Assembly: GCA_005518205.2 (NCBI GenBank)
Contig: RFFC02000011.1
Span: 1 to 64,000 of the forward strand
Reading direction: 5' to 3'
DNA: 64,000 bases
Source of the DNA: Hormoscilla sp. GUM202
GTDB taxonomy: Bacteria; Cyanobacteriota; Cyanobacteriia; Cyanobacteriales; Desertifilaceae
Every line of letters starts with the position of its first letter. The first letter of the stretch is position 1. The position numbers were made by a program, and so were the translations under genes. A model generated the notes under the pieces. It saw only the letters and a list, made by a program, of their open reading frames with translations, searched no databases and had not been told where the DNA came from. Shown in pieces: positions 1 to 64,000 of this stretch.

Positions 1-1158
1 CAATTGGTCGGGGTCGATGTTTTGCGATCGCAGATATTCTGCTAGCCGTTCGGCCCGTTGCTGAGCCTGCTGGGCCCGTTGCCGTTCTTGTTCCACCTCC
101 TGCTGAGCCTGCTGGGCCCGTTGCCGTTCTTGTTCCACCTCCTGCTGAGCCTGCTGAGCCCGTTGCCGTTCTTGTTCCACCTCCTGCTGAGCCTGCTGAG
201 CCCGTTGCCGTTCTTGTTCCACCTCCTGCTGAGCCTGCTGAGCCCGTTGCCGTTCTTGTTCCACCTCCTGCTGAGCCTGCTGAGCCCGTTGCCGTTCTTG
301 TTCCACCTCCTGCTGAGCCTGCTGAGCCCGTTGCCGTTCTTGTTCCACCTCCTGCTGAGCCTGCTGAGCCCGTTGTCGTTCTTGTTCCAGCTCTTGCTGA
401 GCCCGTTGTCGTTCTTGTTCCAGCTCTTGCTGAGCCCGTTGTCGTTCTTGTTCCAGCTCTTGCTGAGCCCGTTGTCGTTCCTGCTGTGCCTGTTGCCGTT
501 CTTGTTCAGCTAACTCATCTGAGGTCAGATATCTCCTGCCCTCTTGGTCGTACCAGTACACCCATTCCCTGCTCCTGCCTCGATATCTTCCCAGTCCCGT
601 TCCTATTCCCAAGCCTATTTCTGGCAACCAGATGGGATTTCCTGACAGCAGTCTGTATTGGTCCTCTTCTAACTTATATACTTCCAAAGGTTGATGGTCT
701 GCATGGCGACTCCTTCGCCCCCGTCTTCCACTACCGATTGGACGGCAAAATGGATTGCATATTACATAGTACAATGCCCCTAGTTCTGCATAATCTGCCA
801 TTTTTTTGTCATACTCGCCCCCGTAGGTTTTGGAGACCACTTCCATCACCAAAATGGGCACTATTCCCTTTTCTTCCCACACCACGTAGCTGAGGCGCAG
901 TGCTGCTGATTTTATCCGCTGTACCCCGATACTGAGAAATCCATCCGGGACTAGGGCTGGTTTTTCGGGGTGATAGTATATTCCCATATCTACTCCCCAA
1001 AACCAGTCATCCCGTTGGGCCCAGATCCGGGATAATATATCGTCAGCGGCGTTGGGGATTAAGTTTTGCAGTTCGTTGTCCACAGGCGTGTCGTCTGAGT
1101 CTGGTAATTCTTCTGCCGTTGGCAGGCGTAATGTGGAATCGTATGACAAAATTTTCAT
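1..1158 (-). CDS. Uma2-family (DUF820) endonuclease-like protein, copy A, cut by window edge
   Basis: Open from an ATG at 1158 to the left edge; by comparison with the neighbouring copy only about one codon and the stop are missing. The N-terminal ~210 residues match the Uma2/DUF820 family, a PD-(D/E)XK nuclease-like fold common in cyanobacteria: a PDGFLSIG segment (putative catalytic Asp) and an LVMEV segment (Glu) are visible. The C-terminal part is a highly charged Gln/Glu/Arg coiled coil built from 11- and 14-residue repeats. It is a tandem paralogue of the next gene with a divergent stretch around residues 130-150. DNA cleavage is assumed from the family; a scaffold role for the coiled coil is equally possible. 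Confidence 0.8.
   Translation of the reverse strand, partial: MKILSYDSTLRLPTAEELPDSDDTPVDNELQNLIPNAADDILSRIWAQRDDWFWGVDMGIYYHPEKPALVPDGFLSIGVQRIKSAALRLSYVVWEEKGIVPILVMEVVSKTYGGEYDKKMADYAELGALYYVICNPFCRPIGSGRRGRRSRHADHQPLEVYKLEEDQYRLLSGNPIWLPEIGLGIGTGLGRYRGRSREWVYWYDQEGRRYLTSDELAEQERQQAQQERQRAQQELEQERQRAQQELEQERQRAQQELEQERQRAQQAQQEVEQERQRAQQAQQEVEQERQRAQQAQQEVEQERQRAQQAQQEVEQERQRAQQAQQEVEQERQRAQQAQQEVEQERQRAQQAQQEVEQERQRAQQAQQRAERLAEYLRSQNIDPDQL
61..495 (-). repeat. coding tandem repeats (42-bp and 33-bp units) of copy A coiled coil
   Basis: Seven near-identical 42-bp units (14 residues, QEVEQERQRAQQAQ-like) followed toward higher coordinates by three 33-bp units (11 residues, ELEQERQRAQQ-like). 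Unit lengths of 11 and 14 suit hendecad and double-heptad coiled coils. The opposite strand gives a Leu/Phe-rich open frame that is only a shadow. Confidence 0.9.
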
Positions 1159-1277
1159 GATGTCTAGTAGGTGGCAGTATACGCTTACATTCTTGAGCTG
1201 TGAGTATTATCAATAGAACCCAGCCGGATGGAAAATTGATTATGGGCCCATCCCACAGCAGGAGCTGTCCATCCATT

Positions 1278-2447
1278 CTACATCAATTGGTCGGGGTCGA
1301 TGTTTTGCGATCGCAGATATTCTGCTAGCCGTTCGGCCCGTTGCTGAGCCTGCTGGGCCCCTTGCCGTTCTTGTTCCATCTCCTGCTGAGCCCGTTGCCG
1401 TTCTTGTTCCACCTCCTGTTGAGCCTGCTGGGCCCGTTGCCGTTCTTGTTCCACCTCCTGTTGAGCCTGCTGGGCCCGTTGCCGTTCTTGTTCCACCTCC
1501 TGCTGAGCCTGCTGAGCCCGTTGCCGTTCTTGTTCCACCTCCTGCTGAGCCTGCTGAGCCCGTTGCCGTTCTTGTTCCACCTCCTGCTGAGCCTGCTGAG
1601 CCCGTTGCCGTTCTTGTTCCACCTCCTGCTGAGCCTGCTGAGCCCGTTGTCGTTCTTGTTCCAGCTCTTGCTGAGCCCGTTGTCGTTCTTGTTCCAGCTC
1701 TTGCTGAGCCCGTTGTCGTTCTTGTTCCAGCTCTTGCTGAGCCCGTTGTCGTTCTTGTTCCAGCTCTTGCTGAGCCCGTTGTCGTTCCTGCTGTGCCTGT
1801 TGCCGTTCTTGTTCAGCTAACTCATCTGAGGTCAGATATCTCCTGCCCTCTTGGTCGTACCAATACACCCATTCCCTGCTCCTGCCTCGATATTTTCCCA
1901 GTTCCGTTCCTATTCCCAAGCCTATTTCTGGCAACCAGATGGGATTTCCTGACAGCAGTCTGTATTGGTTCCCTTCTAACTTATACAGTTCCAAAGGTTG
2001 ATGGTCTGCATGGCGACCACTAGCGCTGGGACCGCAAAATGGATTGTAGATCGCATAGTACAATGGCCCTAGTTCGGCATAATCTGCCATTTTTTGGTCA
2101 TACTCGCCCCCGTCAGTTTTGGATGCCACTTCCATGACCAAAATTGGCACTATTCCCTTTTCTTCCCACACCACGTAGCTGAGGCGCAGTGCTGCTGATT
2201 TTATCCACTGTACCCCGATACTGAGAAATCCATCCGGGACTAGGGCTGGTTTTTCGGGGTGATAGTATATTCCCATATCTACTCCCCAAAACCAGTCATC
2301 CCGTTGGGCCCAGATCCGGGATAATATATCGTCAGCGGCGTTGGGGATTAAGTTTTGCAGTTCGTTGTCCACAGGCGTGTCGTCTGAGTCTGGTAATTCT
2401 TCTGCCGTTGGCAGGCGTAATGTGGAATCGTATGACAGAATTTTCAT
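1278..2447 (-). CDS. Uma2-family (DUF820) endonuclease-like protein with Gln-rich coiled coil, copy B
   Basis: 389 residues from ATG at 2447 to TAG. Residues 1-215 are the Uma2/DUF820 domain: PDGFLSIG near residue 75 and LVMEVASKT near residue 105 carry the expected Asp and Glu-x-Lys-type residues of PD-(D/E)XK nucleases. Residues ~215-370 are a charged coiled coil: four 11-residue ELEQ units, six 14-residue EVEQ units, then an EMEQ unit, ending SQNIDPDQLM. Copy A lies 119 bp downstream on the same strand and is nearly identical outside a short central block, so the pair is a recent tandem duplication with unequal repeat counts. Cellular role unknown. Confidence 0.85.
   Translation of the reverse strand: MKILSYDSTLRLPTAEELPDSDDTPVDNELQNLIPNAADDILSRIWAQRDDWFWGVDMGIYYHPEKPALVPDGFLSIGVQWIKSAALRLSYVVWEEKGIVPILVMEVASKTDGGEYDQKMADYAELGPLYYAIYNPFCGPSASGRHADHQPLELYKLEGNQYRLLSGNPIWLPEIGLGIGTELGKYRGRSREWVYWYDQEGRRYLTSDELAEQERQQAQQERQRAQQELEQERQRAQQELEQERQRAQQELEQERQRAQQELEQERQRAQQAQQEVEQERQRAQQAQQEVEQERQRAQQAQQEVEQERQRAQQAQQEVEQERQRAQQAQQEVEQERQRAQQAQQEVEQERQRAQQEMEQERQGAQQAQQRAERLAEYLRSQNIDPDQLM
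1380..1790 (-). repeat. coding tandem repeats of copy B coiled coil
   Basis: Same 42-bp and 33-bp units as in copy A, here four 33-bp units, six 42-bp units and one odd 33-bp unit. The different count from copy A indicates expansion or contraction by slippage or unequal crossover. Confidence 0.9.
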
Positions 2448-2852
2448 GATGTCTAGTAGGTGGCAGTATGATTACGGAAGTATACAGAGATTGTTAGTTG
2501 TCCGGGAGCCCTAGCGAAATCTCGATCGCCTTAGCCTCGGCAGCAGAGTACATCGAAGTGGATTCTCAACCATACAAATGTACGGAGTAGCAGTCACCTC
2601 CACCGGTGCGGCAGCCAATCGCCCCTGCGCAGCGGAGGGGGCCCGGAGCGTGGGCTTAGTTTATGTAGCGATACTCTTTAGGGTATCACGGCGCTAATTG
2701 TTCGTGTTTAACTAATTGAACAGTTTGCATCCATAACCTCTGGTGCATCTGTTAATGTTGGTGGCGGTGGGACTGGCTGACGGTAATCAATATGTACGTC
2801 CGGCCCTAAATATTCTTCTAAGTATGGGTCCATATTAATGGTAAATTAGATT
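2448..2852. other. intergenic region with GC-rich repeat and small ORF remnant
   Basis: About 400 bp between copy B and the phosphodiester glycosidase remnant. A GC-rich stretch near 2625-2665 (GCAGCGGAGGGGGCCCGGAG) resembles one at 50285-50330, so it belongs to a dispersed repeat family. A 41-codon frame on the minus strand (2833-2708) is listed separately. No promoter could be assigned with confidence. Confidence 0.5.
2708..2833 (-). pseudogene. 41-codon remnant, possibly an internally deleted DUF4058-type gene
   Basis: ATG at 2833, stop at 2708. The start MDPYLEE resembles the N terminus of DUF4058 proteins and the following IDYRQPVPPP-like segment resembles their C terminus, as if the middle had been deleted. 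This rests on two short motif resemblances and may be chance. Confidence 0.25.
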
Positions 2853-3465
2853 ATGGCTTGCTGGTTGACAAGGAGGCGATCGCTCCTAATTTCTCTGTTC
2901 CTAACGATCGTAGAGTTGCCGCTGCTGTGCTATGGGGGACTGCTGCTGCTGCGCTCCCCCAGAACCAACCAAGAACGGGTGCTGTTTAGGGGCATTACCT
3001 ACAAGCGGTTAGCCCGTTCCCTGCCGCGCCGCGTTATGATTCATATCGTCACTATTGACTTAACTGCCCCCGGGATTAAGGTCTTTGTGACCCGTAGCGG
3101 GGGGAACGATTTTAGTTAAGAATGGCTTGCCAGTTACCTTAAACAAAGGTAAGGTATATGATGGACTGTATCCGCGCACGGCAGTAGGAATTGACCGGAA
3201 GGGTGAGAAAATCTGGATAGTTGTCATTGACGGTCGTCAAGCTTATTATAGTGAGGGTGTTTCCTTACCAGAACTGGCTGATATCTTGATAGAATTAGGC
3301 GTGGAAACAGCCCTGAACTTGGATGGAGGCGGTTCGACAACCTTAGTCCTAGGGGATGACCGCCCCCAGGTTTTAAATGCACCCATTCATACTCGCATTC
3401 CCATGCGCCAGCGCCCCGTTGCCAATCACTTGGGTTTCTATGCGATCGGGAATGAGGAACGATGA
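2853..3465 (+). pseudogene. phosphodiester glycosidase family (NAGPA-type) gene with internal deletion and frameshift
   Basis: The first frame (2853-3119) encodes an N-terminal membrane or signal segment and the strand leading to KVFVTRSGG; the second (3103-3465, +1 frame) resumes with ILVKNGLPVTLNKG and carries the conserved end YPRTAVGIDRKG, VVIDGRQAYYSEG, ALNLDGGGSTTLV and a final NHLGFYAI. Family members of about 270-330 residues have roughly 100 more residues between these blocks. The sequence therefore shows a deletion joining both parts out of frame near 3095-3110. NAGPA-domain proteins act on phosphodiester-linked sugars outside the cytoplasm; this copy is very unlikely to work. Confidence 0.75.
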
Positions 3466-3522
3466 TACAATAATTTGGTTTATGCTAATATCCGATTAGT
3501 TGTCGTTCGCTGGCAGAGGTAA

Positions 3523-3756
<234 letters not shown>

Positions 3757-3761
3757 AGACT

Positions 3762-4124
3762 ATGTTAGTAAAATTAGACTAAAATCTTAGTATTGCCCAT
3801 GCAAAGTTTCTCCGGGATGAGGGTTACGATTGCGATCGGGTTACTGATGAAGGATTGTCCGGTGAAAACGACGAAGTTGTATGGCAACAAGCTTGTGCCG
3901 AGAAACGTTTTTTTATTACTCTCGACCTAGACTTTTCCGACGTCCGCCGTTTTCCACCTGGAAGTCACCCGGGTATTTTACTGTTGCGTTGTCGCAGTGG
4001 CAGTCGTCAGGCAGTGCTTGATGTTTTAGCTAGAGTTGTGCGGGAATATCCACTCGCTACTTTACGAAGTTGCCTGGCGGTGGTGGATGAGAGACAAACT
4101 CGAATTCGTCGTCCGCCTGTTTGA
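3762..4124 (+). pseudogene. DUF5615 PIN-like toxin with in-frame TAA at codon 7
   Basis: From ATG 3762 the frame reads MLVKLD, stop (TAA 3780-3782), NLSIAHAKFLRDEGYDC and on to a full-length DUF5615 protein (CDRVTDEGLSGENDEVVW, FFITLDLDFSDVRRFPPG, GILLLRCRSGS). The family motif here is LDENLS, so a single GAA to TAA change explains the stop and removes one of the conserved acidic residues. A start at TTG 3855 would lose the N-terminal acidic cluster needed for PIN-like nuclease activity. A second decayed copy at 5092-5235 shares the stop. Confidence 0.75.
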
Positions 4125-4180
4125 GGTTATTTGAATCAACTCGGCGGCATTTGCCCTGATATTGGTTTTTGCAGCTAAAT

Positions 4181-4202
4181 GTAGGGTGGGCACCGCCCAC
4201 CA
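4181..4202. repeat. short palindromic repeat, GTAGGGTGGGCACC family
   Basis: GTGGGCACCGCCCAC palindrome preceded by GTAG. Related copies lie at about 7496-7520, 7618-7640, 20391-20409, 41213-41231 and 58008-58021, all between genes. Confidence 0.7.
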
Positions 4203-4242
4203 GAAGCTAATTAGAGAATATGAAATCTAATGGTCACCGAAA

Positions 4243-4485
4243 ATGGCTGAAGTGATTACCCTGAAACTCCCGGAAACCCTGGCCCAGCAGGCAAAAGAAA
4301 TTGCGGCGCTAAAGGAGCAGCGACTTGAGGATGTCTTAGTAGAATGGATAGAGCGTGCTATTAAGGAAATTCCTGTGGAGTTACTACCGGACGAACAGGT
4401 TTTGGCTCTGTGCGATCTACAGATGGAGGCTTCCGATCAAGAGGTTTTCAGTGACCTTTTGGCTCGCAATGCAGAGGGACGCTAA
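4243..4485 (+). CDS. small antitoxin-like protein upstream of an HNH gene (N-terminal frame)
   Basis: 80 residues from ATG with an all-helical look: EVITLKLPETLAQQAKEIA, then EWIERAIKEIPVELLPDEQVLALCDLQM. Such proteins of about 120 residues commonly precede a short HNH endonuclease gene in cyanobacteria. Here the frame stops at 4485 after GR, and the expected continuation is read in another frame from 4485 (next entry), so the gene is either frameshifted or split with a TAATG overlap. No function is known. Confidence 0.6.
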   Translation: MAEVITLKLPETLAQQAKEIAALKEQRLEDVLVEWIERAIKEIPVELLPDEQVLALCDLQMEASDQEVFSDLLARNAEGR

Positions 4486-4604
4486 TGGTTGCTGAAGTCC
4501 GTCAACTCGATGAACTGATGCAGGTTTATCGACGGGGCATGGTGCGTAAAGCCCGTGCATTGAAGGTGGCTGTCGATCGGGGATTGAAACCGGCTCTCAA
4601 CTGA
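4485..4604 (+). CDS. C-terminal frame of the small HNH-associated protein
   Basis: ATG overlaps the preceding stop (TAATG). It encodes 39 residues, including QLDELMQVYRRGMVRKARAL and VAVDRGLKP, which as far as I recall form the C terminus of the single 120-residue family protein. The simplest reading is one gene with a 1-nt frameshift near 4480; translational coupling of two halves is the alternative. Confidence 0.5.
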   Translation: MVAEVRQLDELMQVYRRGMVRKARALKVAVDRGLKPALN

Positions 4605-4609
4605 AAGTG

Positions 4610-5091
4610 ATGGCTCGCACTTATATTCCTATAGATATACAACGACTTGTCCGCGCCGCTGCTCAAAATCGCTGTGGTTATTGCTTGAGTCCACTGAGGT
4701 TTGTAGTGAGGACTTCCGTCCTCACTACAAACCTCAGAAAAATCAGCATTTGGTGATGGCGCGTTTGGAAATTGAACACATCATTCCCATTTCTCAAGGC
4801 GGTAGCAATGATGAATCTAATTTGTGGTTAGCTTGTCCGATTTGTAATCGCCACAAAAGTGATAAAACTACGGCTGTAGATCCGGAAACTGGGGAGAGGG
4901 TAACGCTGTTTAATCCACGTACCCAGATCTGGGGAGATCATTTTCAATGGAGTGCCGATGGTCTGCGCATTGTCGGGCGATCGCCGACTGGTCGAGCAAC
5001 GGTTTTAGCCCTACATCTGAGTGACGATCCTGATGCGATCGAGGTTCGCAGTTATTGGGTACAGGCTGGCTGGCATCCCCCAGAAGACTGA
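4610..5091 (+). pseudogene. HNH endonuclease gene disrupted by a 50-bp palindrome insertion
   Basis: ATG 4610 opens MARTYIPIDIQRLVRAAAQN followed by CGYCLSP, the usual N terminus of a small HNH nuclease with a zinc-binding CxxC. At 4694 a 50-bp insertion (44-bp hairpin plus AAAAAT) shifts the frame. From 4744 the protein resumes in the right order: QHLVMARLEIEHIIPISQGG (H of the HNH core), NDESNLWLACPICNRHKSD (Asn, CxxC, His). The C-terminal end is intact to 5091. Removing the insertion restores SPQHLVMARLEIEH exactly, so the insertion is the lesion. Re-initiation at TTG 4681 would give a protein lacking the first zinc ligands. Confidence 0.8.
4694..4737. repeat. perfect 20-bp inverted repeat inserted in the HNH gene
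   Basis: CTGAGGTTTGTAGTGAGGAC, a TTCC loop, then its exact reverse complement. Related copies occur at 33316-33345 and, in shortened form, at 7681-7707. Confidence 0.9.
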
Positions 5092-5235
5092 GTCTAAAAT
5101 CTCAGTATTACCCATGCAAAGTTTCTCCGGAATGAGAGAGTGTAGATCGCGATCGGGTTACTGATGAAGGATTGTCCGGTGAAGAAGACGGGGTTGCATG
5201 GCAGCGAAGAACGCTTTTTTCTATCTATTTTTTCG
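5092..5235 (+). pseudogene. decayed second copy of the DUF5615 toxin 5' region
   Basis: About 140 bp align with 3777-3925: TAAAATCTCAGTATTACCCA, then GCAAAGTTTCTCCGGAATGA, then CGGGTTACTGATGAAGGATT and TGTCCGGTGAAGAAGACG. The TAA found at codon 7 of the first copy is present here too. It then loses similarity in a run of T. No open frame of note. Confidence 0.7.
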
Positions 5236-5266
5236 GAAAGTCCCGTTAATGCTTCCATAGATCCTC

Positions 5267-5704
5267 CTACTTTAGATAGGACTTTGCCCATTCATAGTGA
5301 TTTGGATCTTTATTGAGAAGATACTCTGCAGCTTCTCTTCGCTTGTCCCTATCTTTTGTCATTCTGACAATTCTTTCAATTTCATCATCAATATCATCAG
5401 CCCCACGTTCTGCTGCCATCTCAAACCATGACTCGCCCTCATCATATTCACGTCGGTCGAAAGAAATTGCCCCCATTAAGGTATAGGGTTGATGACTATC
5501 GGGTTGACATTCCATCGCTTGCATTGCACAGTTTTCTGCTTCATCTAGTAGATTAAGATCGCGGAAAGCTGCGCCCCTAGTTACCAATAGAGCCGATTTC
5601 AGGTCAGATTCTTTTATTTTGTGCCAGTTCACTTTTTCTGTAACTTGCAACGCTTTTTCAGGATCGTCTGCCTTCCGCCAGTTACTACTAGAGCGTCGGT
5701 CCAC
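5267..5704 (-). pseudogene. TPR-like C-terminal part of the interrupted repeat protein
   Basis: From NWRKADDPEKALQVTEKVNW onward the frame encodes TPR-like helices: ALLVTRGAAFRDLNLLDEAE, NCAMQAMECQPDSHQPYTLM, then GAISFDRREYDEGESWFEMA. The first residues (MDRRSSS) come from the terminal repeat of the inserted element at 5684-5897, so they are not native. Cyanobacterial proteins with this C terminus usually have a longer N-terminal region ending GNRWNLPT, which is exactly what lies on the other side of the insertion. Likely the 3' third of one gene that started at 7184. Confidence 0.65.
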
Positions 5705-5897
5705 TAATAAAGCTTGACAAATTGTTCAATCTGTGCATAGACGGAAAATCGTTCTCCAGTTCGTCTCCCGCTCTCCACTTAGGGCCCCTCTGGATCTCGT
5801 AATTTTGTTCAAAATCGTCTCACAAACCGACAAATTTTAGCACATGCACATTTCTTTTTTTTGTCAACTACTTCTACTGGACCGACGCTCTAGCAGT
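5684..5897. mobile_element. MITE-like element, 214 bp, with ~20-bp terminal inverted repeats
   Basis: Left end ACTACTAGAGCGTCGGTCCA (5684-5703) and right end TGGACCGACGCTCTAGCAGT (5878-5897) are reverse complements except one position. The interior has no coding potential. It sits between two halves of one protein gene. A clear target-site duplication was not found, so the exact ends may differ by a few bases. Confidence 0.7.
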
Positions 5898-6548
5898 GGG
5901 TAAATTCCATCTATTTCCAGTTCCTTTATATTCCTTTTCATAAAACATTGCTTCTAATCTGTAGTGAGCGATCGCTATCTTTCCGTGTCGGGAAAGACGA
6001 TCTTCTTCAATAAGCTGAATGACTTGTTTAGGGTCGAGTCGTTCCTCTCGCTCAAGCTTGAGCATTATTTCATAAAACAACGGGTCTAATTCCCCCAGAA
6101 TCTCGTACTTCCTTTTCAACGATCTGAAGTGGATAGCTTTGGCAATCTCTGCTGTTTCAATAAGTCCTTCTTCTATCAGCCACTGAATATCTGCTTCGGA
6201 TATTTGAAATTCTCCATTTTCAAGCTTTGCTTTGATATCTTTAGGAAGGTTTTGAGATTTCATTAACCCAATCTCAAGATTCCTAAGAATTAAAAACAAA
6301 GGGCTAGAAGTATCTGAGCTTTGATATTGAGTAGCTTTATATTTATTTTTCAGTTCCACAAAGAATATTCTGTTCTCATGCTCTCGCGCGATCGCGATTA
6401 ACTTAGTTAACTGCTGCTGTTTTAACCATCCAAGTTCACTACGATCTAGTATCTCTTCTGAGTTTAATTTCTTCAAAATAGAATATAGCGGACTGGAAAT
6501 AGAAGTGTCAGGGTGAGAATCAACCTCATATCTAGACTTTAATTCCAA
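5874..6548 (-). pseudogene. middle part of the interrupted repeat protein
   Basis: The frame contains four or five ~70-residue repeats of the pattern KxKY...SPLYSILKKL...L...E..WL....L..TI.IA, e.g. SRYEVDSHPDTSISSPLYSI and YKATQYQSSDTSSPLFLILR. It is in the same frame as the upstream piece: reading upstream from the ATG at 6548 gives QQEQERKAELEFLELKSRYE back to one TAA at 6594-6596. Native coding ends near 5898; the last residues (ARASVQ) are encoded by the inserted element. Function unknown. Confidence 0.65.
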
Positions 6549-6593
6549 AAACTCAAGTTCAGCTTTTCGCTCCTGTTCCTGTTGCCAATGAAT

Positions 6594-7184
6594 TTATAGC
6601 GTTTCCTCAAAGTCCTGTTCGAAAAGCCATTCAGCTTCAGAATCAGATAATTGCTCTCTCACATCGAGTTTTTTCAGAATTGAATAAAGAGGCTCTTCGG
6701 GAAACATGTCTAGATGTTTGCTTGCCTTGTAATCAACTTTTAGCCTTGAAAAATCCCGGATATTCCCAATCAAGGTAATTGTGTCTGCGAGACCCCGATC
6801 GGTGAGTAGTTCAATTTCTGAATCTGTAAGGACGTATCCAGTATCTCCAGTATCTAATTTCCAAAGGATGGAATATACGGGGCTGGAGATCTGCAATTCT
6901 AAATCTTCTGGAATATGATACTTAGTTCGCAGTTGGATAAATTCAGCTTCTAGCCTCTGCTTTTCTTCTGCTTCGTATTGCTGCAAATAAATAATTTCAA
7001 CGGTTTGAAAAAGATCATTTTCCGCTAGCCATTGAAACTCTATATTCGTGACCTGAATGCCCAACTCTGCTTTTCTCAGTATCAAATATAGAAAACTATC
7101 AGGCGCAGTCGCCTTATCCTGACCTATTTTATATTTCTCTTTCAGAGCAGCAAAGTGCCTTTTTTGTAGTTCACTATTATCCAT
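6594..7184 (-). pseudogene. N-terminal part of the interrupted repeat protein (ends at in-frame TAA)
   Basis: 196 residues from ATG 7184: repeats of about 70 residues (DSFLYLILRKAELGIQVTNI, SSPVYSILWKLDTGD, EEPLYSILKKLDVREQLSDS). Translation stops at TAA 6594-6596 after DFEETL, but the same frame continues with IHWQQEQERKAELEFLELKS into the next repeat, so one nonsense change split the gene. The intact gene would have encoded roughly 580 residues once the 214-bp insert is removed. The repeats look like a helical solenoid; no enzymatic motif is visible. Confidence 0.65.
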
Positions 7185-7669
7185 ACCTGATCTGTACCTA
7201 ATGTGATATTGACTGCGTAGGAGGCCGATCGGGAGGTGCAGGCAGAATTTGCCCGATATCTTCCTTGACAGTTTTTTAGCCTAACTTACTATTTTAGCTA
7301 AAGTCAATGTTGTTAACAATATTTAACATTTTCACAGCATACCCTCGTTCCCAGGGTCTCCCTGGGAATGCTCAGTCACGAGGTGGTTGCCTCCTGTGAA
7401 TTCCTTTATCCGCCTCGGGGTAACTTGTGAGTTCCTAACAACGGTCGTCTATTGATACCAGGAGCCAGTGTCTCCCGGGTAGTGCGAGTTCTTCGTAGGG
7501 TGGGCACCGCCCACCAGAATGTGGGTATTTTTTTACCAACTGATAGGTATGTGCTAACAGTTCTAGTGTAAGATTGCTGCTGTTGCAGGGATAGCACCTG
7601 CTGATGGCAAAACGTTGGTAGGGTGGGCAATGCCCACCTTGTCAATTGTGGGTTGTTGGTTGTCAGTTG
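7185..7669. other. intergenic region with palindromic repeats
   Basis: 485 bp without a credible gene. It holds a CTCGTTCCCAGGG...CCCTGGGAATG palindrome (7344-7370) and two GTAGGGTGGGC palindromes (about 7496-7520 and 7618-7640). No terminator or promoter could be assigned. Confidence 0.6.
7344..7370. repeat. CTCGTTCCC/GGGAACG palindrome family
   Basis: CGTTCCCAGGG and CCCTGGGAATG are imperfect inverted arms. Related copies: 37396-37428, 41141-41168, 50339-50371, 51106-51130. Confidence 0.65.
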
Positions 7670-7945
7670 CTATCGCTGATAAGGACTAAAGTCCTTACTA
7701 CGAACCTCTGACCTATAGTCCCAGTCCCAAGCCTGAGTCACCAGACTACTCAGCCAGCATCTGCTAGGCAGTTCTAGCAGACCGTCATCAGCTAACACCT
7801 CCGCTATTAACTGTTCCAAGGAACGTCCTTGAGAACGAAACACCTGGATCACCCCCGCGATCGCCGTTGCAACCAGTTCTTCATCCACCTGCTTTTCTTT
7901 GAGGGCGACAATTTCTCCAGCATTGGTGGGAATTTCATAATTCAT
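7670..7945 (-). CDS. small conserved-looking hypothetical protein with repeat-derived C terminus
   Basis: 91 residues from ATG 7945. Helical pattern with VATAIAGVIQVFRSQGRSLE and QLIAEVLADDGLLELPSRCW, reminiscent of small cyanobacterial proteins of unknown function. The last 12 residues (EVRSKDFSPYQR) are encoded by the palindromic repeat at 7681-7707 (family of 4694-4737), so the original stop has been replaced and the C terminus extended by an insertion. No operon partner is evident. Confidence 0.55.
   Translation of the reverse strand: MNYEIPTNAGEIVALKEKQVDEELVATAIAGVIQVFRSQGRSLEQLIAEVLADDGLLELPSRCWLSSLVTQAWDWDYRSEVRSKDFSPYQR
7681..7707. repeat. AAGGACTAAAGTCCTT repeat of the 4694 family, inside a gene 3' end
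   Basis: Inverted repeat AAGGACTAAAGTCCTT followed by ACTACGAACCT, matching half of the GGTTTGTAGTGAGGAC family. Confidence 0.7.
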
Positions 7946-8199
7946 GGCTACTAATCGATTTTTTTAAAAAATGTGTTACAGATTATATTCCGAAAGTATC
8001 TGCCAGAGAGAGTTTGGCAATCTCAAACCCCAAATATTAAATCGTCAATTCCTATCAAAGAGTTTTTCACTCCCTAGCGCAACGCGCACTTCGTCTCACA
8101 AAATGAGAGGAATGTAAAGTTTCTTAACATGATTTTCATCTGTGATTCTGTATTATAGCGTAATTTGTACCCTTGTCAAGTCTGTTTCAAACAATTTTT

Positions 8200-10209
8200 A
8201 TGCCCATGAAGGAATTACTTTATCTGGAAGTTCCCACCCCCGATCGGGCGGCGGTAACGGCCTGGTTACAGCAGGAATACGATCCGGGGATGGGGGCCAA
8301 GCAGGCCGCCGCCGATGGCATCAGGCTGGAATTTGGTCAAAATGGTTCCCAACCCACAGCAGAACTCTCGATATTTGTCTGGTCGGTGCAGCGAACGACA
8401 TACTTAAAGGCATTTCGTTGGTCGGACAGACCAGTCAAGCAGGAAAAACAGTTGATTGCCAAACTCCGTACCGATCTAAGAGACAAGTTTCCCCATCAAT
8501 ATCCCGAACCGCCAGGGATTAACCTCTCCCAGCAAACTATCTTTGAGGCCCTGGTTGGCCAGTACCCCCTGACAGTCAAGTACTTTCAGAAAATGCCCAG
8601 GGGCGATTATCATCTGCAGCGGGTATATTGGTGGGAGCAACGTTGGCGTCAAAGCGTCCGCAACCCCCAGAAACCCCAACAAGTAGTTTTTCCCCAGCAG
8701 CAAGCAGCACCCAAAACAGAGTACGACCTGATCTATATTGGGGGTGCATTAGGGGCGATCCATGCAGCCAGAATGGCCCGGTTGGGCTATCGGGTGCTGC
8801 TGATCGAACGCTTACCCTTCGGACGGATGAACCGAGAGTGGAATATTTCCCGGGATGAGTTTCAAAGAATCATTGACCTGGGTTTGTTTACTCCACAGGA
8901 GTTTGAGGAGATCGTTGCCCGGGAGTATATTGATGGATTTAATAAATTCTTTGATGGTAACAACCCCAGCCACTTAAGAGCAAAAGTTTTACATACTCCA
9001 ACTGTGCTGAATGTGGCCTTAGACTCGGAGAAGTTTTTGGATCTGTGCGGACAAAAGCTGCGGGACGCGGGGGGAGTTATCTGGGATGAAACTGAGTTTA
9101 TCCGGGCGGATGTATCTAAAGATAATGTCCTAGTTCGCCTGCAACATTTGCCCACAGGGGCACAAGATCGAGCAACTGGACGCCTGCTGGTGGATGCCAT
9201 GGGCACGGCTTCCCCGATCGCCTGGCAGCTGAACGGCGGGCGTACCTTCGATAGCGTTTGTCCTACCGTCGGAGGGGCGATCGCCAGTGGTTTTGAACCG
9301 GGAGTCTGGGATTCTAATTACGGGGACGTACTCAACTCCCATGGAGACATTTCCCGGGGACGACAGTTAATTTGGGAATTATTTCCCGGCGCGGGAGAGG
9401 AACTGACGATTTATTTGTTTCATTACCATCAGGTCCATCCCGATAATCCCGGTTCTCTTTTAGAAATGTATGAAGATTTCTTTACAATTCTCCCGGAGTA
9501 TCGTCGCTGCGACATGGACAAGCTGGTCTGGAGAAAGCCCACCTTCGGCTATATTCCCGGTCACTTTTCTGTCGGCAGTCGCGATCGCGCGATCGCCTGC
9601 GATCGGATCCTGGCCATCGGCGACGCCGCCTCACTCCAGTCACCCCTAGTCTTCACCGGTTTTGGCTCCCTGGTCAGGAATCTGCCCCGTCTGACTGCAC
9701 TTTTAGATACAGCCCTCAAGCATGACCTCTTGTCAGCCCAACATTTAAATCAAATCCGGGCTTACCAAAGCAACGTGGCCGTCACCTGGCTATTTTCCAA
9801 AGGGATGATGGTGCCCACAGGTCGCCACTTGCCCCCCGAACGGATTAATTCCATACTGAATACCTTCTTTGGCCTGCTAGCAAACGAACCGCCAGAAATA
9901 GCAGACACCTTCATTAAAGACCGTACAGACTGGCTGACCTTCAATCGACTGGCCCTAAAAGCAGCTTTCATGAACCCGGCCCTGTTATTATGGATTTGGG
10001 AAATGGCTGGTGCTAAAGATATGCTGCGTTGGTTAGGCAGCTACTTCAGCTTCACCGGAAGTGCCTTCGTCAACTTGTTGCTGGCAGGCTGGTTTCCGAG
10101 TTTTACCCGCTGGTGTCAGCCTTGGTTAGAACGGAAGTATCCCGCCCTGTGGTTGCGAATGCTGACTGTCAGCTACGGGCTGACTACGATGATGAAACGT
10201 CCGCTGTAG
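8200..10209 (+). CDS. cruA: CruA/CruP-family lycopene cyclase (FAD/NAD-binding)
   Basis: 669 residues from ATG 8200 (ATG 8206 is an alternative). Dinucleotide-binding motif YDLIYIGGALGAIHAARMAR near residue 180, followed by VLLIERLPFGRMNREWNISR, a signature of the CruA/CruP carotenoid cyclases; later ILAIGDAASLQSPLVFTGFG (near residue 480) is the second flavin-contacting motif. The ~170-residue N-terminal extension before the Rossmann motif is also typical. Established role: cyclisation of lycopene in the membrane to give beta- or gamma-carotene rings. CruA is preferred, but the paralogue CruP, of less clear role, cannot be excluded without a tree. It stands alone between two repeat-rich spacers. 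Confidence 0.75.
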   Translation: MPMKELLYLEVPTPDRAAVTAWLQQEYDPGMGAKQAAADGIRLEFGQNGSQPTAELSIFVWSVQRTTYLKAFRWSDRPVKQEKQLIAKLRTDLRDKFPHQYPEPPGINLSQQTIFEALVGQYPLTVKYFQKMPRGDYHLQRVYWWEQRWRQSVRNPQKPQQVVFPQQQAAPKTEYDLIYIGGALGAIHAARMARLGYRVLLIERLPFGRMNREWNISRDEFQRIIDLGLFTPQEFEEIVAREYIDGFNKFFDGNNPSHLRAKVLHTPTVLNVALDSEKFLDLCGQKLRDAGGVIWDETEFIRADVSKDNVLVRLQHLPTGAQDRATGRLLVDAMGTASPIAWQLNGGRTFDSVCPTVGGAIASGFEPGVWDSNYGDVLNSHGDISRGRQLIWELFPGAGEELTIYLFHYHQVHPDNPGSLLEMYEDFFTILPEYRRCDMDKLVWRKPTFGYIPGHFSVGSRDRAIACDRILAIGDAASLQSPLVFTGFGSLVRNLPRLTALLDTALKHDLLSAQHLNQIRAYQSNVAVTWLFSKGMMVPTGRHLPPERINSILNTFFGLLANEPPEIADTFIKDRTDWLTFNRLALKAAFMNPALLLWIWEMAGAKDMLRWLGSYFSFTGSAFVNLLLAGWFPSFTRWCQPWLERKYPALWLRMLTVSYGLTTMMKRPL

Positions 10210-10218
10210 TACTCGGCC

Positions 10219-10283
10219 CTCCCCGCCCGCCGAACCCTAAAGGGTCCGGCTACATGAACAAAGCCCGCCTGCGCGGGATATAG
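10219..10283. repeat. GC-rich REP-like sequence after the lycopene cyclase gene
   Basis: CCCTAAAGGG and CCCGCCTGCGCGGG small inverted repeats separated by GGCTACATGAACAAAG. The GCTACATGAAC word recurs at 50325-50340 and 51080-51150 beside other repeats. Confidence 0.5.
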
Positions 10284-10370
10284 CGTGTGGTCAAAAACAA
10301 TTACCAAGATCGAGTACAAGTGAGGCGATCGTCAAGGCCCGATCTAACAAACAACCGGTATCACTTGTTG

Positions 10371-10405
10371 TGATATAAAATCATTGCAGCATATGATTTA
10401 TATCA
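10371..10405. terminator. A/T-rich inverted repeat, possible bidirectional terminator or IS end
   Basis: TGATATAAAATCAT, an 8-nt loop, then ATGATTTATATCA. It lies 160 bp past the lycopene cyclase gene and 10 bp beyond the transposase remnant stop. Confidence 0.35.
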
Positions 10406-10414
10406 CACATTGTT

Positions 10415-11205
10415 TTAGATAAAATATGTTGTAGTAATAGGAACAAGCGCCGCCATGTTTTTCAGACCCTGCCCCCAATTAATAATCAATTCACCTTCAT
10501 TTAATAATTTATGAAGAAGTGCTTCTAATTCAAAAATAGAGCTAAATAATCTATTAGAAATAAATTCTTTCGCTGAATGCCACACGAGTTCGATTAAGTT
10601 ATAGTCGGGGCTGTATTCAGGTAAAAATTCCCAAACTATATTTGGCATTTCAGCTTCAATCTTCTCAACGATCTCTTTTTTATTATGCAGGCTAGCATTA
10701 TCTAAAATGATAACAATCTTCGTTTCGAAATCTTCAATTTTCCTATGCTCTCCTGCCCATTCATGTTTTAATTCTTCATAAAAACTTTTGAGGACTAGAT
10801 AAAAATTATCTCCATCACTCTTTGGCAGAAACTCGACAATTCTTTTTTTGTCGGAGAACCGTAAAGCTCCCACTTTTTTTCTTCTGCCAGTTACTTTCTT
10901 GCGCTTACCTTTTTTACTCCATTTTTTCCGTCTTATCACTTTTAAACTAAAACCACCTTTCGTCCCAAAACCAGAGCTGGAGCCGCTCAGGAGATTCTTT
11001 AGTAATAGTAATTTTTAAATACTCCGTTAGTTTAGCCTTAAACAATTTACGTTTTTCCGGATCGTACTTTTTGGCCTTTAAGATTTTGCGGATTTGACTT
11101 GAACTCAAACTAATACCGGTTTCTTTTTCTAAATGTGTAGATAGTCGAGCAGCGGTCCAATTGCCAAATTCATACCCAATTTCTTATACACCCTATACAC
11201 CCTAC
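10415..11205 (-). pseudogene. IS630-family transposase remnant with frameshifts
   Basis: Reading from 11205 downwards: KKLG, then EFGNWTAARLSTHLEKETGI, KILKAKKYDPEKRKLFKAKL and LQLWFWDE, then after a one-base insertion (GAAAGGTGG for expected GAAAGTGG near 10960) SLKVIRRKKWSKKGKRKKVT to the stop at 10415. The DDE residues are recognisable: Asp in WFWDE, Asp in KIVIILDNASLHN, Glu in YSPDYNLIELVWHSAKE. A second frameshift lies near 11180 and the N-terminal helix-turn-helix is missing. The copy is dead. Ends and target duplication were not located. Confidence 0.8.
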
Positions 11206-11766
11206 TTGAGCAAAAATAAGTCACGGTTGTGTGTCGCGCCCGGTAAGTTGTGCAATAACCTTAAGAGCGCAAATCCACACTACTGCAAGGGTTGCGCCTG
11301 TGCAAGGGGTGCGCGTGGTCCCGATGCGCACAGTCTCGCGGGAGGTATTTTCCCAGGGATAAAAACAGAAATGCTCACCTTGGCTCACCTTGCCAGCTAG
11401 GCATTTTCAATAAGCTGTCTCTCTTGCGGTGAGCAGTTACCCCAAAATACCCTGTAGAGGCCAAGTATTGGCGGGATGTATATTTTTGCATCCTACAGAA
11501 CAGCCAGACCGGTCCACGCATGTGGGTACGTAGCGATTAACTTATGCTCAATTTAGTCGCGCTGACGTTAATGGCTCCTACAACATCATCCGAAAAGTAA
11601 AGTCAAATGCCTTCGATGGCTATGACTTAAAGGCAAGGCAGTTTTATGCCTTCAGTGCTTGACCCACTGAGAACACACGATTTTATACAGGTTGTGTGAA
11701 CGGTAAGAGATGCAACTATTTTACATTTCTTAACATAGGCTGGTTTATTTGTGCCTACCTGCTTAT
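11206..11766. other. intergenic region with a TnpB remnant
   Basis: 560 bp between the IS630 remnant and the coiled-coil gene. Apart from the TnpB fragment listed separately, no gene, hairpin or promoter could be supported. Confidence 0.5.
11546..11662 (+). pseudogene. C-terminal fragment of a TnpB (IS200/IS605-type) protein
   Basis: The frame encodes SRADVNGSYNIIRKVKSNAF followed by DGYDLKARQ. ADVNGSYNIIRK is the classic TnpB C-terminal motif around the third catalytic Asp. Only about 35 residues are recognisable; the rest of the gene and its right-end RNA region are gone. Confidence 0.6.
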
Positions 11767-13221
11767 TCATCGGGGAAAAGTTGGCAAGTCAATTGCGGCC
11801 AGGGACTTAATCTTCTTGTGGGGACGCAGGGGATAAACTAGAGGAGAGGGGGATTTTGTAGAGGAAAGCAGGGACAATGTCTCGGTCGTGTCCAGAGATA
11901 CCACCCCATCGCGCGGGAAGCGCGATGTGGGTGTCCCTCTCGAATGACACGAGGCATCCACCGTGCCGGAAAAATCGGAACCCTCCTCTGAGGCTTGCTC
12001 TTCGCTTTGGTGGCTTTCTTGCTGCTCAAAGGTAGATGGGATGTCTCCGGAGACATCCCAAACGTCGGAAAGTGAGTCCTCTGGAGTTTGCTCATTCCCT
12101 ATGCTTGAAGAGTCATCTACTGCTGCTGCTACTGTCTCGTCATTCAAGTCCTCACCAACTACCGTTCCGGAAAAATCAGTATACTCATCCTCTAATTGTT
12201 CCGAGACCGGAGCCATTACCGATAACTCATTCTCAGGGGAAGCGAGTTCTTCTGAGGCTGCGGACTCTGATACTCCAAGGGTTTCTCTGGGTTGTTCCTG
12301 CTGTGGGACGGGGGCGCGAACCACGCCGCTACCCGAATTCCACGAATCATCGCCCGATATCGGGCAGTAGTCAGGCTCACCCCAAGCCTGCCCAGGTACT
12401 GCATCCGACTCTTCTGGAACACGCTCCGGGTCCCCTCCGCTGCGCGAAAAATCGGGATCTAATTCAAGTTCTGCATATTCAGATGCTGCTGACCAAGGTT
12501 GAATTGCTGGCGCTTTCGGGACAACTCCCTGTACGATTTTTCGCGCAGCGTTCGCTCTGGTATATGTTTCCTGTTGAGTGCTCCGACCCACCGTTCCGGA
12601 AAAATCAGCCGATTGTTCCGGACCCGTCATCTCCAGGCATTTGTCCAGGGCATTTTTGAATTGCAGGGTGTAGCGTTGCTGCCGGTACAGACGCGATCGC
12701 AAATCCCGGCAAATCGTTTCCGCTTGGAAAAGCTTAGTTGTCTGTTCCTCGTAGCGTTGCTGAGTGAGAGCGCAATCTCGTTCCAACTGGGCCACTTGTT
12801 GTTGGTTAGTTTCCAACTGCCCGCGGAGTGTTTCTATGAGAATTTGTTGGCGATCGGAAGTTTGCTGGCCAAGTTCCTTTTCCTGCTGCACCTGAGAGTG
12901 CTGTTTTTTCAAGCTATGCAGTTCTGCGGACTGCTCGGAGAGTTTGGCCTCTTGAGCTTGACAATGCTCCCGATATAGCTGCAATTGCCTTTGAGCAACT
13001 GCCAGTTCTGATTCTAACTCCATTACCCGATCGATCAAATCCGTGTTTGACTCTACCGGTACTTCTGCTGATATCTGGTCCGGGTCTGGAGGTTGCAAGT
13101 CTTGTACTGGAGGCTCGGTTGACTCTAAGCTATTGGTGGCTCCGGGAATGTCATCTAATGGTCGATTTTCACCTAGTTCTTCTGTGGGCAAGTTATTTGG
13201 GGTGTCAGCTGTGGTACTCAT
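11767..13221 (-). CDS. acidic coiled-coil protein of unknown function
   Basis: 484 residues. Residues 1-60 are Pro/Glu-rich and disordered-looking; residues 62-195 form a coiled coil (ELESELAVAQRQLQLYREHC, QQQVAQLERDCALTQQRYEE); residues 200-450 are acidic low-complexity with the motif DFSGTV repeated; the end KKIKSLAAIDLPTFPR is compact and basic. DFSGTV arises from a dispersed 19-bp DNA word (see findings), so part of the acidic region seems made of repeat insertions. No transmembrane segment. A structural or scaffolding protein is plausible but unproven. Its promoter must lie in 13222-13433. Confidence 0.7.
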   Translation of the reverse strand: MSTTADTPNNLPTEELGENRPLDDIPGATNSLESTEPPVQDLQPPDPDQISAEVPVESNTDLIDRVMELESELAVAQRQLQLYREHCQAQEAKLSEQSAELHSLKKQHSQVQQEKELGQQTSDRQQILIETLRGQLETNQQQVAQLERDCALTQQRYEEQTTKLFQAETICRDLRSRLYRQQRYTLQFKNALDKCLEMTGPEQSADFSGTVGRSTQQETYTRANAARKIVQGVVPKAPAIQPWSAASEYAELELDPDFSRSGGDPERVPEESDAVPGQAWGEPDYCPISGDDSWNSGSGVVRAPVPQQEQPRETLGVSESAASEELASPENELSVMAPVSEQLEDEYTDFSGTVVGEDLNDETVAAAVDDSSSIGNEQTPEDSLSDVWDVSGDIPSTFEQQESHQSEEQASEEGSDFSGTVDASCHSRGTPTSRFPRDGVVSLDTTETLSLLSSTKSPSPLVYPLRPHKKIKSLAAIDLPTFPR

Positions 13222-13433
13222 AATTTTTCGGACTATTAAAGGATCTCAAGAATGGATTGCGGGGCTGCTGCCGACACCCCACATTAAGTAGTTCGTAGTT
13301 CGTAGTTCGTAGTTCGTAGTTTGAAAAAGAAAGCTCTTGCATCCCCACAGCGCATGGGTTATAGCGTTTTTTACGTTTCTTGGGCTTCCATTCAAATAAT
13401 TTTGCACAAGTACTTAATACCAATAGTACGATT
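13222..13433. other. spacer with TTCGTAG tandem repeat
   Basis: The 7-bp unit GTAGTTC is repeated about five times at 13288-13322. The rest shows nothing recognisable. Confidence 0.5.
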
Positions 13434-14501
13434 TTAATCTCTAGTCTGCCCATCTGGGGCTAAAACTTGATGCAATAAATCTCGATGACGACCGGCCCGG
13501 TCTACAAGGGACTGAATTTGATTGGCATCTAGGGGATCTCGCTGGCGAAAATGTGCTAACCAGGTTTTGCTCAGAAGATGGGGATCCTCTGGCATTTGGG
13601 CTAACTGCCATCCCGGTAGAGCCAGTTCTGCCATCAGTTGGTCTACCTTCGGATCGTAACTGAGCGCAAAGCATTGACATGGGGCTGCTGCTGCCATAAT
13701 GATAGCATGCAGGCGCATGGCGATCGCCATCTCCACCCCCTGAAATACTGCTTTGAGAACACGAGGATCTTCGAGGGTGAGAATTTTGCTGACTCCCGGC
13801 AACTGGGGTTCGATGGCCTGGGCGATCGGCATCTCGATGTCCGGTTGAAAGGGGAGGAGTAAGATGCTGGCATCAGTAGCTTGCTGAAATAGTACCAGAG
13901 CCCGGGTGAAATTGTCCAGTCGCTCTGGTGTCAGTTGGGGGTGTGGGCGCAAGGTGACGGCCACTCTCGGTGCTGGTAAGTCTCCCAGTGCTGGGACTGG
14001 TTTTGAGTCTAAGGCCCAAACGGGGTCTGGTGCTAAATTATAGGGTATTTGCCATGCTTGCAGGAGGGCAGCTGAGGCCCGATCGCGGCACGAGACTGCC
14101 GTACAACCAGCAAAGGCCCGCCGGGCGATCGCGCGAGTCAGGGGACGTTGTAGGGGGCCAATTCCCTGGGCCCAAGCAATAGTTTTCAAGCCCAGCCGTT
14201 GTGCTAATATCATCAAACCACAATAGTATAGAGGACTAATGGCGCTAGTGGCATCTTGGATTAAACTACCGCCGCCCCAGATGAAAACCTCTGAGTTACG
14301 TAACGCTGACAGGACTGGGAACGCCGAGAAGCGATCGCGGGTTTCCACCCCATAGCGAGACTGAGTTTGGTGAGGATTTCCTGACAATACCAATGGCGTG
14401 ACATTTTCTGGTAACATTTGCAATAGAGTTGCCAGCAATGCCTCATCGCCGCCATTACCTTTACCATAGTAGCCGCACAATACCGCCCTAATTTTATCCA
14501 T
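13434..14501 (-). CDS. csaB: polysaccharide pyruvyl transferase CsaB
   Basis: 355 residues from ATG 14501. N-terminal CGYYGKGNGGDEALLATLL is the glycine-rich start of CsaB/pyruvyl transferases; later VFIWGGGSLIQDATS, TIAWAQGIGPLQRP, AVSCRDRASA and MAIAMRLHAIIMAAAAPCQC follow the family order. CsaB adds a ketal pyruvyl group to cell-wall polysaccharide, which in many bacteria anchors SLH-domain proteins; the SLH porin at 51441-52949 is a possible beneficiary (inference). Divergently transcribed from the DUF2499 gene with only 33 bp between starts, so both promoters are squeezed or overlap. Confidence 0.9.
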   Translation of the reverse strand: MDKIRAVLCGYYGKGNGGDEALLATLLQMLPENVTPLVLSGNPHQTQSRYGVETRDRFSAFPVLSALRNSEVFIWGGGSLIQDATSAISPLYYCGLMILAQRLGLKTIAWAQGIGPLQRPLTRAIARRAFAGCTAVSCRDRASAALLQAWQIPYNLAPDPVWALDSKPVPALGDLPAPRVAVTLRPHPQLTPERLDNFTRALVLFQQATDASILLLPFQPDIEMPIAQAIEPQLPGVSKILTLEDPRVLKAVFQGVEMAIAMRLHAIIMAAAAPCQCFALSYDPKVDQLMAELALPGWQLAQMPEDPHLLSKTWLAHFRQRDPLDANQIQSLVDRAGRHRDLLHQVLAPDGQTRD

Positions 14502-14534
14502 TTTCTGTCAATTCTCAATTCTCAGAAGTAATTT

Positions 14535-14837
14535 ATGCATGCCCTATCAATTCCCACTTGGATCATTCACATATCGAGCGTTATTGAGTGGATCGCCGCC
14601 ATCTGGTATATCTGGACCTATGGCGAACTGACGCGCGATCGCACTTGGTACTGGTTATCATTAGCGATGTTACCAGCACTGGTAAGCGCCATGTGTGCTT
14701 GCACCTGGCATTTTTTTGATAACCCGGCATCTCTAGAATGGCTCGTTACACTACAAGCAGCGATGACAGTTTTAGGTAACTGCACCGCCTGTGCTGCTGG
14801 TTGGTGGATCTGGCGTTCTAGTCTCAGCGAACAGTAA
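14535..14837 (+). CDS. DUF2499 membrane protein
   Basis: 100 residues. HALSIPTWIIHISSVIEWIA and DRTWYWLSLAMLPALVSAMC are the start and centre of DUF2499 proteins (Ycf49-like), with two or three hydrophobic segments and ACTWHFFDN. Found in cyanobacteria and plastids; role unknown. It lies 72 bp upstream of a DUF3593 gene; these two families often sit together in cyanobacteria, so a common membrane function is likely. Confidence 0.85.
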   Translation: MHALSIPTWIIHISSVIEWIAAIWYIWTYGELTRDRTWYWLSLAMLPALVSAMCACTWHFFDNPASLEWLVTLQAAMTVLGNCTACAAGWWIWRSSLSEQ

Positions 14838-14872
14838 GCAGTTAATCTGAATATTGCTCAATTGGTTTCCCA

Positions 14873-14908
14873 ATTTTGAATTTTGAATTTTGAATTTTGA
14901 ATTTTGAA
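14873..14908. repeat. 9-bp tandem repeat TTTTGAATT in the DUF3593 leader
   Basis: Four copies of TTTTGAATT in a row end 1 bp before the DUF3593 start codon. Looser GAATTTTGAA runs appear at 25383-25412 and 54548-54575, also next to genes. Confidence 0.7.
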
Positions 14909-14909
14909 G

Positions 14910-15200
14910 ATGATTTCTAAAGACACGCTGTTTGCTTTATCCCTGTTTCCCTACCTGGGATTTTTGTGGTTTATTACGCGATCGGGAAAAATGCCGCGTT
15001 TAGCGCTGATCGGATTTTACATGACTCTAGTGTTTGTCGGGGTCACCATTCCAGCGGGTATTTACTCCCAGGTAGCCTATAGTGAATCTTTAGCAAATGT
15101 AGATTGGCTGCATGGTAGCGCGGAGTTGTTTTTAACCCTGTCGAATATTTTAATTGTCCTGGGTTTCTATCAAGCGGTGAGGGAGAAAAGACAGGAATAA
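14910..15200 (+). CDS. DUF3593 membrane protein
   Basis: 96 residues from ATG 14910. MISKDTLFALSLFPYLGFLW, LALIGFYMTLVFVGVTIPAG, NVDWLHGSAELFLTLSN and VLGFYQAVREK match DUF3593 closely. Three hydrophobic segments suggest an integral membrane protein. A TTG six bases upstream is less likely as the start. The region where a Shine-Dalgarno should be is occupied by the TTTTGAATT repeat, so initiation may depend on coupling with the upstream gene. Role unknown. Confidence 0.85.
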   Translation: MISKDTLFALSLFPYLGFLWFITRSGKMPRLALIGFYMTLVFVGVTIPAGIYSQVAYSESLANVDWLHGSAELFLTLSNILIVLGFYQAVREKRQE

Positions 15201-15220
15201 ACTTTTTAAATATTCATTCT

Positions 15221-18200
15221 TCAATTTCCAGGGATATTCAGGAGAGCAGCCGGAGAAAAAGTGAAGGTATTATTGATAATTTTAACGGCATTTTCTGGAG
15301 CTTGCACCCATAATTCATGTCCGAAACGAATCACTCGACGAATGTGAAAGTCATTACCCTCGACGATCGCGATCGTGGGAACTTTGGGTTTATTAGTCTC
15401 TCCTGAGAGGTCTTTCAACCTATTGTACAGGCGCTGGTGAAATAGCTTACTACTAGCCATTTCTGGTTTCAGTTTCAATACTACCAGGTAATTGGGTTCA
15501 ATTTGGACAGCGTCTGACACCATCAGCAACCACCTTTCGGCATCCTGATGTTGCACTTTCCCCCAAAGGATGACAAAGCTGTCCTCCCACCGTTCCGGAA
15601 AAATCAGAGATGAGCCAATTTTCTGATACAGATCTGGTTTAATCATGGCCACACCCGATCCATTCAAGTCCTCAAGTAGCAGAAATGTCAGGAGATCGCC
15701 CTCTGGTTTATGTTCTTGCTGATGGAGATCTGCGATCGTAGCAACCACCGCGACAGTTCCTTGGGGGTGCTGTTGTGACAGTTGGCTGAGATCGATCGGA
15801 TCGAGACCCAGTTTTTTGGCTGTGAGTTGTACGGACTTCAGGTGCTGGAGTTTTTGCCGATCGATTTCACCTTTTGTTTGGGTTGGCGATCTGAAGAGAT
15901 CGCTAGCTGGAAAAACGTAAGACTGCTGCGCCGTCCTCACGCGCACCAACTGCTTATTCTCTTCTGGTCCTGACTGAGGTTCCATATTCATCTTCTGCTG
16001 TTCTGGTGCCTGGGTATCTGAGGCGATCGAGGATCTCCCCCCGGGGGTTTCAACCCCCGGCAACCCCTGACCATAAGGGGGGAACCCCTCATTTTCTTCT
16101 GGTTGAGACTTCGGTTCCATCTCGATCTCCTGTTTTCGTGGCTGGTCGAATGAGGCGATCGACGATCCCCCCCGATCCTCCTTACCATAAGCCATCGGTA
16201 ACCGCTCATTTGAAGCGGACGACTGTGGTTGCAAGTTTAGCAACTGCTGTTCTGGTTGCTGGTCGTCCGAGGAGATCGACTCATTTTCTTCTGACTGTTC
16301 CGGTTCGTCCGACCTCAACTGATCCTCTGGTGGCTGACTGTCCCATTCTGGTTCCGACTGGGGTGCCGATAGCATCCCCTGCTGCTTTGGTTGTTCAGCA
16401 TTATCCACGATCAGCTGAACTTTTTGTTCGTCCTGGCGATCGGGTTTACCCGTGAGGACGATCGCCTTATCTGTTACCAGCAACTCGGCAATATTTTCAT
16501 AATTGCTGGGAAAGACGATCGCTTCTGCTTTCCCAGTCAGGTCTTCAATTTGCAAAAATGCCATGCGATCGCCCTTTTTCGTGATATGCTGTTTCACCTC
16601 TGTAAGCATCACCAGGACTTTAATCTGTGGTTTGCCTTTTTGCTCTTCTAGCTCGTCCAAATTTATGGCATCATCTGGTTGCTGCACCGATGTCAGGGGA
16701 TGGTCCGAAACGTAATATCCCAAGTATTCTTTTTCCAACTGCAACTTCTCCTGCACGGTAAAATCCTTAACAACCGGTAGCTCCGGAGCCGGCGTCTTAA
16801 AGTTTTCCATGTCAAATAGAGTCAACTGCGAGCCTGAGTTGAGGCTATTTTTATTTTTCTGTGCCCACTCGGTCACCTTCGGCAGATATTCTACTAATTG
16901 ATGACGATTATCATTTATCCGATCGAATGCTCCACATTTGATTAAAGCTTCCAAAGCCCGTTTGTTTACCGCCTGCAAATCTAGGCGATCGCACATTTCC
17001 GCCAGGTCTTGAAACTCCCCTGATGCTTCCCGGGCCTTAATAATAGATTCTATTGCATGTGTGCCCAGATTTTTCACCGCCGACAGTCCGAATAAAATCT
17101 TTTTGCCCTCTGGCATAAATTTCACTCCCGATCGATTAATATCCGGTCCTTCTACCTCAATGCCTATTTTCTTACAATTAGCGATATATTTTTGCACCTT
17201 ATCCTGGTCGGAGCTGTTTTCACTCAGCAGCACCGCCATGTATTCTTCGGGATAGTTCGCCTTTAAGTAAGCTGTTTGATAGGTCACATAGGCATAGGCT
17301 GTAGAATGAGATTTGTTAAAGCAATATTCGGCAAACTTCACCATCTGGTCGAACAAAGATTCTGCTATTTTCGTCTTGACTCCATTTCTCGTGGAACCGT
17401 CTATAAACCTCTCTCTATGCTTCTGCATCTCATCCACTTTTTTCTTCCCGATGCAATTGTGAGCAATGAAATCATTGGCAATTAAGTTGTGCGTCGATCT
17501 AATTGTCAAGTCAAATACTTCTTCATCACCCATATATTCAATAGAAACTATCCGATCCCAAAAAACATCTGATTCCGCGATATTCATTAATTCTGGATCC
17601 TGGAAGGCTGTAGCAAAATTTTGCACTCTATGTCGTGACAAACTCCTATTTGAACTTTTCTGGAAATTCAAGCCAGAAGACATCGTTCCTTGCTTTGCTC
17701 CCACAGACCGGTCAATTTCTGCCCAAGTCATACCACTGGCTTTTTTCGCCTTAGCAATTATCCCGATTACTTCTGATATTTCACTGCTATGATCGATCGG
17801 GATGTTTTTGGCCAGGCCAATGCGATCGCCCACCTGAAAATCTCCCAGAGGCTTCCATCCTAACAGGGTGTAGAAAAGATGATCCGCCGTTGCCCTAATT
17901 TTGCGGTTAGTTTTGGTGGTAATTTCCCAAACAGAGCGCATCCCATTAGGATAAATTTCGTCTATTGGCTGCTGCGTAATCTTCTGGGTCTGCAAATCCA
18001 GGGAGAATACTTTTCTACGCAGCCAATACTCTGGGTTGGAGGCAATTTCACTCAGGGCTACCTTACCACCGGTTGCTGCATCTATTATTTCCGTCGATCC
18101 ACTCAAGCAGCGACGCAATAAGTCCGCTTGACCCAAGGAATATCCTCCTAAGTCCTGAGCGATTCTCATGATTTGCTCCTGGTAGACCATCACCGCATAA

Positions 18201-20353
18201 GTTTCTTTGAGAATCGGCTCTAACATGGGATGTTCGTATTCAATGGGTTCCCGACCGTGCTTGCGATCGATAAATTTATCAACCAATCCCGCATCCAAAG
18301 GTCCAGGTCTGTACAGGGCCAGAATAGAAGATATATCTTCTATATTATCGGGCTTCAATTTCTGTACCACCTGACGCATTCCCGAAGATTCTAATTGAAA
18401 GATGCCTTCTAAATCTCCTTTCCCCAGCAGTTCGTAAGTATTTTTAATATCTTCTGGGATTTTCTTTGCCGTTCCTTTGGCAATAATTTCCCAAGCTTTT
18501 CTCTCATCTAGAGGTAACTGGTCTGGATCTATATCTCTTTGATGATTTTCTTTAATCAATTCTACCGTATTCTGGATAATTGTCAAGTTTTTCAATCCCA
18601 GAAAGTCCATTTTTAACAGACCCAGAGATTCCAATTCTTCCATAGAATACTGGGTGGTCGCCGCCCCTTCATTATTCTTTTGCAGCGGCACAATTTCATC
18701 CAGCGGTTCCGCTGAAATCACCACCCCCGCTGCATGGACACCAGCGCTTTTGTTTGTCCCTTCCAACCGCATCGCCATATCTATCCACTGGCGGACCGGT
18801 ATCTCGCCGGTGATTTCTCCCCGATCGTCTTTAACTTCAACTTTGCCATTTTCGTATGCTTCTTTGAACTTCGGTTCCGGCGACTCATCGGAAATCATCT
18901 CCTTCAGTTTTGCTGGTTTCCCCCGCGCTACCGGGATGTATTTCGCCATCCGATCGGCGTCTCCGTAAGAAACCCCCAAAACCCTACCCACATCTTTGAG
19001 CACCGCCTTGGAAGTCATGCGGTTAAAAGTAATTATTTGCGCTACCTTTTCTGCACCATACTTGTTCGTGACATATTCAATCATGTCATCCCTTCTTTCA
19101 ATGCAGAAATCAGAGTCAATATCCGGCATTGATTTCCGTTCGGGATTGAGAAATCGTTCAAATAGCAGTCCGTGATGTACGGGATCTATATTAGTAATTT
19201 TCAGGGCATAGGCCACCAGAGAACCCGCTGCACTTCCCCGTCCCGGCCCCACTGGAATATGATTTTCTCTGGCATAATCTATATAATCCCAAACTACTAA
19301 GAAGTAACTGGAAAATTTCTTTTCCTGCATTACTTTCAGCTCAATTTCCAACCGTTCTTTATATTCTGGATAGCGCGTTTCGATTTCCTTGCGTCCTTTG
19401 CAGTTTAGCCGTTCTTCCAGTCCTTTCCATGTTTTTTCCTCAAGAAAACTATCTGGTGTATGGCCTTCCTTCTGATAATTGGGGATGCGCGGTGCCCCCA
19501 TTATGTCATATACTTGCACCTTATTCGCCACTTCTACCGTGTTCGCGATCGCCTCTTCGATCGCCTTATCTGGCAAATGATCTCTAAACAGCTGCTTCAT
19601 CTCCTCTGCTGACTTGAGATACTCCGTCCCGCTGTAGCGAAAAGTCCGCTTTTCATCATTAAATAACTTATTCGTGTTAATACAAAGTAGAGCATCGTGA
19701 GCTTCTACATCATAGCAGTCAATATAATGGGAATCATTAGTCGCCACTACCTTAATTTCCAGTTTCTGGGCCATATCCCAGATTTTCACATTAACTATTC
19801 TATCTTCCTGGTAACCGTGGTCTTGGATCTCTAAATAGTAATCATCTCCAAATATTTCTTTGTACCATTTTGCCACTTCCCAAGCTTCTCCTGCTCGATC
19901 GTTGAGAATTAGCTTTGGCACTTCTCCCGCCCGGCAACCACTGGTTACTATCAGACCTTCATGGTATTCTGCTAGCAATTCTTTTGTGATACAAGGACGG
20001 GCAAATATCCCGCTGCCTCGCTTTCCCTCTAGATGGGACTTTGTCGTCAGCTTGACTAGATTTTTATAGCCCTGTGTATTTTTCGCCAACACTGTTTGGT
20101 GATGGTGGCTGTACTTCCCTTTATGATTTTTAATTGTTTCATTTATCACATACATTTCATTGCCGATAATTGGCCTAATATTTTTGCTCCTACAAACCTT
20201 AATCAGCTCGATCGCCCCATACATTACCCCGTGATCCGTCAGGGCGATCGCCTCCATACCCAACTCTTTAGCTCTAGAAACCAATTCTGGCAGTTGAGAA
20301 GCACCATCCAGCAGACTATAATCACTGTGAATATGTAGACCTACAAAATCCAT
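15221..20353 (-). CDS. dnaE: DNA polymerase III alpha subunit, unsplit, with an intein and an acidic Gln-rich linker
   Basis: 1710 residues from ATG 20353. PHP domain at the start ([20 protein letters not shown]); polymerase core with [17 protein letters not shown] and the catalytic [14 protein letters not shown] near residue 410; intein at residues 749-966 (listed separately); fingers and the [20 protein letters not shown] segment read through, so the usual cyanobacterial split-intein break is absent; an OB-fold region ([20 protein letters not shown]) near residue 1240. Residues ~1310-1480 form an acidic Gln/Pro-rich linker not seen in typical ~1190-residue DnaE, partly repetitive. The C-terminal ~190 residues hold a further folded region. 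Without intein it is still about 300 residues longer than usual. Replicative chain elongation in the cytoplasm. Confidence 0.95.
17456..18109 (-). other. DnaE intein, 218 residues, contiguous, no homing endonuclease motif
   Basis: Begins [10 protein letters not shown] (nucleophile Cys1) after extein ADLLRR; block B TADHLFYT; a ~75-residue insert including [20 protein letters not shown], which looks helix-turn-helix-like; block F EEVFDLTI; block [12 protein letters not shown] with penultimate His and terminal Asn; the +1 residue is Cys ([11 protein letters not shown]). No LAGLIDADG motif is visible. All residues needed for class 1 splicing are present. Joined exteins would read LRRCIGKKK, where other DnaE proteins usually have LRRAMGKKK. 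Confidence 0.9.
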
Positions 20354-20390
20354 AATTGCTAATTCTTAATTGGTTAAATCTCGAGCCCTG

Positions 20391-20409
20391 GTGGGCGCTG
20401 CCCACCTAA
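20391..20409. repeat. GGTGGGC/GCCCACC palindrome
   Basis: GGTGGGCGCTGCCCACC between dnaE and gatA; member of the family at 4181-4202. It could also act as a hairpin in the 3' region of gatA transcripts. Confidence 0.5.
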
Positions 20410-20486
20410 CCCATCTCCACCGATGCCACAGTCGGGCGGTAGCGCTAATCGCACTACCCCTCGCGCATCGCCACCCAATTTGACAA

Positions 20487-21941
20487 CTAAATCGGGGGGT
20501 TTCTTAAATGCCAGCTCGTCGTTTGCTCGTAGGCATTCGCCACTTCCAACAGCTGGTCTTCTCGCAGTACCTTGCCTATTAATTGTAGACCTATCGGGAG
20601 TCCTTTCTCATCCAACCCACAGGGCATACTTAAAGCTGGCAGTCCTGCCAGATTAACTGGGATAGTCATCAAGTCCAATAAGTACATACTCCAGGGGTCT
20701 TCTGTTTTTTCCCCCGCCTTAAAAGCCGTCGTCGGAGCCGTGGGACAGACCAATATATCTACCTTAGCAAAAGCCCGATCTAAGTCTTGCTTAATTAAAG
20801 TCCGGACCTTTTGGGCCTTGAGATAGTAAGCATCATAATACCCCGCCGAGAGAGCATAAGTCCCAATCATAATCCGGCGTTTCACTTCGGCCCCAAAGCC
20901 TAAAGCCCGAGTAGAACCATACATAGATAGGAGATTATCCCCCTCCGCCCGCAAGCCATATTTTACCCCATCATAACGGGCCAGATTCGCTGACGCTTCC
21001 GAAGGAGCAATAATGTAGTAGGCTGGCAGACCGTAGCGGAAACTGGGACAGGAAACTATCTGAACCTCTGCTCCCAAGTCCTGTAGATGTTCGATCGCCT
21101 TTTTCACCGTCTCTTCTACTACCGGTTCTAACCCCCAACCAAAGGTTTCTGTAATCACCCCGATTTTCAGGCGTCCTCTGACCTTAAAATTGGGTTTGAG
21201 CATCCCCACATAGTCGGGAACCTCAGCCTTCAGACTGGTAGCATCTTTGGGATCGTAACCCGCGATCGCCTGCAACACAATCGCCGCATCTTCTACTGTA
21301 CGACCCAATGGTCCAATTTGATCCAGAGAGGAAGCAAAAGCCACCAACCCATAACGAGACACCCGACCGTAAGTAGGTTTGAGACCGAAGATGCCGCAGA
21401 ACGATGCCGGTTGACGAATCGATCCTCCCGTATCCGAACCCACAGCCACCACTGCTTGAGATGATGCTACCGCCGCTGCCGAGCCGCCGGAGGAACCCCC
21501 TGGCACCCGGGATAGATCCCAAGGGTTAGCCGTCCCTTGATAAGCGGAATTCTCTGTCGAACCTCCCATCGCGAACTCATCCAGATTAGTTTTCCCCACC
21601 ATCACCGCACCCGCCGCTGCTAGTTTCTGTGTCACCGTTGAGGAGTAAGGTGGCACAAAACCTTCCAGAATGCGGGAACCACAAGTCGTGGGGATCCCTC
21701 TAGTACAGAGATTGTCCTTGATGGCGATCGGGATACCTGCCAGTAGTCCAATTTCTTCTCCTGCGGCGATTTTAGCATCCACTGCCTTTGCCTGTTCCAG
21801 AGCCCGATCGGCTGTCACGCACAAAAAGCTGTGTAACTTTGGCTCCAAGGTCTCTATCCGCGCGAGAGCTTGGTGAGTTATTTCTGTAGCCGAACGTTCT
21901 TTATCAATCAGTTGCTTGTGCAACTCGCGAATGGATGCCAT
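20487..21941 (-). CDS. gatA: Asp-tRNA(Asn)/Glu-tRNA(Gln) amidotransferase subunit A
   Basis: 484 residues. The amidase Ser-cisSer-Lys triad is visible: Lys in [12 protein letters not shown], Ser in [15 protein letters not shown], nucleophile Ser in [17 protein letters not shown]. GatA hydrolyses glutamine and supplies ammonia for conversion of Glu-tRNA(Gln) to Gln-tRNA(Gln); it works with GatB and GatC, which are not in the window. Length and ends match the family. Same strand as dnaE, 133 bp upstream of it, with a palindrome in between. Confidence 0.95.
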
Positions 21942-22082
21942 GCTTGTACCTTCTCTAATATTCCGTCCCGATTTTACTATAAGCCAAGCCTGTCTAATTT
22001 CTCTATTCTACCACAGCCCCTGCCTATCATCTCCCCACAGATCAATTTTTTCTTTACATTTACGATATCTGCCCGTCTGCCA

Positions 22083-22112
22083 GAAACCCGGCTTTTTCAA
22101 AAAACCGGGTTA
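22083..22112. repeat. GAAACCCGG/CCGGGTT palindrome
   Basis: AAACCCGGCTTTTT and AAAAAACCGGGTT pair as a stem, with T-rich and A-rich sides; could serve as a terminator. Related: 22335-22365, 33422-33454; half copies at 40592-40606 and 43355-43370. Confidence 0.65.
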
Positions 22113-22334
22113 ATTTTTGCATCGCCTCTTTTTTTTCACTATTATTCGCTCATTTATTTAGCAGCACTTATCTACTTCTGACCAATAATCCTTGATTTAT
22201 GTATGATTTATTATTCAATGATTACATCGTGCAGGAGCAAGAGACTTGAAAGTCGTCACGATCGCAAAAATTGCCGCTGGCAGCGGCAACAGCGAATAGT
22301 CCCTGTCAATATTGAACTACCAGCGAAAGAATTA

Positions 22335-22365
22335 AAAAAACCGGTTTTCAGTAAAAACCGGGTTG
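22335..22365. repeat. AAACCGGTTTT/AAAAACCGGGTT palindrome
   Basis: Second member of the GAAACCCGG family in this spacer, stem AAAAACCGG with a short loop. Confidence 0.55.
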
Positions 22366-22422
22366 AGGGCTAATGGTGAAACCATCCCCGTAGGGAGAAT
22401 CTCAAGCTCCCGGTTTTATCTA

Positions 22423-23798
22423 GGGTGCATCCCAGTTTGGCAATGAGTAAAAATACTTCATTGCGCAACTGTCACCTTGAGAATACTCCATTAAGATAAG
22501 CGCAGCGATGCAGCAGAACCTGGGGAACATTGACGGCTTTCCATTGCGATCCTGAAAGCTTTAGCCGTGCCGCCTTCTGTGTACCGTTGATTCCACCTCT
22601 CCCGAACCAATGGAAATCCCCTCGGCTTGATAATAGCTATAGTTCACAATGCGATGGCGATGCTTAGTAACATAGGCCCTAAAATTGTCCACCCGTGGAT
22701 GGTCCCAGTCGTCAAATTCCTTGAGGGCCTCTGGCACCTTGCCAGACCAGAAAAGGGCTTTCACTCGTGCCAGTCGCTGGCCGGACCCGCCGATTTTTTC
22801 CAGATTTTCCATTAAGTGATACCAATCGAGGATTTCTTGACGAAAGATGGTCGGACCAATCTCGACAAACAGGTTCCAGATGCCATCATGGCCATCCCCG
22901 AGACACACAAGCGGATTCGCCAAGGGCTGCTGATTTACCCATTTGACCAGTCCTGCATTGTCTCGAAAAAAGGCCGCTACCCCCTGGTCATGCAGATTGA
23001 CAGCCTTGTAATCGCGCCACTCACAGGGTTGACCAAGGGGAGTCCGTAAGCGCAATATCGGAAGTATATCTAGCCTTGGGTGTTCTACCGAGATTGGCAA
23101 GGGATTCTGGCAAATGAGTCAACTCAAAGGAAGGAGTGCGCTCTTTGTCCTGGTCGATGCTGATTTCTTCAATGGCCTCGGAGACCGTCGGCCACTCTTG
23201 CTCTGGGCCAGACTCTTTCTCTTGTGAATGCCTGATTTCTTCAATGGCCTCGGAGACCGTCGGGAACTCAAAATCATGGCGCTGCACCAGCCGTTGCTGA
23301 GTTCCCCGGGAGACGCTAATCCCCGTGAGCACCTTAAGATCTTCCGAGGCGTGCTCATAGGAAGAGTTTGCACTTAGCAATAAGCAACATTTCTCCAGAT
23401 AGGGGCTCCACTGGCTATAGGGCTTTACCTCAAAATAGGCCGCTTGTTTGGAGGTGATTGAAATCTTGCCCACAATGCTATTTAAAGCTCTGGCTCGTCC
23501 GGCAGTGGTACCACTGCTACTTTGGATAAAAAAAGGGCAATCTCTGGACCGACGTATTGAAGCCACTGCCTGCGGATGGTGCCTTCTATCCCTGAGAGCG
23601 TTTTCAATTCCTCTGGAACAGTCGCTTGAGCCTCCTCGTACAACAAGGCGGCCATGGCCAAGGCATAAGTTTGTATTTGAGCCAACTTCTCTCTATTCAT
23701 CGTTTCAGGGGGAACGTTTGTCTGGTATCTCAGCCTAACATCATCTCGTCAGTTGCTCGACTAAGCAAAAATACTCATTACCAAACTGGGATGCACCC
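22423..23798 (-). mobile_element. ISKra4-like insertion sequence, 1376 bp, with TIRs and exact 8-bp TSD
   Basis: Terminal inverted repeats GGGTGCATCCCAGTTTGG (22423-22440) and its reverse complement (23781-23798), extending with mismatches to about 27 bp. The flanks carry the exact direct duplication TTTATCTA (22415-22422 and 23799-23806). The single transposase gene inside is broken, so the copy is immobile on its own. Confidence 0.85.
22561..23700 (-). pseudogene. ISKra4-like transposase, broken into three frames
   Basis: Frame 1 (23700-23482): MNREKLAQIQTYALAMAALL to PLPDEPEL. Frame 2 (about 23566-23021): KQAAYFEVKPYSQWSPYLEK, YEHASEDLKVLTGISVSRGT. Frame 3 (about 23100-22561): LRTPLGQPCEWRDYKAVNLH, LVCLGDGHDGIWNLFVEIG, YHLMENLEKI, ISIGSGEVESTVHRRRHG. 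GDGHDGIWN and IGSGEVES are typical of this transposase group. Two frameshifts are needed to join the parts. Frame 2 also contains PTVSEAIEEI twice, from a direct repeat at about 23163-23193 and 23229-23261, an internal duplication. The C terminus stops early. Confidence 0.8.
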
Positions 23799-23847
23799 TT
23801 TATCTATATCTATGCTGATAGCTGACACCTGCATGCTTAACTTATAT

Positions 23848-24135
23848 TTACATCTGGCCGCTGAGGAATGTTGTCCTAGCTGCTGGCGCCGTCAACTCCT
23901 CCACCCATTCTTCAAAAATCGTCAGATTTATCGGTTTGCAGCGCACCACTACAACTGTAATCCCTTGAGCCCCTTCCTTTTCCAAGTCTTCTATGTATCC
24001 TGACTGGGCTACTTCCGCTTCATTCTTCTTCGCAAACGGTCCGAAATAGTAGGTGCAACGGGGGGTCTCGGTGACAATTTCCAACCACCATGCTAAACCC
24101 AGGGCGTTCAGAGAGCTAATCATCAATTCTTTCAT
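23848..24135 (-). CDS. DUF1816 protein
   Basis: 95 residues from the ATG at 24135, chosen because GAGGTG lies 8 bases upstream; an in-frame ATG at 24192 has no such site. WWLEIVTETPRCTYYFGPFA, GYIEDLEKEGAQGITVVVVR and CKPINLTIFEE are the DUF1816 hallmark blocks, a family restricted to cyanobacteria and reported near phycobilisome or housekeeping genes. Role unknown. In the block order it sits between gatA and rlmB, the IS having landed between it and gatA. Confidence 0.85.
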   Translation of the reverse strand: MKELMISSLNALGLAWWLEIVTETPRCTYYFGPFAKKNEAEVAQSGYIEDLEKEGAQGITVVVVRCKPINLTIFEEWVEELTAPAARTTFLSGQM

Positions 24136-24359
24136 TTCTTTCACCTCTTTATCAATGTTTGAGCGATAAGCTGTGATGCATTTAAATTGCATAGTCCCAA
24201 ATTGCCGTTAGATCTGACGCTACGCTGTCGTGGGTTGCCTCGATTTTACCGGAAGCTCCAACATGCAGTTTAGATGCGCGACAGCTTATTATCCGGTGGT
24301 CCATAGGGGTTAGGTGCGTTACATTTTGTTATGGTTCGTTACTTTTCTTGTTTCACTGC

Positions 24360-25277
24360 TTAACTATTCTTTACATTATTACCCAAATTCAAGGTATTTT
24401 CCCAGCGCTGACGAAAAATTTCATAAAGACTCATGGCCGCTGCTACCGATGCATTCAAGGTTGGGGTGTGTCCCAGCAGCGGGATGGAGACCAACAGGTC
24501 GCAGTAGCGTTGTGTCAACATACTTAGACCTTCGCTTTCCGACCCTACTACTAATACCACCGGTCCAGTAAACTTAACAGCCTGTATTGGCTGACTAGCG
24601 GATGCGGCAGTGCCATAGATCCAAAAACCAGCCTCTTTCAATTCTTCCAAGGCCCGACTGAGATTGACAACCCGGGCAACTGGAAAAAATTCTAAAGACC
24701 CTGCCGCCACCTTCATCACCGTCGAAGTGACACCGGAGGCCCGGCGTTGCGGAATCACCAGTCCCTGACTCCCTAAAGCCTCTGCCGTGCGGATAATGGC
24801 ACCTAAGTTTTGAGGGTCAGTAATGCCATCGGCTACCACCAGTACCGGTTGTTCGGAAAGAGATTTGGCTTTTGCGATCAGTTCGCCCAGGTTAATGTAG
24901 GCGTAGGGCGCTACTGTTGCTGCCACACCCTGGTGATTGGCGTGACTGGTAATCTGGTCCAGACGCCGGTAGGAAACCTCATCGATGACTGTGCCAGTTG
25001 CCTTCGCTTGCAGCAGCTGGGAGTGAAAGCGAGGATCGTAGCGCATGCGTTCCGCGATCCAGACTCGGTTTAAGCGGCGCTTACCTCTCAGGGCCGCTAG
25101 GACAGTATGAATGCCGTAGATTAAATCAGTCTCTCGGTCAGTTGCTTGTGGGTCGGGGGCGACTGTGGCTGCTGGCGGTCGCGAGTTCCCTATAGGTTTC
25201 AGGCGCGATGGCTCGATCTTGGGTTTGTCCGGTTTCCTCCGCTGAGACTGAAGTTTTCGATTTTTTGGGGCTGCCAT
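24360..25277 (-). CDS. rlmB: 23S rRNA (guanosine-2'-O-)-methyltransferase RlmB (SPOUT/TrmH)
   Basis: 305 residues. After a basic, disordered N terminus (~60 residues) comes the substrate-binding domain [20 protein letters not shown] and then the knotted SPOUT domain with its three motifs: [51 protein letters not shown]. RlmB methylates the ribose of G2251 (E. coli numbering) of 23S rRNA. Same strand as mrnC, 140 bp downstream of it. Confidence 0.9.
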
Positions 25278-25417
25278 AGAGTTGTCGTTGCCTCCAGAGG
25301 GTAGTTTACTGTATCAATCTGACATTAATCTGTGATCGTTGACACAATTTAGACCCAAAGTTGTCAGTTGTCAGTTGTCAATCTTGAATTTTGAATGAGA
25401 GAATTTTGAACTTTCAG

Positions 25418-25846
25418 TCATCCTTCCAGATCCAGCTGTGCCAACAACTGGTTCAATCGCTGGCAGTCTGTGAGGTATAGGTATCCGATCAAAGTCTCTA
25501 AGCTAGTAGCTTGCTGGTATGTTTCTGGGTCTAAGCGTCGGGGACATCCTGTAGCGCCGTTACGTCCGCGCTTCAAAATTTCCAGTTCTACTGGAGTGAG
25601 GTGAGGTTCTAAAGAGTGTAAATGTCGTGCCTGACTTTCTGCTCGTACCTGGGCCACCACCTGATGATGATAATCCCGCGATCGCTTGGGGGGCATCAGG
25701 TAATGGGTGCGGATATGTAGTTCATAGACAGCATCTCCTAAATAAGCCAATGCCGAGGGCGAAAGTCGTTTGATATCTGCCGGTGACAATGACAAACCCG
25801 GCTGAGTATTAAAGACCACCTGTTCCAAGATAGCAAACCTCACCAA
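25418..25846 (-). CDS. mrnC: Mini-ribonuclease III
   Basis: About 142 residues. [20 protein letters not shown] carries the RNase III signature Asp, and [18 protein letters not shown] the matching acidic residue near the C terminus. Mini-III lacks the dsRNA-binding domain and matures 23S rRNA precursors in bacteria; its position next to rlmB fits ribosome assembly. The start is uncertain: TTG 25846 or GTG 25843; no ATG fits. A strong hairpin (25850-25880) abuts the start, so translation or transcription into this gene may be controlled there. Confidence 0.9.
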
Positions 25847-25849
25847 AAC

Positions 25850-25880
25850 AAGCTATCCAGAAAAACCTCTGGATAGCTTT
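25850..25880 (-). terminator. strong hairpin between the STAS gene and mrnC
   Basis: On the minus strand GAAAGCTATCCAGA, loop GGTTTT, TCTGGATAGCTT then GTTTTGG: a 12-bp perfect stem just before the mrnC start and 60 bp past the STAS gene stop. Either a terminator or an attenuator for mrnC. Confidence 0.55.
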
Positions 25881-25942
25881 CTGATAGTGCTGCGCTGGGG
25901 GCAGGCTCCCGGACCCCCACGCTGCCAGATGCGGTTGGTGGC

Positions 25943-26335
25943 TCAAGACGTCTGGTTCTGGACATGTTCGACCGCCTCATCTATCGAGTTCCGCAAGGAC
26001 AAGAACTTCTCTAGTCGAACTAGCTTCACAGTTTGAGTCACGCGAGCATTTGAGATGATTTGCAAACTACCTTCGGAAGTTTGAGCCTTCTTGACCAGTT
26101 GCACTAATGCTCCTAGGCCAGAACTGTCAACAAAGTCTATCGTCGAGAGGTCCAAAATAATATTGGTCGGACCCTCATCGATATACATGCCGATCTTCTT
26201 ACGAAAAGCTGGCTCGGAAAAGGCGTCTAACAAACCAGCGAGGCGAAATATTTGATAATTTTCCCTGACATCACGAGTGCCTCTTAAACTAACGGTCAGG
26301 GTTAGTGGCTCAGGAATAAAACCCCCTCCTATCAA
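25943..26335 (-). CDS. STAS-domain anti-sigma factor antagonist
   Basis: About 130 residues. The STAS fold is clear: LTLTVSLRGTRDVRENYQIF, AFRKKIGMYIDEGPTNIILD, then FVDSSGLGALVQLVKKAQ with the phospho-acceptor Ser in DSSG. Such proteins bind anti-sigma kinases in partner-switching pathways; the cognate kinase is not in the window. The start is TTG 26335 or a nearby alternative codon; no ATG lies upstream in frame after the spacer. It sits between carA and mrnC, an order often seen in cyanobacteria. Confidence 0.85.
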   Translation of the reverse strand: MIGGGFIPEPLTLTVSLRGTRDVRENYQIFRLAGLLDAFSEPAFRKKIGMYIDEGPTNIILDLSTIDFVDSSGLGALVQLVKKAQTSEGSLQIISNARVTQTVKLVRLEKFLSLRNSIDEAVEHVQNQTS

Positions 26336-26399
26336 TATTTTGTTTGGCTCTATCAGGATCGATGATCTAGATTAACATGGGCAATGGGGTTTGTGCAAC

Positions 26400-27557
26400 C
26401 TACCCAGGGACGGAAGTACGAGCCGATCGCATGGCCTGGACAAACCGCTCGAACAGATAATCGGCGTCGTGGGGACCGGGACTCGCCTCTGGGTGATGCT
26501 GGACGGAAAATAGCGGCAGCGATCTGTGCCGCAACCCAGCGACCGTGCGGTCATTCAGGTTCCAGTGACTAATTTCCACATCGGCGTTGGCCAAGGATTC
26601 CGGATCGATGGCAAAACTGTGATTCTGGCTGGTAATCTCAACCTGTTGAGATAACCCAGCAGGCTGATTTAAGCCGCGATGACCGAATTTGAGCTTGTAG
26701 GTTTGGGCCCCCAAGGACAGCCCGAAAATCTGGTGTCCCATACAGATGCCAAACATGGGTTTTTCCGCAGCCAACAAGGCTTTGGCGGTTTCGATCCCCT
26801 CGGTGACGGCGGCGGGATCTCCAGGACCGTTGGACAGAAAGATGCCATCGGGGTTGTATTTGAGAATCTCTGCTGCCGGTGTGTTGGCCGGGACGACGAT
26901 GACGCGGCAACCGTAACTGGCCAAGCGGCGGAGAATATTGCGTTTGATGCCAAAATCGATGGCGACTACGGTGAAGGTTTCTGTGGTGCTACCCACACCA
27001 GTGGGGTTGAACTCCCAAACCTCCTCGGTGGCCTCAGACCACTCGTAGACTTGGGATGTGGTCACTTCGCGAACGAGATTTAAGCCATTCATGCTGGGTG
27101 CAAGCTTTACTTGGGCGAGTAATTCGGCCTCGTCCAGGATTTCGGTGGAAATGCCGCCGTTCATGGCCCCGACAACGCGGATTCTGCGGGTGACGGCGCG
27201 GGTGTCGATGCCGTATATGGCAATAATGCCGTGTTGTTTCAGGTAGTCCGGTAGAGATTGGGTGGACCGCCAGTTGCTGGGGCGGGTGCAGATGTTGCGG
27301 GCGATCGCCCCCTTGACCTGGGGCCTACTGGATTCTTCATCTTCCGGGTTGACGCCGGTGTTTCCCAATTCCGGATAGGTGAAGGTGACGATCTGACCGC
27401 AGTAGCTGGGGTCGGTCAGGACTTCTTGATAGCCAGTCATCCCGGTGTTAAACACGACCTCCCCTATGGTGGTTCCGGTGGCACCGAAAGACCAACCGCG
27501 ATAGCTGGAACCATCGGCAAGCACTAGCAAGGCGGACTTAGCATGAGAATTTGGCAT
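26400..27557 (-). CDS. carA: carbamoyl-phosphate synthase small subunit
   Basis: 385 residues from ATG 27557. N-terminal CarA domain ([40 protein letters not shown]) and C-terminal glutamine amidotransferase: nucleophile Cys in [13 protein letters not shown], His and Glu in [16 protein letters not shown]. It supplies ammonia to CarB for carbamoyl phosphate in arginine and pyrimidine synthesis. First gene of the minus-strand block; trpD, often beside carA in cyanobacteria, is 21 kb away here. Confidence 0.95.
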
Positions 27558-27603
27558 AGATATGTTCGTAAAGCTGACAACGATGGTTATTATGGCACGA
27601 TCG

Positions 27604-27662
27604 CCCTGGGTTGGATGGGTATCTGGATGACAAATTCTGCCCCTGTGCCAGTGCTGCTATAG
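27604..27662 (-). pseudogene. fragment of a histidine-kinase C terminus
   Basis: Encodes [19 protein letters not shown], a diverged duplicate of GQGAEFVIEIPIRPQVV encoded at about 27830-27885. Only the last ~20 residues of the domain are present. Confidence 0.5.
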
Positions 27663-27707
27663 GCGATGGTGCTGATAACCGGAGGCGGGCGGTATCTCCT
27701 GTGGGCT

Positions 27708-27812
27708 GTAACCTTACTGCGAGCAGGGTGTAACCTTACTGCGAGCAGGGTGTAACCTTATTGCGAGCAGGGTGTAACCTTACTGCGAGCAGGGTATAAC
27801 CTTACTCGAAGA
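27708..27812. repeat. 22-bp tandem repeat, about 4.5 copies
   Basis: Unit TGTAACCTTACTGCGAGCAG plus GG, with one T/C variant and a degenerate last copy. It lies between the two histidine-kinase C-terminal fragments. Confidence 0.85.
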
Positions 27813-27824
27813 GGGACGCCCGTT

Positions 27825-28258
27825 CTACGCAACAACCTGCGGTCGGATGGGAATCTCAATGACAAATTCCGCCCCCTGTCCCGGTGCTGAAATACAGCTA
27901 AGCTTTCCTCCATGTTTATTTACCACGATCGAGTAACTGGTAGACAACCCCAAGCCCGTGCCAGCACCCACGGGCTTCGTGGTCAAATTTTCCGGAGATA
28001 AAATAGCCGCGTTTGCGGGTAATAGGTTGATAAAGTTCCTGCACTAGAGCTGATTTGCCGATGCCCGAATAACCCGCCACTAACATCATCTCAGTTTTTC
28101 CCTGGCTGATGCGATCGAATGCCTTGAGTAAGGTCTCAACTTCTTGCTCTCGGCCATAGAGTTTTTGCGGAATTTGGAATTTTTCGGAAATATCTTGACT
28201 TCCCAGGGCAAATTCTGATATATTTCCCTGAGTCTGGAGTTGAGTGAGACATAATTCT
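27825..28258 (-). pseudogene. 3' exon of a multidomain Ser/Thr kinase gene, with a large internal deletion
   Basis: From the intron junction: ELCLTQLQTQGNISEFALGS, QDISEKFQIPQKLYGREQEV, then the P-loop segment MMLVAGYSGIGKSALVQELY up to YFISGKFDHE. It jumps, out of frame, to a histidine-kinase end: GAGTGLGLSTSYSIVVNKHG, then GKLSCISAPGQGAEFVIEIP. In intact cyanobacterial kinases of this architecture more than 1000 residues (ATPase, TPR, GAF) lie between. The gene is therefore a deletion derivative. Confidence 0.75.
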
Positions 28259-29320
28259 GGTCGGGGTCGAGCCCGGAGTCGCCTCCGAACCCTCCCTTAC
28301 AAAACCGGACTGGCGATTTTCACCGCAGGAGGCTCCCGCCTGTGCTGTCCCAAAACATGGGTTGTCTATGGTTCTGTTGCCAGTTCCTGCTTTGTCTCGT
28401 GGGCTTTTGTCTTTTCGTTGTTGTCTGGGAATGACATTAGTGCCGGACTCCGGAGGGTTCGTGCGGGAGAAAGTACCTTAAACGTCCCGGCTGCACTCTT
28501 TACTTACGGGCGGGCATCACTGGTCCCTGTACTTTTTCTTACCTGGTCACGGTCTTCATTCAACCATATATACCTTCCGACTATGGCTCTTACTCTCAGT
28601 TCACGGCTGATTGCAGGTGACCATTACCTGGCTCTTACTCTCTATCTCACCGGGTAAGGGAGCCCGATGGACAAGGCAGGTGACCGTTATTAGCGTCTGA
28701 GGTTCCGTATCATTTTGAGACTACTTGCTCCCTTGACTTCCAGCACAGGCGCCCTACGTCAGCATATCCTAGGCATTACCCTAGGCGTTGGCTTTTTAGA
28801 GCTTCCCTCCCCTGTTAGCTTTCGCTTATCATCTAACTTATCCCCTGGTCGGTTAATCGTCTAATGAGAACGGTTTTGCCGGTCCATGGATTGCTCAACA
28901 GAGGTTATAACGTTCCGCATAATCCATATGATGCTTTTAGGCCCCTGCAATACCCCGGGAGGATTGTTGTAATACGGAATAACCAAGAAGTACGATTATT
29001 CACACCTACCATTGCCTTTTGGCTCCAGCGCATAAAGCCTTATTTCGCTGGTCTTAAATAACGAGGCTTGTACAGATTCACTTATCGTTAGCCATGAACA
29101 TCTAACAAGCGCGGAGTTGCCGGTTTAGGCTACCAGCTATCCTACATTTAAGTCCCTGCTCTCCACCGCCGGTGATGTCACTCCGCAGCAGTTGGGACCG
29201 GTGTACCTCCCGTATCCGGAGGGTGGGGTTTGGACCCACAAGGATTACACAGTTCCCCGGCTAATGATTCCGGTTTGGGCTGTCACAAGTATGCCTTGTT
29301 TACACCCGAACATTTCACAC
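28259..29320 (-). mobile_element. group II intron without an ORF (~1062 bp)
   Basis: The intron starts GTGTGAAATGTTCGGGTG at 29320 (consensus GUGYG) and ends just before AGAATTATG at 28258. Joining the flanks restores ATTAAAGCAGATTT + AGAATTATGT, i.e. IKADLELCLTQLQ in frame. Near the 3' end (28350-28259) GGGAGCCTCCTGCGGTGAAA followed by TCGCCAGTCCGGTTTTG resembles domain V with its AGC triad, then a domain VI-like stem GGAGGCGACTCCGGGCTCG. No reverse transcriptase can be read in any frame, so mobility would need help in trans. The 3' splice site is set by exon reading frame and may be off by a base. Confidence 0.8.
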
Positions 29321-30125
29321 AAATCTGCTTTAATTCCACTGGCACTTTGATATCGTTCTTCTGCGGTTTTCGCTAACAATTTCATCACAATGGCTGATAC
29401 TGCTTGCGGAATATCTCGATTAAGTTCATGAGGCGGCAATGGCTGTTTGGCGATGTGACAATGCACTAACTCCATGGCATCGGTGGCAGCAAAAGGCAGC
29501 TGATGGGTCAGCAGTTGGTAAAAGGTGGCACCGAGGCTGTAAAAGTCCGTGCGGTAATCGAGCGATCGGTTCATTCTGCCAGTCGGTTCCGGGGACATAT
29601 AGGGTAAGGTTCCTTCTAAGACTGCCGGATTTTTGAGGCTGGTATTTGAACGTGATAAGATGGTGGCAATGCCAAAGTCGATGATTTTCAGCTCTCCTGT
29701 GGTGGAATTGAAGACGATATTGGCAGGGTTAATGTCTTTGTGGACGATCTGGGTAGGCGCAGCCTTGTGGAGTTCACCCAGAATCTCGGTAATGCGAATG
29801 GCGAGATCCAGAAATTCCGACAGGGTAAACTGGCGTTCCCCGATCGCTGACTGTAAGGAGGAACCACCGAAATCTTCCAATATCATTACCAGAGTATTCT
29901 TAACCAGCTGCAAGTCATAGGCTTCGATCGCGCCATGGATATTCAGTCCACGAAGCCGAGAATATTCCTGCTTATATCGGGTGAGTTCTCGCGGCGCGGG
30001 ATAATCTTGCTTGAGTACCTTGAGGATAACGGGTTGACCATCCTGTTTGCGGATACCTCGATACACATGGGACTTGGCACTTTCATAGATTTTGGCGATA
30101 ATCTGGTAACCGGGAAGGCGATCAT
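29321..30125 (-). pseudogene. 5' exon of the Ser/Thr kinase gene (kinase domain)
   Basis: The kinase domain is complete: LPGYQIIAKIYESAKSHVYR, VILKVLKQDY (ATP-binding Lys), IVHKDINPANIVF (catalytic loop), LKIIDFGIATIL (DFG), LPYMSPEPTGRMNRSLDYR, then ERYQSASGIKADL at the intron junction. The family usually starts MISLPGYQ; here ATG ATC GCC TTC CCG is one base short of reading MI-LPGY, so the natural start is out of frame, and only GTG 30066 could initiate in frame. With the intron and the downstream deletion, the full protein is not made. It belongs to the cyanobacterial trifunctional kinase/ATPase/histidine kinase type. Confidence 0.75.
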
Positions 30126-30226
30126 ACTCTCTGTTCTCCTAGAGGTGTAAATTCACTTCTTAGAAAATAATGCGTTATCGTAGCAGCAGATATGGGTGTT
30201 TAAGTCAGACGCTTTCACTTACAGCT

Positions 30227-31055
30227 ATGTTAAAACATTATACCTCTGGTTCGGCATTAATCTTGGGCATTTTAGCAATCTTATTTGTCGCCTGTAGCCA
30301 CAATGAAGTCACAGATGCCAGTAACAATGTCAGTTCAACACCAACAATGGATGGCGGTCCCGCATGCTCTCTGCGCCGTCGCCCCCTCCGTACAGCCGCC
30401 AAGCACAAAAGCGCAGCCGGATTATTATCAGCGAGCCCGTCTCAAAGCTGACAGTGCTGTAAGTATTGGTCAATCTGCTCAATCTCCTGATGATTGGCAG
30501 CTGGTGGCAAGTCGCTGGCAACAGGCGATCGCCCTCCTGCAAGCCATACCCCCAGATAGTCCCCAACGGACTCACGCCCTCACCAAAATAGCAGAATACC
30601 AGGGCCATCTTGCCCAGGCCCAGGAACAGGCCCAAAGCAACCACCCAGCTGCGTCGGCACCAGTGGTGCTAGAGTTAGCATCAGCAGCAAGCCAAACTTC
30701 ACCACGAGTTTTTCCCGCCAGAATCAAGCGTCGAATTGGTGGTACGCCGGTAATAGATGTGCGTTTTAACGGCTCCCAGACCTTTGAGATGATTGTGGAT
30801 ACGGGAGCCAGTGGCGTTGCGATCACTGAAGATATGGCCCGATCGCTCGATGTGGTAACTGTCGGAGTAATTACAGCTAATACAGCTAGTGACAAGGAAG
30901 TAGAGTTCTCGATCGGTAATGTCTTGGAGATCGCCGTCGGCGGTGCTGTGGTTCGGGATGTGCAAGTGGCGATCGCCCCCCAGCTGGACATCGGACTTCT
31001 CGGACATGACTTCTTCGGCAATTACGATATCATTATTCGCCGAGATGTGATATAA
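30227..31055 (+). pseudogene. retropepsin-like aspartyl protease lipoprotein with a frameshift
   Basis: The first frame from ATG 30227 gives a lipoprotein signal (SALILGILAILFVAC, lipobox Cys). Near 30355-30375 the frame shifts, and the second frame continues STKAQPDYYQRARLKADSAV, AQSPDDWQLVASRWQQAIAL and a single-domain aspartyl protease: IGGTPVIDVRFNGSQTFEMI, VDTGASGVAIT (catalytic Asp in DTGAS), GLLGHDFFGNYDIIIR to 31055. Intact family members are exported retropepsin-like proteins of about 280 residues. One indel separates signal from protease; a GTG/ATG re-start at 30285 would give a cytoplasmic form. A sequencing error cannot be excluded. Confidence 0.7.
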
Positions 31056-31331
31056 TTTCATCTCCGCTGAATCATATTTATGTAGAAAATTTAAGATTAA
31101 GTTAAGTTTTATTGCAATAAGTGAACAAAATCAAAGGGAGAGAGCTAAGATGTAAAAGGTTGAGGCTGCTAATTGCTAATAGTTAATAGTTAATAGCAAT
31201 TCGTAGACGCGAGGGTGTCTCCCGACCCCTAGGATCGGAAAAGGGAGACACCTTCGATGGACGGCCATTATCAGTTAGGGGCATCTTTTACAAACTCAAA
31301 GGTTAATAAACAGAGAGAGGCAGAATTAGTT
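31056..31331. other. intergenic region upstream of the PAS-GAF gene
   Basis: 275 bp. It contains AATTGCTAATAGTTAATAGT, a run of short repeats (31165-31198), and the GGTGTCTCCC hairpin listed next. Confidence 0.4.
31214..31252 (+). promoter_or_regulatory. stem-loop GGTGTCTCCC...GGGAGACACC in the 5' leader
   Basis: Perfect 10-bp stem with an inner CCGA/TCGG extension around CCCCTAGGA, 80 bp before the ATG at 31332. Could be a terminator, an RNA-structure control element or a repeat copy. Confidence 0.45.
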
Positions 31332-33311
31332 ATGACTAGGTATTTGTGTCCTTGTTGTTCGCAACCTCTCATTTTTCACATCAGCCGCAAAAAAAAATTC
31401 TGGTATTGTATCAGCTGTCATCAAGAAATGCCAGCAATAGAAAACCATGAGACAGAATTAACACTTCCGATTGAGTCAAAGTGGGTATTGCCAGATAAGC
31501 AAGAGCTGTACGAACGGATTATTGAAACCACAAAAGAGGGGAGTTTGCTTCTGGATCCAGAAGGGAATACGGCTTTTGTGAATGGCAGGATGACAGAAAT
31601 GCTGGGCTACAGTGGGTCGGCAATGCAACGGATGCCGCTGTTGATGTTGATAGATGAGGAATATCAACAGCAGGCAGCCGAAAATCTGCTGAAATGTCGT
31701 CAAGGGCTGGATCGGGAAATGGAGTTGAAATTCAGCCACAGAGATGGTTCGGAAGTATGGGCGAACCTGTCTACTAATTCCATCTTTGATGCAGCGAATA
31801 TATACGCAGGAGTGCTAGTAATAGTTACCAACATTACCGAGCAGAAAAGGGCGGCAGAGAAATTGCAAAAGCAACGTCGGCAGCAGCAAGCCCTGAATTT
31901 TATAACTCAAGCCATCCGCAGTTCGATCGATTTAGAGACGATGTTTTCGGCAGCTGTATCGGAAATGCTCCAACTCCTGCAAGCTGACTACGTTCACATC
32001 TTCCAATATATATATGAACGTCAGCTGTGGTTGAATGTGGTTGAGTCTCGCAGCCATCCAGCATTGCCCGCGACTCTGGGACGGGAAATTCATGCAGGGG
32101 CCCTCCCTGCTAAAATCAACAGTTTAGAAATTGTGCGCAGTGATGATAACGGCATTGATGCAGACAAGCTGGCTGAAACTTTTACCGGAACTTGGTTGCT
32201 AGTACCGTTGCACTTGGGGGTATCAGTCTGGGGTGGGATAATTATAGTCATGCCAAGTGAATCCTACAAGTGGCAAGAATCAGAGATTGAGTGGCTGCGT
32301 ACTGTTGCCAACCAACTAGACATGGGCATCAACCAAGCTGTATTATATCAACAGTTGGCAGCAGCTCACCAAGAATTAAAGTATTTGGCAGCCTTAGATG
32401 ATATTCCCAAAAATGTCACTCTCACCTTGCGTTCCCAGGCGGATCCTGGGTTGACACGGGAGGATGGGGATACAAAAAAAAAGCCTGCGGGGTTGGAGAA
32501 CATTACGACAGAAGGGCGATCGGGTTCTTTTCTCCCTGAGCAATCATTATTAATGAGCTATGTTGCCTATTATCTGAGTCGGGGTAAAACTGTGCTCAGT
32601 CCCATGAGTGGTGTCCTATCATTTGACGGGAAACTGTACAATTACCAAGGATATCACGAGGATTTCCAGGATTTTTGGCAGCAACTCCAGCAGCGTCGCG
32701 ACTTCCGCGAGCTTTATCTGGAAGCAGATAGTTATTGCTTCGGTGACTTTTTGGCTGGAAGTTGCACTGTGAGCGAGTGCGCCCGTTGTCAGCTGCCAAT
32801 ATCCATGTCAGCAGGTCATGTTGACAAGGTTCCTGGTTGTAATGGATTCTGTGGGGGTTTATTATCTCAAAAAGAGAATCAGAACTTGGAAGAGCAACCT
32901 TGCTTAACCTCCGTGCTTGCCATTGGGGCGCTACCGAATGGCTCTAAAAACTTAGAGGAATTGTTCGCTCGCAACGGGTTTGCAGTCACCTTTGTCAGTC
33001 AACCAGAAGAAATTATCTGGCAATCTTTACCTGATACTATAGATCTGGTACTGATTCACGCGGAAGTTTCCCTTGTCGAGGGCAAAGCTTGGACGCAGAA
33101 ACTGCGTCGTCACCCACAGCTAAACTCTACTCCCATTATTGCTCTGAGTGCTGAAGCTGGGCATCCTCTGAGCTGGGTTGAGCGAGATCTCGGAGTGGAA
33201 GATTACCTGCTGACTCCTCTAGGGGGCGAGAGGCTAGCTGCTCATTTGCGCGGCTGTTCTCAATCCCAACTCAGCTTTGCTGGCACTGAGTTGCATTGGT
33301 TTCCGCGTTAG
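31332..33311 (+). CDS. PAS-GAF sensory protein with N-terminal zinc ribbon and pseudo-receiver
   Basis: 659 residues from ATG 31332 (an upstream ATG at 31257 lies in the hairpin leader). Order: zinc ribbon YLCPCCSQPL...CISCHQ (residues 3-35); PAS domain (ERIIETTKEGSLLLDPEGNT to VTNITEQKR); GAF domain (FITQAIRSSIDLETMFSAAV to LDMGINQAV); a Cys-rich unknown region (CFGDFLAGSCTVSECARCQL); a C-terminal receiver-like domain (DLVLIHAEVS, PIIALSAEAG, VEDYLLTPLGG). The phospho-acceptor Asp is replaced by His and the conserved Lys by Thr, so it should not be phosphorylated. No kinase, GGDEF or DNA-binding domain is present. Ligand unknown. Confidence 0.75.
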   Translation: MTRYLCPCCSQPLIFHISRKKKFWYCISCHQEMPAIENHETELTLPIESKWVLPDKQELYERIIETTKEGSLLLDPEGNTAFVNGRMTEMLGYSGSAMQRMPLLMLIDEEYQQQAAENLLKCRQGLDREMELKFSHRDGSEVWANLSTNSIFDAANIYAGVLVIVTNITEQKRAAEKLQKQRRQQQALNFITQAIRSSIDLETMFSAAVSEMLQLLQADYVHIFQYIYERQLWLNVVESRSHPALPATLGREIHAGALPAKINSLEIVRSDDNGIDADKLAETFTGTWLLVPLHLGVSVWGGIIIVMPSESYKWQESEIEWLRTVANQLDMGINQAVLYQQLAAAHQELKYLAALDDIPKNVTLTLRSQADPGLTREDGDTKKKPAGLENITTEGRSGSFLPEQSLLMSYVAYYLSRGKTVLSPMSGVLSFDGKLYNYQGYHEDFQDFWQQLQQRRDFRELYLEADSYCFGDFLAGSCTVSECARCQLPISMSAGHVDKVPGCNGFCGGLLSQKENQNLEEQPCLTSVLAIGALPNGSKNLEELFARNGFAVTFVSQPEEIIWQSLPDTIDLVLIHAEVSLVEGKAWTQKLRRHPQLNSTPIIALSAEAGHPLSWVERDLGVEDYLLTPLGGERLAAHLRGCSQSQLSFAGTELHWFPR

Positions 33312-33315
33312 ATCG

Positions 33316-33345
33316 AAGGTTTGTAGTGAGGACTTTAGTCCTCAC
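33316..33345. repeat. GGTTTGTAGTGAGGACT repeat, truncated copy
   Basis: AAGGTTTGTAGTGAGGACTT followed by TAGTCCTCACC, half-lost relative to the perfect copy at 4694-4737. Lies directly behind the PAS-GAF gene. Confidence 0.75.
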
Positions 33346-33421
33346 CGTGGGCGAGGTAAAAACTAAAGTCTGCTAGGCTCAGTTTGCCGCATCTCACTTT
33401 TGCTGCGACCAGATTTTGCCC

Positions 33422-33454
33422 AGAAACCAGGTTTTGACAAAAAACCTGGTTTCT
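33422..33454. repeat. AGAAACCAGGTTTT/AAAACCTGGTTTCT palindrome
   Basis: Strong inverted repeat with A/T-rich inner arms, a member of the GAAACC.GG family of 22083-22112; the C/G to A/T change occurs in both arms, keeping pairing. Confidence 0.75.
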
Positions 33455-33488
33455 TACTACGAACGGACTTTTTACATATTTGCTACAT

Positions 33489-34238
33489 ATGAGAAAAACT
33501 CAGTTTAGCAAACCCCACGGGACAATTGTACTTGCCATGAGCGCTGATGGCAAGATATCCGATGTGGGGCGATCGCCTGCTCGTTTCGGTTCAGCAGCAG
33601 ACAAAGCCCATCTGGAAAAACAAATTGCGATGGCAGATGGAGTATTATTTGGAGCGGGTACTCTCCGCGCCTATGGGACAACGATGCCCATTGCTAACCC
33701 CAAACTATTGCAGCAACGAGAATCAGATGGCAAACCACCCCAACCAGTGCAAATACTGGTATCTAGATCGGCTAATATTGACTCTTCTTTACGTTTTTTC
33801 CAGCAACCCGTCCCCCGCTGGTTATTAACAACCGCTGCTGGAGCCAAACATTACCATAGTGACCGGTATCGGCCCGACGTCACCAATAGTACAGGCTCTG
33901 AGTTTGAAAAGATTATCATTGCGAAAATGGGGAATCAAGGGATTGATTGGGTTGAGGCTTTCCGTCAGTTAGCCCAGCTAGAATTGAAACGTTTAGCAAT
34001 TCTGGGAGGCGGCGAATTGGTCGCCTCCCTGCTAGCTGCTGATGTGATTGATGAATTATGCTTGACAGTTTGTCCCTTAATTTTGGGTGGCGCAGCTGCA
34101 CCCACTCCTGTGGAGGGTGCAGGATTGTTATCAGCGCAACATTTGCAGTTGTTATCTGTTGATACTAGAGAACAGGAGGTATTTCTGCATTATAGCATTG
34201 TCCGACGATCGGGAAATACCTTGAATAGTTTAAGCTGA
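33489..34238 (+). CDS. RibD C-terminal-domain reductase
   Basis: 249 residues from ATG 33489. TIVLAMSADGKISDVGRSPA and ADGVLFGAGTLRAYG, then LKRLAILGGGELVASLLAAD and DELCLTVCPLILGGAAAPTP are the RibD_C (dihydrofolate-reductase-like) hallmarks. In riboflavin synthesis this domain reduces 5-amino-6-ribosylamino-uracil phosphate with NADPH. There is no deaminase domain, so either it complements a separate RibD or acts on another substrate. No riboflavin genes nearby. Confidence 0.85.
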   Translation: MRKTQFSKPHGTIVLAMSADGKISDVGRSPARFGSAADKAHLEKQIAMADGVLFGAGTLRAYGTTMPIANPKLLQQRESDGKPPQPVQILVSRSANIDSSLRFFQQPVPRWLLTTAAGAKHYHSDRYRPDVTNSTGSEFEKIIIAKMGNQGIDWVEAFRQLAQLELKRLAILGGGELVASLLAADVIDELCLTVCPLILGGAAAPTPVEGAGLLSAQHLQLLSVDTREQEVFLHYSIVRRSGNTLNSLS

Positions 34239-34393
34239 AATTGGGAGCATGTCAACTTGGTTTATAAGTATTTTTGCTCTCAAACTGCATTACCTGCTCT
34301 TAGGTCAACTAACCACTGCTGACATGCTTTCCTGAAATTAGCTTGCCTTTTTCTCACGATCGATTGTTCAAGTTTTTCTCCCAGAGAGTCCCT

Positions 34394-35572
34394 ATGGTCA
34401 AACAAATCTCGCCTCAAATTAGAGTTGCCTGGATTGACAAAATTGCCGAAATCCCCCTTGCTGAGTGGGATAGGCTAGCCCAACCCCTGAAGACGCCGTT
34501 TTTTGAATGGGATTGGTTGCACAATCTGGAAGCGTCTGGTTGTGCGGTGGCACGGGCGGGTTGGCAACCCTGCCATTTGACCCTGTGGCGGGATAAACAA
34601 CTTATAGCAGCCGCGCCCCTTTATGTCAAGGGTCACAGCTATGGAGAATTTGTGTTTGACCACCAATGGGCAGATTTAGCCTATCGGTTGGGGATTGAAT
34701 ATTACCCGAAACTGCTAGGAATGAGTCCCTTTACCCCGGCGGTGGGCTATCGGTTTTTGATTGCCGATGGAGAAGATGAAGATGAACTTACGGAGTTGAT
34801 GGTAGCAGCGATCGACCATTTTTGCGATCGCCACAACATTTCTGGCTGTAACTTTCTCTATGTCGATCCAGAATGGCGATCGCGCCTCGAAGGCCACGGC
34901 TTTTCCAGCTGGCTGCACCACAACAGTATTTGGCAAAATCAAGGCTTTCAGACCTTTGATGATTATTTGGGCATGTTCAATGCCAATCAGCGTCGGAATA
35001 TCAAGCGGGAACGGAAAGCATTATCAAAATCAGGTTTAGAGATGAAAATGCACGCGGGCGATGATATTCCTCACTCCCTGCTTCTCTTAATGTACGATTT
35101 TTACAGCCACCATTGCGATCGGTTTGGCTGGTGGGGAAGCAAGTATTTAACTAAGGAATTCTTTGAGGCATTATATCACAATTATCGCCATCGAGTATTA
35201 TTGGCCGCCGCCTACCGGGAAGGGGACGATCGCCATCCAGTAGGGATGTCTTTTTGCATCACCAAGGGCGATCGTTTGTACGGGCGCTATTGGGGCAGTT
35301 TTGCCGAATACGATTGCCTGCATTTTAACGCTTGCTATTACTCTCCCATTGAGTGGGCGATCGCGCGGGGCATTCAAATGTTTGACCCGGGTGCGGGAGG
35401 GAGTCACAAAAAGCGTCGCGGCTTTCCCGCCACCCCCCATCATAGCTTGCACCGCTTTTATAATCAACGTCTGATGCAAATTCTGCGTACCCACATCGCC
35501 AAAATTAATGAAATGGAACGGGAACAAATTGAGGCTATTAACCAAGAATTGCCCTTTAGTAAACGGGAGTGA
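34394..35572 (+). CDS. COG3146-type acyltransferase (GNAT fold)
   Basis: 392 residues from ATG 34394 (MVKQIS). Family blocks: IPLAEWDRL near the start, SPFTPAVGYRFLI, NANQRRNIKRERKALSKSGL, CDRFGWWGSKYLTKEFFEAL, GRYWGSFAEYDCLHFNACYY, GIQMFDPGAGGSHKKRRGF. These define the DUF482/COG3146 family of GNAT-like proteins, sometimes annotated as peptidoglycan-related acyltransferases without direct proof. Cytosolic by appearance. Not obviously in an operon with the RibD-like gene, 155 bp upstream. Confidence 0.85.
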   Translation: MVKQISPQIRVAWIDKIAEIPLAEWDRLAQPLKTPFFEWDWLHNLEASGCAVARAGWQPCHLTLWRDKQLIAAAPLYVKGHSYGEFVFDHQWADLAYRLGIEYYPKLLGMSPFTPAVGYRFLIADGEDEDELTELMVAAIDHFCDRHNISGCNFLYVDPEWRSRLEGHGFSSWLHHNSIWQNQGFQTFDDYLGMFNANQRRNIKRERKALSKSGLEMKMHAGDDIPHSLLLLMYDFYSHHCDRFGWWGSKYLTKEFFEALYHNYRHRVLLAAAYREGDDRHPVGMSFCITKGDRLYGRYWGSFAEYDCLHFNACYYSPIEWAIARGIQMFDPGAGGSHKKRRGFPATPHHSLHRFYNQRLMQILRTHIAKINEMEREQIEAINQELPFSKRE

Positions 35573-35620
35573 TTAATGATTATCTAGAAGGAATTTTCGG
35601 GCTTCGTTGTCAGCCCCTGC

Positions 35621-36558
35621 GGTGGTGATAAATATGTAGTGATGCATTATCTATCCCGATAAACATTTGTTGTAATAATGTACAAAATACCAAATAGCTC
35701 CGATGTGATTTTCTAGTTTCTTGGAGAATGATAATGTTTTACGAACCAAACGACTAATTCTTTGTCTTAATGTGTTGTTTAGCCTTTCAATATGATTAGT
35801 TTTTCCAGTTTCTTTACCTACTGGTTTATGACGTTTTTTGGGGATTACTGTGTTATAAGCTTCCCAAAAATATGTGTAAAAAACTGCGCCGATAAACAGG
35901 AGGTAAAGATTTCCACGCCGATTCCCGACTGCGAGCGCCCACATAAACTCCAACTATTTCTCTAGTTTTTGTATCTAACGCTAACCAAATCCATTGCTTA
36001 TTTTCTTTATTCTCCACAAAAGACCACATTTCATCACATTCAATAGTCATTTTCCCTTTTGGCTTGTCTAAAACCTTTATCTCACGCGGAGTTTCCGCAG
36101 ATTTTTTATTAACATAATCTTGGAGCAAAGTTTTTGAAACTCCAACTTGACGTGCAATTCCAGCTAAAGAAATTCTCTCAAGTAAAAGGCCATCTATTTT
36201 CTTTTTTGTTTCTGATGATATCGTTTTATTGGTAGGGTTTTCAACAAATTGCCTGCCACAGTCTTTACACTTATGTTTTTGCTTTTTGTTATGAGTACTA
36301 CCGTTTTTTACTGTTCGCTCACTTTGACAGTGGGGACAAGAAGGTCGCAAGCATAAATCTGATGATGTGTTCATAAATTTAGACATTGTTTTTACCAATA
36401 ACAATATAGCATTGTGACAACTAATTATACATGATTATCTCTGATATTTTTGATAAATTAAACTTATCAATGGTAATGAAAAATGTTATATTATCCCTTT
36501 GAAAAGCAAGGATTAATAGAGGGATAAAATGTTATATCACTACATATTTATCACTACC
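35621..36558 (-). mobile_element. IS1-family element, 938 bp
   Basis: Inverted ends GGTGGTGATAAATATGTAGT (35621-35640) and, at the right, the complement of GGTAGTGATAAATATGTAGT (36539-36558). Flanks CCCCTGC on the left and CCCCCTGC on the right look like a target duplication blurred by a C run. The transposase inside is defective. Confidence 0.8.
35651..36404 (-). pseudogene. IS1-family transposase with frameshift and lost catalytic Asp
   Basis: First frame (36404-35853): zinc-ribbon CPHCQSERTVKNGSTHNKKQ, KCKDCGRQF, helix-turn-helix LAGIARQVGVSKTLLQDYVN, TIECDEMWSFVENKENKQWI (first catalytic Asp). After SLPPVYRR the frame shifts (apparent 5-nt deletion near 35895) to AVFYTYFWEAYNTVIPKKRH and NHIERLNNTLRQRISRLVRK (catalytic Glu). 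Family members read YTDFWEAY; here Asp is Tyr, removing the second catalytic residue. So the element is doubly inactive. Confidence 0.8.
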
Positions 36559-37120
36559 CCCCCTGCTAATAGCTAAAGTCGGTTAAAACTCATATCTTGC
36601 ACCAGTCGCAATAACCTGCATCCGGTTAAAAAAGAGGCTAAGAGCCAAAGTCCACAAAGCGTGGGCTAAATCCTTTCTAAATAATGCTTTTAGTGGGTTT
36701 TAACTGAGATATTGCACCATTCTCAGTTAGTTTCTAGACCAGCCAAAATATTCTCGATTTGTTTCATGGCCCGCCGGGGGTTCAAACCCCCGGCTAATAG
36801 CTAAAGTCGGTTTAAAACCGACTAAAAATATTATTTTTTTACCCTCGCTATTGAGGCGATCGCCAGGGAACAAGGGTAAAACGAAGGTAAAATAAAATAT
36901 CTTTTTCATAAGGTTTTCAGTGGGTTTTAACCCACTTTAGCTATTAGCCGTGGGTTTGAACCCACGGCGGGCCAGGAAGCCCAGGAAGCTTATCGAAAAT
37001 GGTGCAAGATCTCAGTTTTAACCCACTTTAGCTATTAGCCGTGGGTTTGAACCCACGGCGGGCCAGGAGACCAATTGAGAATGGTGCAAGATGTCAGTTA
37101 AAACCGACTGGATAAGATAA
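36559..37120. repeat. cluster of modular double-hairpin repeats
   Basis: Two full units (about 36918-36975 and 37014-37073): hairpin 1 AGTGGGTTTTAACCCACT, linker TTAGCTATTAGC, hairpin 2 CCGTGGGTTTGAACCCACGG, then CGGGCCAGGA. One inverted unit (36766-36825) carries hairpin 2 as CCGGGGGTTCAAACCCCCGG and hairpin 1 as AGTCGGTTTAAAACCGACT. Partial units at 36565-36605 and 36688-36722. A third word TGGTGCAAGATCTCAGTTTT (or close variants) alternates with them. Stem bases change in pairs between copies. Confidence 0.85.
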
Positions 37121-37206
37121 CGCTTCTCAAATGTAGCACGATTTTATTAATATTTTTTGTTTGGTAGGCGATTTTAGCGTAGAAGTAACCCACTGGGGGC
37201 ATCATT

Positions 37207-37341
37207 GCACTCGGGTTGACTGTCGAACAAATTGCTACGGCCTTAGGTTTGGATGTTGAGGTCGTTCAGCAGGCCGCTGTCCCTGCTGAACAGCCCCACA
37301 ACAGTCAGAAACACGGAGTTAGAAATCCCTTCTACCTCTAA
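37207..37341 (+). pseudogene. C-terminal fragment of an Rpn-family (PD-(D/E)XK) nuclease-like gene
   Basis: ALGLTVEQIATALGLDVEVV followed by QQAAVPAEQ resembles the helical C-terminal tail found in cyanobacterial Rpn/DUF4351-type proteins. About 44 codons to TAA 37339-37341; nothing recognisable upstream. Not functional alone. Confidence 0.45.
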
Positions 37342-37373
37342 TACGGGTTGGGAGATTTTGTGATATAGCCCGC

Positions 37374-37435
37374 CCAGGCGGGTATGTCTCGCTTCACCCC
37401 TCGTTCCCAAGGAGACCCCCTGGGAACGGGTGACG
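37374..37435. repeat. two adjacent GC-rich palindromes
   Basis: CCCGCCCAGGCGGG (37370-37383) and CCCGTTCCCAgg...CTGGGAACGGG-type arms (37396-37428). Members of the CTCGTTCCC family. Confidence 0.6.
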
Positions 37436-37564
37436 GCGCGGTAGTGTCCGATCGATGCTATACCCGAAAGAAAACAGGTTCTTGAGAGAAATGCGATCGC
37501 CCGCTATGGCCTGGACTAGAATCAAATAAAATAACAAGGTTAATTGCGAGCGAAATTCCCTCTC

Positions 37565-37948
37565 ATGAATCAAATTGCCCAAGACATTGCCACCATTGAT
37601 GACAAACTCTCCAAGCGTGACCTCGCCCTCGATAATGGCGGATACTTCATTATCTACCTCGATCGAGAGGCGAAGTTAATTTGTGCCAAGCATTTCACCA
37701 ATGCGATCGACTCTCGGGGTAGGGCGGTCGATCCAGAAACGGGCAAGGTGATCCCCGCACGGGGTAAGGTGGAACGCACCGCCGAAACCCTGTATACTGC
37801 CAGAACAGCTAAAGAATTATGTGTAAAGATTTTTGAAGAAGCCCAGCCTTGCCCCGTGACCCTATTAGATCACGCGGCGTATCTGGGACGAGAATTCATC
37901 AGGGCGGAACTAGCTCTGATCTCCGGACAAGAGTACGTTCAGGACTAG
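37565..37948 (+). CDS. DUF4346 protein
   Basis: 127 residues from ATG 37565 (MNQIAQD). GGYFIIYLDREAKLICAKHF, VDPETGKVIPARGKVERTAE, AKELCVKIFEEAQPCPVTLL, LGREFIRAELALISGQEYVQ match DUF4346, a domain seen alone in cyanobacteria and fused to dihydropteroate-synthase-like proteins elsewhere. Soluble, role unknown. Convergent with psb32: the stops are 30 bp apart. Confidence 0.85.
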   Translation: MNQIAQDIATIDDKLSKRDLALDNGGYFIIYLDREAKLICAKHFTNAIDSRGRAVDPETGKVIPARGKVERTAETLYTARTAKELCVKIFEEAQPCPVTLLDHAAYLGREFIRAELALISGQEYVQD

Positions 37949-37978
37949 AATAGTTCGTGGCAAGCAATGAACTAGCCA

Positions 37979-38677
37979 TCAATTTTGGTACAGCCAGAAG
38001 TAGGTAACCATCGGGATAATGGTCGCCAGAATTAGCAAGACAATCACCCAGGTGGTGGCGTTGCTGTTTTTGGTTTCTTCTGCGGTGGCAAAGGTGCCTT
38101 CCACTTGTACGTTATCTTCGATCGCGGGGGGACCGGGATCCGGCTTGCCAGATAATACCGCTGTGAGGCGATCGCCTGCCGCCAAGAAGGCACGGTTATA
38201 TTGATTATCATTGCGGATGGGGACTTGCATGGTTTCGGAGACCACACTCTGGGCAATATCATCGGACATCAGCTGTTTGACAGCCGCCCCAGTGCGGATC
38301 CCAATGTTATTAGTGACGATATCCAGGACGACTAAGGTTTGATTAGCTTGCGCTTCTGGGGTGGGGAACCACTTAGCAAGCAGCAGCTCGGCAAAACTGT
38401 CGATCGTTTCCCCGTAGTCCAGGCGGCGGATGGTCACCATCCTGACTTCGTTGCCAGTTTCTTGGGCGAGTTTGGACAGCTGACTGCTGAGTTTGCCTTC
38501 ATTCAGGCGGCTGATCGCTTCCCCCATATCCACTACCCAAGTATCGTCACCCGCTGTCAGGTTCGGCATTTGATAAACGCCAGTAGCTCCAGCTGGCAGG
38601 GCGAGCAGCTGGGTTGCCAGCAGCAGCGCCACTAGGGGCAAAATCAGGCGATCTAGTTGTGAGAGCAATTTTCTCAT
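37979..38677 (-). CDS. psb32: photosystem II repair protein Psb32 (TPM domain)
   Basis: 232 residues from ATG 38677. Signal peptide LILPLVALLLATQLLALPAG with cleavage near ATG-VYQ; TPM domain with NLTAGDDTWVVDMGEAISRL, SQLSKLAQETGNEVRMVTIR, RLDYGETIDSFAELLLAKWF, ANQTLVVLDIVTNNIGIRTG; C-terminal transmembrane helix TTWVIVLLILATIIPMVTYF. In cyanobacteria Psb32 is a lumenal-side membrane protein that protects PSII and speeds its repair. A longer upstream frame exists but the ATG at 38677 precedes the signal peptide directly. Confidence 0.9.
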   Translation of the reverse strand: MRKLLSQLDRLILPLVALLLATQLLALPAGATGVYQMPNLTAGDDTWVVDMGEAISRLNEGKLSSQLSKLAQETGNEVRMVTIRRLDYGETIDSFAELLLAKWFPTPEAQANQTLVVLDIVTNNIGIRTGAAVKQLMSDDIAQSVVSETMQVPIRNDNQYNRAFLAAGDRLTAVLSGKPDPGPPAIEDNVQVEGTFATAEETKNSNATTWVIVLLILATIIPMVTYFWLYQN

Positions 38678-38770
38678 GACCTTAACCAAAAGTTTGCATA
38701 TTGTAAAATTATCTCTTTTGGAGGTCGATCGTGTTAGGTTCTGAGTATTAGATTTGCGATCATCTTGGAT

Positions 38771-39025
38771 ATGACTTCCCCAGAGCTTTACAAAGGTTGG
38801 CTGATTGAGGCAAGACAAGTGTTCTGCGTACAGGTGTGGAGTGCAGGTGGTGGTGATTGCGTCATCCCCGTTCACAACGCCCAAAATGAGTCAGAGGCTC
38901 TCGCCCTCGCGAAGCGCTGGATCGACATGCAAACGGAACCCGCAGAGTCCCGTCACCCATCGGACTCCTCGGAAGAGCACGATCCCTTTCCCCTGGACTG
39001 GGACGACGACGATATCCCATTTTAG
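38771..39025 (+). CDS. small cyanobacterial hypothetical protein
   Basis: 85 residues. MTSPELYKGWLIEARQVFCV and EALALAKRWIDMQTEPAE follow a pattern shared by many small cyanobacterial proteins of unknown function; the C-terminal tail is very acidic (PLDWDDDDIPF). Divergent from psb32 with 93 bp between starts, so the two promoters share this spacer. No further inference. Confidence 0.65.
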   Translation: MTSPELYKGWLIEARQVFCVQVWSAGGGDCVIPVHNAQNESEALALAKRWIDMQTEPAESRHPSDSSEEHDPFPLDWDDDDIPF

Positions 39026-39105
39026 CCTGAGTTTCTTCCCTCAGATCGCCCCTGTGTACTTTCTGTTAAGAGGGCGCGGAGGGCGAAAGCCCGTAGTCCA
39101 AGAGT

Positions 39106-39537
39106 TTAACGATAAAGATTATGGTCAGGGTCTAACCAGACGATGTAAAAAACATTGTCTCTAAAAAATCCATGTACCCTGCCATGTTCGTTAGCGGATA
39201 TTTGAAACTGATAGGCTGTGACCACCACCTGGTCTTCATTAGGAATGCCAAAGCCATTCGGTTCAGTAGTATCCTGCCAGTCTATTGGATGACATCGCAG
39301 ACTTTTACTACGATTATTGACAATCTCTTGAACAGTCAATTTGGATAAGTCCCGCAGTCTTCTCAAGAGGACTTCTAGATATCTGACATCTCGCCCTCTA
39401 ATTGAAAAATTTTCCTTGTCATCCTGATAATACATGAAGTCAAAGCTTACTTTGGGTATTTCTACTCCTAAGCGCTTTATCTCAGATGAGGAACCTTGGC
39501 TGCGAACATTTATCTTTTTCGTTTTTTTAGGCGGCAC
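39106..39537 (-). CDS. putative Panacea-associated toxin
   Basis: 143 residues from ATG 39537, overlapping the antitoxin stop by 11 nt. N-terminal basic leader (MPPKKTKKINVRS), FDFMYYQDDKENFSIRGRDV, RYLEVLLRRLRDLSKLTVQE, RCHPIDWQDTTEP, and the end HGFFRDNVFYIVWLDPDHNL. Genes with this ending occur next to DUF4065/Panacea antitoxins. The biochemical activity is not known to me, and no known toxin motif (ToxSAS, PIN, MazF) is seen. The tight translational coupling supports a toxin-antitoxin pair; calling it toxin is inference. Confidence 0.65.
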   Translation of the reverse strand: MPPKKTKKINVRSQGSSSEIKRLGVEIPKVSFDFMYYQDDKENFSIRGRDVRYLEVLLRRLRDLSKLTVQEIVNNRSKSLRCHPIDWQDTTEPNGFGIPNEDQVVVTAYQFQISANEHGRVHGFFRDNVFYIVWLDPDHNLYR

Positions 39538-40480
39538 GGTTTTTGTAGTATTCTCTCATTGATTCTTTAGAAATGATAGCATCAGAATGTTCGGCGATTA
39601 GCAGCCCTCTCCTCGCCTTCAGCCAAGGGTCTTCCCGATGAACCATGATTTCCAGTTCAAAAGCATTACACGTGAAATACTCCTCTGTTATTTTAGCTAA
39701 AAAATCCTCTACTGCTTGCGGCAACTGTGGTTTTTTCACCTGCTTGAGAATGGGTTTCCATTGAAATTTTTTGTACTCCTCAAATAAGGTCGGAATAGTA
39801 GGGCCGGGTGCCCAAGCTTCAAAATCATCTTCAAACAGGGGAGTGTCGTGAATAGCCAGATGCCAAGCTTGGGCATAATACACCAGCTTCTGTAGCTTGA
39901 GATTACTGATGAATGAACCAGTATCGTTGGCAACCCAAATGAAGTAATCGGCAATTTCGCTAGCAGTCGTTATCGTCGTTGCTTCGACGGCACGACTCTT
40001 GTAAAACTCTCTCATTGATTCTTGAGAAATTATAGCATGAGAAGGTTCATCTCTAGGCAAACCTTTCCTGGCTTTAATCCAAGGATCTTCCCGACAAACC
40101 ATGATTTCTAGTTCTAAACCAGTGCCAAGGAAATATTCTCCTGTTATCTCCTCCAAAAATTCTTCTAATTTTGGCGAAAATTGTGGTTGTTTTACCTCCT
40201 TGATAATTGGTTTCCATTGAAATTTTTTGTACTCCTCAAATAAAGCCGGGATAACAGGACCATGTACCCAAGCCTCGAAATCATCTTCAAACAGAGGACT
40301 GTCGTGAATCGCCAAATGCCAAGCTTGGGCATAATATACTAGCTTCTGTAGCTTGAGGTTACTGATGAATGAGCCAGTGTCGTTGGCTACCCAGATGAAG
40401 TAGTCGGCGATTTCGCCAGCAGTCGTTATTGTCTTCATCGAACAGGTGTCCGGCCTGTCTAAAGTTGCGTTGTCGCTCAT
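39527..40480 (-). CDS. Panacea (DUF4065) antitoxin with two tandem domains
   Basis: 317 residues from ATG 40480. Domain 1 (about residues 17-163) and domain 2 (about 168-315) are near copies: both contain EIADYFIWVANDTGSFISNL, KLQKLVYYAQAWHLAIHD, FEDDFEAW and HAIISQESMREFYKSRA/AIISKESMREYYKNRA. A single Panacea/SocA-like domain is normal; this gene is an internal duplication fused in frame, with divergence mainly around the EEFLEEI/EDFLAKI and LELEIMVCREDP/FELEIMVHREDP parts. Panacea domains neutralise many unrelated toxins by direct binding. Located upstream of and overlapping its putative toxin gene. Confidence 0.85.
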   Translation of the reverse strand: MSDNATLDRPDTCSMKTITTAGEIADYFIWVANDTGSFISNLKLQKLVYYAQAWHLAIHDSPLFEDDFEAWVHGPVIPALFEEYKKFQWKPIIKEVKQPQFSPKLEEFLEEITGEYFLGTGLELEIMVCREDPWIKARKGLPRDEPSHAIISQESMREFYKSRAVEATTITTASEIADYFIWVANDTGSFISNLKLQKLVYYAQAWHLAIHDTPLFEDDFEAWAPGPTIPTLFEEYKKFQWKPILKQVKKPQLPQAVEDFLAKITEEYFTCNAFELEIMVHREDPWLKARRGLLIAEHSDAIISKESMREYYKNRAA

Positions 40481-40640
40481 AAAGGTAGAGTAAATAGTTG
40501 GGCATTTGGATTATAGTACGGGACAAGCAAAACCCGCAACATATCCTGCTGCGGGTGCGATCGCATCACTTATGGCCATCTGAACCAGTAGCCGAGAAAC
40601 CCGGTTTCTTAATCTGTTGCATAATAGCGAAAAATCACTC

Positions 40641-40922
40641 TTAGTAGGAGTAAAATTTATCCTCAACCTGGGATAATTTATCCTCGATTTCAAAATGGTT
40701 GGACTCGGACAACTTTTCAGCTATGGTCAGGAGTTCTCCAATCACCGCATAGACCTCTTGTGAATCAGAAAGAGTTGCCAGTTCCCAATCACCATGATAA
40801 ATCGCGGTTTCCTCAAGATATGCAAGTCTGTGGTCGAGTTCTATCCTAGCATCTAGGAGTATTTGACCCAGCCTTTTGGCATTGCGTTTTTGTGCTTTCG
40901 CTTGTTGACGTGTAAGTAACAT
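40641..40922 (-). CDS. small helical hypothetical protein
   Basis: 93 residues from ATG 40922. Basic N terminus (RQQAKAQKRNAKRLGQILLD) followed by helices (LDHRLAYLEETAIYHGDWEL, EVYAVIGELLTIAEKLSESN). I do not recognise the family. It follows upstream of the toxin-antitoxin pair on the same strand, 160 bp away, and could be an accessory gene. Confidence 0.5.
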   Translation of the reverse strand: MLLTRQQAKAQKRNAKRLGQILLDARIELDHRLAYLEETAIYHGDWELATLSDSQEVYAVIGELLTIAEKLSESNHFEIEDKLSQVEDKFYSY

Positions 40923-41370
40923 AGTTTTTACCTCAATGGTTTATATGTATACAATAAAAAGCGATCCTTGGCCTTCGTAACTGCAATGTGCTACTTTATG
41001 AAGTGGCTACTTACCCCAAACAGGCAACTTGTTGCTTAGGTTCGGGAACCCTCCTGTGATGATGCAAAAACCAGCGGTTATGTTTCCCCACGGAACTCAA
41101 CCTACAGTTGGCTAATAGTTGCATGCTTCACAAAGCCGCACCCCTCGTTCCCACGGCGAAGCCTGGGACGGGTGGCGGCGGCGAGGTATATTTGCCAAAG
41201 ACCAGATGCATCCGGTGGGCGGTGCCCACTACTACTACAGTTGAGAAGCGCCTAATACAGAAATTTTTGAGAGTTTTGGGCCACTTCTACCAATTTACCC
41301 TTTCGACCCAAGGCAAGATCGGCCAATTCGACAAGGGTTGGGGTCTGCTTGGGGTCGAGAGGCCATGGCG
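40923..41370. other. intergenic region, repeat-rich
   Basis: 450 bp without a gene. Contains CTCGTTCCCACGGCGAAGCC (41144-41163, CTCGTTCCC family) and GGTGGGCGGTGCCCACT (about 41214-41230). Reading frames here have no protein-like composition. Confidence 0.5.
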
Positions 41371-42060
41371 ATCGCCCAGCCTGCCCCGGGGCACGGCGGT
41401 ATTCGCATTCATCTTAACCGAAATATCTTTGATGCCGTGCCCCTACAGGAAATGGCGATCGCCTGACCGCATCACATTCGCGATCGCCGAAAGGTAGGGG
41501 CACGGCATCCATAACATCAGTATCTCAACCCAAATATATCTATTGCCGTGCCCCGGCGGTGCATTCGAGATCGCATCCCATCGTGACACCTAGTTCATTG
41601 CCGATCGCCCAAAGGTCGAGGCATACAGGATATTTGGCGATCGCATCCCATCTGGGTACGACATTGGGCGGATCGCCCAGCCTGCCCCGGGGCACGGCGG
41701 TATTCGCATTCATCTTAACCGAAATATCTTTGATGCCGTGCCCCTACAGGAAATGGCGATCGCCTGACCGCATCACATTCGCGATCGCCGAAAGGTAGGG
41801 GCACGGCATCCATAACATCAGTATCTCAACCCAAATATATCTATTGCCGTGCCCCGGCGGTGCATTCGAGATCGCATCCCATCGTGACACCTAGTTCATT
41901 GCCGATCGCCCAAAGGTCGAGGCATACAGGATATTTGGCGATCGCATCTGGGTACGACATTGGGCGATCGCCCAGCCTGCCCCGGGGCACGGCGGTATTC
42001 ACATTATCATCTTAACCGAAATATCTTTGATGCCGTGCCCCTACATTATCTTTGCGATCG
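41371..42060. repeat. 301-bp tandem repeat, 2.3 copies
   Basis: Copy starts at ATCGCCCAGCCTGCCCCGGG at 41371, 41672 and 41967 (spacing 301 and 295 bp); the third copy is cut after about 90 bp. Each unit includes GATGCCGTGCCCCTAC and, inverted, GTAGGGGCACGGCATC, plus several HIP1 sites. Copies 1 and 2 are almost identical. No coding function. Confidence 0.9.
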
Positions 42061-42097
42061 CCTTTTGCTTGGACTTTGACAATTCCCTCAGCCTTGG

Positions 42098-42511
42098 TTA
42101 TGATTCTAGCCAGTCTTCTATAGTAATCCCCGTCACTCTCTGCATATCCAGATCGTGCGATACTATAATTATACCTTGCGCGATCGCCGTCGCCGCTATC
42201 AAGATATCTGCATCTTCTAACAGCCTCCCTTGACGTTTTACATCTGCATGGATTTCTGATGCTTTTTCCAACACCTCTATTTCGTTCAACACCGGTAAAA
42301 CTCTATAATTTCTGCAAAAAAAATTGAAATCCAATAGCTTTCTCGTTGCATTGCTAGCCAGCAATCCTCTTTTTACCTCGTAATATGTAATGCCACTGAT
42401 GAACGCTGATTGACCTTGACGCCGCACTTGCTCCATTTTTTTGTTAATCTTTTCATTCTTCTTTAAAATCGCCGAGACGATATTTGTATCCAACAGATAA
42501 TTCTTACTCAT
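42098..42511 (-). CDS. VapC-like PIN-domain toxin
   Basis: 137 residues from ATG 42511 (MSKNYLLDTN). PIN-domain acidic residues: Asp in YLLDTNIVSA, Glu in ISGITYYEVKRGL, Asp in GRLLEDADILIAATA, Asp in IIVSHDLDMQRV. VapC toxins are Mg-dependent RNases cutting tRNA or other RNA. No standard VapB-like antitoxin precedes it; the gene upstream (42610-42903) is a small acidic protein that could be an unusual partner. A longer start at 42577 is possible but the extension looks unconserved. Confidence 0.85.
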   Translation of the reverse strand: MSKNYLLDTNIVSAILKKNEKINKKMEQVRRQGQSAFISGITYYEVKRGLLASNATRKLLDFNFFCRNYRVLPVLNEIEVLEKASEIHADVKRQGRLLEDADILIAATAIAQGIIIVSHDLDMQRVTGITIEDWLES

Positions 42512-42609
42512 GCCATTTTTGCCATGTTGGGCTGAATACTTCATTAGATGGGGAGACTTACCCCCATGCGATCGCATGCCATAATAACAGTTAAAGTAAT
42601 ACCAGATTA

Positions 42610-42903
42610 CTATCGATTTTCTACTGCGGCATCGAAAATTTCCAGTTGCTCTGGAGTCAGATCGTTTAATGTGCCCGACACTGCATGGAGAATCAGAATA
42701 CTATCTATTCTATCTTTGAGATCTTCATCGCCAATCGCTTTTAGTTCTGCTGTCGAAAATTCATCGAATAACTCGATCATATGTTCTCTCATCTCCTCTC
42801 TATCCAATTTTTCCTGGTAGAAGCTCTCTCTGGCAATTAAATTTTCTGTAATCTCCGATACGCGAGCGAGTTCCACTTCTTTCCCTGCTGCTACTTGTAC
42901 CAT
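42610..42903 (-). CDS. small acidic protein upstream of the VapC-like gene
   Basis: 97 residues from ATG 42903, with AGGAGGGG 6 bases upstream as a strong ribosome site. VQVAAGKEVELARVSEITEN, REEMREHMIELFDEFSTAEL and AVSGTLNDLTPEQLEIFDAA are visible. A frameshifted paralogue lies 65 bp upstream. I do not recognise the family; size and position make an antitoxin role possible but unproven. Confidence 0.6.
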   Translation of the reverse strand: MVQVAAGKEVELARVSEITENLIARESFYQEKLDREEMREHMIELFDEFSTAELKAIGDEDLKDRIDSILILHAVSGTLNDLTPEQLEIFDAAVENR

Positions 42904-42967
42904 AATTCCCCTCCTGGTTGTTGAATTACTTTGCCATCTCTTACATCCTAGCATATTCTGGGGCGAT

Positions 42968-43262
42968 TTACCATCTATTTTCTACTGCCGCCTCGAATAT
43001 TTCCAGTTCTTCTGGTGTCAAATCGTTTAACGTGCCCGAAACTGCCTCCACGATCGGAATACGATCGATCCTGTATGCTAGATACTCGTCGGATATCTCT
43101 TTCATTTCTTCTGCTGAAAACTTATCAAAAAGCCTGACTAAACCTTCGATCATTTCATCGAGATAATTTCTCCTGGTAGAGGCGATCTGAGGCAATTACT
43201 TTTTCCGTTATCTCCGATATCCGGGCGATCGCCACTTCTTTCCCTGCTGCTACTTGTACCAT
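42968..43262 (-). pseudogene. frameshifted paralogue of the 97-residue gene
   Basis: Starts at ATG 43262 with the same AGGAGGG site: VQVAAGKEVAIARISEITEK, then YQEKLSR and a TGA; the other frame continues YLDEMIEGLVRLFDKFSAEE and AVSGTLNDLTPEELEIFEAA. One indel near 43165 separates them. The N- and C-terminal halves both match the intact copy, so this is a recent loss. Confidence 0.75.
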
Positions 43263-43431
43263 AGATTACCCTCCTGGTTGTTGAGTTACTCGATCGTCTC
43301 TTTCATTCTAGCAGATCGTCGGGCGATTTACCATCGATTTTTCGCGTGGGGCCAGAAACCCGGTTTCTTTTACCACAAATTACCGCGTTTAGAGACTGAT
43401 TTTACCATTCTCCATTCTCCATTCACAATTT

Positions 43432-46296
43432 TCAATATTTTTTACCGATTAACCAATAAGTAGTCATTTCTCCTTTACCTTTGACGCTGATCTTGCCCCG
43501 TTCCTCAAATAGGTACTTATCTAACAATAGCTTGTAGGTGGCTGCTGTTACTTGAATTCGGTTCGGTTCTCCAGATGATTCCATCCGAGACGCAACGTTA
43601 ACCGCATCCCCCCACAAGTCATAGATAAACTTCTTGATGCCAATTACTCCTGCTACTACTACCCCACTGTTTATGCCTATACGAATTTGAAACGAGTCGC
43701 CAACTTCTACTTGGAAATTGTTCACGGCAGTTTGCATTGCTAGTGCCATGTCCGCGATCGCCTCTGCATGATCTGGCCTCGGTATCGGGAGTCCCGCCGC
43801 TACCATGTAGGCATCGCCAATGGTTTTAATCTTTTCTAAACCCAGTTCTGACGCGAGCGCGTCAAAGGTGGAAAATATTTTATTCAGTAAATTTACCAAT
43901 GCAATCGGTTCTAGTCGCGCGGATAGGGGCGTAAAGCCGACAATATCGGCAAACATGATCGTCACTTCCTCAAAGTTTTCGGCAATATGTTCTTGGCTTT
44001 GTTTGAGTTTGGCCGCGATCGGCTCGGGCAAAATATTCAGTAATAGCTGCTCGGATTTTTCTTGTTCTAGTCGCAGGGCTTGCTCGGCATCATGTCGGGC
44101 CCGGGCGATCGCAATAATCTCCCCGACTAACTCGAGCATTTTAATATCTTCTTCAGTCCAATCCTTTGTTGAACCACAATCTAGACCGATAAATCCCACC
44201 AGTTTATCTAAATGAAGCATGGGCACGTGGAGCGTGGCCTGGATCCCGTACTGTTCCAGCAATGCTTTTTCAGCATCCGCCTCGATGGGAGGGAAATCAG
44301 CAGGAGAGCAAATTTTTATGATTTGGCCCGACTGGCACTGTTGGTGAAACCAAGATAACGCCGATTCGGGAATGCCTTGAACTTGGTCAATTAAAGGCTC
44401 AATTCCCGCTGCCCGCCATCCGTGGGTGACGCTATATTGCTTTTGGTCATAGCCCATGACATAGCTGCGATCGCACTCTGTGAATTCCCCCATGAGTTGT
44501 AGCGCCAAATTGATTGCCGTATCCAGGTTTCGGTCAATAAAAGCGCGGGAGATTTGACTGAGCAGATAATCTCTCGCTGCTTCCAGTGCCAGTGCCCGTT
44601 CTGCTTGCTTGCGACTCGTGATCTCCCGCGCTACCCAAATAACTGAGTTGTCTGAGATTGGGGAAATACTAGCAGCACACCAAATTTCTCCTCTTTCCTC
44701 AACCTCCAAGCAATACTCCACGTTCAAAGTTCGCTTGCTGGAGAGTGCTTGTTCGATGTAGCCCAAAAAACTGTCAACTATTTCCGGTGCAAATACCTCA
44801 GACAACTTCTTGCCCAGCCGTTCTGTATAAGATGCGTATAATAGAGATGGATTGATCGAGGCAATTTTCAGGTGCCGTCCTTCAGCATCAAATACGATTA
44901 CCAATTCCGTCATCGCTTCAAACAAACCCCGCAACTCGGCTTCTGCGGCAGCAAGTTGGGCCGTCCGTTCTTCAACTCGCTCCTCTGATTGCTCTTTGCT
45001 CTCTTCTAGGGCTAAAAACGACTGACTCAACTGCATTGCCATTTGCTTAAAGGCATCGGCCAGCGATCGCAGTTCCGCGATACATACGGGGCGATCTTTG
45101 TACATCTCTAGGTTTTGCTTGATTCCCTCCCTAGCAATGGTGCGACTGGCTTCGCCCAAGCGCAGGATGGGCTTGGCGATCCAGCGAGCAGTCAAAAGTC
45201 CCAGTAAGGTGGCGACGCCTAAAGCCGCCGCGCACAGTCCAATGGTTGTACGGGTGTTAGCATTGATTCGTGCCATGAAATCGGCTTCGGGAACCACCGC
45301 CACGATCGTCCATTCCAGCCCCCACTGGTCTCGATAGGGCGTTACCTGCACTAGCTGCCGCGAGCGCTTGAACTTAAATGCTAGCTGTTTTGTTTCAGAG
45401 ATTTGGTTAAGGTCGCCAAATTCTGCTTGCAGATGTGCTGCTGTCGATTTAATCAAAGCATCATCCGCCTCGATCGCTTGCAGTCGCTGCGGTTCGCCAT
45501 TGTCCGTGATAAAGGGCAGTTGGGAGGTTGAAGTTGCTACTAACAGTCCATTTGGCTCCATAATGAAAGTCTGGCCCGTGCGACCGACTCTCAAACTCGC
45601 TAGAAAATGACTAATATCTAACAAAGACAAATCTACAGCAAAAACCCCTATCATCTGTCCTGGGGCTTCGTAGACAGGCTTGACTGCAGGCAGGGCTACA
45701 TTCGGATAGGGCGCTGCCCAAACATATATCTCTCCCCACGCGGCTTTTCCAGCTTTCAATGCTGCTCTGTACCAGGGCCGATTCAGCACTTCATTGTTCT
45801 CAATTACCGATATAATTTTCGCGCGATCGCCTTGTTCGTTTGTCCCGTAGGTATAAAACCCGCTCTGAGCAGATTTTCCATCCCAGTAGCCAAGATTTAT
45901 TTTACCGTCTGCTGCTCGTTCCGCGCCGCTGGATAACCGATGTTTATCGCTACCGAAATAAATGTATCTTGCCCAATCAAATAACTCTATATGCTTATAA
46001 AAGTGCCGTTCCCAACCACTTATTTCTTGCAAATTCAACTTGCCGATTTCAAGATCGTTCGCATTGATTTGATTAATCGCGTGGGGCTTACTCAAGTAAC
46101 TGTTGAGTCGATCTTGGATGCGGTTGACTATCTCCTGTCGTAACTGGGTTTCCAGGTCTTTAACTGACTGCTGACCGTTTCTAAAGGAGAGATATCCTAC
46201 AAGTCCCACGGCTGTCAATATTTGCAAGACAAACGGCAGAACCATGATGATTCTCAGAGGGACTTCTCCCGAAATTTTCTTAATCAACTGGTTCAT
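43432..46296 (-). CDS. membrane-bound class III adenylate cyclase (dCache-HAMP-PAS-GAF-CYC)
   Basis: 954 residues from ATG 46296 (MNQLIKK). Transmembrane helix IIMVLPFVLQILTAVGLVGY; periplasmic dCache sensor (to about residue 340); second helix TTIGLCAAALGVATLLGLLT; HAMP; a coiled segment; PAS (ELRGLFEAMTELVIVFDAEG to VIWVAREITSRKQ); GAF (LLSQISRAFIDRNLDTAINL to IIAIARARH); cyclase domain with MFADIVGFTPLS (metal Asp), LEKIKTIGDAYMVAAGLP (Lys and second Asp) and FIYDLWGDAVNVASRMES. Lys plus Asp at the base-recognition sites point to ATP rather than GTP. Makes cAMP in response to an external signal, probably as a dimer. Standalone gene. Confidence 0.9.
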   Translation of the reverse strand: MNQLIKKISGEVPLRIIMVLPFVLQILTAVGLVGYLSFRNGQQSVKDLETQLRQEIVNRIQDRLNSYLSKPHAINQINANDLEIGKLNLQEISGWERHFYKHIELFDWARYIYFGSDKHRLSSGAERAADGKINLGYWDGKSAQSGFYTYGTNEQGDRAKIISVIENNEVLNRPWYRAALKAGKAAWGEIYVWAAPYPNVALPAVKPVYEAPGQMIGVFAVDLSLLDISHFLASLRVGRTGQTFIMEPNGLLVATSTSQLPFITDNGEPQRLQAIEADDALIKSTAAHLQAEFGDLNQISETKQLAFKFKRSRQLVQVTPYRDQWGLEWTIVAVVPEADFMARINANTRTTIGLCAAALGVATLLGLLTARWIAKPILRLGEASRTIAREGIKQNLEMYKDRPVCIAELRSLADAFKQMAMQLSQSFLALEESKEQSEERVEERTAQLAAAEAELRGLFEAMTELVIVFDAEGRHLKIASINPSLLYASYTERLGKKLSEVFAPEIVDSFLGYIEQALSSKRTLNVEYCLEVEERGEIWCAASISPISDNSVIWVAREITSRKQAERALALEAARDYLLSQISRAFIDRNLDTAINLALQLMGEFTECDRSYVMGYDQKQYSVTHGWRAAGIEPLIDQVQGIPESALSWFHQQCQSGQIIKICSPADFPPIEADAEKALLEQYGIQATLHVPMLHLDKLVGFIGLDCGSTKDWTEEDIKMLELVGEIIAIARARHDAEQALRLEQEKSEQLLLNILPEPIAAKLKQSQEHIAENFEEVTIMFADIVGFTPLSARLEPIALVNLLNKIFSTFDALASELGLEKIKTIGDAYMVAAGLPIPRPDHAEAIADMALAMQTAVNNFQVEVGDSFQIRIGINSGVVVAGVIGIKKFIYDLWGDAVNVASRMESSGEPNRIQVTAATYKLLLDKYLFEERGKISVKGKGEMTTYWLIGKKY

Positions 46297-46422
46297 AAAT
46301 ATCAATACCATTGATTACCCTGATTAAAGAGAGATTGGTTAGCTAATATGACCCCTCGGAAGGAACTGGATCATCTCATATTTGCCTATGTATTATAAGT
46401 TATAGCAGCGACGGTTGCAGCT

Positions 46423-47553
46423 TTATCCGAATAAAGCTAATTGCTGAGGCCCGGAGGAAAAGGCAGTACCCGCATCGAGACAAACCAAAGCTTTATGGAT
46501 ATTCTCGCCTAGTCGTCGAGCAAACTCCACTGGCACGGCGTTGCCAATTTGTATCATAATCGATCGTTTGTTATTGCCCTTAAACTCCCAATCGTCGGGA
46601 AACGTTTGCAGTCGTGCATATTCTCGATGGGTGAAGGCTCTCAATCGTGATGCTGATATACGCCAGAGCTTTGCGTTGGCCTTTGGATTTCGGATATACT
46701 GACCGTTGATACGATCTTTTACTTGACGACTCGCTCGTATATTGCCTTGGGCCCAACCCCACACTGTTGCCGTGTCGATCGCGGGGAAGGGCCGATCGTA
46801 ACTGCGAATCGGATGACCGTCGGATGCGGTGCGGGAAAAGCGTACTGGCAAGACGCAATCAGTTGGATCGAAAGGTTCGCCAGTTTCGATGTGAACTGCG
46901 CTCTTGAATCCCCAGACTGGATCGTGATTTGGTACAGTTGGTACGGAACTGAGGCTGTGGACCAGGTCGAACAGAAAGGGGCGAATGGAAGTCTGGCACT
47001 TGTCGGGTTGGGGTAAATAATAGCCAAGTGGCGGTGGTTCGCAAAAGGCGACGAAGACAAAGCGGCGGCGGGTTTGCGGGACTCCATAGTGACACATCTT
47101 AAAAATGTCGTGAAAGACGGTGTAGCCACAGCGTTCTAAATCCTGCGTAATTTGCATGGCTACAGGGTTACCTGTTTCTGGCGATTTCATTGTCCGTAGG
47201 TTGAGGACGTTTTCGATCGCGATGATGCGGGGTCTTCCTTGCCGCGCAATCCGTAAAACCTGTTTATAAAGCTGATTTCTCGGATCGTCATCCTGACGGT
47301 TACCGCCCAGAGAAAAGCCCTGACAGGGAACTCCTGCTAGTAAGACATCCGGTGAAATCACCGAATCTAATTCAAATTCTCGGAGGTCTGCTTGGAGAAC
47401 TGGCCAGTGGGGACGATTGTGCTTGAGCGTGGCGATCGCCCACGGATCCAGATCGATCGCCTGTCGGTGCTGAAAACCAGCTAACTCGAACCCCAGGTCC
47501 AGTCCTCCCGCACCCGCACACAATCCAATGACAGTGAAGTTCGATTGACTCAT
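46423..47553 (-). CDS. dcm: DNA cytosine-5 methyltransferase
   Basis: 376 residues. C5-methylase motifs in order: I IGLCAAGLD-like segment (GLCAGAGGLDLGFELAGFQH), IV VLLAGVPCQGFSLGGNRQDD (catalytic Cys in PCQ), VI IIAIENVLNLRT, VIII VPQTRRRFVFVAF, X IQIGNAVPVEFARRLGENI. The target-recognition region is residues ~190-300. The specificity cannot be read from sequence. Its start overlaps the preceding frame (GATGA). No restriction enzyme was identified; a fragment of its 5' end is duplicated at 48880-48942. Confidence 0.9.
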   Translation of the reverse strand: MSQSNFTVIGLCAGAGGLDLGFELAGFQHRQAIDLDPWAIATLKHNRPHWPVLQADLREFELDSVISPDVLLAGVPCQGFSLGGNRQDDDPRNQLYKQVLRIARQGRPRIIAIENVLNLRTMKSPETGNPVAMQITQDLERCGYTVFHDIFKMCHYGVPQTRRRFVFVAFCEPPPLGYYLPQPDKCQTSIRPFLFDLVHSLSSVPTVPNHDPVWGFKSAVHIETGEPFDPTDCVLPVRFSRTASDGHPIRSYDRPFPAIDTATVWGWAQGNIRASRQVKDRINGQYIRNPKANAKLWRISASRLRAFTHREYARLQTFPDDWEFKGNNKRSIMIQIGNAVPVEFARRLGENIHKALVCLDAGTAFSSGPQQLALFG

Positions 47554-47705
47554 CGATCTTCCTCCTGACGCAGCGTTACAGCGGGTTGGTGAGAGTGACG
47601 TGATGAGCGATATGCAATGAAATGGTGCTGTTGTCCTGCCGATGGGTTTTCGGTATAGGTAGCCTGTAGCTTATTCGTCGTCAGGTCGAAATAGTATCCA
47701 GTCAT
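47550..47705 (-). CDS. 51-residue frame overlapping dcm start, unknown
   Basis: ATG 47705 to a TGA that overlaps the dcm ATG (ATGA). MTGYYFDLTTNKLQATYTEN is not recognised; composition is plausible but not convincing. It may be the 3' remnant of a gene once coupled to dcm. Confidence 0.3.
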   Translation of the reverse strand: MTGYYFDLTTNKLQATYTENPSAGQQHHFIAYRSSRHSHQPAVTLRQEEDR

Positions 47706-47949
47706 CAGGCGATCGCATATCCTCCTTCCGGTCGCCCTTTGCCTTGATATGACCGGGCCAGGAAATGACCATGGGATTGCGGGTGCCGCCAAAGTAAGAG
47801 GCGATCTTTTTAGTCCAGCGGAAGGGACTATCCAGGGCCCATGCCCAGCCCACCGCATAGTGGGGAGAGGTTGTGGGACCACCCCAAGTGTCTTTGCACT
47901 CTAGGTTTTGGTCCATTGTCAGGGGAATGCCGACTCCTGGTAACTTCAC
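47706..47949 (-). pseudogene. arylsulfatase internal fragment
   Basis: About 80 codons: CKDTWGGPTTSPHYAVGWAW, ALDSPFRWTKKIASYFGGTR, NPMVISWPGHIKAKGDRKED. This matches the middle of bacterial arylsulfatases (GWAWA.D.PF.WTK..AS.FGGTR). Neither the sulfatase active-site Cys/Ser motif nor the C terminus is present. It is cut at the right by CRISPR-repeat-like sequence and at the left by the unknown frame, so it is a stray piece. Confidence 0.7.
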
Positions 47950-47956
47950 CCCAAGA

Positions 47957-48027
47957 GCAATTCCAGTCCCCAGCGAGTGGGGACTGGCACCACGCCTGAT
48001 TAATTCGCGTCCCCAGCGAGTGGGGAC
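47957..48027 (-). CRISPR. two degenerate CRISPR-repeat remnants
   Basis: GTCCCCAGCGAGTGGGGAC appears at 47965-47983 and 48009-48027, each preceded by eroded repeat 5' halves (AATTCCA; ATTAATTCGC). Only about 15 bp separate them. Same repeat family as the array at 50485-50735. Confidence 0.75.
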
Positions 48028-48086
48028 ACAGTCCGGCCGTGATGCGCGGCAAAGGCGTTCAATACGCCGATGTCCACAAAATAGAA

Positions 48087-48740
48087 CTATGATAATTGCG
48101 AATCCGCAGAAGCAAAAGACAGCCCGAGGCGTTGTCCCACAAGCTTCTTTATCATCACCTGATAACCGCAGCTAATGACGTCATATTCCCCGTCATGAAC
48201 CGTCATAAAAGCGTCAATTCCACCTTTCGGGTGGCTGATGGTGCCCTCCCGCGCCTGGTTCCATTCGTAGTCGTCAAAAACCAGAAGAGCCCCGTTTTTT
48301 GCCATTCTCCACGCCATTTCTGCGTCCATAAGCACATCATCAGCGCGATGGGAGCCGTCAATATAAACAAAGTCAAAGCCGAGGGCGGACTGCCCTTCCA
48401 TCTCCTTCATCAACTGCACAAGCGCTGGCATCGAAAATTCCCGCAGAACGCGCACCCGGTCGCCAAGACCGGTGGACGCTATATTGCCTTGAAAGGTTTT
48501 GAAGCGCGCGCGCCCCTCCTTGGTTGCGAGCAAATCAAAATGGTCCACGCAGACCAACTGATTGCCCGGGCTGTCGCATCCGCAAAGATTTTGGAGAATC
48601 CAGACCGCAGAACCTCCTTCCCATGAACCGATTTCAAGAGCCCTGCACGTATGAACGCCCGAAAAAAAGGGGGTAACAACACGCTCCCAGACGTGTTGTT
48701 GTCCTTTAAACCACTCTTGCCCCGGCGTCAATTTGACCAT
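48087..48740 (-). CDS. class I SAM-dependent methyltransferase (CmcI/Methyltransf_24-like)
   Basis: 217 residues from ATG 48740. Motif I CRALEIGSWEGGSAVWILQN, ..CVDHFDLL, GFDFVYIDGSHRADDVLMDA, NGALLVFDDYEWNQAREGTI, FMTVHDGEYDVISCGYQVMI. The fold is clear; the substrate is not known (family members methylate small molecules or sugars). Flanked on both sides by CRISPR-repeat remnants and lacking HIP1 sites inside, which suggests it was brought in from another source. Confidence 0.8.
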   Translation of the reverse strand: MVKLTPGQEWFKGQQHVWERVVTPFFSGVHTCRALEIGSWEGGSAVWILQNLCGCDSPGNQLVCVDHFDLLATKEGRARFKTFQGNIASTGLGDRVRVLREFSMPALVQLMKEMEGQSALGFDFVYIDGSHRADDVLMDAEMAWRMAKNGALLVFDDYEWNQAREGTISHPKGGIDAFMTVHDGEYDVISCGYQVMIKKLVGQRLGLSFASADSQLS

Positions 48741-48795
48741 AGCCACACAATCGCTTTCTATTATACTCTAATTTTGACTGCTCAGCTTTCGCCTT

Positions 48796-48885
48796 GTTTC
48801 CATTAATTCTCGTCCCGAGTGGGGACATCAACGTCGGATAACCGTACCTCAATGGTAGAGTGTTTCCATTAATTCTCGTCCCCAG
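48796..48885 (-). CRISPR. two CRISPR-repeat remnants with one 35-bp spacer
   Basis: GTTTCCATTAATTCTCGTCC starts at 48796 (31-bp copy lacking 4 bp of the loop) and 48862 (24 bp, then fused to dcm 5' sequence). The 35 bp between (48827-48861) have normal spacer length. Both carry TTCTCG where the main array has TTCCCG. Confidence 0.8.
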
Positions 48886-48942
48886 GTCTAGTCCTCCGGC
48901 ACCCGCACACAATCCAACGACAGTGAAACTCGATTGACTCAT
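48880..48942 (-). pseudogene. duplicated dcm 5' end fused to a CRISPR repeat
   Basis: From ATG 48942: MSQSSFTVVGLCAGAGGLDL then G, matching the first 21 dcm codons, and directly GTRINGN, which is the translated CRISPR repeat. The junction lies in CCCCAG, shared by dcm and the repeat. Too short to function. Confidence 0.8.
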
Positions 48943-48978
48943 CGATCGAACTTTTATAGTGCTGTTGTCTGCGATCGC

Positions 48979-50046
48979 CTAATCTTGAAGAAACTGTACC
49001 AACTGTTCCAACTTGGTCCACGCAGCACCACTCGCCAGGATATCCTTGGCCACCTTAACACCCTCTGCATGAGCCTGAAGTGGAACAACTTCACCTACCT
49101 GAAGGGCCAAAGATGCATTCAATGCCACAGCATCCTGCTGGGCCGCTGTACCCTTGCCTTGCAGCACATCGGACATAATCTCGACATTGTCTTTAAGTTC
49201 GCCCCCTCGCAAGGCATCGACCCTTGCTGCTGTCAAACCCAGTTCCTGGGGATTGATTGCGGTTATCTGTACCCGACCGTCTGACAATATGGCCAAATCT
49301 GTTAAATCTCCTAGTCCCGCCTCATCTAGTTTTTCCCGTCCGTGGAGGACGATCGCCTTCTGGGTTCCCAGTTGCTGCAATGCTTGGGCGATCGTTTCTA
49401 TCATCCCCCCATCGAATACCCCGATCGCCTGACCTGTCGGGCCCATGGGATTCACTAGCGGGCCCAAGAGATTAAATACAGTTCGCACCTTCAGAGTTTT
49501 CCGCAGACTCACTACGGCCTTCATCGCTGGATGCCAACCGGGGGCAAATAGAAACGTGATTCCTACTTCATCCAGGGCGGAGACAACCTTCTGAGTGGGT
49601 GCATTCAGCGGAACCCCCAAACCTTCCAACACATCCGCCGAACCCACCTTACTAGAGGCCGAACGATTGCCATGTTTGGCCACTTTCACCCCTGCTGCGG
49701 CGGCCACAAAGGCAACAGCAGTAGAGATATTAAAGGTGGAAGCACCATCTCCACCCGTCCCGCAAGTATCTATTACAGGGGTCGAATGTACGGTTTTGGG
49801 GTATGATTTCGATTGAGATTGCAATACCGAAGCCATCCCGGCCAGTTCTGTTGCTTCTACTCCTTTAGCTTGGATGGCCGCTAAGATCGCACCTGAGAGT
49901 ACTGGCGGAATTGTCTCACTTAACCATCCCTCCATTAAGGACTCTGCTTGGGCCCGTGAGAGCGATCGCTTATCTAGGAGTTGTTGTAGTAACTTGGACC
50001 AGTTGGGGATTTGCTCGTCAATTGCCATCGCTCGATCCTGAGTCAT
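48979..50046 (-). CDS. trpD: anthranilate phosphoribosyltransferase
   Basis: 355 residues from ATG 50046 (an internal ATG seven codons in is an alternative). PRPP-binding [75 protein letters not shown], and [16 protein letters not shown] are all in place. Transfers phosphoribose to anthranilate in tryptophan synthesis, cytoplasmic. Standing alone, with CRISPR-related debris at both sides. Confidence 0.95.
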
Positions 50047-50484
50047 AATTGTTGCTATATTTGACTATTTTCAATTGAAGATCGTCATGGGTTATTCAGT
50101 CAAGTCCTAGCCCTCTAATCGCACTACCCAGGAAACCAGGCGGCAGACAAGACACCTTCAGCATCTCCTGTTGTGCTTTTGTCCCAGGGGACAGGGTGTG
50201 ATCAAAAGTAGTTGATAGCTGGGTGCCAGATCCCCGGGTAACGAACCCTCCGCATGTACTCTAGCCCCTGCACGCTCCAGGCCCCTTCCGCTGCGAGAAG
50301 GGGGCCCGGAGCGTGGACTTTGTTCATGTAGCCGGGCCCCTCGTTCCCACGGCTCCGCCTGGGAACGGGCTTGGCTTCCGGACTTGGCTTCCGGGCTTGG
50401 CTTCCGGGTTTTGACCACACCCCAGGGGACATGGCTAAACGCTACGCTACGCTGCGCGATTGTACGGCACACAGGAGATGCTGG
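50047..50484. other. intergenic region with REP-type repeats
   Basis: Contains CACGCTCCAGGCCCCTTCCG to GGGGGCCCGGAGCGTG (50266-50318, long imperfect palindrome), CTCGTTCCCACGGC...GCCTGGGAACGGG (50339-50371) and three copies of CTTGGCTTCCGG in tandem (50369-50410). No gene. Confidence 0.65.
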
Positions 50485-50735
50485 ATTTCCATTAATTCCC
50501 GTCTCCAGCGAGTGGGGACACTAATTCCCAAACCACCCCCGGGGTGATCTACTGGCGAGTTTCCATTAATTCCCGTCCCCAGCGAGTGGGGACGTAATAA
50601 ACGTTACAACACCTTCCGACTCATCCACGTTTCCATTAATTCCCGTCCCCAGCGAGTGGGGACCGAACTGCCTGGCTGCATTGCTTTTTTACTCAAAGGC
50701 GTTTCCATTAATTCCCGTCCCCAGCGAGTGGGGAC
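50485..50735 (-). CRISPR. CRISPR array, 4 repeats of 35 bp, 3 spacers
   Basis: Repeats at 50485-50519 (two mismatches), 50559-50593, 50629-50663 and 50701-50735, the last three identical. Spacers are 39, 35 and 37 bp. On the minus strand the repeat begins GTCCCCACTCGCTGGGGAC (a perfect stem) and ends AATTAATGGAAAC, so transcription is likely toward lower coordinates with the leader at the right; the degenerate left repeat is then leader-distal. The stem type resembles repeats of cyanobacterial type III or I-D loci. No cas gene is in the window. Confidence 0.95.
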
Positions 50736-50919
50736 CCCTCCCATTGAAACCCATATCCTGCCTGGTGTCTAGACCAAATTTGCGAGGGATCCTGTTTTCG
50801 CACCCTTTTTCCTACCCCATGACTCCTAAAAAAATGGCTGAAACCCTTACAGGTCAAAAGAGCGAGCGATACCACGTTAACTCGTTGTTTTAGCCATTTT
50901 TCAGATCCCTCGCAAATTT
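50736..50919 (-). promoter_or_regulatory. probable CRISPR leader with 16-bp inverted repeat
   Basis: AAATTTGCGAGGGATC (50776-50791) and its exact reverse complement (50904-50919) enclose 112 bp with AAAAATGGCT/AGCCATTTTT-type arms (50828-50838 and 50891-50901). The region adjoins the conserved, leader-side repeat. Leader function is inferred from position only. Confidence 0.5.
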
Positions 50920-51153
50920 GACTAAATAATCAACTATCGGGGAGGTTTTGTAACAGGCGGGCCACCGCACCTAGTTACTGGAGGGCCCATAAACGATCGA
51001 CGGGTTTTGACCACACGACCTGGTTCATATTTTGGCGGGACAGCGGGTAAAATCGCACCTTGCTGGCTGGGATTTATCGAACGATGGGCCCGGCTACATG
51101 AAACTGTTCCCAGGCAGAGTCGTGGGAACGAGTAGTTGGGCTACATGAACGCT

Positions 51154-51330
51154 ATTGCATGCTTACACTAAGTTATTGCATGCTTACACTAAGTTATTGC
51201 ATGCTTACACTAAGTTATTGTATGTTTACACTAAGCATTGCATGCTTACACTAAGTTATTGCATGCTTACACTAAGCTATTGTATGTTTACACTAAGCAT
51301 TGTATTCTTACACTAAGCTATTGTAAACCT
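51154..51330. repeat. 20-21-bp tandem repeat, 8 units
   Basis: Unit ATTGCATGCTTACACTAAGT plus T, with variants ATTGTATGTTTACACTAAGC and an eroded last unit. No spacers, so not CRISPR. The region sits 110 bp past the porin stop. Confidence 0.9.
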
Positions 51331-51440
51331 ATGTTACAATTTTCTGACGCTCTGCGCCAGCAACCGCTCTCAAGGTCGCCGTGCCCGGCACGGCAACCCC
51401 TTGATGCAGAGCTTATCAGACCCCCGTGGGAATCATTAAC

Positions 51441-52949
51441 TTAGAGGGAAAAAGTAAATCCCATTTTTACCTCCCAGATGCTGTCATTGTCGCTGTCGCT
51501 TTCTGGGTTAATCAGTACAGACAAACTAGAATCCCATCTTATCCGGTCAGTCAAAGGATAGCGATAGGAGGCTTGAATGTTGAACCCAGTATCAGGATCT
51601 ATACGTTCGGAAACGTCATTGCTGGTCACCTTCGGTTCCATTCTGAACAGGAAACTCAACTGAGACCCTAGTTTACCTATATCTGGAAAAGCCAGGGAGA
51701 GCCCCCAGTGCCAGATCTCGGCATCAGCACCTCTCGTTCCTGCAAAGATTCCCTGAGATCCAGGAGAACTTTCTGCCTTCGCCTCAGTATAACCCACCCA
51801 AGCCCCAGCGATCGGGCTATCGCCGAACCGATAGTTAGCTTCTATGCCATAAGCATTTGCTGATGTTGCGGTATCTTCTCCAAAAGGTGCTCCCGCAAAG
51901 CTGCTGCCACCACGCCCTACATTCGGGCTATTAGGAGCATAGTAACGCGCATAGGTAAGACCGAGCCCTAAACGATCGTTCGGTGTCAAAGTCACCTGAG
52001 CTAAAGCTCCAAATTGACCGTTAAAAAGCCCTTTCCCCTCACTCGGATCTGATATACTATCATCCGAACCGAAATAAGTTGCGCCAATTTCCAGCCAATC
52101 ATTTAATTGATAGTTTATCCCCACGCCACCACCAGAACTGAGCCCGTAGATAGGGCTGCTGGAGACGGGATTTAATGAGGGAACAACGCTTGTTGCCGAC
52201 TGACCCCTTGCCACTAAGTAGAATTGACCGCGAAAGCCCAGGGGAAATCGATAGAAAACCGAGCCCCAACTAATCTCACCACTGCCAGTGAGCCCAGCTC
52301 GCAGCAGGTCTCTACCGGTGAAACTGCTGTCAAAGTTGAGAGATGCCGAACCTCCAAATGTGAGATTTTCCTCTGGATCTTTGTTCCAACTCTCAGTAAA
52401 AGTGAAGTTAGCTGACCCAAATAGCTTTGCCGTAGTCGAGAACTGATTCGCTTCCAGTTCCGCAGTCAGGGCTTCCAGGGCATCTACCCGACCCCGCAGA
52501 GTTGCCAGTTCTGGGGCATACTCGTCTTGCAGCCGTTGCAATCTATTTATGTCTTCTCTGGCCAATACATTGCTTGTCGCACTGGCAATCAGTTCATTTA
52601 TCCTGTCTAAACAGGCATTCAATCCCGCCGCAAACTCATATCTGGTTAAGGCCCGATTCCCCCGATACCTGCCATCGGGATAACCCGCGACACAACCGTA
52701 GCGTTCTACCAATGATTGTAATGCTTGGTATGCCCAATCTGTTGGTTGGATATCAGATAGTTGAGACACCGATGTTGTCTGCTCACGCTGCCGGGAATCT
52801 CCAACATTCTCCCCCACATCAGAAGATAATTCTTCTACTGAGGTGAAGGGACTCCCTAAGCTGCTATTTATCTGGGCCAGACCTGCATCGGATATCGTCA
52901 AGCTCGGAACCAGTATTGCCGACGCGATCGGCAATAGACATTTTTTCAC
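51441..52949 (-). CDS. SLH-domain OprB-type outer-membrane porin
   Basis: 502 residues. Signal peptide (KKCLLPIASAILVPSLTISD, cleavage near LAQ-IN); SLH domain VSQLSDIQPTDWAYQALQSL to RALTRYEFAAGLNACLDRIN (residues ~60-118); coiled stretch LQRLQDEYAPELATLRGRVD; then a beta-barrel of alternating strands (LFGSANFTFTESWNKDP to WEVKMGFTFSL, C-terminal Leu). Cyanobacterial members form cation or iron-permeable pores and bind pyruvylated wall polymer through SLH. CsaB at 13434-14501 could make that anchor. Upstream spacer 52950-53094 is short. Confidence 0.9.
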   Translation of the reverse strand: MKKCLLPIASAILVPSLTISDAGLAQINSSLGSPFTSVEELSSDVGENVGDSRQREQTTSVSQLSDIQPTDWAYQALQSLVERYGCVAGYPDGRYRGNRALTRYEFAAGLNACLDRINELIASATSNVLAREDINRLQRLQDEYAPELATLRGRVDALEALTAELEANQFSTTAKLFGSANFTFTESWNKDPEENLTFGGSASLNFDSSFTGRDLLRAGLTGSGEISWGSVFYRFPLGFRGQFYLVARGQSATSVVPSLNPVSSSPIYGLSSGGGVGINYQLNDWLEIGATYFGSDDSISDPSEGKGLFNGQFGALAQVTLTPNDRLGLGLTYARYYAPNSPNVGRGGSSFAGAPFGEDTATSANAYGIEANYRFGDSPIAGAWVGYTEAKAESSPGSQGIFAGTRGADAEIWHWGLSLAFPDIGKLGSQLSFLFRMEPKVTSNDVSERIDPDTGFNIQASYRYPLTDRIRWDSSLSVLINPESDSDNDSIWEVKMGFTFSL

Positions 52950-53094
52950 CGTCTATTCTCCTCACACAACACATCCCTCGATCTCTGGTGATATAATATC
53001 AATCACACCCTGTCAAGAGATTGGGCAACGTGCATTTACGGGCAAGGTGCAGCACTGCCTATAAGACAACTGACCACTGACAATTCACAATGTC

Positions 53095-54114
53095 CTAGGG
53101 ACTAATCGTGATATTGTTATGGATGTAATCCCGCAGCCGGGGACGCTCGGAAGGAGAAAGTGCCACGTAAAATAGCTCAGTGTTAATTTCTGGACCCCTA
53201 CTCGTCACCCAACTGACGAAGTCTTTAATTGCTTGAGCGATCTCGGCATTGGGGTACTTCTGGTAAAATATCAGCATACTCGTACCAATAATCGGATAGC
53301 CCTCATCTGGATCGTCTATTTTTAAGAGTGTGAAATTTTCGTCCCACTCTGTTGTTAGCAGCGCTTTATGTGACTCGTCAACGGTAGGTCGGACATATTC
53401 ACCCTTCTTATTTTGCAGTCGGGCTGTCGATAAGTTGTGGCTGAGGGCATAATTTGCCTCTACATAGCCGATCGCCCCATTATTTAGGGCCACCGCCGAA
53501 GCCACTGCCGCATCCCCGTCACGACTCGCAAACACATTGAAACCCCACTCTGGGTCTTTAGTAGCCTTAATCTCTCCATCTGTCAGGGCCCTTAAGTGAC
53601 GGGTGAAAATAAAGTTCGTACCGCTTCCCTCTCCGTGGACAACCACCTGAATTTTTCTGTTTGGCAACCTCGGGCTCACCTGATTCCAATTGCCTATTTT
53701 CCCCGTGAATATTTTCACCAGCGTCTCCCGAGATATCTTGATATCCGGGGGTGCCTCTCTGAGATTGTAAATCACCGCCACCCCGTTGCCTACCGTGGAC
53801 AGCAATAGCAAACCCCGACTCATCCTTTCTCTTTCTGCACCTGTTGGCGGTGCATCGCTGGCAATGAAGTCAACCGACTCATCAATAAATCTCTCTATAC
53901 TACCAGCGCTACTCCTGACTGCGTAATTTACTTTTACACCGGTTTCTTCGGAGTATTCTTCAAAATAACGCCGGTACGCTGGGAGACCAAAACTTGTTAC
54001 TACACCGCTAATACTTTGCGCTACTGCTGTAGTCAGCCAACTTAAGGAAAGCCCGAAAGCCAGGCTTGTTGCTGTTAAGGATCTACGCCAACTGCTTGCT
54101 TTCACCACCATCAT
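53095..54114 (-). CDS. PstS-family phosphate-binding protein
   Basis: 339 residues. Signal peptide (SLTATSLAFGLSLSWLTTAV, cut near VAQ-SI), no lipobox. PstS-like fold: VTSFGLPAYRRYFEEYSEET, SSAGSIERFIDESVDFIASD, ETLVKIFTGKIGNWNQVSPR, VVVHGEGSGTNFIFTRHLRA, NNGAIGYVEANYALSH, YPIIGTSMLIFYQKYPNAEI. GEGSGTNF is the phosphate-binding loop. No PstCAB genes follow, so it may be an orphan SphX-like sensor or scavenger. A Pho box could not be identified with confidence. Confidence 0.85.
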   Translation of the reverse strand: MMVVKASSWRRSLTATSLAFGLSLSWLTTAVAQSISGVVTSFGLPAYRRYFEEYSEETGVKVNYAVRSSAGSIERFIDESVDFIASDAPPTGAERERMSRGLLLLSTVGNGVAVIYNLREAPPDIKISRETLVKIFTGKIGNWNQVSPRLPNRKIQVVVHGEGSGTNFIFTRHLRALTDGEIKATKDPEWGFNVFASRDGDAAVASAVALNNGAIGYVEANYALSHNLSTARLQNKKGEYVRPTVDESHKALLTTEWDENFTLLKIDDPDEGYPIIGTSMLIFYQKYPNAEIAQAIKDFVSWVTSRGPEINTELFYVALSPSERPRLRDYIHNNITISP

Positions 54115-54582
54115 TCGCTATTTTCTCCTCTCTTGGGTATATCATCATCCATTATAGCCCTATTCTCTGTGTATTTGTCAAATATTAAGCAAGTATGATG
54201 AAGTCCGAGACCTGACATGGCCTACAGGATTTCACCGATCCTACCAGACCAGCCGTGTCTCCTGGTCGCTTGATGTCTCCGGACAATCGCACATTTATAG
54301 GAGACATCGCGGATCCATTATTCATTAACTATCATAGCCGCAGCAACCTAAATCAAGTTGTCAATGTTCCTTGACAGGTAGCAGGGCTGGTGTGGTAAGA
54401 TGGACTTGTCGCGATCGCCAGCGTATGGCTGCACAGGCTACAGGGCTACTGGGGATAGTATAGCCCGTGGGCTCAAAATTTTGGATCGTGGAAAAAGAAA
54501 ATGGTAAAGTAAGGAAAAGCTTAGAGATTTGTTCTCAAATTTTTCGCAATAATTTTGAATCAATAATTTTGAATTGCTGATT
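54115..54582. other. intergenic region between pstS-like gene and pgsA
   Basis: 468 bp of diverging promoters. GGAGACAC/GTGTCTCC arms (54256-54263 and 54300 region) are weak. GAATTTTGAAT-like words precede pgsA. Nothing else recognised. Confidence 0.4.
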
Positions 54583-55104
54583 ATGACGCTGCCAACCTGG
54601 ATTACTTTTTCTCGTTTGCTGGGGGCGCCATTTATCCTCTACTTTTTAACAGCGCCTACTCCAACCCAGCGCTGGATATCTCTGGCAATCTTTCTAGTTG
54701 CTGCTGGTACGGATTGGTTAGATGGCTATTTGGCTAGGAAACTGAATCAAGTTACAGATTTGGGCAAGTTTCTCGATCCCTTGGTAGATAAGTTGCTCGT
54801 GCTTGCTCCTTTGCTTTGTTTAATTGATTTGGGGCAAGTTCCAGCTTGGGGCGTGTTTATGATTTTAGCACGAGAGTTGGCGATCGCAGGTTGGCGGGTT
54901 AATCAACCCCAAATCTCTGGGGCGAATATCTGGGGGAAGCTGAAAACTGTCAGTCAAATCGGGGCCTGTGCCCTTCTCATCGCCCCCACTCCTGATAGCT
55001 GGGAAATCCCTTCTCTGATTGTCTTCTGGGTTGCTGTCGCTCTCACTTTGATTTCTGGTGCTATCTATCTATTGCCCAAAAAAGCTAACAACTATAATGT
55101 CTAA
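54583..55104 (+). CDS. pgsA: CDP-diacylglycerol-glycerol-3-phosphate 3-phosphatidyltransferase
   Basis: 173 residues from ATG 54583. The CDP-alcohol phosphotransferase motif is complete: DWLDGYLARKLNQVTDLGKF followed by LDPLVDK (DGxxAR...GxxxDxxxD). Four or five hydrophobic helices. Makes phosphatidylglycerol phosphate at the inner membrane, the first committed step to phosphatidylglycerol, essential for thylakoids. Monocistronic by position; a hairpin lies about 105 bp downstream. Confidence 0.9.
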   Translation: MTLPTWITFSRLLGAPFILYFLTAPTPTQRWISLAIFLVAAGTDWLDGYLARKLNQVTDLGKFLDPLVDKLLVLAPLLCLIDLGQVPAWGVFMILARELAIAGWRVNQPQISGANIWGKLKTVSQIGACALLIAPTPDSWEIPSLIVFWVAVALTLISGAIYLLPKKANNYNV

Positions 55105-55209
55105 GCGCTCTTTGGGTATAGGCAAAATGTGGCGACTGCGATTAAAACTGAGACTCTGTTAGTCAATCAACCGGTGGTTTTGTAACTGCTTGTGCATGTC
55201 GCGGCTTTT

Positions 55210-55236
55210 CAAGATCGCCTATAATAGGCGATCTTG
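55210..55236. terminator. hairpin after pgsA
   Basis: CAAGATCGCCTAT, AA loop region, ATAGGCGATCTTG then CTCTCTGTTGC: perfect 12-bp arms. The following T content is modest. Confidence 0.5.
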
Positions 55237-55269
55237 CTCTCTGTTGCTCCCAAGCTCTATCATACTCCC

Positions 55270-55299
55270 CGATTTTTCGGGCCGTCCGCGGACCGATCG
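55270..55299. repeat. 30-bp direct repeat, left copy
   Basis: CGATTTTTCGGGCCGTCCGC followed by GGACCGATCG; exact second copy at 57946-57975 in the same orientation. They flank the glycosyltransferase pseudogene. Confidence 0.85.
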
Positions 55300-55348
55300 G
55301 GCCCCGTTATCAGATGTGAATTTTATCTATTTTTTGTTGGAGTTTAAG

Positions 55349-56895
55349 ATGGAAAATCTTAGGGATAAAAAGCTCAACTTACCAGATTGCAAATTTGGAT
55401 TTGACAGACCAATCCTGCCATATCTAATTATTGCTTTTGGCGGTGAGGTTGGTTCAATATTTGTCCAATCGTTCTCTATGGGCGGATGAAGCCGTTTTGG
55501 CTTTGAATATTGTCAATCGTTCTTATCTGGAATTGCTCCAACCTTTGGATTATGACCAAGGTGCGCCGATTGGTTTTTTGATGGTGGAAAAGTTTGCCGT
55601 TCAGATATTGGGCAATAACGAGTATGCGCTGCGGTTATTTCCTTTTATCTGTGGTGTTGCATCCTTGTTTTTGTTTTATGAATTAGGCAAGAAATGGCTT
55701 CTTAAATCTGGAGTTACTATTAGCTTACTTTTGTTTGCCTGTTTGAAATATTTAGTTTACTATTCCGCAGAGGTGAAACAGTATTCTAGTGATGTGACGA
55801 TCGCCCTCCTATTATATTTATTATTGCTGCCTCTGGCGAAGCAAAAATTGAACCGGGGTCAGATGATTAAATATTGTCTAGTAGGAGCGATCGTTATTTG
55901 GTTTTCCCATCCATCCATCTTTATATTAGCAAGTATTGGGAGTAGTGCATTGCTAAGGAGGCAGAAAGACCAAAATCAAACCAAAAAGTTGTTAGGCATT
56001 TACTCAGCTTGGATATTCAGTTTTGTCATCTTTTATTTTGTGTCTCTGAGCAACTTAACTGGCAATGAAACATTAACGACCTCTTGGGGTAATGCTTTTC
56101 CCGATACGACCTTTGATATCATCTGGATGCTAGATGCTTTCGGGAAATTTTTCTATAAACCTTTAGGCTTTGGTAAATGGATAGATGGATTAGCCATAGT
56201 CGCTTTTTTAGTGGGTTGTGTTTCCTACTGGTTGCGAAGAAAAGAAATTTTGTTGCTGTTGTTATCGCCATTATTGGCAACCTTTTCCGCTTCATTTTTA
56301 CACCAATATCCGTTTCGCAGTCGTTTAGTTTTATTTCTCACACCATTCGTGATTTTTCTCATCGCAGAAGGGGTACATTTTGAGCAAACCTCGGATAAAA
56401 TTTATCAGTATTTTCTTCGCGATCTTATTGCTATGGCAACCTTTAGCAAAAGGGATTCATCTAATGAAAAACCCGCGAACTTACTCAGAAATTAAACGGG
56501 TATTGAATTATATCAAAGCACGTCAACAACCAGGAGATATTTTATATATTTATCAACGAGGTATATATCAGTTCGAGTATTATGCCGAAAAATATGGTTA
56601 TCAAGAAGGTGATTATATTATTGGCGTGGATGACTTAGATGAATATGATGGGAAAAAACTATCAATTGCGGAAATTGCCAGATATAAAAAGGACTTGGAT
56701 AGACTGCGTGGGAATAAAAGAGTTTGGTTATTATTTTCTCACAATCATATTCCAGCAGAAAGGAGATTTTTCAAGGCTTATCTAAAAGAAATTGGCCTGA
56801 GAATAGATCGGTTTGTAAAAAAAGGATCTTATGTAGTTTTAGTTTTATACGATCTTAGTTACAAAAATGATGGTGAAATAATGAGTAAAACTTTT
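55349..56895 (+). pseudogene. glycosyltransferase family 39-like membrane protein, two frameshifts and an IS1 insertion
   Basis: Starts MENLRDKKLNLPDCKFGFDR, PILPYLIIAF; frame shifts near 55440 to RLVQYLSNRSLWADEAVLAL (the WADEA.. loop with acidic residue near the first membrane helix is typical of GT39/ArnT-like enzymes); many hydrophobic helices follow; frame shifts again near 56380 to LSKPRIKFISIFFAILLLWQ and a soluble C-terminal part (NYIKARQQPGDILYIYQRGI, VDDLDEYDGKKLSIAEIARY). IS1 sits in codon context IMSKTF at 56895. Intact protein would be about 540-570 residues. Such proteins move sugars from polyprenyl phosphate outside the membrane. Confidence 0.8.
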
Positions 56896-57767
56896 GGCGT
56901 TGCACAATTACGGGATGATTTAAATAGGTACCGGTACAGAATTATAACGTAGATAGTGCAATAATAACTTAATTGAAAGCCTCAACATTTCTTCGGACTT
57001 TGAGTAACATAATGTTTTTCTTTTTAATCCAGCTCGATAATGTCTTAATCGACCTATTTCACATTCAACACGGGTCATGTAGGTTTTGCTGACTATATGG
57101 TCAATATATTCAATAAACATTGGATAAACAGGCCATCCATCAGTAACGTATAAAAAGCATTGCCAACATTTTATAATATCCCACATAGGCTTAAAAGTTT
57201 CTGCAGAACGATCGCCTAATACCCATGTTATAATCCCTGGCTTGAAATGATTTACGACTGTCCATAGCCACTTTTTATTCTTTTTTTTATTGACATAAGT
57301 ATGCAACTCGTCAATTTCTGCAACCTCCGGAATATCGTAGTTTTCAGGGATTGACGGTAATTCTTTAGCTGCCTGTTTTACCCAATCAATTTGAGTATTA
57401 TGGCTGACACCAGTTATCCTTTCAATACCTCGAAATCCATTGCCATTAACGTACATTGTCAAACAATTTTTCTTGACATCTTCTGAATAACCGCGCGGAT
57501 AATAATGTTCGAGAAACTGGCGACGACAATCTTTACAAATTCAATTCTGTTTGCCGCGTCGGTGACCATTTTTATTGATGTTTTCAGAACCACATCTGGG
57601 ACATTTCATGTTCGACTCCTTTAGCTAATTCTTTCGCCTTACTATCCATGATAACACATATTATGACTAGGTCGAAAACAAACATCATACTATACATAAA
57701 TTCTGACTGTAAAATTGCAGATTATCATAATCTGCAATAACCCATCATCCCGAAAATGTGCAACGCC
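56896..57767 (-). mobile_element. IS1-family element, 872 bp, exact 8-bp TSD
   Basis: Ends GGCGTTGCACAATTACGGGA (56896) and the inverse GGCGTTGCACATTTTCGGGA (57767). Flanks AAACTTTT at 56888-56895 and 57768-57775 are identical. Different IS1 subgroup from the copy at 35621-36558. Confidence 0.9.
56920..57609 (-). pseudogene. IS1-family transposase with an in-frame TGA
   Basis: From ATG 57609: MKCPRCGSENINKNGHRRGK QN, TGA (57543-57541), ICKDCRRQFLEHYYPRGYSE, then VNGNGFRGIERITGVSHNTQ (helix-turn-helix), PEVAEIDELHTYVNKKKNKK (catalytic Asp), CFLYVTDGWPVYPMF (second Asp), RHYRAGLKRKTLCYSKSEEM. The stop falls in the zinc ribbon; the rest of the 229-codon frame is open. Re-initiation at TTG 57462 would omit the zinc ribbon. 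Confidence 0.85.
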
Positions 57768-57775
57768 AAACTTTT

Positions 57776-57904
57776 GATGATTGTAAATTTCTGTACCTAC
57801 GAGGTAAAAATTGCCTAAAAAATCACAATGTCACGGCGATGGCCAGATGCGATCGCCAATATCAATCCGGGGCAATGAAAATCAGGGGCACGATTAATAT
57901 TTAG
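57776..57904 (+). pseudogene. 3' end of the glycosyltransferase pseudogene, beyond the IS1
   Basis: Removing IS1 and one TSD copy joins KTF to DDCKFLYLRGKNCLKNHN in frame, ending at TAG 57902-57904. Whether all 42 codons belong to the original gene is uncertain. Confidence 0.45.
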
Positions 57905-57945
57905 GTTGATATATTGATTATTGATGCCGTGCCCCTACCACCATG

Positions 57946-57975
57946 CGATTTTTCGGGCCGTCCGCGGACCGATCG
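57946..57975. repeat. 30-bp direct repeat, right copy
   Basis: Exact copy of 55270-55299. Just before it TTGATGCCGTGCCCCTACCA (57921-57940) is a member of the GATGCCGTGCCCCTAC family of the 301-bp repeat. Confidence 0.85.
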
Positions 57976-58025
57976 CCAATAATTTTATCATCTACAGAAA
58001 GGTAGATCGTGGGCGGTGCCCGGGT

Positions 58026-58952
58026 TTAGATAATTTCATCATCTACAGAAAAATCAACTTCCGCCTTATCCTTACTCTGAGTTAGGTAATCCTTCTCGAA
58101 GGAGTCTTTCAGACCAGAAATCAGATCGAATTCTGGCCGCCAGTTGAGTTCGGTCATGGCTTTATGTACGTCAGCGAAGAAATGCTGCATTCGCAGGGGG
58201 AAGGCTTTGCGCTTGCCGAAATCAAACTTTTTCGGGTCGTAATGTACTATATTAATGCTATCAGCTGATTTGCCAGCAGCTTGCGTACAAGCACGGGCTA
58301 ATCCATCAAAGGTGACGTAGCGATCGCCCGAAACATTATAGATCTGCCCGATCGCCTGAGAGTTTCCCAAGACAGCAGCCATAGCCCGGGCCAAGTCTTG
58401 ACAATGTCCCAGTTGGGTGATATGATAGCCATTACCGGGAATAGGAATGGGGCGATCGCGGACAATCCGGTCAAAGAACCAGGATTCCAAAGGATTATAA
58501 TTCTTGGGTCCATAGATATAGGTAGGACGAATGGCAGTAAAGGGCAAACCAAGTGCTTGGAGATATGCTTCCGTTTCATACTTACCCTTGTGGCGAGAAT
58601 TGGGGTCGATCGCATCTGACTCTACATGGGGCATTTGGTCGGATTTGAGATAGACTCCGGCAGAACTCATGTAGACAAAATGCTGGACCTTGTCCTTAAA
58701 CATATCGGCAAGGGGTTGAGTGTCGCTGAGTTGGCGGCCATTGTTATCAAAGATAGCGTCAAACTTTTCCTGGGAAAGTTTTTCCTGGAGTTGGGCCGGA
58801 TCGGTGCGATCGCCATGAATCTGCTTGACCCCCGGGACTGGTACCGGTTGATTGCCGCGATTAAACAGCACAACTTCATGACCTTGTGCGACCAGAATTG
58901 GCGTGAGGTAAACACCGATAAACCGGGTGCCACCCATAATTAAGATTCTCAT
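58026..58952 (-). CDS. NAD-dependent epimerase/dehydratase family protein, CSP41b-like
   Basis: 308 residues from ATG 58952. Rossmann start RILIMGGTRFIGVYLTPILV; VVLFNRGNQPVPVPGVKQIH; FDAIFDNNGRQLSDTQPLAD; FVYMSSAGVYLKSDQMPHVE; FTAIRPTYIYGPKNYNPLES; IPIPGNGYHITQLGHCQDLA. The pattern is that of cyanobacterial homologues of the chloroplast stem-loop-binding protein CSP41b, atypical SDR proteins thought to bind RNA rather than reduce sugars. Exact role in cyanobacteria not established. Divergent from the MscS gene, 135 bp apart. Confidence 0.85.
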   Translation of the reverse strand: MRILIMGGTRFIGVYLTPILVAQGHEVVLFNRGNQPVPVPGVKQIHGDRTDPAQLQEKLSQEKFDAIFDNNGRQLSDTQPLADMFKDKVQHFVYMSSAGVYLKSDQMPHVESDAIDPNSRHKGKYETEAYLQALGLPFTAIRPTYIYGPKNYNPLESWFFDRIVRDRPIPIPGNGYHITQLGHCQDLARAMAAVLGNSQAIGQIYNVSGDRYVTFDGLARACTQAAGKSADSINIVHYDPKKFDFGKRKAFPLRMQHFFADVHKAMTELNWRPEFDLISGLKDSFEKDYLTQSKDKAEVDFSVDDEII

Positions 58953-59086
58953 GACCTTGTTGATTGTTAGTGGTTAAAGGTGAATTGCCAGCTTCCCGAG
59001 AAAGGGAAGGCATTGGCAATCTGGTAGATATTGTACTCCAGAAAGTAAAATATACTATACTGAAGCAGGTTTGATAGGTGAGGTTG

Positions 59087-61030
59087 ATGATGATGGCTGC
59101 GGCTCGTTTTTGGCGGAAAATCAGGGCCTTCGGGCAGAAGGGGAAAAGAATGATTTTGGCCTTGCTACTCATGCTGCTGTGGTTGACACTTTTAGGGCCA
59201 GCATGGGCAGAAAAGCCTCCAGAAAAGGTAGTGGTGAAGGTGCCAGTGATGCTGGATGGTAGGGAGTTGTTTTGGGTGAGTGATTCTGGAGAGTTCACTG
59301 CCGCCGAACGAGGGAAAAATATTAATGCCCTACTAGAGGAAAAACTAGATGGGACATTGAAATCGGGCATGGCGCTGGAGGTGAAAATTGCCCTGCAAAA
59401 CGAACAAATCACCCTGCGGATAAATGACCGGCATCTGGTGACGGTGACGGCGCGAGATACCATTCCAGGCGTGATGTTAGCAGAACAGGCGCAAATATGG
59501 CAGGAAAATCTTCAAGAGGCGATCGCCAGAGCCAAATATGAGCGGACACCTGCTTACATGGATCTGGCGATAAAATTGACTCTGGGGAGTATAATAGTGG
59601 CGATCGCGGTGCAGTGTATATTAATCTGGATAGATAGGCGGTATAGACGCCGACAGCTGCGACGGGAAGGTAGCGAAAGAGGATCTTGGCAATTATTAGT
59701 GCTGCTGCTACTGCGGATCGGGATAGGGATAGCAGTTGCTGGTTATATTGCCAATTTATTTCCCTGGACTCGTCGCTGGCTATACAAAGCCTACCAAGTT
59801 TTAATAACCACATTTTCAGTTGAGATTTTTACCTTAGGAAAAGAAGTAGTTTCACTCAACCGACTGCTGCTGATGGCTGTCTTAACACTGGGACTGTGGA
59901 TAGGGGTCAGTTGGTTGACCAAATTGCTGAAATCTCATATCTTACCCTTAGGGGGAGGAGACCAAACTGTCCGAGAGTCGATCGCCTATTTCCTCCGCTA
60001 CGGGTTAATTTTCTTTGGTTCCCTGCTAATCCTCACCGTTGGCGGGTTTGATTTTCGTTCCCTGGCCATTATAATTAGCGTCCTGGGGGTAGGAATTGGC
60101 TTTGGACTGCAAAATATTGTTAAAGACTTCATCAGTGGCTTGATCATGAGCTTCGATCGTCCGATAAAAGTCGGTGAATTAGTCCAAGTCGGGGAATTTC
60201 AGGGTTTAGTCCAACGCATCGGTCCGCGCGTTACCGAGATTTCTACCATAGAACGAGTAATTGTGATGATACCCAATTCTCGGTTTATCGAAGGGGAGGT
60301 GCAAAACTGGAATCGTAGCGGACTGACTCGCGTGAAAGTCTATGTCGGGGTCCCCTATGGTGCGGATATGGAATTAGTGCATAAAGTGCTCTTAGCTGCT
60401 GCTCAAGCTGCTCAAGCTCACCATCCTGATATTTTACGCCATCCTCCCCCCAAGGTGAAGTTTCGGGGGTTTGGCGATAGCGCCCTCAATTTTCGGGTGG
60501 TGGTGTTTATTCGCAACCCCCTGTCCGAACCAAAGGTGAGAACTCTGGTTTACAATCAGGTGGAAGCTTATCTGCGCCAATATCAGATCGAAATTCCTTT
60601 TCCCCAGCGTTCTTTACAGGTAAATATTCCTCAATTTAAGGAACTGGCCGCAACTTGGCAAAAGCAACCAGCTAAAGGAGATCTTGACTATCCCGATCGG
60701 GTCAGGGACAATGATATCCCAGCACCCCCGGTCGTGCAACCAGAATATGATTGGCAGGCGATCGTTTCCCAGATGCGGGGACCGTCCGGAGTAGAAATTA
60801 AAGACCGCCGATCTAATCTGAAGTCGTTCGGCAAATGCTTTGTCGGGTCCGAAGCAGTAGACTGGTTGATGGAGCATGAAAAAGCTACCAGAGAAGAAGC
60901 GATTCTGATCGGAGAATTAATGGTCTCCGAGAGGTTAATTCACCATGTCCTGGACGAACATGGCTTTAACGATGGACCCTTATTCTATCGCTTCTATGCT
61001 GATGAAAATACCACGTCCAAGCCAGACTAA
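59087..61030 (+). CDS. MscS-family mechanosensitive channel with C-terminal DEP domain
   Basis: 647 residues from ATG 59087 (GTG 59078 is possible). Signal/TM segment MILALLLMLLWLTLLGPAWA; periplasmic part with EKPPEKVVVKVPVMLDGREL; TM helices LGSIIVAIAVQCILIWI, LLVLLLLRIGIGIAVAGYIA, LLLMAVLTLGLWIGVSWLTK, YFLRYGLIFFGSLLILTVGG; pore helix and beta domain VLGVGIGFGLQNIVKDFISG, SFDRPIKVGELVQVGEFQGL, IERVIVMIPNSRFIEGEVQN; C-terminal DEP domain RSNLKSFGKCFVGSEAVDWL to GPLFYRFYADE (residues ~560-640). MscS channels relieve osmotic pressure; a DEP domain may bring membrane or partner binding. Confidence 0.9.
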   Translation: MMMAAARFWRKIRAFGQKGKRMILALLLMLLWLTLLGPAWAEKPPEKVVVKVPVMLDGRELFWVSDSGEFTAAERGKNINALLEEKLDGTLKSGMALEVKIALQNEQITLRINDRHLVTVTARDTIPGVMLAEQAQIWQENLQEAIARAKYERTPAYMDLAIKLTLGSIIVAIAVQCILIWIDRRYRRRQLRREGSERGSWQLLVLLLLRIGIGIAVAGYIANLFPWTRRWLYKAYQVLITTFSVEIFTLGKEVVSLNRLLLMAVLTLGLWIGVSWLTKLLKSHILPLGGGDQTVRESIAYFLRYGLIFFGSLLILTVGGFDFRSLAIIISVLGVGIGFGLQNIVKDFISGLIMSFDRPIKVGELVQVGEFQGLVQRIGPRVTEISTIERVIVMIPNSRFIEGEVQNWNRSGLTRVKVYVGVPYGADMELVHKVLLAAAQAAQAHHPDILRHPPPKVKFRGFGDSALNFRVVVFIRNPLSEPKVRTLVYNQVEAYLRQYQIEIPFPQRSLQVNIPQFKELAATWQKQPAKGDLDYPDRVRDNDIPAPPVVQPEYDWQAIVSQMRGPSGVEIKDRRSNLKSFGKCFVGSEAVDWLMEHEKATREEAILIGELMVSERLIHHVLDEHGFNDGPLFYRFYADENTTSKPD

Positions 61031-61051
61031 TCCAATTTTCAGCCCACAGCT

Positions 61052-61070
61052 ACCGTTCCGGAAAAATCAG
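61052..61070. repeat. 19-bp dispersed word ACCGTTCCGGAAAAATCAG
   Basis: Exact copies at 12161-12179, 12590-12608, 15589-15607 and 61052-61070, and inverted at 61659-61677; a near copy at 11960-11978. Three lie in different reading frames of three genes, this one is intergenic. Confidence 0.95.
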
Positions 61071-61146
61071 AACGCGATCGGGGTCTAGACAATGACGAAG
61101 GTCGAGACAGCAAGGATGGAGAATATTCTGGGGGAGTTATCGATGA

Positions 61147-61839
61147 CTAAAGGCTAAGTTTGGTAACGGCAATGTTACCAGAAAAACAAACATCGACATC
61201 CGTGCCAGCAGCCCGATCGCGCTTACCATACTCTCCGATATAATAATATTGGTCTTCCTCAATCCGATATTGTACAGGTAAAGGATGGGTACTGGGTTCA
61301 CATAAAACTATATCTGGATCGGCAGCACCTGGTTCGAGATGAGGTAAATTCACGTTCCAGAAACTACCCGGATCGAGGGGACGAGAGAAAAGGTCCGCTA
61401 ATAGCATAGCAGTCCATTTGGTCGCCCGCTCCCAATCAATTACCAAAGGTTTTTTGATCCAATGGGAAATAGCAATGCCGGGGATACCGAGAATGACAGC
61501 TTCTCGGACAGCAGCGACAGTTCCAGACATATAAACATCAACTCCCAAATTGCCCCCCGCATTAATCCCAGATAAGACCCACTCGACATCAGGACAAAGA
61601 TGTGTTATGGCCAGACGAGAGCAGTCTGCGGGAGTACCGCCAACAGCATATTCTGTGTCTGATTTTTCCGGAACGGTGGGACGGCCGACGTGAATTGGTC
61701 GATCTGTGGTAACTTGGTGCCCGCAGCCCGATAAATGCTCTTTAGGTGCGACAATGATACCATTGCCATCTAGCGCCCGCTGTAGCGCCCGGATGCCTGG
61801 GGCATCTATGCCATCATCGTTGGTTAGAATTAGGGTCAT
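61147..61839 (-). CDS. surE: 5'-nucleotidase SurE
   Basis: 230 residues from ATG 61839 (MTLILTNDDG). NDDGIDAPGIRALQRALDGN with the metal-binding Asp pair; IIVAPKEHLSGCGHQVTTDR (Ser/Asn of the site); EYAVGGTPADCSRLAITHL; WVLSGINAGGNLGVDVYMSG; GIAISHWIKKP. Hydrolyses nucleoside 5'-phosphates, cytoplasmic. Residues TVPEKSD between RPIHVGRP and TEYAVGG are encoded by the 19-bp repeat word; relatives usually have a short variable loop there. Followed by a spacer with the same word after the MscS gene. Confidence 0.9.
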   Translation of the reverse strand: MTLILTNDDGIDAPGIRALQRALDGNGIIVAPKEHLSGCGHQVTTDRPIHVGRPTVPEKSDTEYAVGGTPADCSRLAITHLCPDVEWVLSGINAGGNLGVDVYMSGTVAAVREAVILGIPGIAISHWIKKPLVIDWERATKWTAMLLADLFSRPLDPGSFWNVNLPHLEPGAADPDIVLCEPSTHPLPVQYRIEEDQYYYIGEYGKRDRAAGTDVDVCFSGNIAVTKLSL

Positions 61840-62118
61840 AAAGTTCAGGGTGGAAAGGATATGAATGCAAAGGACAGCATTAACTATAATAGTGGAACGA
61901 GTGCTGGGGGAGTGGAACAAGTGCTGGGGGAGTAGGACGAGTGCGGGTTGGATAATGACTGTCGCCCGTTGAGCAGTGACCTGTGCGGGTTGAGCAGTGA
62001 CCAGAGTTGGGAAAGTAGCATAGCTGGTTCGGATTGCTCGATTTTTCCTCGCACTCTCCAGTATAATAGAATCAAAGTTTATAATAGAGTAAGTTACCAG
62101 ATAGGATGAGATAGATGT
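61840..62118. other. spacer with short tandem repeats before the HEAT gene
   Basis: GAGTGCTGGGGGAGT(G/A)G units repeat at 61896-61945, and GCGGGTTGAGCAGTGACC twice near 61965-62003. Divergent promoters for surE and the HEAT gene should lie here. Confidence 0.5.
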
Positions 62119-64000
62119 ATGGCCATTGACGACCAAAATAATTTGTCCGCAGAAGCACTAATCCGGCAGCTTCCCAATTTTCACGATCGGACGCTGAAAC
62201 AGGATTATCTGAATTGGCTAGCAAATACAGAACCTCTAGCCAAGATTTTGCCGCAATTGTCAGATGAGACCCAGGCCCTGGGGGTGGTGAAGTTAGCCAT
62301 AGAGGTGGATCTGCGACTGGGGGCAAGGTTAGCAGGGGCGGTGAAGCCAGAGTTTCAAGAGCAAACGGTGGGTTTAATTGCGCAGTTAGAGGTGCCTCCC
62401 TTACTCAAGACTAAGCTTTTGGGCATGACAAAATCAACAGTGGCAGTTCCTATGCTGCTAACAGCTTTGTCAGATGCAGATGAGTTGGTTCGCAGTAGCG
62501 CCGCAGAGGGATTAGGATATATCGGTGATGAATCGGCGATCGGGCCTTTAATCAAAGCTTTATCCGATCGAGAAGAGTCGATGGTCTGCAGTGCAGTTAA
62601 GGCTTTAGGAGATATCGGCACCCCAGCAGCGATCGCGCCCCTGGGAGAAGCATTAGAGGATGAAGCCCGGCAGGTGCGAGTCCTGGCGGTGGAGGGGTTA
62701 GGAAAGATTGGCAGTAATGAGGCGATCGGGCTGTTGGGCCAAGCCTTAGAAGATGAAGATAGCTTGGTGAGACGGCAAGCTGTCAAAATGTTGGAGAGTA
62801 TAGGCAGTGAAGCAGTAATTCCAGTATTGCGACAAGCTTTGTTCAATCTTAGTGGGTGGCACGAGACTCGGGAGATATTAAGTGCGCTTTTAAGGGCGAT
62901 GGACACCCCGGCAGCAATTGAGTTGCTAAAGGAGGTTGTCTCATCTGAGAATCATTCAGCTCACGGAATGGCTACTGAAGCCTTAGTGAATATCGGCCAT
63001 CAAGTGATGGTGGAAGCCCTGCACCAAGCCTTGTCAAGTCCAGACAGTGAGGTGCGCAGGGAGGCTGTTGAAGAGTTGGTCAATATTACCATCCCCGCAG
63101 CGGTTCCGGCTTTAGCACAAGCCTTGTCGGATCCAGACTTGCATATTCATCAGGCCGTGCTGGAAACCTTAGGAAAGATCGGCAATGATGAGGCGATCGA
63201 GGTGTTGATCGAAGCGATGCTTTCCCCTGAAAACGAAGCCATTAGCAGTACAGCGGCTGAGGTGCTAGGAAATATTGCCTCAGATGCCGTGGTTGACGAA
63301 CTAATTGAAGCTTTATCCGATGAAAGAGAAGAGGTTCGTTGTGCAGTGGTGTCGGCCCTCGGAAATATTAATTCAGAAGACTCAGTTGACGTGCTGATCG
63401 GGACTTTGCAGCAGGATCCAGATGCAGATGTGCGCAGTCGTGCAGCAGCAGCATTAGGTAATATTAACTCTGACGAGGCAGTTGTGGCGCTGATCTCCGC
63501 TTTGCAGCAGGATCCTGAAGGAAATGTGCGCGAAACAGCGGCTGAGGTATTGGGAAAGATCGGCTCCCAGTCGGCAGTTGAGGCCCTCCAGTCAGCCTTG
63601 TCAGATGCCAACTTTTGGGTGCGGAATACTGCTGCTGAAGCCTTAAAAAATATCGGCGGCAGTCAGAAAAAAGTGCGATCGCTCTTCGGGCAGTTCCCAG
63701 CAGTGAATGCGCAGGCTTCCGCAGTGATTTCTGCTCTCATCCCAGTTGTGTCAAAGCAAGAACGTTATTATAGCTGGGAAGTGCAGAAAGCGATCGAACT
63801 GTTAGAGAAGATTGGCACCCCAGCAGCTATTGCAGCGCTGCAACAAGCTTTTTTAACTCCCGATCGAAATGTGCGTATAAAAGCTGTGGAGGCTTTAGTA
63901 AAGATCGGCAGTCCCGAAACAATAGAGGCCCTGCGACAAGCTTTGCTAGATCCAGAAATATACAATTATCGGGCGCTCATCAAGGTTTTAGGGAAGATTG
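62119..64000 (+). CDS. HEAT-repeat protein (PBS-lyase-like), cut by window edge
   Basis: At least 627 residues from ATG 62119, open to the right edge. Residues 1-105 are a helical leader (MAIDDQNNLSAEALIRQLPN, NWLANTEPLAKILPQLSDET). From about residue 110 the pattern A..PL..AL.D....VR..A.E.LG.IG repeats every ~31 residues, 15 or more times (ESAIGPLIKALSDREES, AAIAPLGEALEDEARQVRVL, EAIGLLGQALEDEDSLVRRQ). Such proteins are binding scaffolds; some HEAT proteins of this style act as phycobilin lyases or as NACHT-associated sensors. No catalytic motif is seen in the visible part. Confidence 0.85.
   Translation, partial: MAIDDQNNLSAEALIRQLPNFHDRTLKQDYLNWLANTEPLAKILPQLSDETQALGVVKLAIEVDLRLGARLAGAVKPEFQEQTVGLIAQLEVPPLLKTKLLGMTKSTVAVPMLLTALSDADELVRSSAAEGLGYIGDESAIGPLIKALSDREESMVCSAVKALGDIGTPAAIAPLGEALEDEARQVRVLAVEGLGKIGSNEAIGLLGQALEDEDSLVRRQAVKMLESIGSEAVIPVLRQALFNLSGWHETREILSALLRAMDTPAAIELLKEVVSSENHSAHGMATEALVNIGHQVMVEALHQALSSPDSEVRREAVEELVNITIPAAVPALAQALSDPDLHIHQAVLETLGKIGNDEAIEVLIEAMLSPENEAISSTAAEVLGNIASDAVVDELIEALSDEREEVRCAVVSALGNINSEDSVDVLIGTLQQDPDADVRSRAAAALGNINSDEAVVALISALQQDPEGNVRETAAEVLGKIGSQSAVEALQSALSDANFWVRNTAAEALKNIGGSQKKVRSLFGQFPAVNAQASAVISALIPVVSKQERYYSWEVQKAIELLEKIGTPAAIAALQQAFLTPDRNVRIKAVEALVKIGSPETIEALRQALLDPEIYNYRALIKVLGKI

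Follow-up and report, generated by a model that had tools for sequence, protein, structure and literature searches.

Orphan DNA methyltransferases that have arisen through the loss of a restriction partner are known, for example from a survey of the Halobacteria (PMC6471742), and CRISPR arrays can lose spacer-repeat units by recombination between repeats or by replication slippage (PMC8047081). Our analysis concerns a locus within a 64,000-nucleotide stretch of the genome of Hormoscilla sp. GUM202 (the window), at which, in the history that we consider likely, an operon of trpD, a restriction gene (R) and a methyltransferase gene (M, here dcm) was hit by a CRISPR-bearing insertion accompanied by a duplication, with the loss of R and the survival of M as a solitary gene. 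As in the described orphan enzymes, the methyltransferase is intact and apparently selected, and its endonuclease has disappeared from this lineage while close relatives retain it; unlike them, the window retains a physical scar in the form of the tail of the nuclease gene, the segment that replaced the remainder, and a duplicated methyltransferase start. The predicted fold of R, its motif and the overlapping methyltransferase gene in sister genomes liken the ancestral locus to type II restriction-modification (R-M) systems with PD-(D/E)xK endonucleases such as SwaI, EcoRV, HincII and NlaIV, from which R differs in having no sequence match to solved structures, Pfam, NCBIfam or PADLOC at the thresholds used. 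CRISPR-associated inversions were reportedly described in Thermotogales by DeBoy et al. in 2006. The window resembles such rearrangements in having repeats at or near its breakpoints; it differs in that the junction with dcm involves a repeat on one side only, with 6 bp of identity, and is hence not a product of repeat-repeat recombination.

Hormoscilla is a filamentous cyanobacterial symbiont of sponges. The genome that contains the window (G000; 6.87 Mb in 70 contigs) was compared with those of two sisters, Hormoscilla sp. GM7CHS1pb (G001) and Hormoscilla SP12CHS1 (G002). The GUM202 symbiont assembly is described as having 70 scaffolds with a mean of 98 kb and 96.2% identity to GUM007 (PMC6520454); the window genome probably derives from metagenome assembly, and the junctions specific to the window are read from the assembled sequence. 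The window is 95-97% identical to both sisters at the nucleotide level through dcm and its upstream sequence to about 47715-47717; similarity resumes from 48976 in trpD, and all of the sequence between about 47717 and 48976 differs. In both sisters trpD is followed by an intact R of 259-262 aa, which lies downstream of trpD and overlaps dcm by 4 bp. This order, trpD-R-dcm, replaces the uninterrupted dcm-CRISPR-trpD arrangement that the original prediction had envisaged as ancestral. Both trpD and the large receptor/cyclase gene adjoining dcm look frameshifted in G001 (L011:5993-7067 and L011:9313-10008), possibly through long-read assembly errors.

In the window R is reduced to its 3' end, with nucleotide identity to the sisters extending to about 47715-47717. 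A tblastn search of G000 with the sister R matched only residues 204-259, showing the rest of the gene to be absent, and the same search found R complete in G001 and G002; the window genome therefore lacks the intact cognate nuclease gene that a functional R-M system needs. This loss, the chief consequence of the rearrangement, did not figure in the original prediction. Four lines of evidence make R a predicted restriction endonuclease: its motif, its adjacency to M, the presence of methyltransferases at related loci, and its fold. The motif Y-P-D-F...E-x-K (P67 D68, E79 and K81) is invariant in all 25 aligned homologues. R overlaps M not only in G001 and G002 but also in two further cyanobacteria with adjoining dcm homologues (G024 and G028), and a C5 or N4/N6 DNA methyltransferase lies nearby at 79 of 80 R-homologue loci fetched from many phyla; most of these are N4/N6 enzymes of ~715-790 aa, with a minority of C5 enzymes like dcm. 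Fold comparison was needed because searches of the R sequence against Pfam, NCBIfam, PADLOC and PDB sequences gave no significant match at the thresholds used. The structures nearest to the AlphaFold model of R (pLDDT 79) are those of SwaI, EcoRV, HincII, NlaIV and SfiI; VIA-align placed SwaI best (Z 9.3 over 151 residues, rmsd 3.8), followed by EcoRV and HincII, and Foldseek placed SfiI at the top (E 0.12). Taken alone the fold match is suggestive, the Z range of 6-9 among the structural neighbours being weak by itself; the list is almost wholly one of restriction enzymes, in agreement with the motif and the gene context. The sister loci thus combine methyltransferase-nuclease adjacency with a PD-(D/E)xK motif and fold, as in type II R-M systems.

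The R family is widespread, with 185 confirmed matches among GTDB genomes, but no model of Pfam, NCBIfam or PADLOC recognizes it at the thresholds used (L077-L156; L012:4653-5432). Its nucleases, at 53-71% identity, are paired with either C5 or unrelated N4/N6 methyltransferases, and in a quick tree of the family the C5-paired members form no clade of their own; these pairings suggest that the nucleases have switched methyltransferase partners.

The remaining methyltransferase appears to be in good order. PF00145 spans residues 5-352 of dcm, which is free of frameshifts and has 98% amino acid identity to the sister proteins. Its dN/dS (NG86) is ~0.09-0.10 against each sister, with a sister-sister value of 0.10, and on these ratios we take dcm to be under continued purifying selection. 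Because the adjoining sister gene R reads as a restriction endonuclease, dcm is assigned, from sequence, as the modification enzyme of a former type II R-M pair and now an orphan C5 methyltransferase; its catalytic domain is intact and no second copy of R is present in G000.

Table 1. Features of the rearranged locus and its flanks, in window coordinates.
Feature	Position	Strand	Description and basis
C5-cytosine DNA methyltransferase (M, 'dcm')	46423..47553	-	intact; PF00145, E 2e-58
R 3' remnant, residues 204-259	47553..47729	-	tblastn with sister R, 91% aa
R tail/sulfatase junction	47710..47722	.	...CAGGCGATCG/CATATCC...; aligned against R of the sisters and DNA of a related sulfatase
Sulfatase gene fragment	47722..47931	-	~residues 303-376 of a 730-aa sulfatase
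25-28-bp filler	47931..47958	.	match to HEAT-repeat-like gene, G000:C19:99201-99228, 96% over 28 bp, E 5e-5
CRISPR repeat, truncated	47959..47984	+	repeat scan
CRISPR repeat, truncated, ATTCGCG variant	47999..48027	+	begins 516-bp block common to G001:C3
SAM-dependent methyltransferase, 219 aa, intact	48087..48746	-	PF13578 (Methyltransf_24), 105/105 positions, E 9e-21
CRISPR repeat with internal 4-nt deletion, ATTCTCG variant	48796..48827	+	
CRISPR spacer, single, 33-35 nt	48828..48860	+	
CRISPR repeat, 5' part	48861..48885	+	joined via CCCCAG to dcm copy
Second dcm start: codons 1-21 and 5-bp leader	48880..48947	-	97% identical to the dcm starts of the sisters, 93% to the window's dcm
R 3'-end remnant in second copy (probable)	48956..48975	-	counterpart of 47622-47643
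trpD	48979..50046	-	intact; PF00591/PF02885 and sister match; far edge of replaced segment
trpD-side CRISPR array	50485..50735	+	4 repeats, ATTCCCG variant

The segment between the R tail and trpD is a mosaic (Table 1). The two eroded repeats that the original prediction had recognized on either side of a full-length SAM methyltransferase reading frame were located at 47959-48027 and 48796-48885 (repeat consensus GTTTCCATTAATTCCCGTCCCCAGCGAGTGGGGAC). Those of the first pair are truncated and 43 nt apart, while the repeat-spacer-repeat unit at 48796-48885 keeps the period of genuine arrays and qualifies as a CRISPR array. The last repeat does run through CCCCAG into a copy of the dcm start, 1.3 kb from the functional dcm, as had been noticed; this 68-bp copy (48880-48947, against 47491-47558) is 93% identical to the original, a match far above chance (E 3e-22), and so bears out the claim that the start of dcm has been duplicated. 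The sulfatase fragment, which had been described as cut beside a repeat, is real (80% amino acid identity to its match in a related cyanobacterium, 81% in nucleotides), but a short filler separates it from the repeat, and at its opposite end it is joined to the R tail. Neither the window stretch nor L036 contained a known structured RNA, and by inspection no transposase was recognized among the open reading frames of 47700-48980.

The flanks of this mosaic indicate how it may have been inserted. The second copy of the dcm start keeps the ancestral state at three sites where the window's own dcm differs from both sisters. Beyond it, the segment 48956-48975 is probably a scrap of the 3' end of R; a global alignment of both dcm-start copies did not place this scrap, which was placed by local alignment alone, with a score that none of 500 shuffles reached and that rests on ~20 nt. 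If the scrap is accepted, both flanks consist of the M start and the R end, and amount to a direct duplication whose length, at least 153 bp, exceeds that of a target-site duplication. A direct duplication around an insert, with a short templated filler, is a pattern typically left by template switching or by microhomology-mediated joining. The repeat and dcm have 6 bp in common at their junction (CCCCAG), and the chance of 6 bp or more in the absence of microhomology is ~0.0013.

These junctions bear directly on the proposal that CRISPR repeats underwent homologous recombination with one another, moving the methyltransferase gene and duplicating the dcm start. Part of that proposal holds, in that genes have moved and repeats lie at breakpoints both here and at related sister loci. 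There are repeats on each side of the methyltransferase gene; at G001:C3 a repeat adjoins a group II intron, and at G002:C306 the broken sensor-kinase-like gene contains a repeat-spacer end; and exchange between repeats could account for the mixture of ATTCGCG and ATTCTCG variants and for the short 43-nt spacing at 47959-48027. However, dcm carries no CRISPR repeat of its own and has only 6 bp in common with its partner, so that repeat-repeat exchange was not the maker of the hybrid junction; moreover, the junction between the sulfatase and R is without any repeat, the nearby array is of a different repeat variant, and the cassette appears to have been assembled beforehand. Repeat recombination is accordingly an improbable account of the locus, and we favor an insertion of the CRISPR-bearing segment through short microhomology.

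The prior assembly of the cassette is suggested by a counterpart at a different locus of a sister genome. A 516-bp block at G001:C3:146008-146523 is 99% identical (99.2%) to the window and comprises one repeat, complete there, and methyltransferase codons 79-219; these residues are matched at 99% in G001:C3:146010-146432. The remainder of the methyltransferase copy is cut off by a fragment of a group II intron reverse transcriptase. Past the repeat lie a sulfatase C-terminus and a gene for a formylglycine-generating (sulfatase-activating) enzyme (FGE), with an apparent second group II intron fragment between the repeat and the sulfatase, and the order and orientation of repeat and sulfatase match those of the window. 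Being reduced to its C-terminus, the sulfatase at G001:C3 is at most a possible equivalent of the window fragment. Because the repeat-methyltransferase unit already stands beside a sulfatase at this separate locus, most of the cassette is judged to have been pre-assembled before its arrival. G000 also contains dozens of matches, complete or partial, to a group II intron related to the one at G001:C3 (e.g. C33:43431-44120).

A viral source of the methyltransferase was considered and rejected, IMG/VR holding no close relative and yielding a single distant phage match at 33%; a search of the phylum gave relatives of at most 38% identity. The codon usage of the gene, which had been proposed as a check, proved only mildly atypical and is not diagnostic.

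The age of the event is signaled in conflicting ways. Three private changes of the window's own dcm fall within the duplicated 68 bp and suggest an old duplication, whereas the methyltransferase block, which differs by less than 1% from G001, suggests a recent common source. Both signals would be reconciled if the segment had come in already rearranged, and with the second dcm start, by homologous recombination from another Hormoscilla strain. Such an import would also fit the agreement of the second dcm copy with the sisters at the three sites where the window's own dcm departs from them, and the 99.2% identity of the methyltransferase block to G001 against 96% in its surroundings. The flanks, however, show no tract of raised similarity, the first 150 bp on the trpD side being ~5% different from both sisters, and the arrangement is found in none of the compared strains; we therefore hold import to be a serious but rather unlikely alternative to insertion at the locus itself.

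It could also be asked whether the mosaic is an artefact of assembly at repeated sequence, since the genome is probably metagenome-assembled, in 70 contigs, and repeats are known to cause misjoins. Against this, the repeats are of 35 bp, much shorter than reads; G001 provides an independent occurrence of the junction of repeat and methyltransferase; the R tail runs without a break into dcm, colinearly with the sisters; and the duplicated copy has private changes of its own, unlike a misassembled copy. An artefact is thus very improbable.

The repeats of the cassette are distinct from those of the array upstream of trpD. The debris repeats are of the ATTCTCG and ATTCGCG variants that also occur at G001:C3 and G002:C306, and the trpD-side array is of the ATTCCCG variant; an origin of the debris in that array is ruled out by these variants. 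With up to 3 mismatches allowed, the cassette spacer matched nothing else in the three Hormoscilla genomes, and self-targeting by this spacer was accordingly set aside. The trpD-side array has two spacers in common with G002 (L012:7191-7743), one of them with small differences, and is therefore probably older than the split from that genome. A tandem 20-21-bp repeat (ATTGCATGCTTACACTAAGTT) at 51154-51319 adjoins the array, and similar short repeats are present there in both sisters. Elsewhere in the window, 41370-41647 and 41671-41948 are identical 278-bp direct repeats, 301 bp apart.

A sensor-kinase-like gene is broken near one point by different means in the three genomes (L036:6882-7078, L157:14140-14432, L037:3778-4112 and L163:9369-9583): by a 100-bp insert in G000, by a CRISPR-bearing break in G002 and, further on, by a group II intron in G001. 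In G002, 18-19 nt of the CRISPR spacer that adjoins the break are found again, inverted, on its other side. A wider reading is that isolated repeat-spacer units of Hormoscilla travel with neighboring genes, land repeatedly at the breakpoints of rearrangements and serve as mobile stretches of homology through which accessory genes are shuffled from locus to locus and from strain to strain, here disabling a second defense system; we offer this as an improbable speculation.

Our comparison, coupled with the junction analysis, suggests a model for the history of the locus, in which a CRISPR-bearing insertion with duplication disabled an R-M operon. The ancestral locus would have been a type II operon of trpD, R and M. 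A cassette mostly assembled at a locus resembling G001:C3, where a repeat-methyltransferase unit stands beside a sulfatase and its activating enzyme, would have contributed a segment of ~1.16 kb (sulfatase fragment, eroded repeats, SAM methyltransferase and CRISPR mini-array) that entered between the M start and R, accompanied by direct duplication of the region of the M start and R end. We propose that the ends were joined by microhomology-mediated illegitimate recombination or template switching, through CCCCAG at one end and probably a GATCG/CG stretch at the other, and that the remaining R was then deleted from the right-hand copy as far as the trpD stop codon. With its cognate nuclease gone, the locus would no longer restrict DNA, and M would persist as a solitary C5 methyltransferase. 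Neither an intermediate genome nor the exact donor is present among the compared genomes.

The locus is a well-preserved case of ordinary genome decay, from an R-M system to an orphan methyltransferase; its ingredients are each known and it does not represent a new system. It carries the warning that CRISPR-like repeats beside a gene do not mean that the gene was placed there by the CRISPR machinery or by recombination between repeats. Furthermore, it would provide a step-resolved example of R-M decay, in which the nuclease was erased by an insertion with flanking duplication and the methyltransferase was kept by selection.
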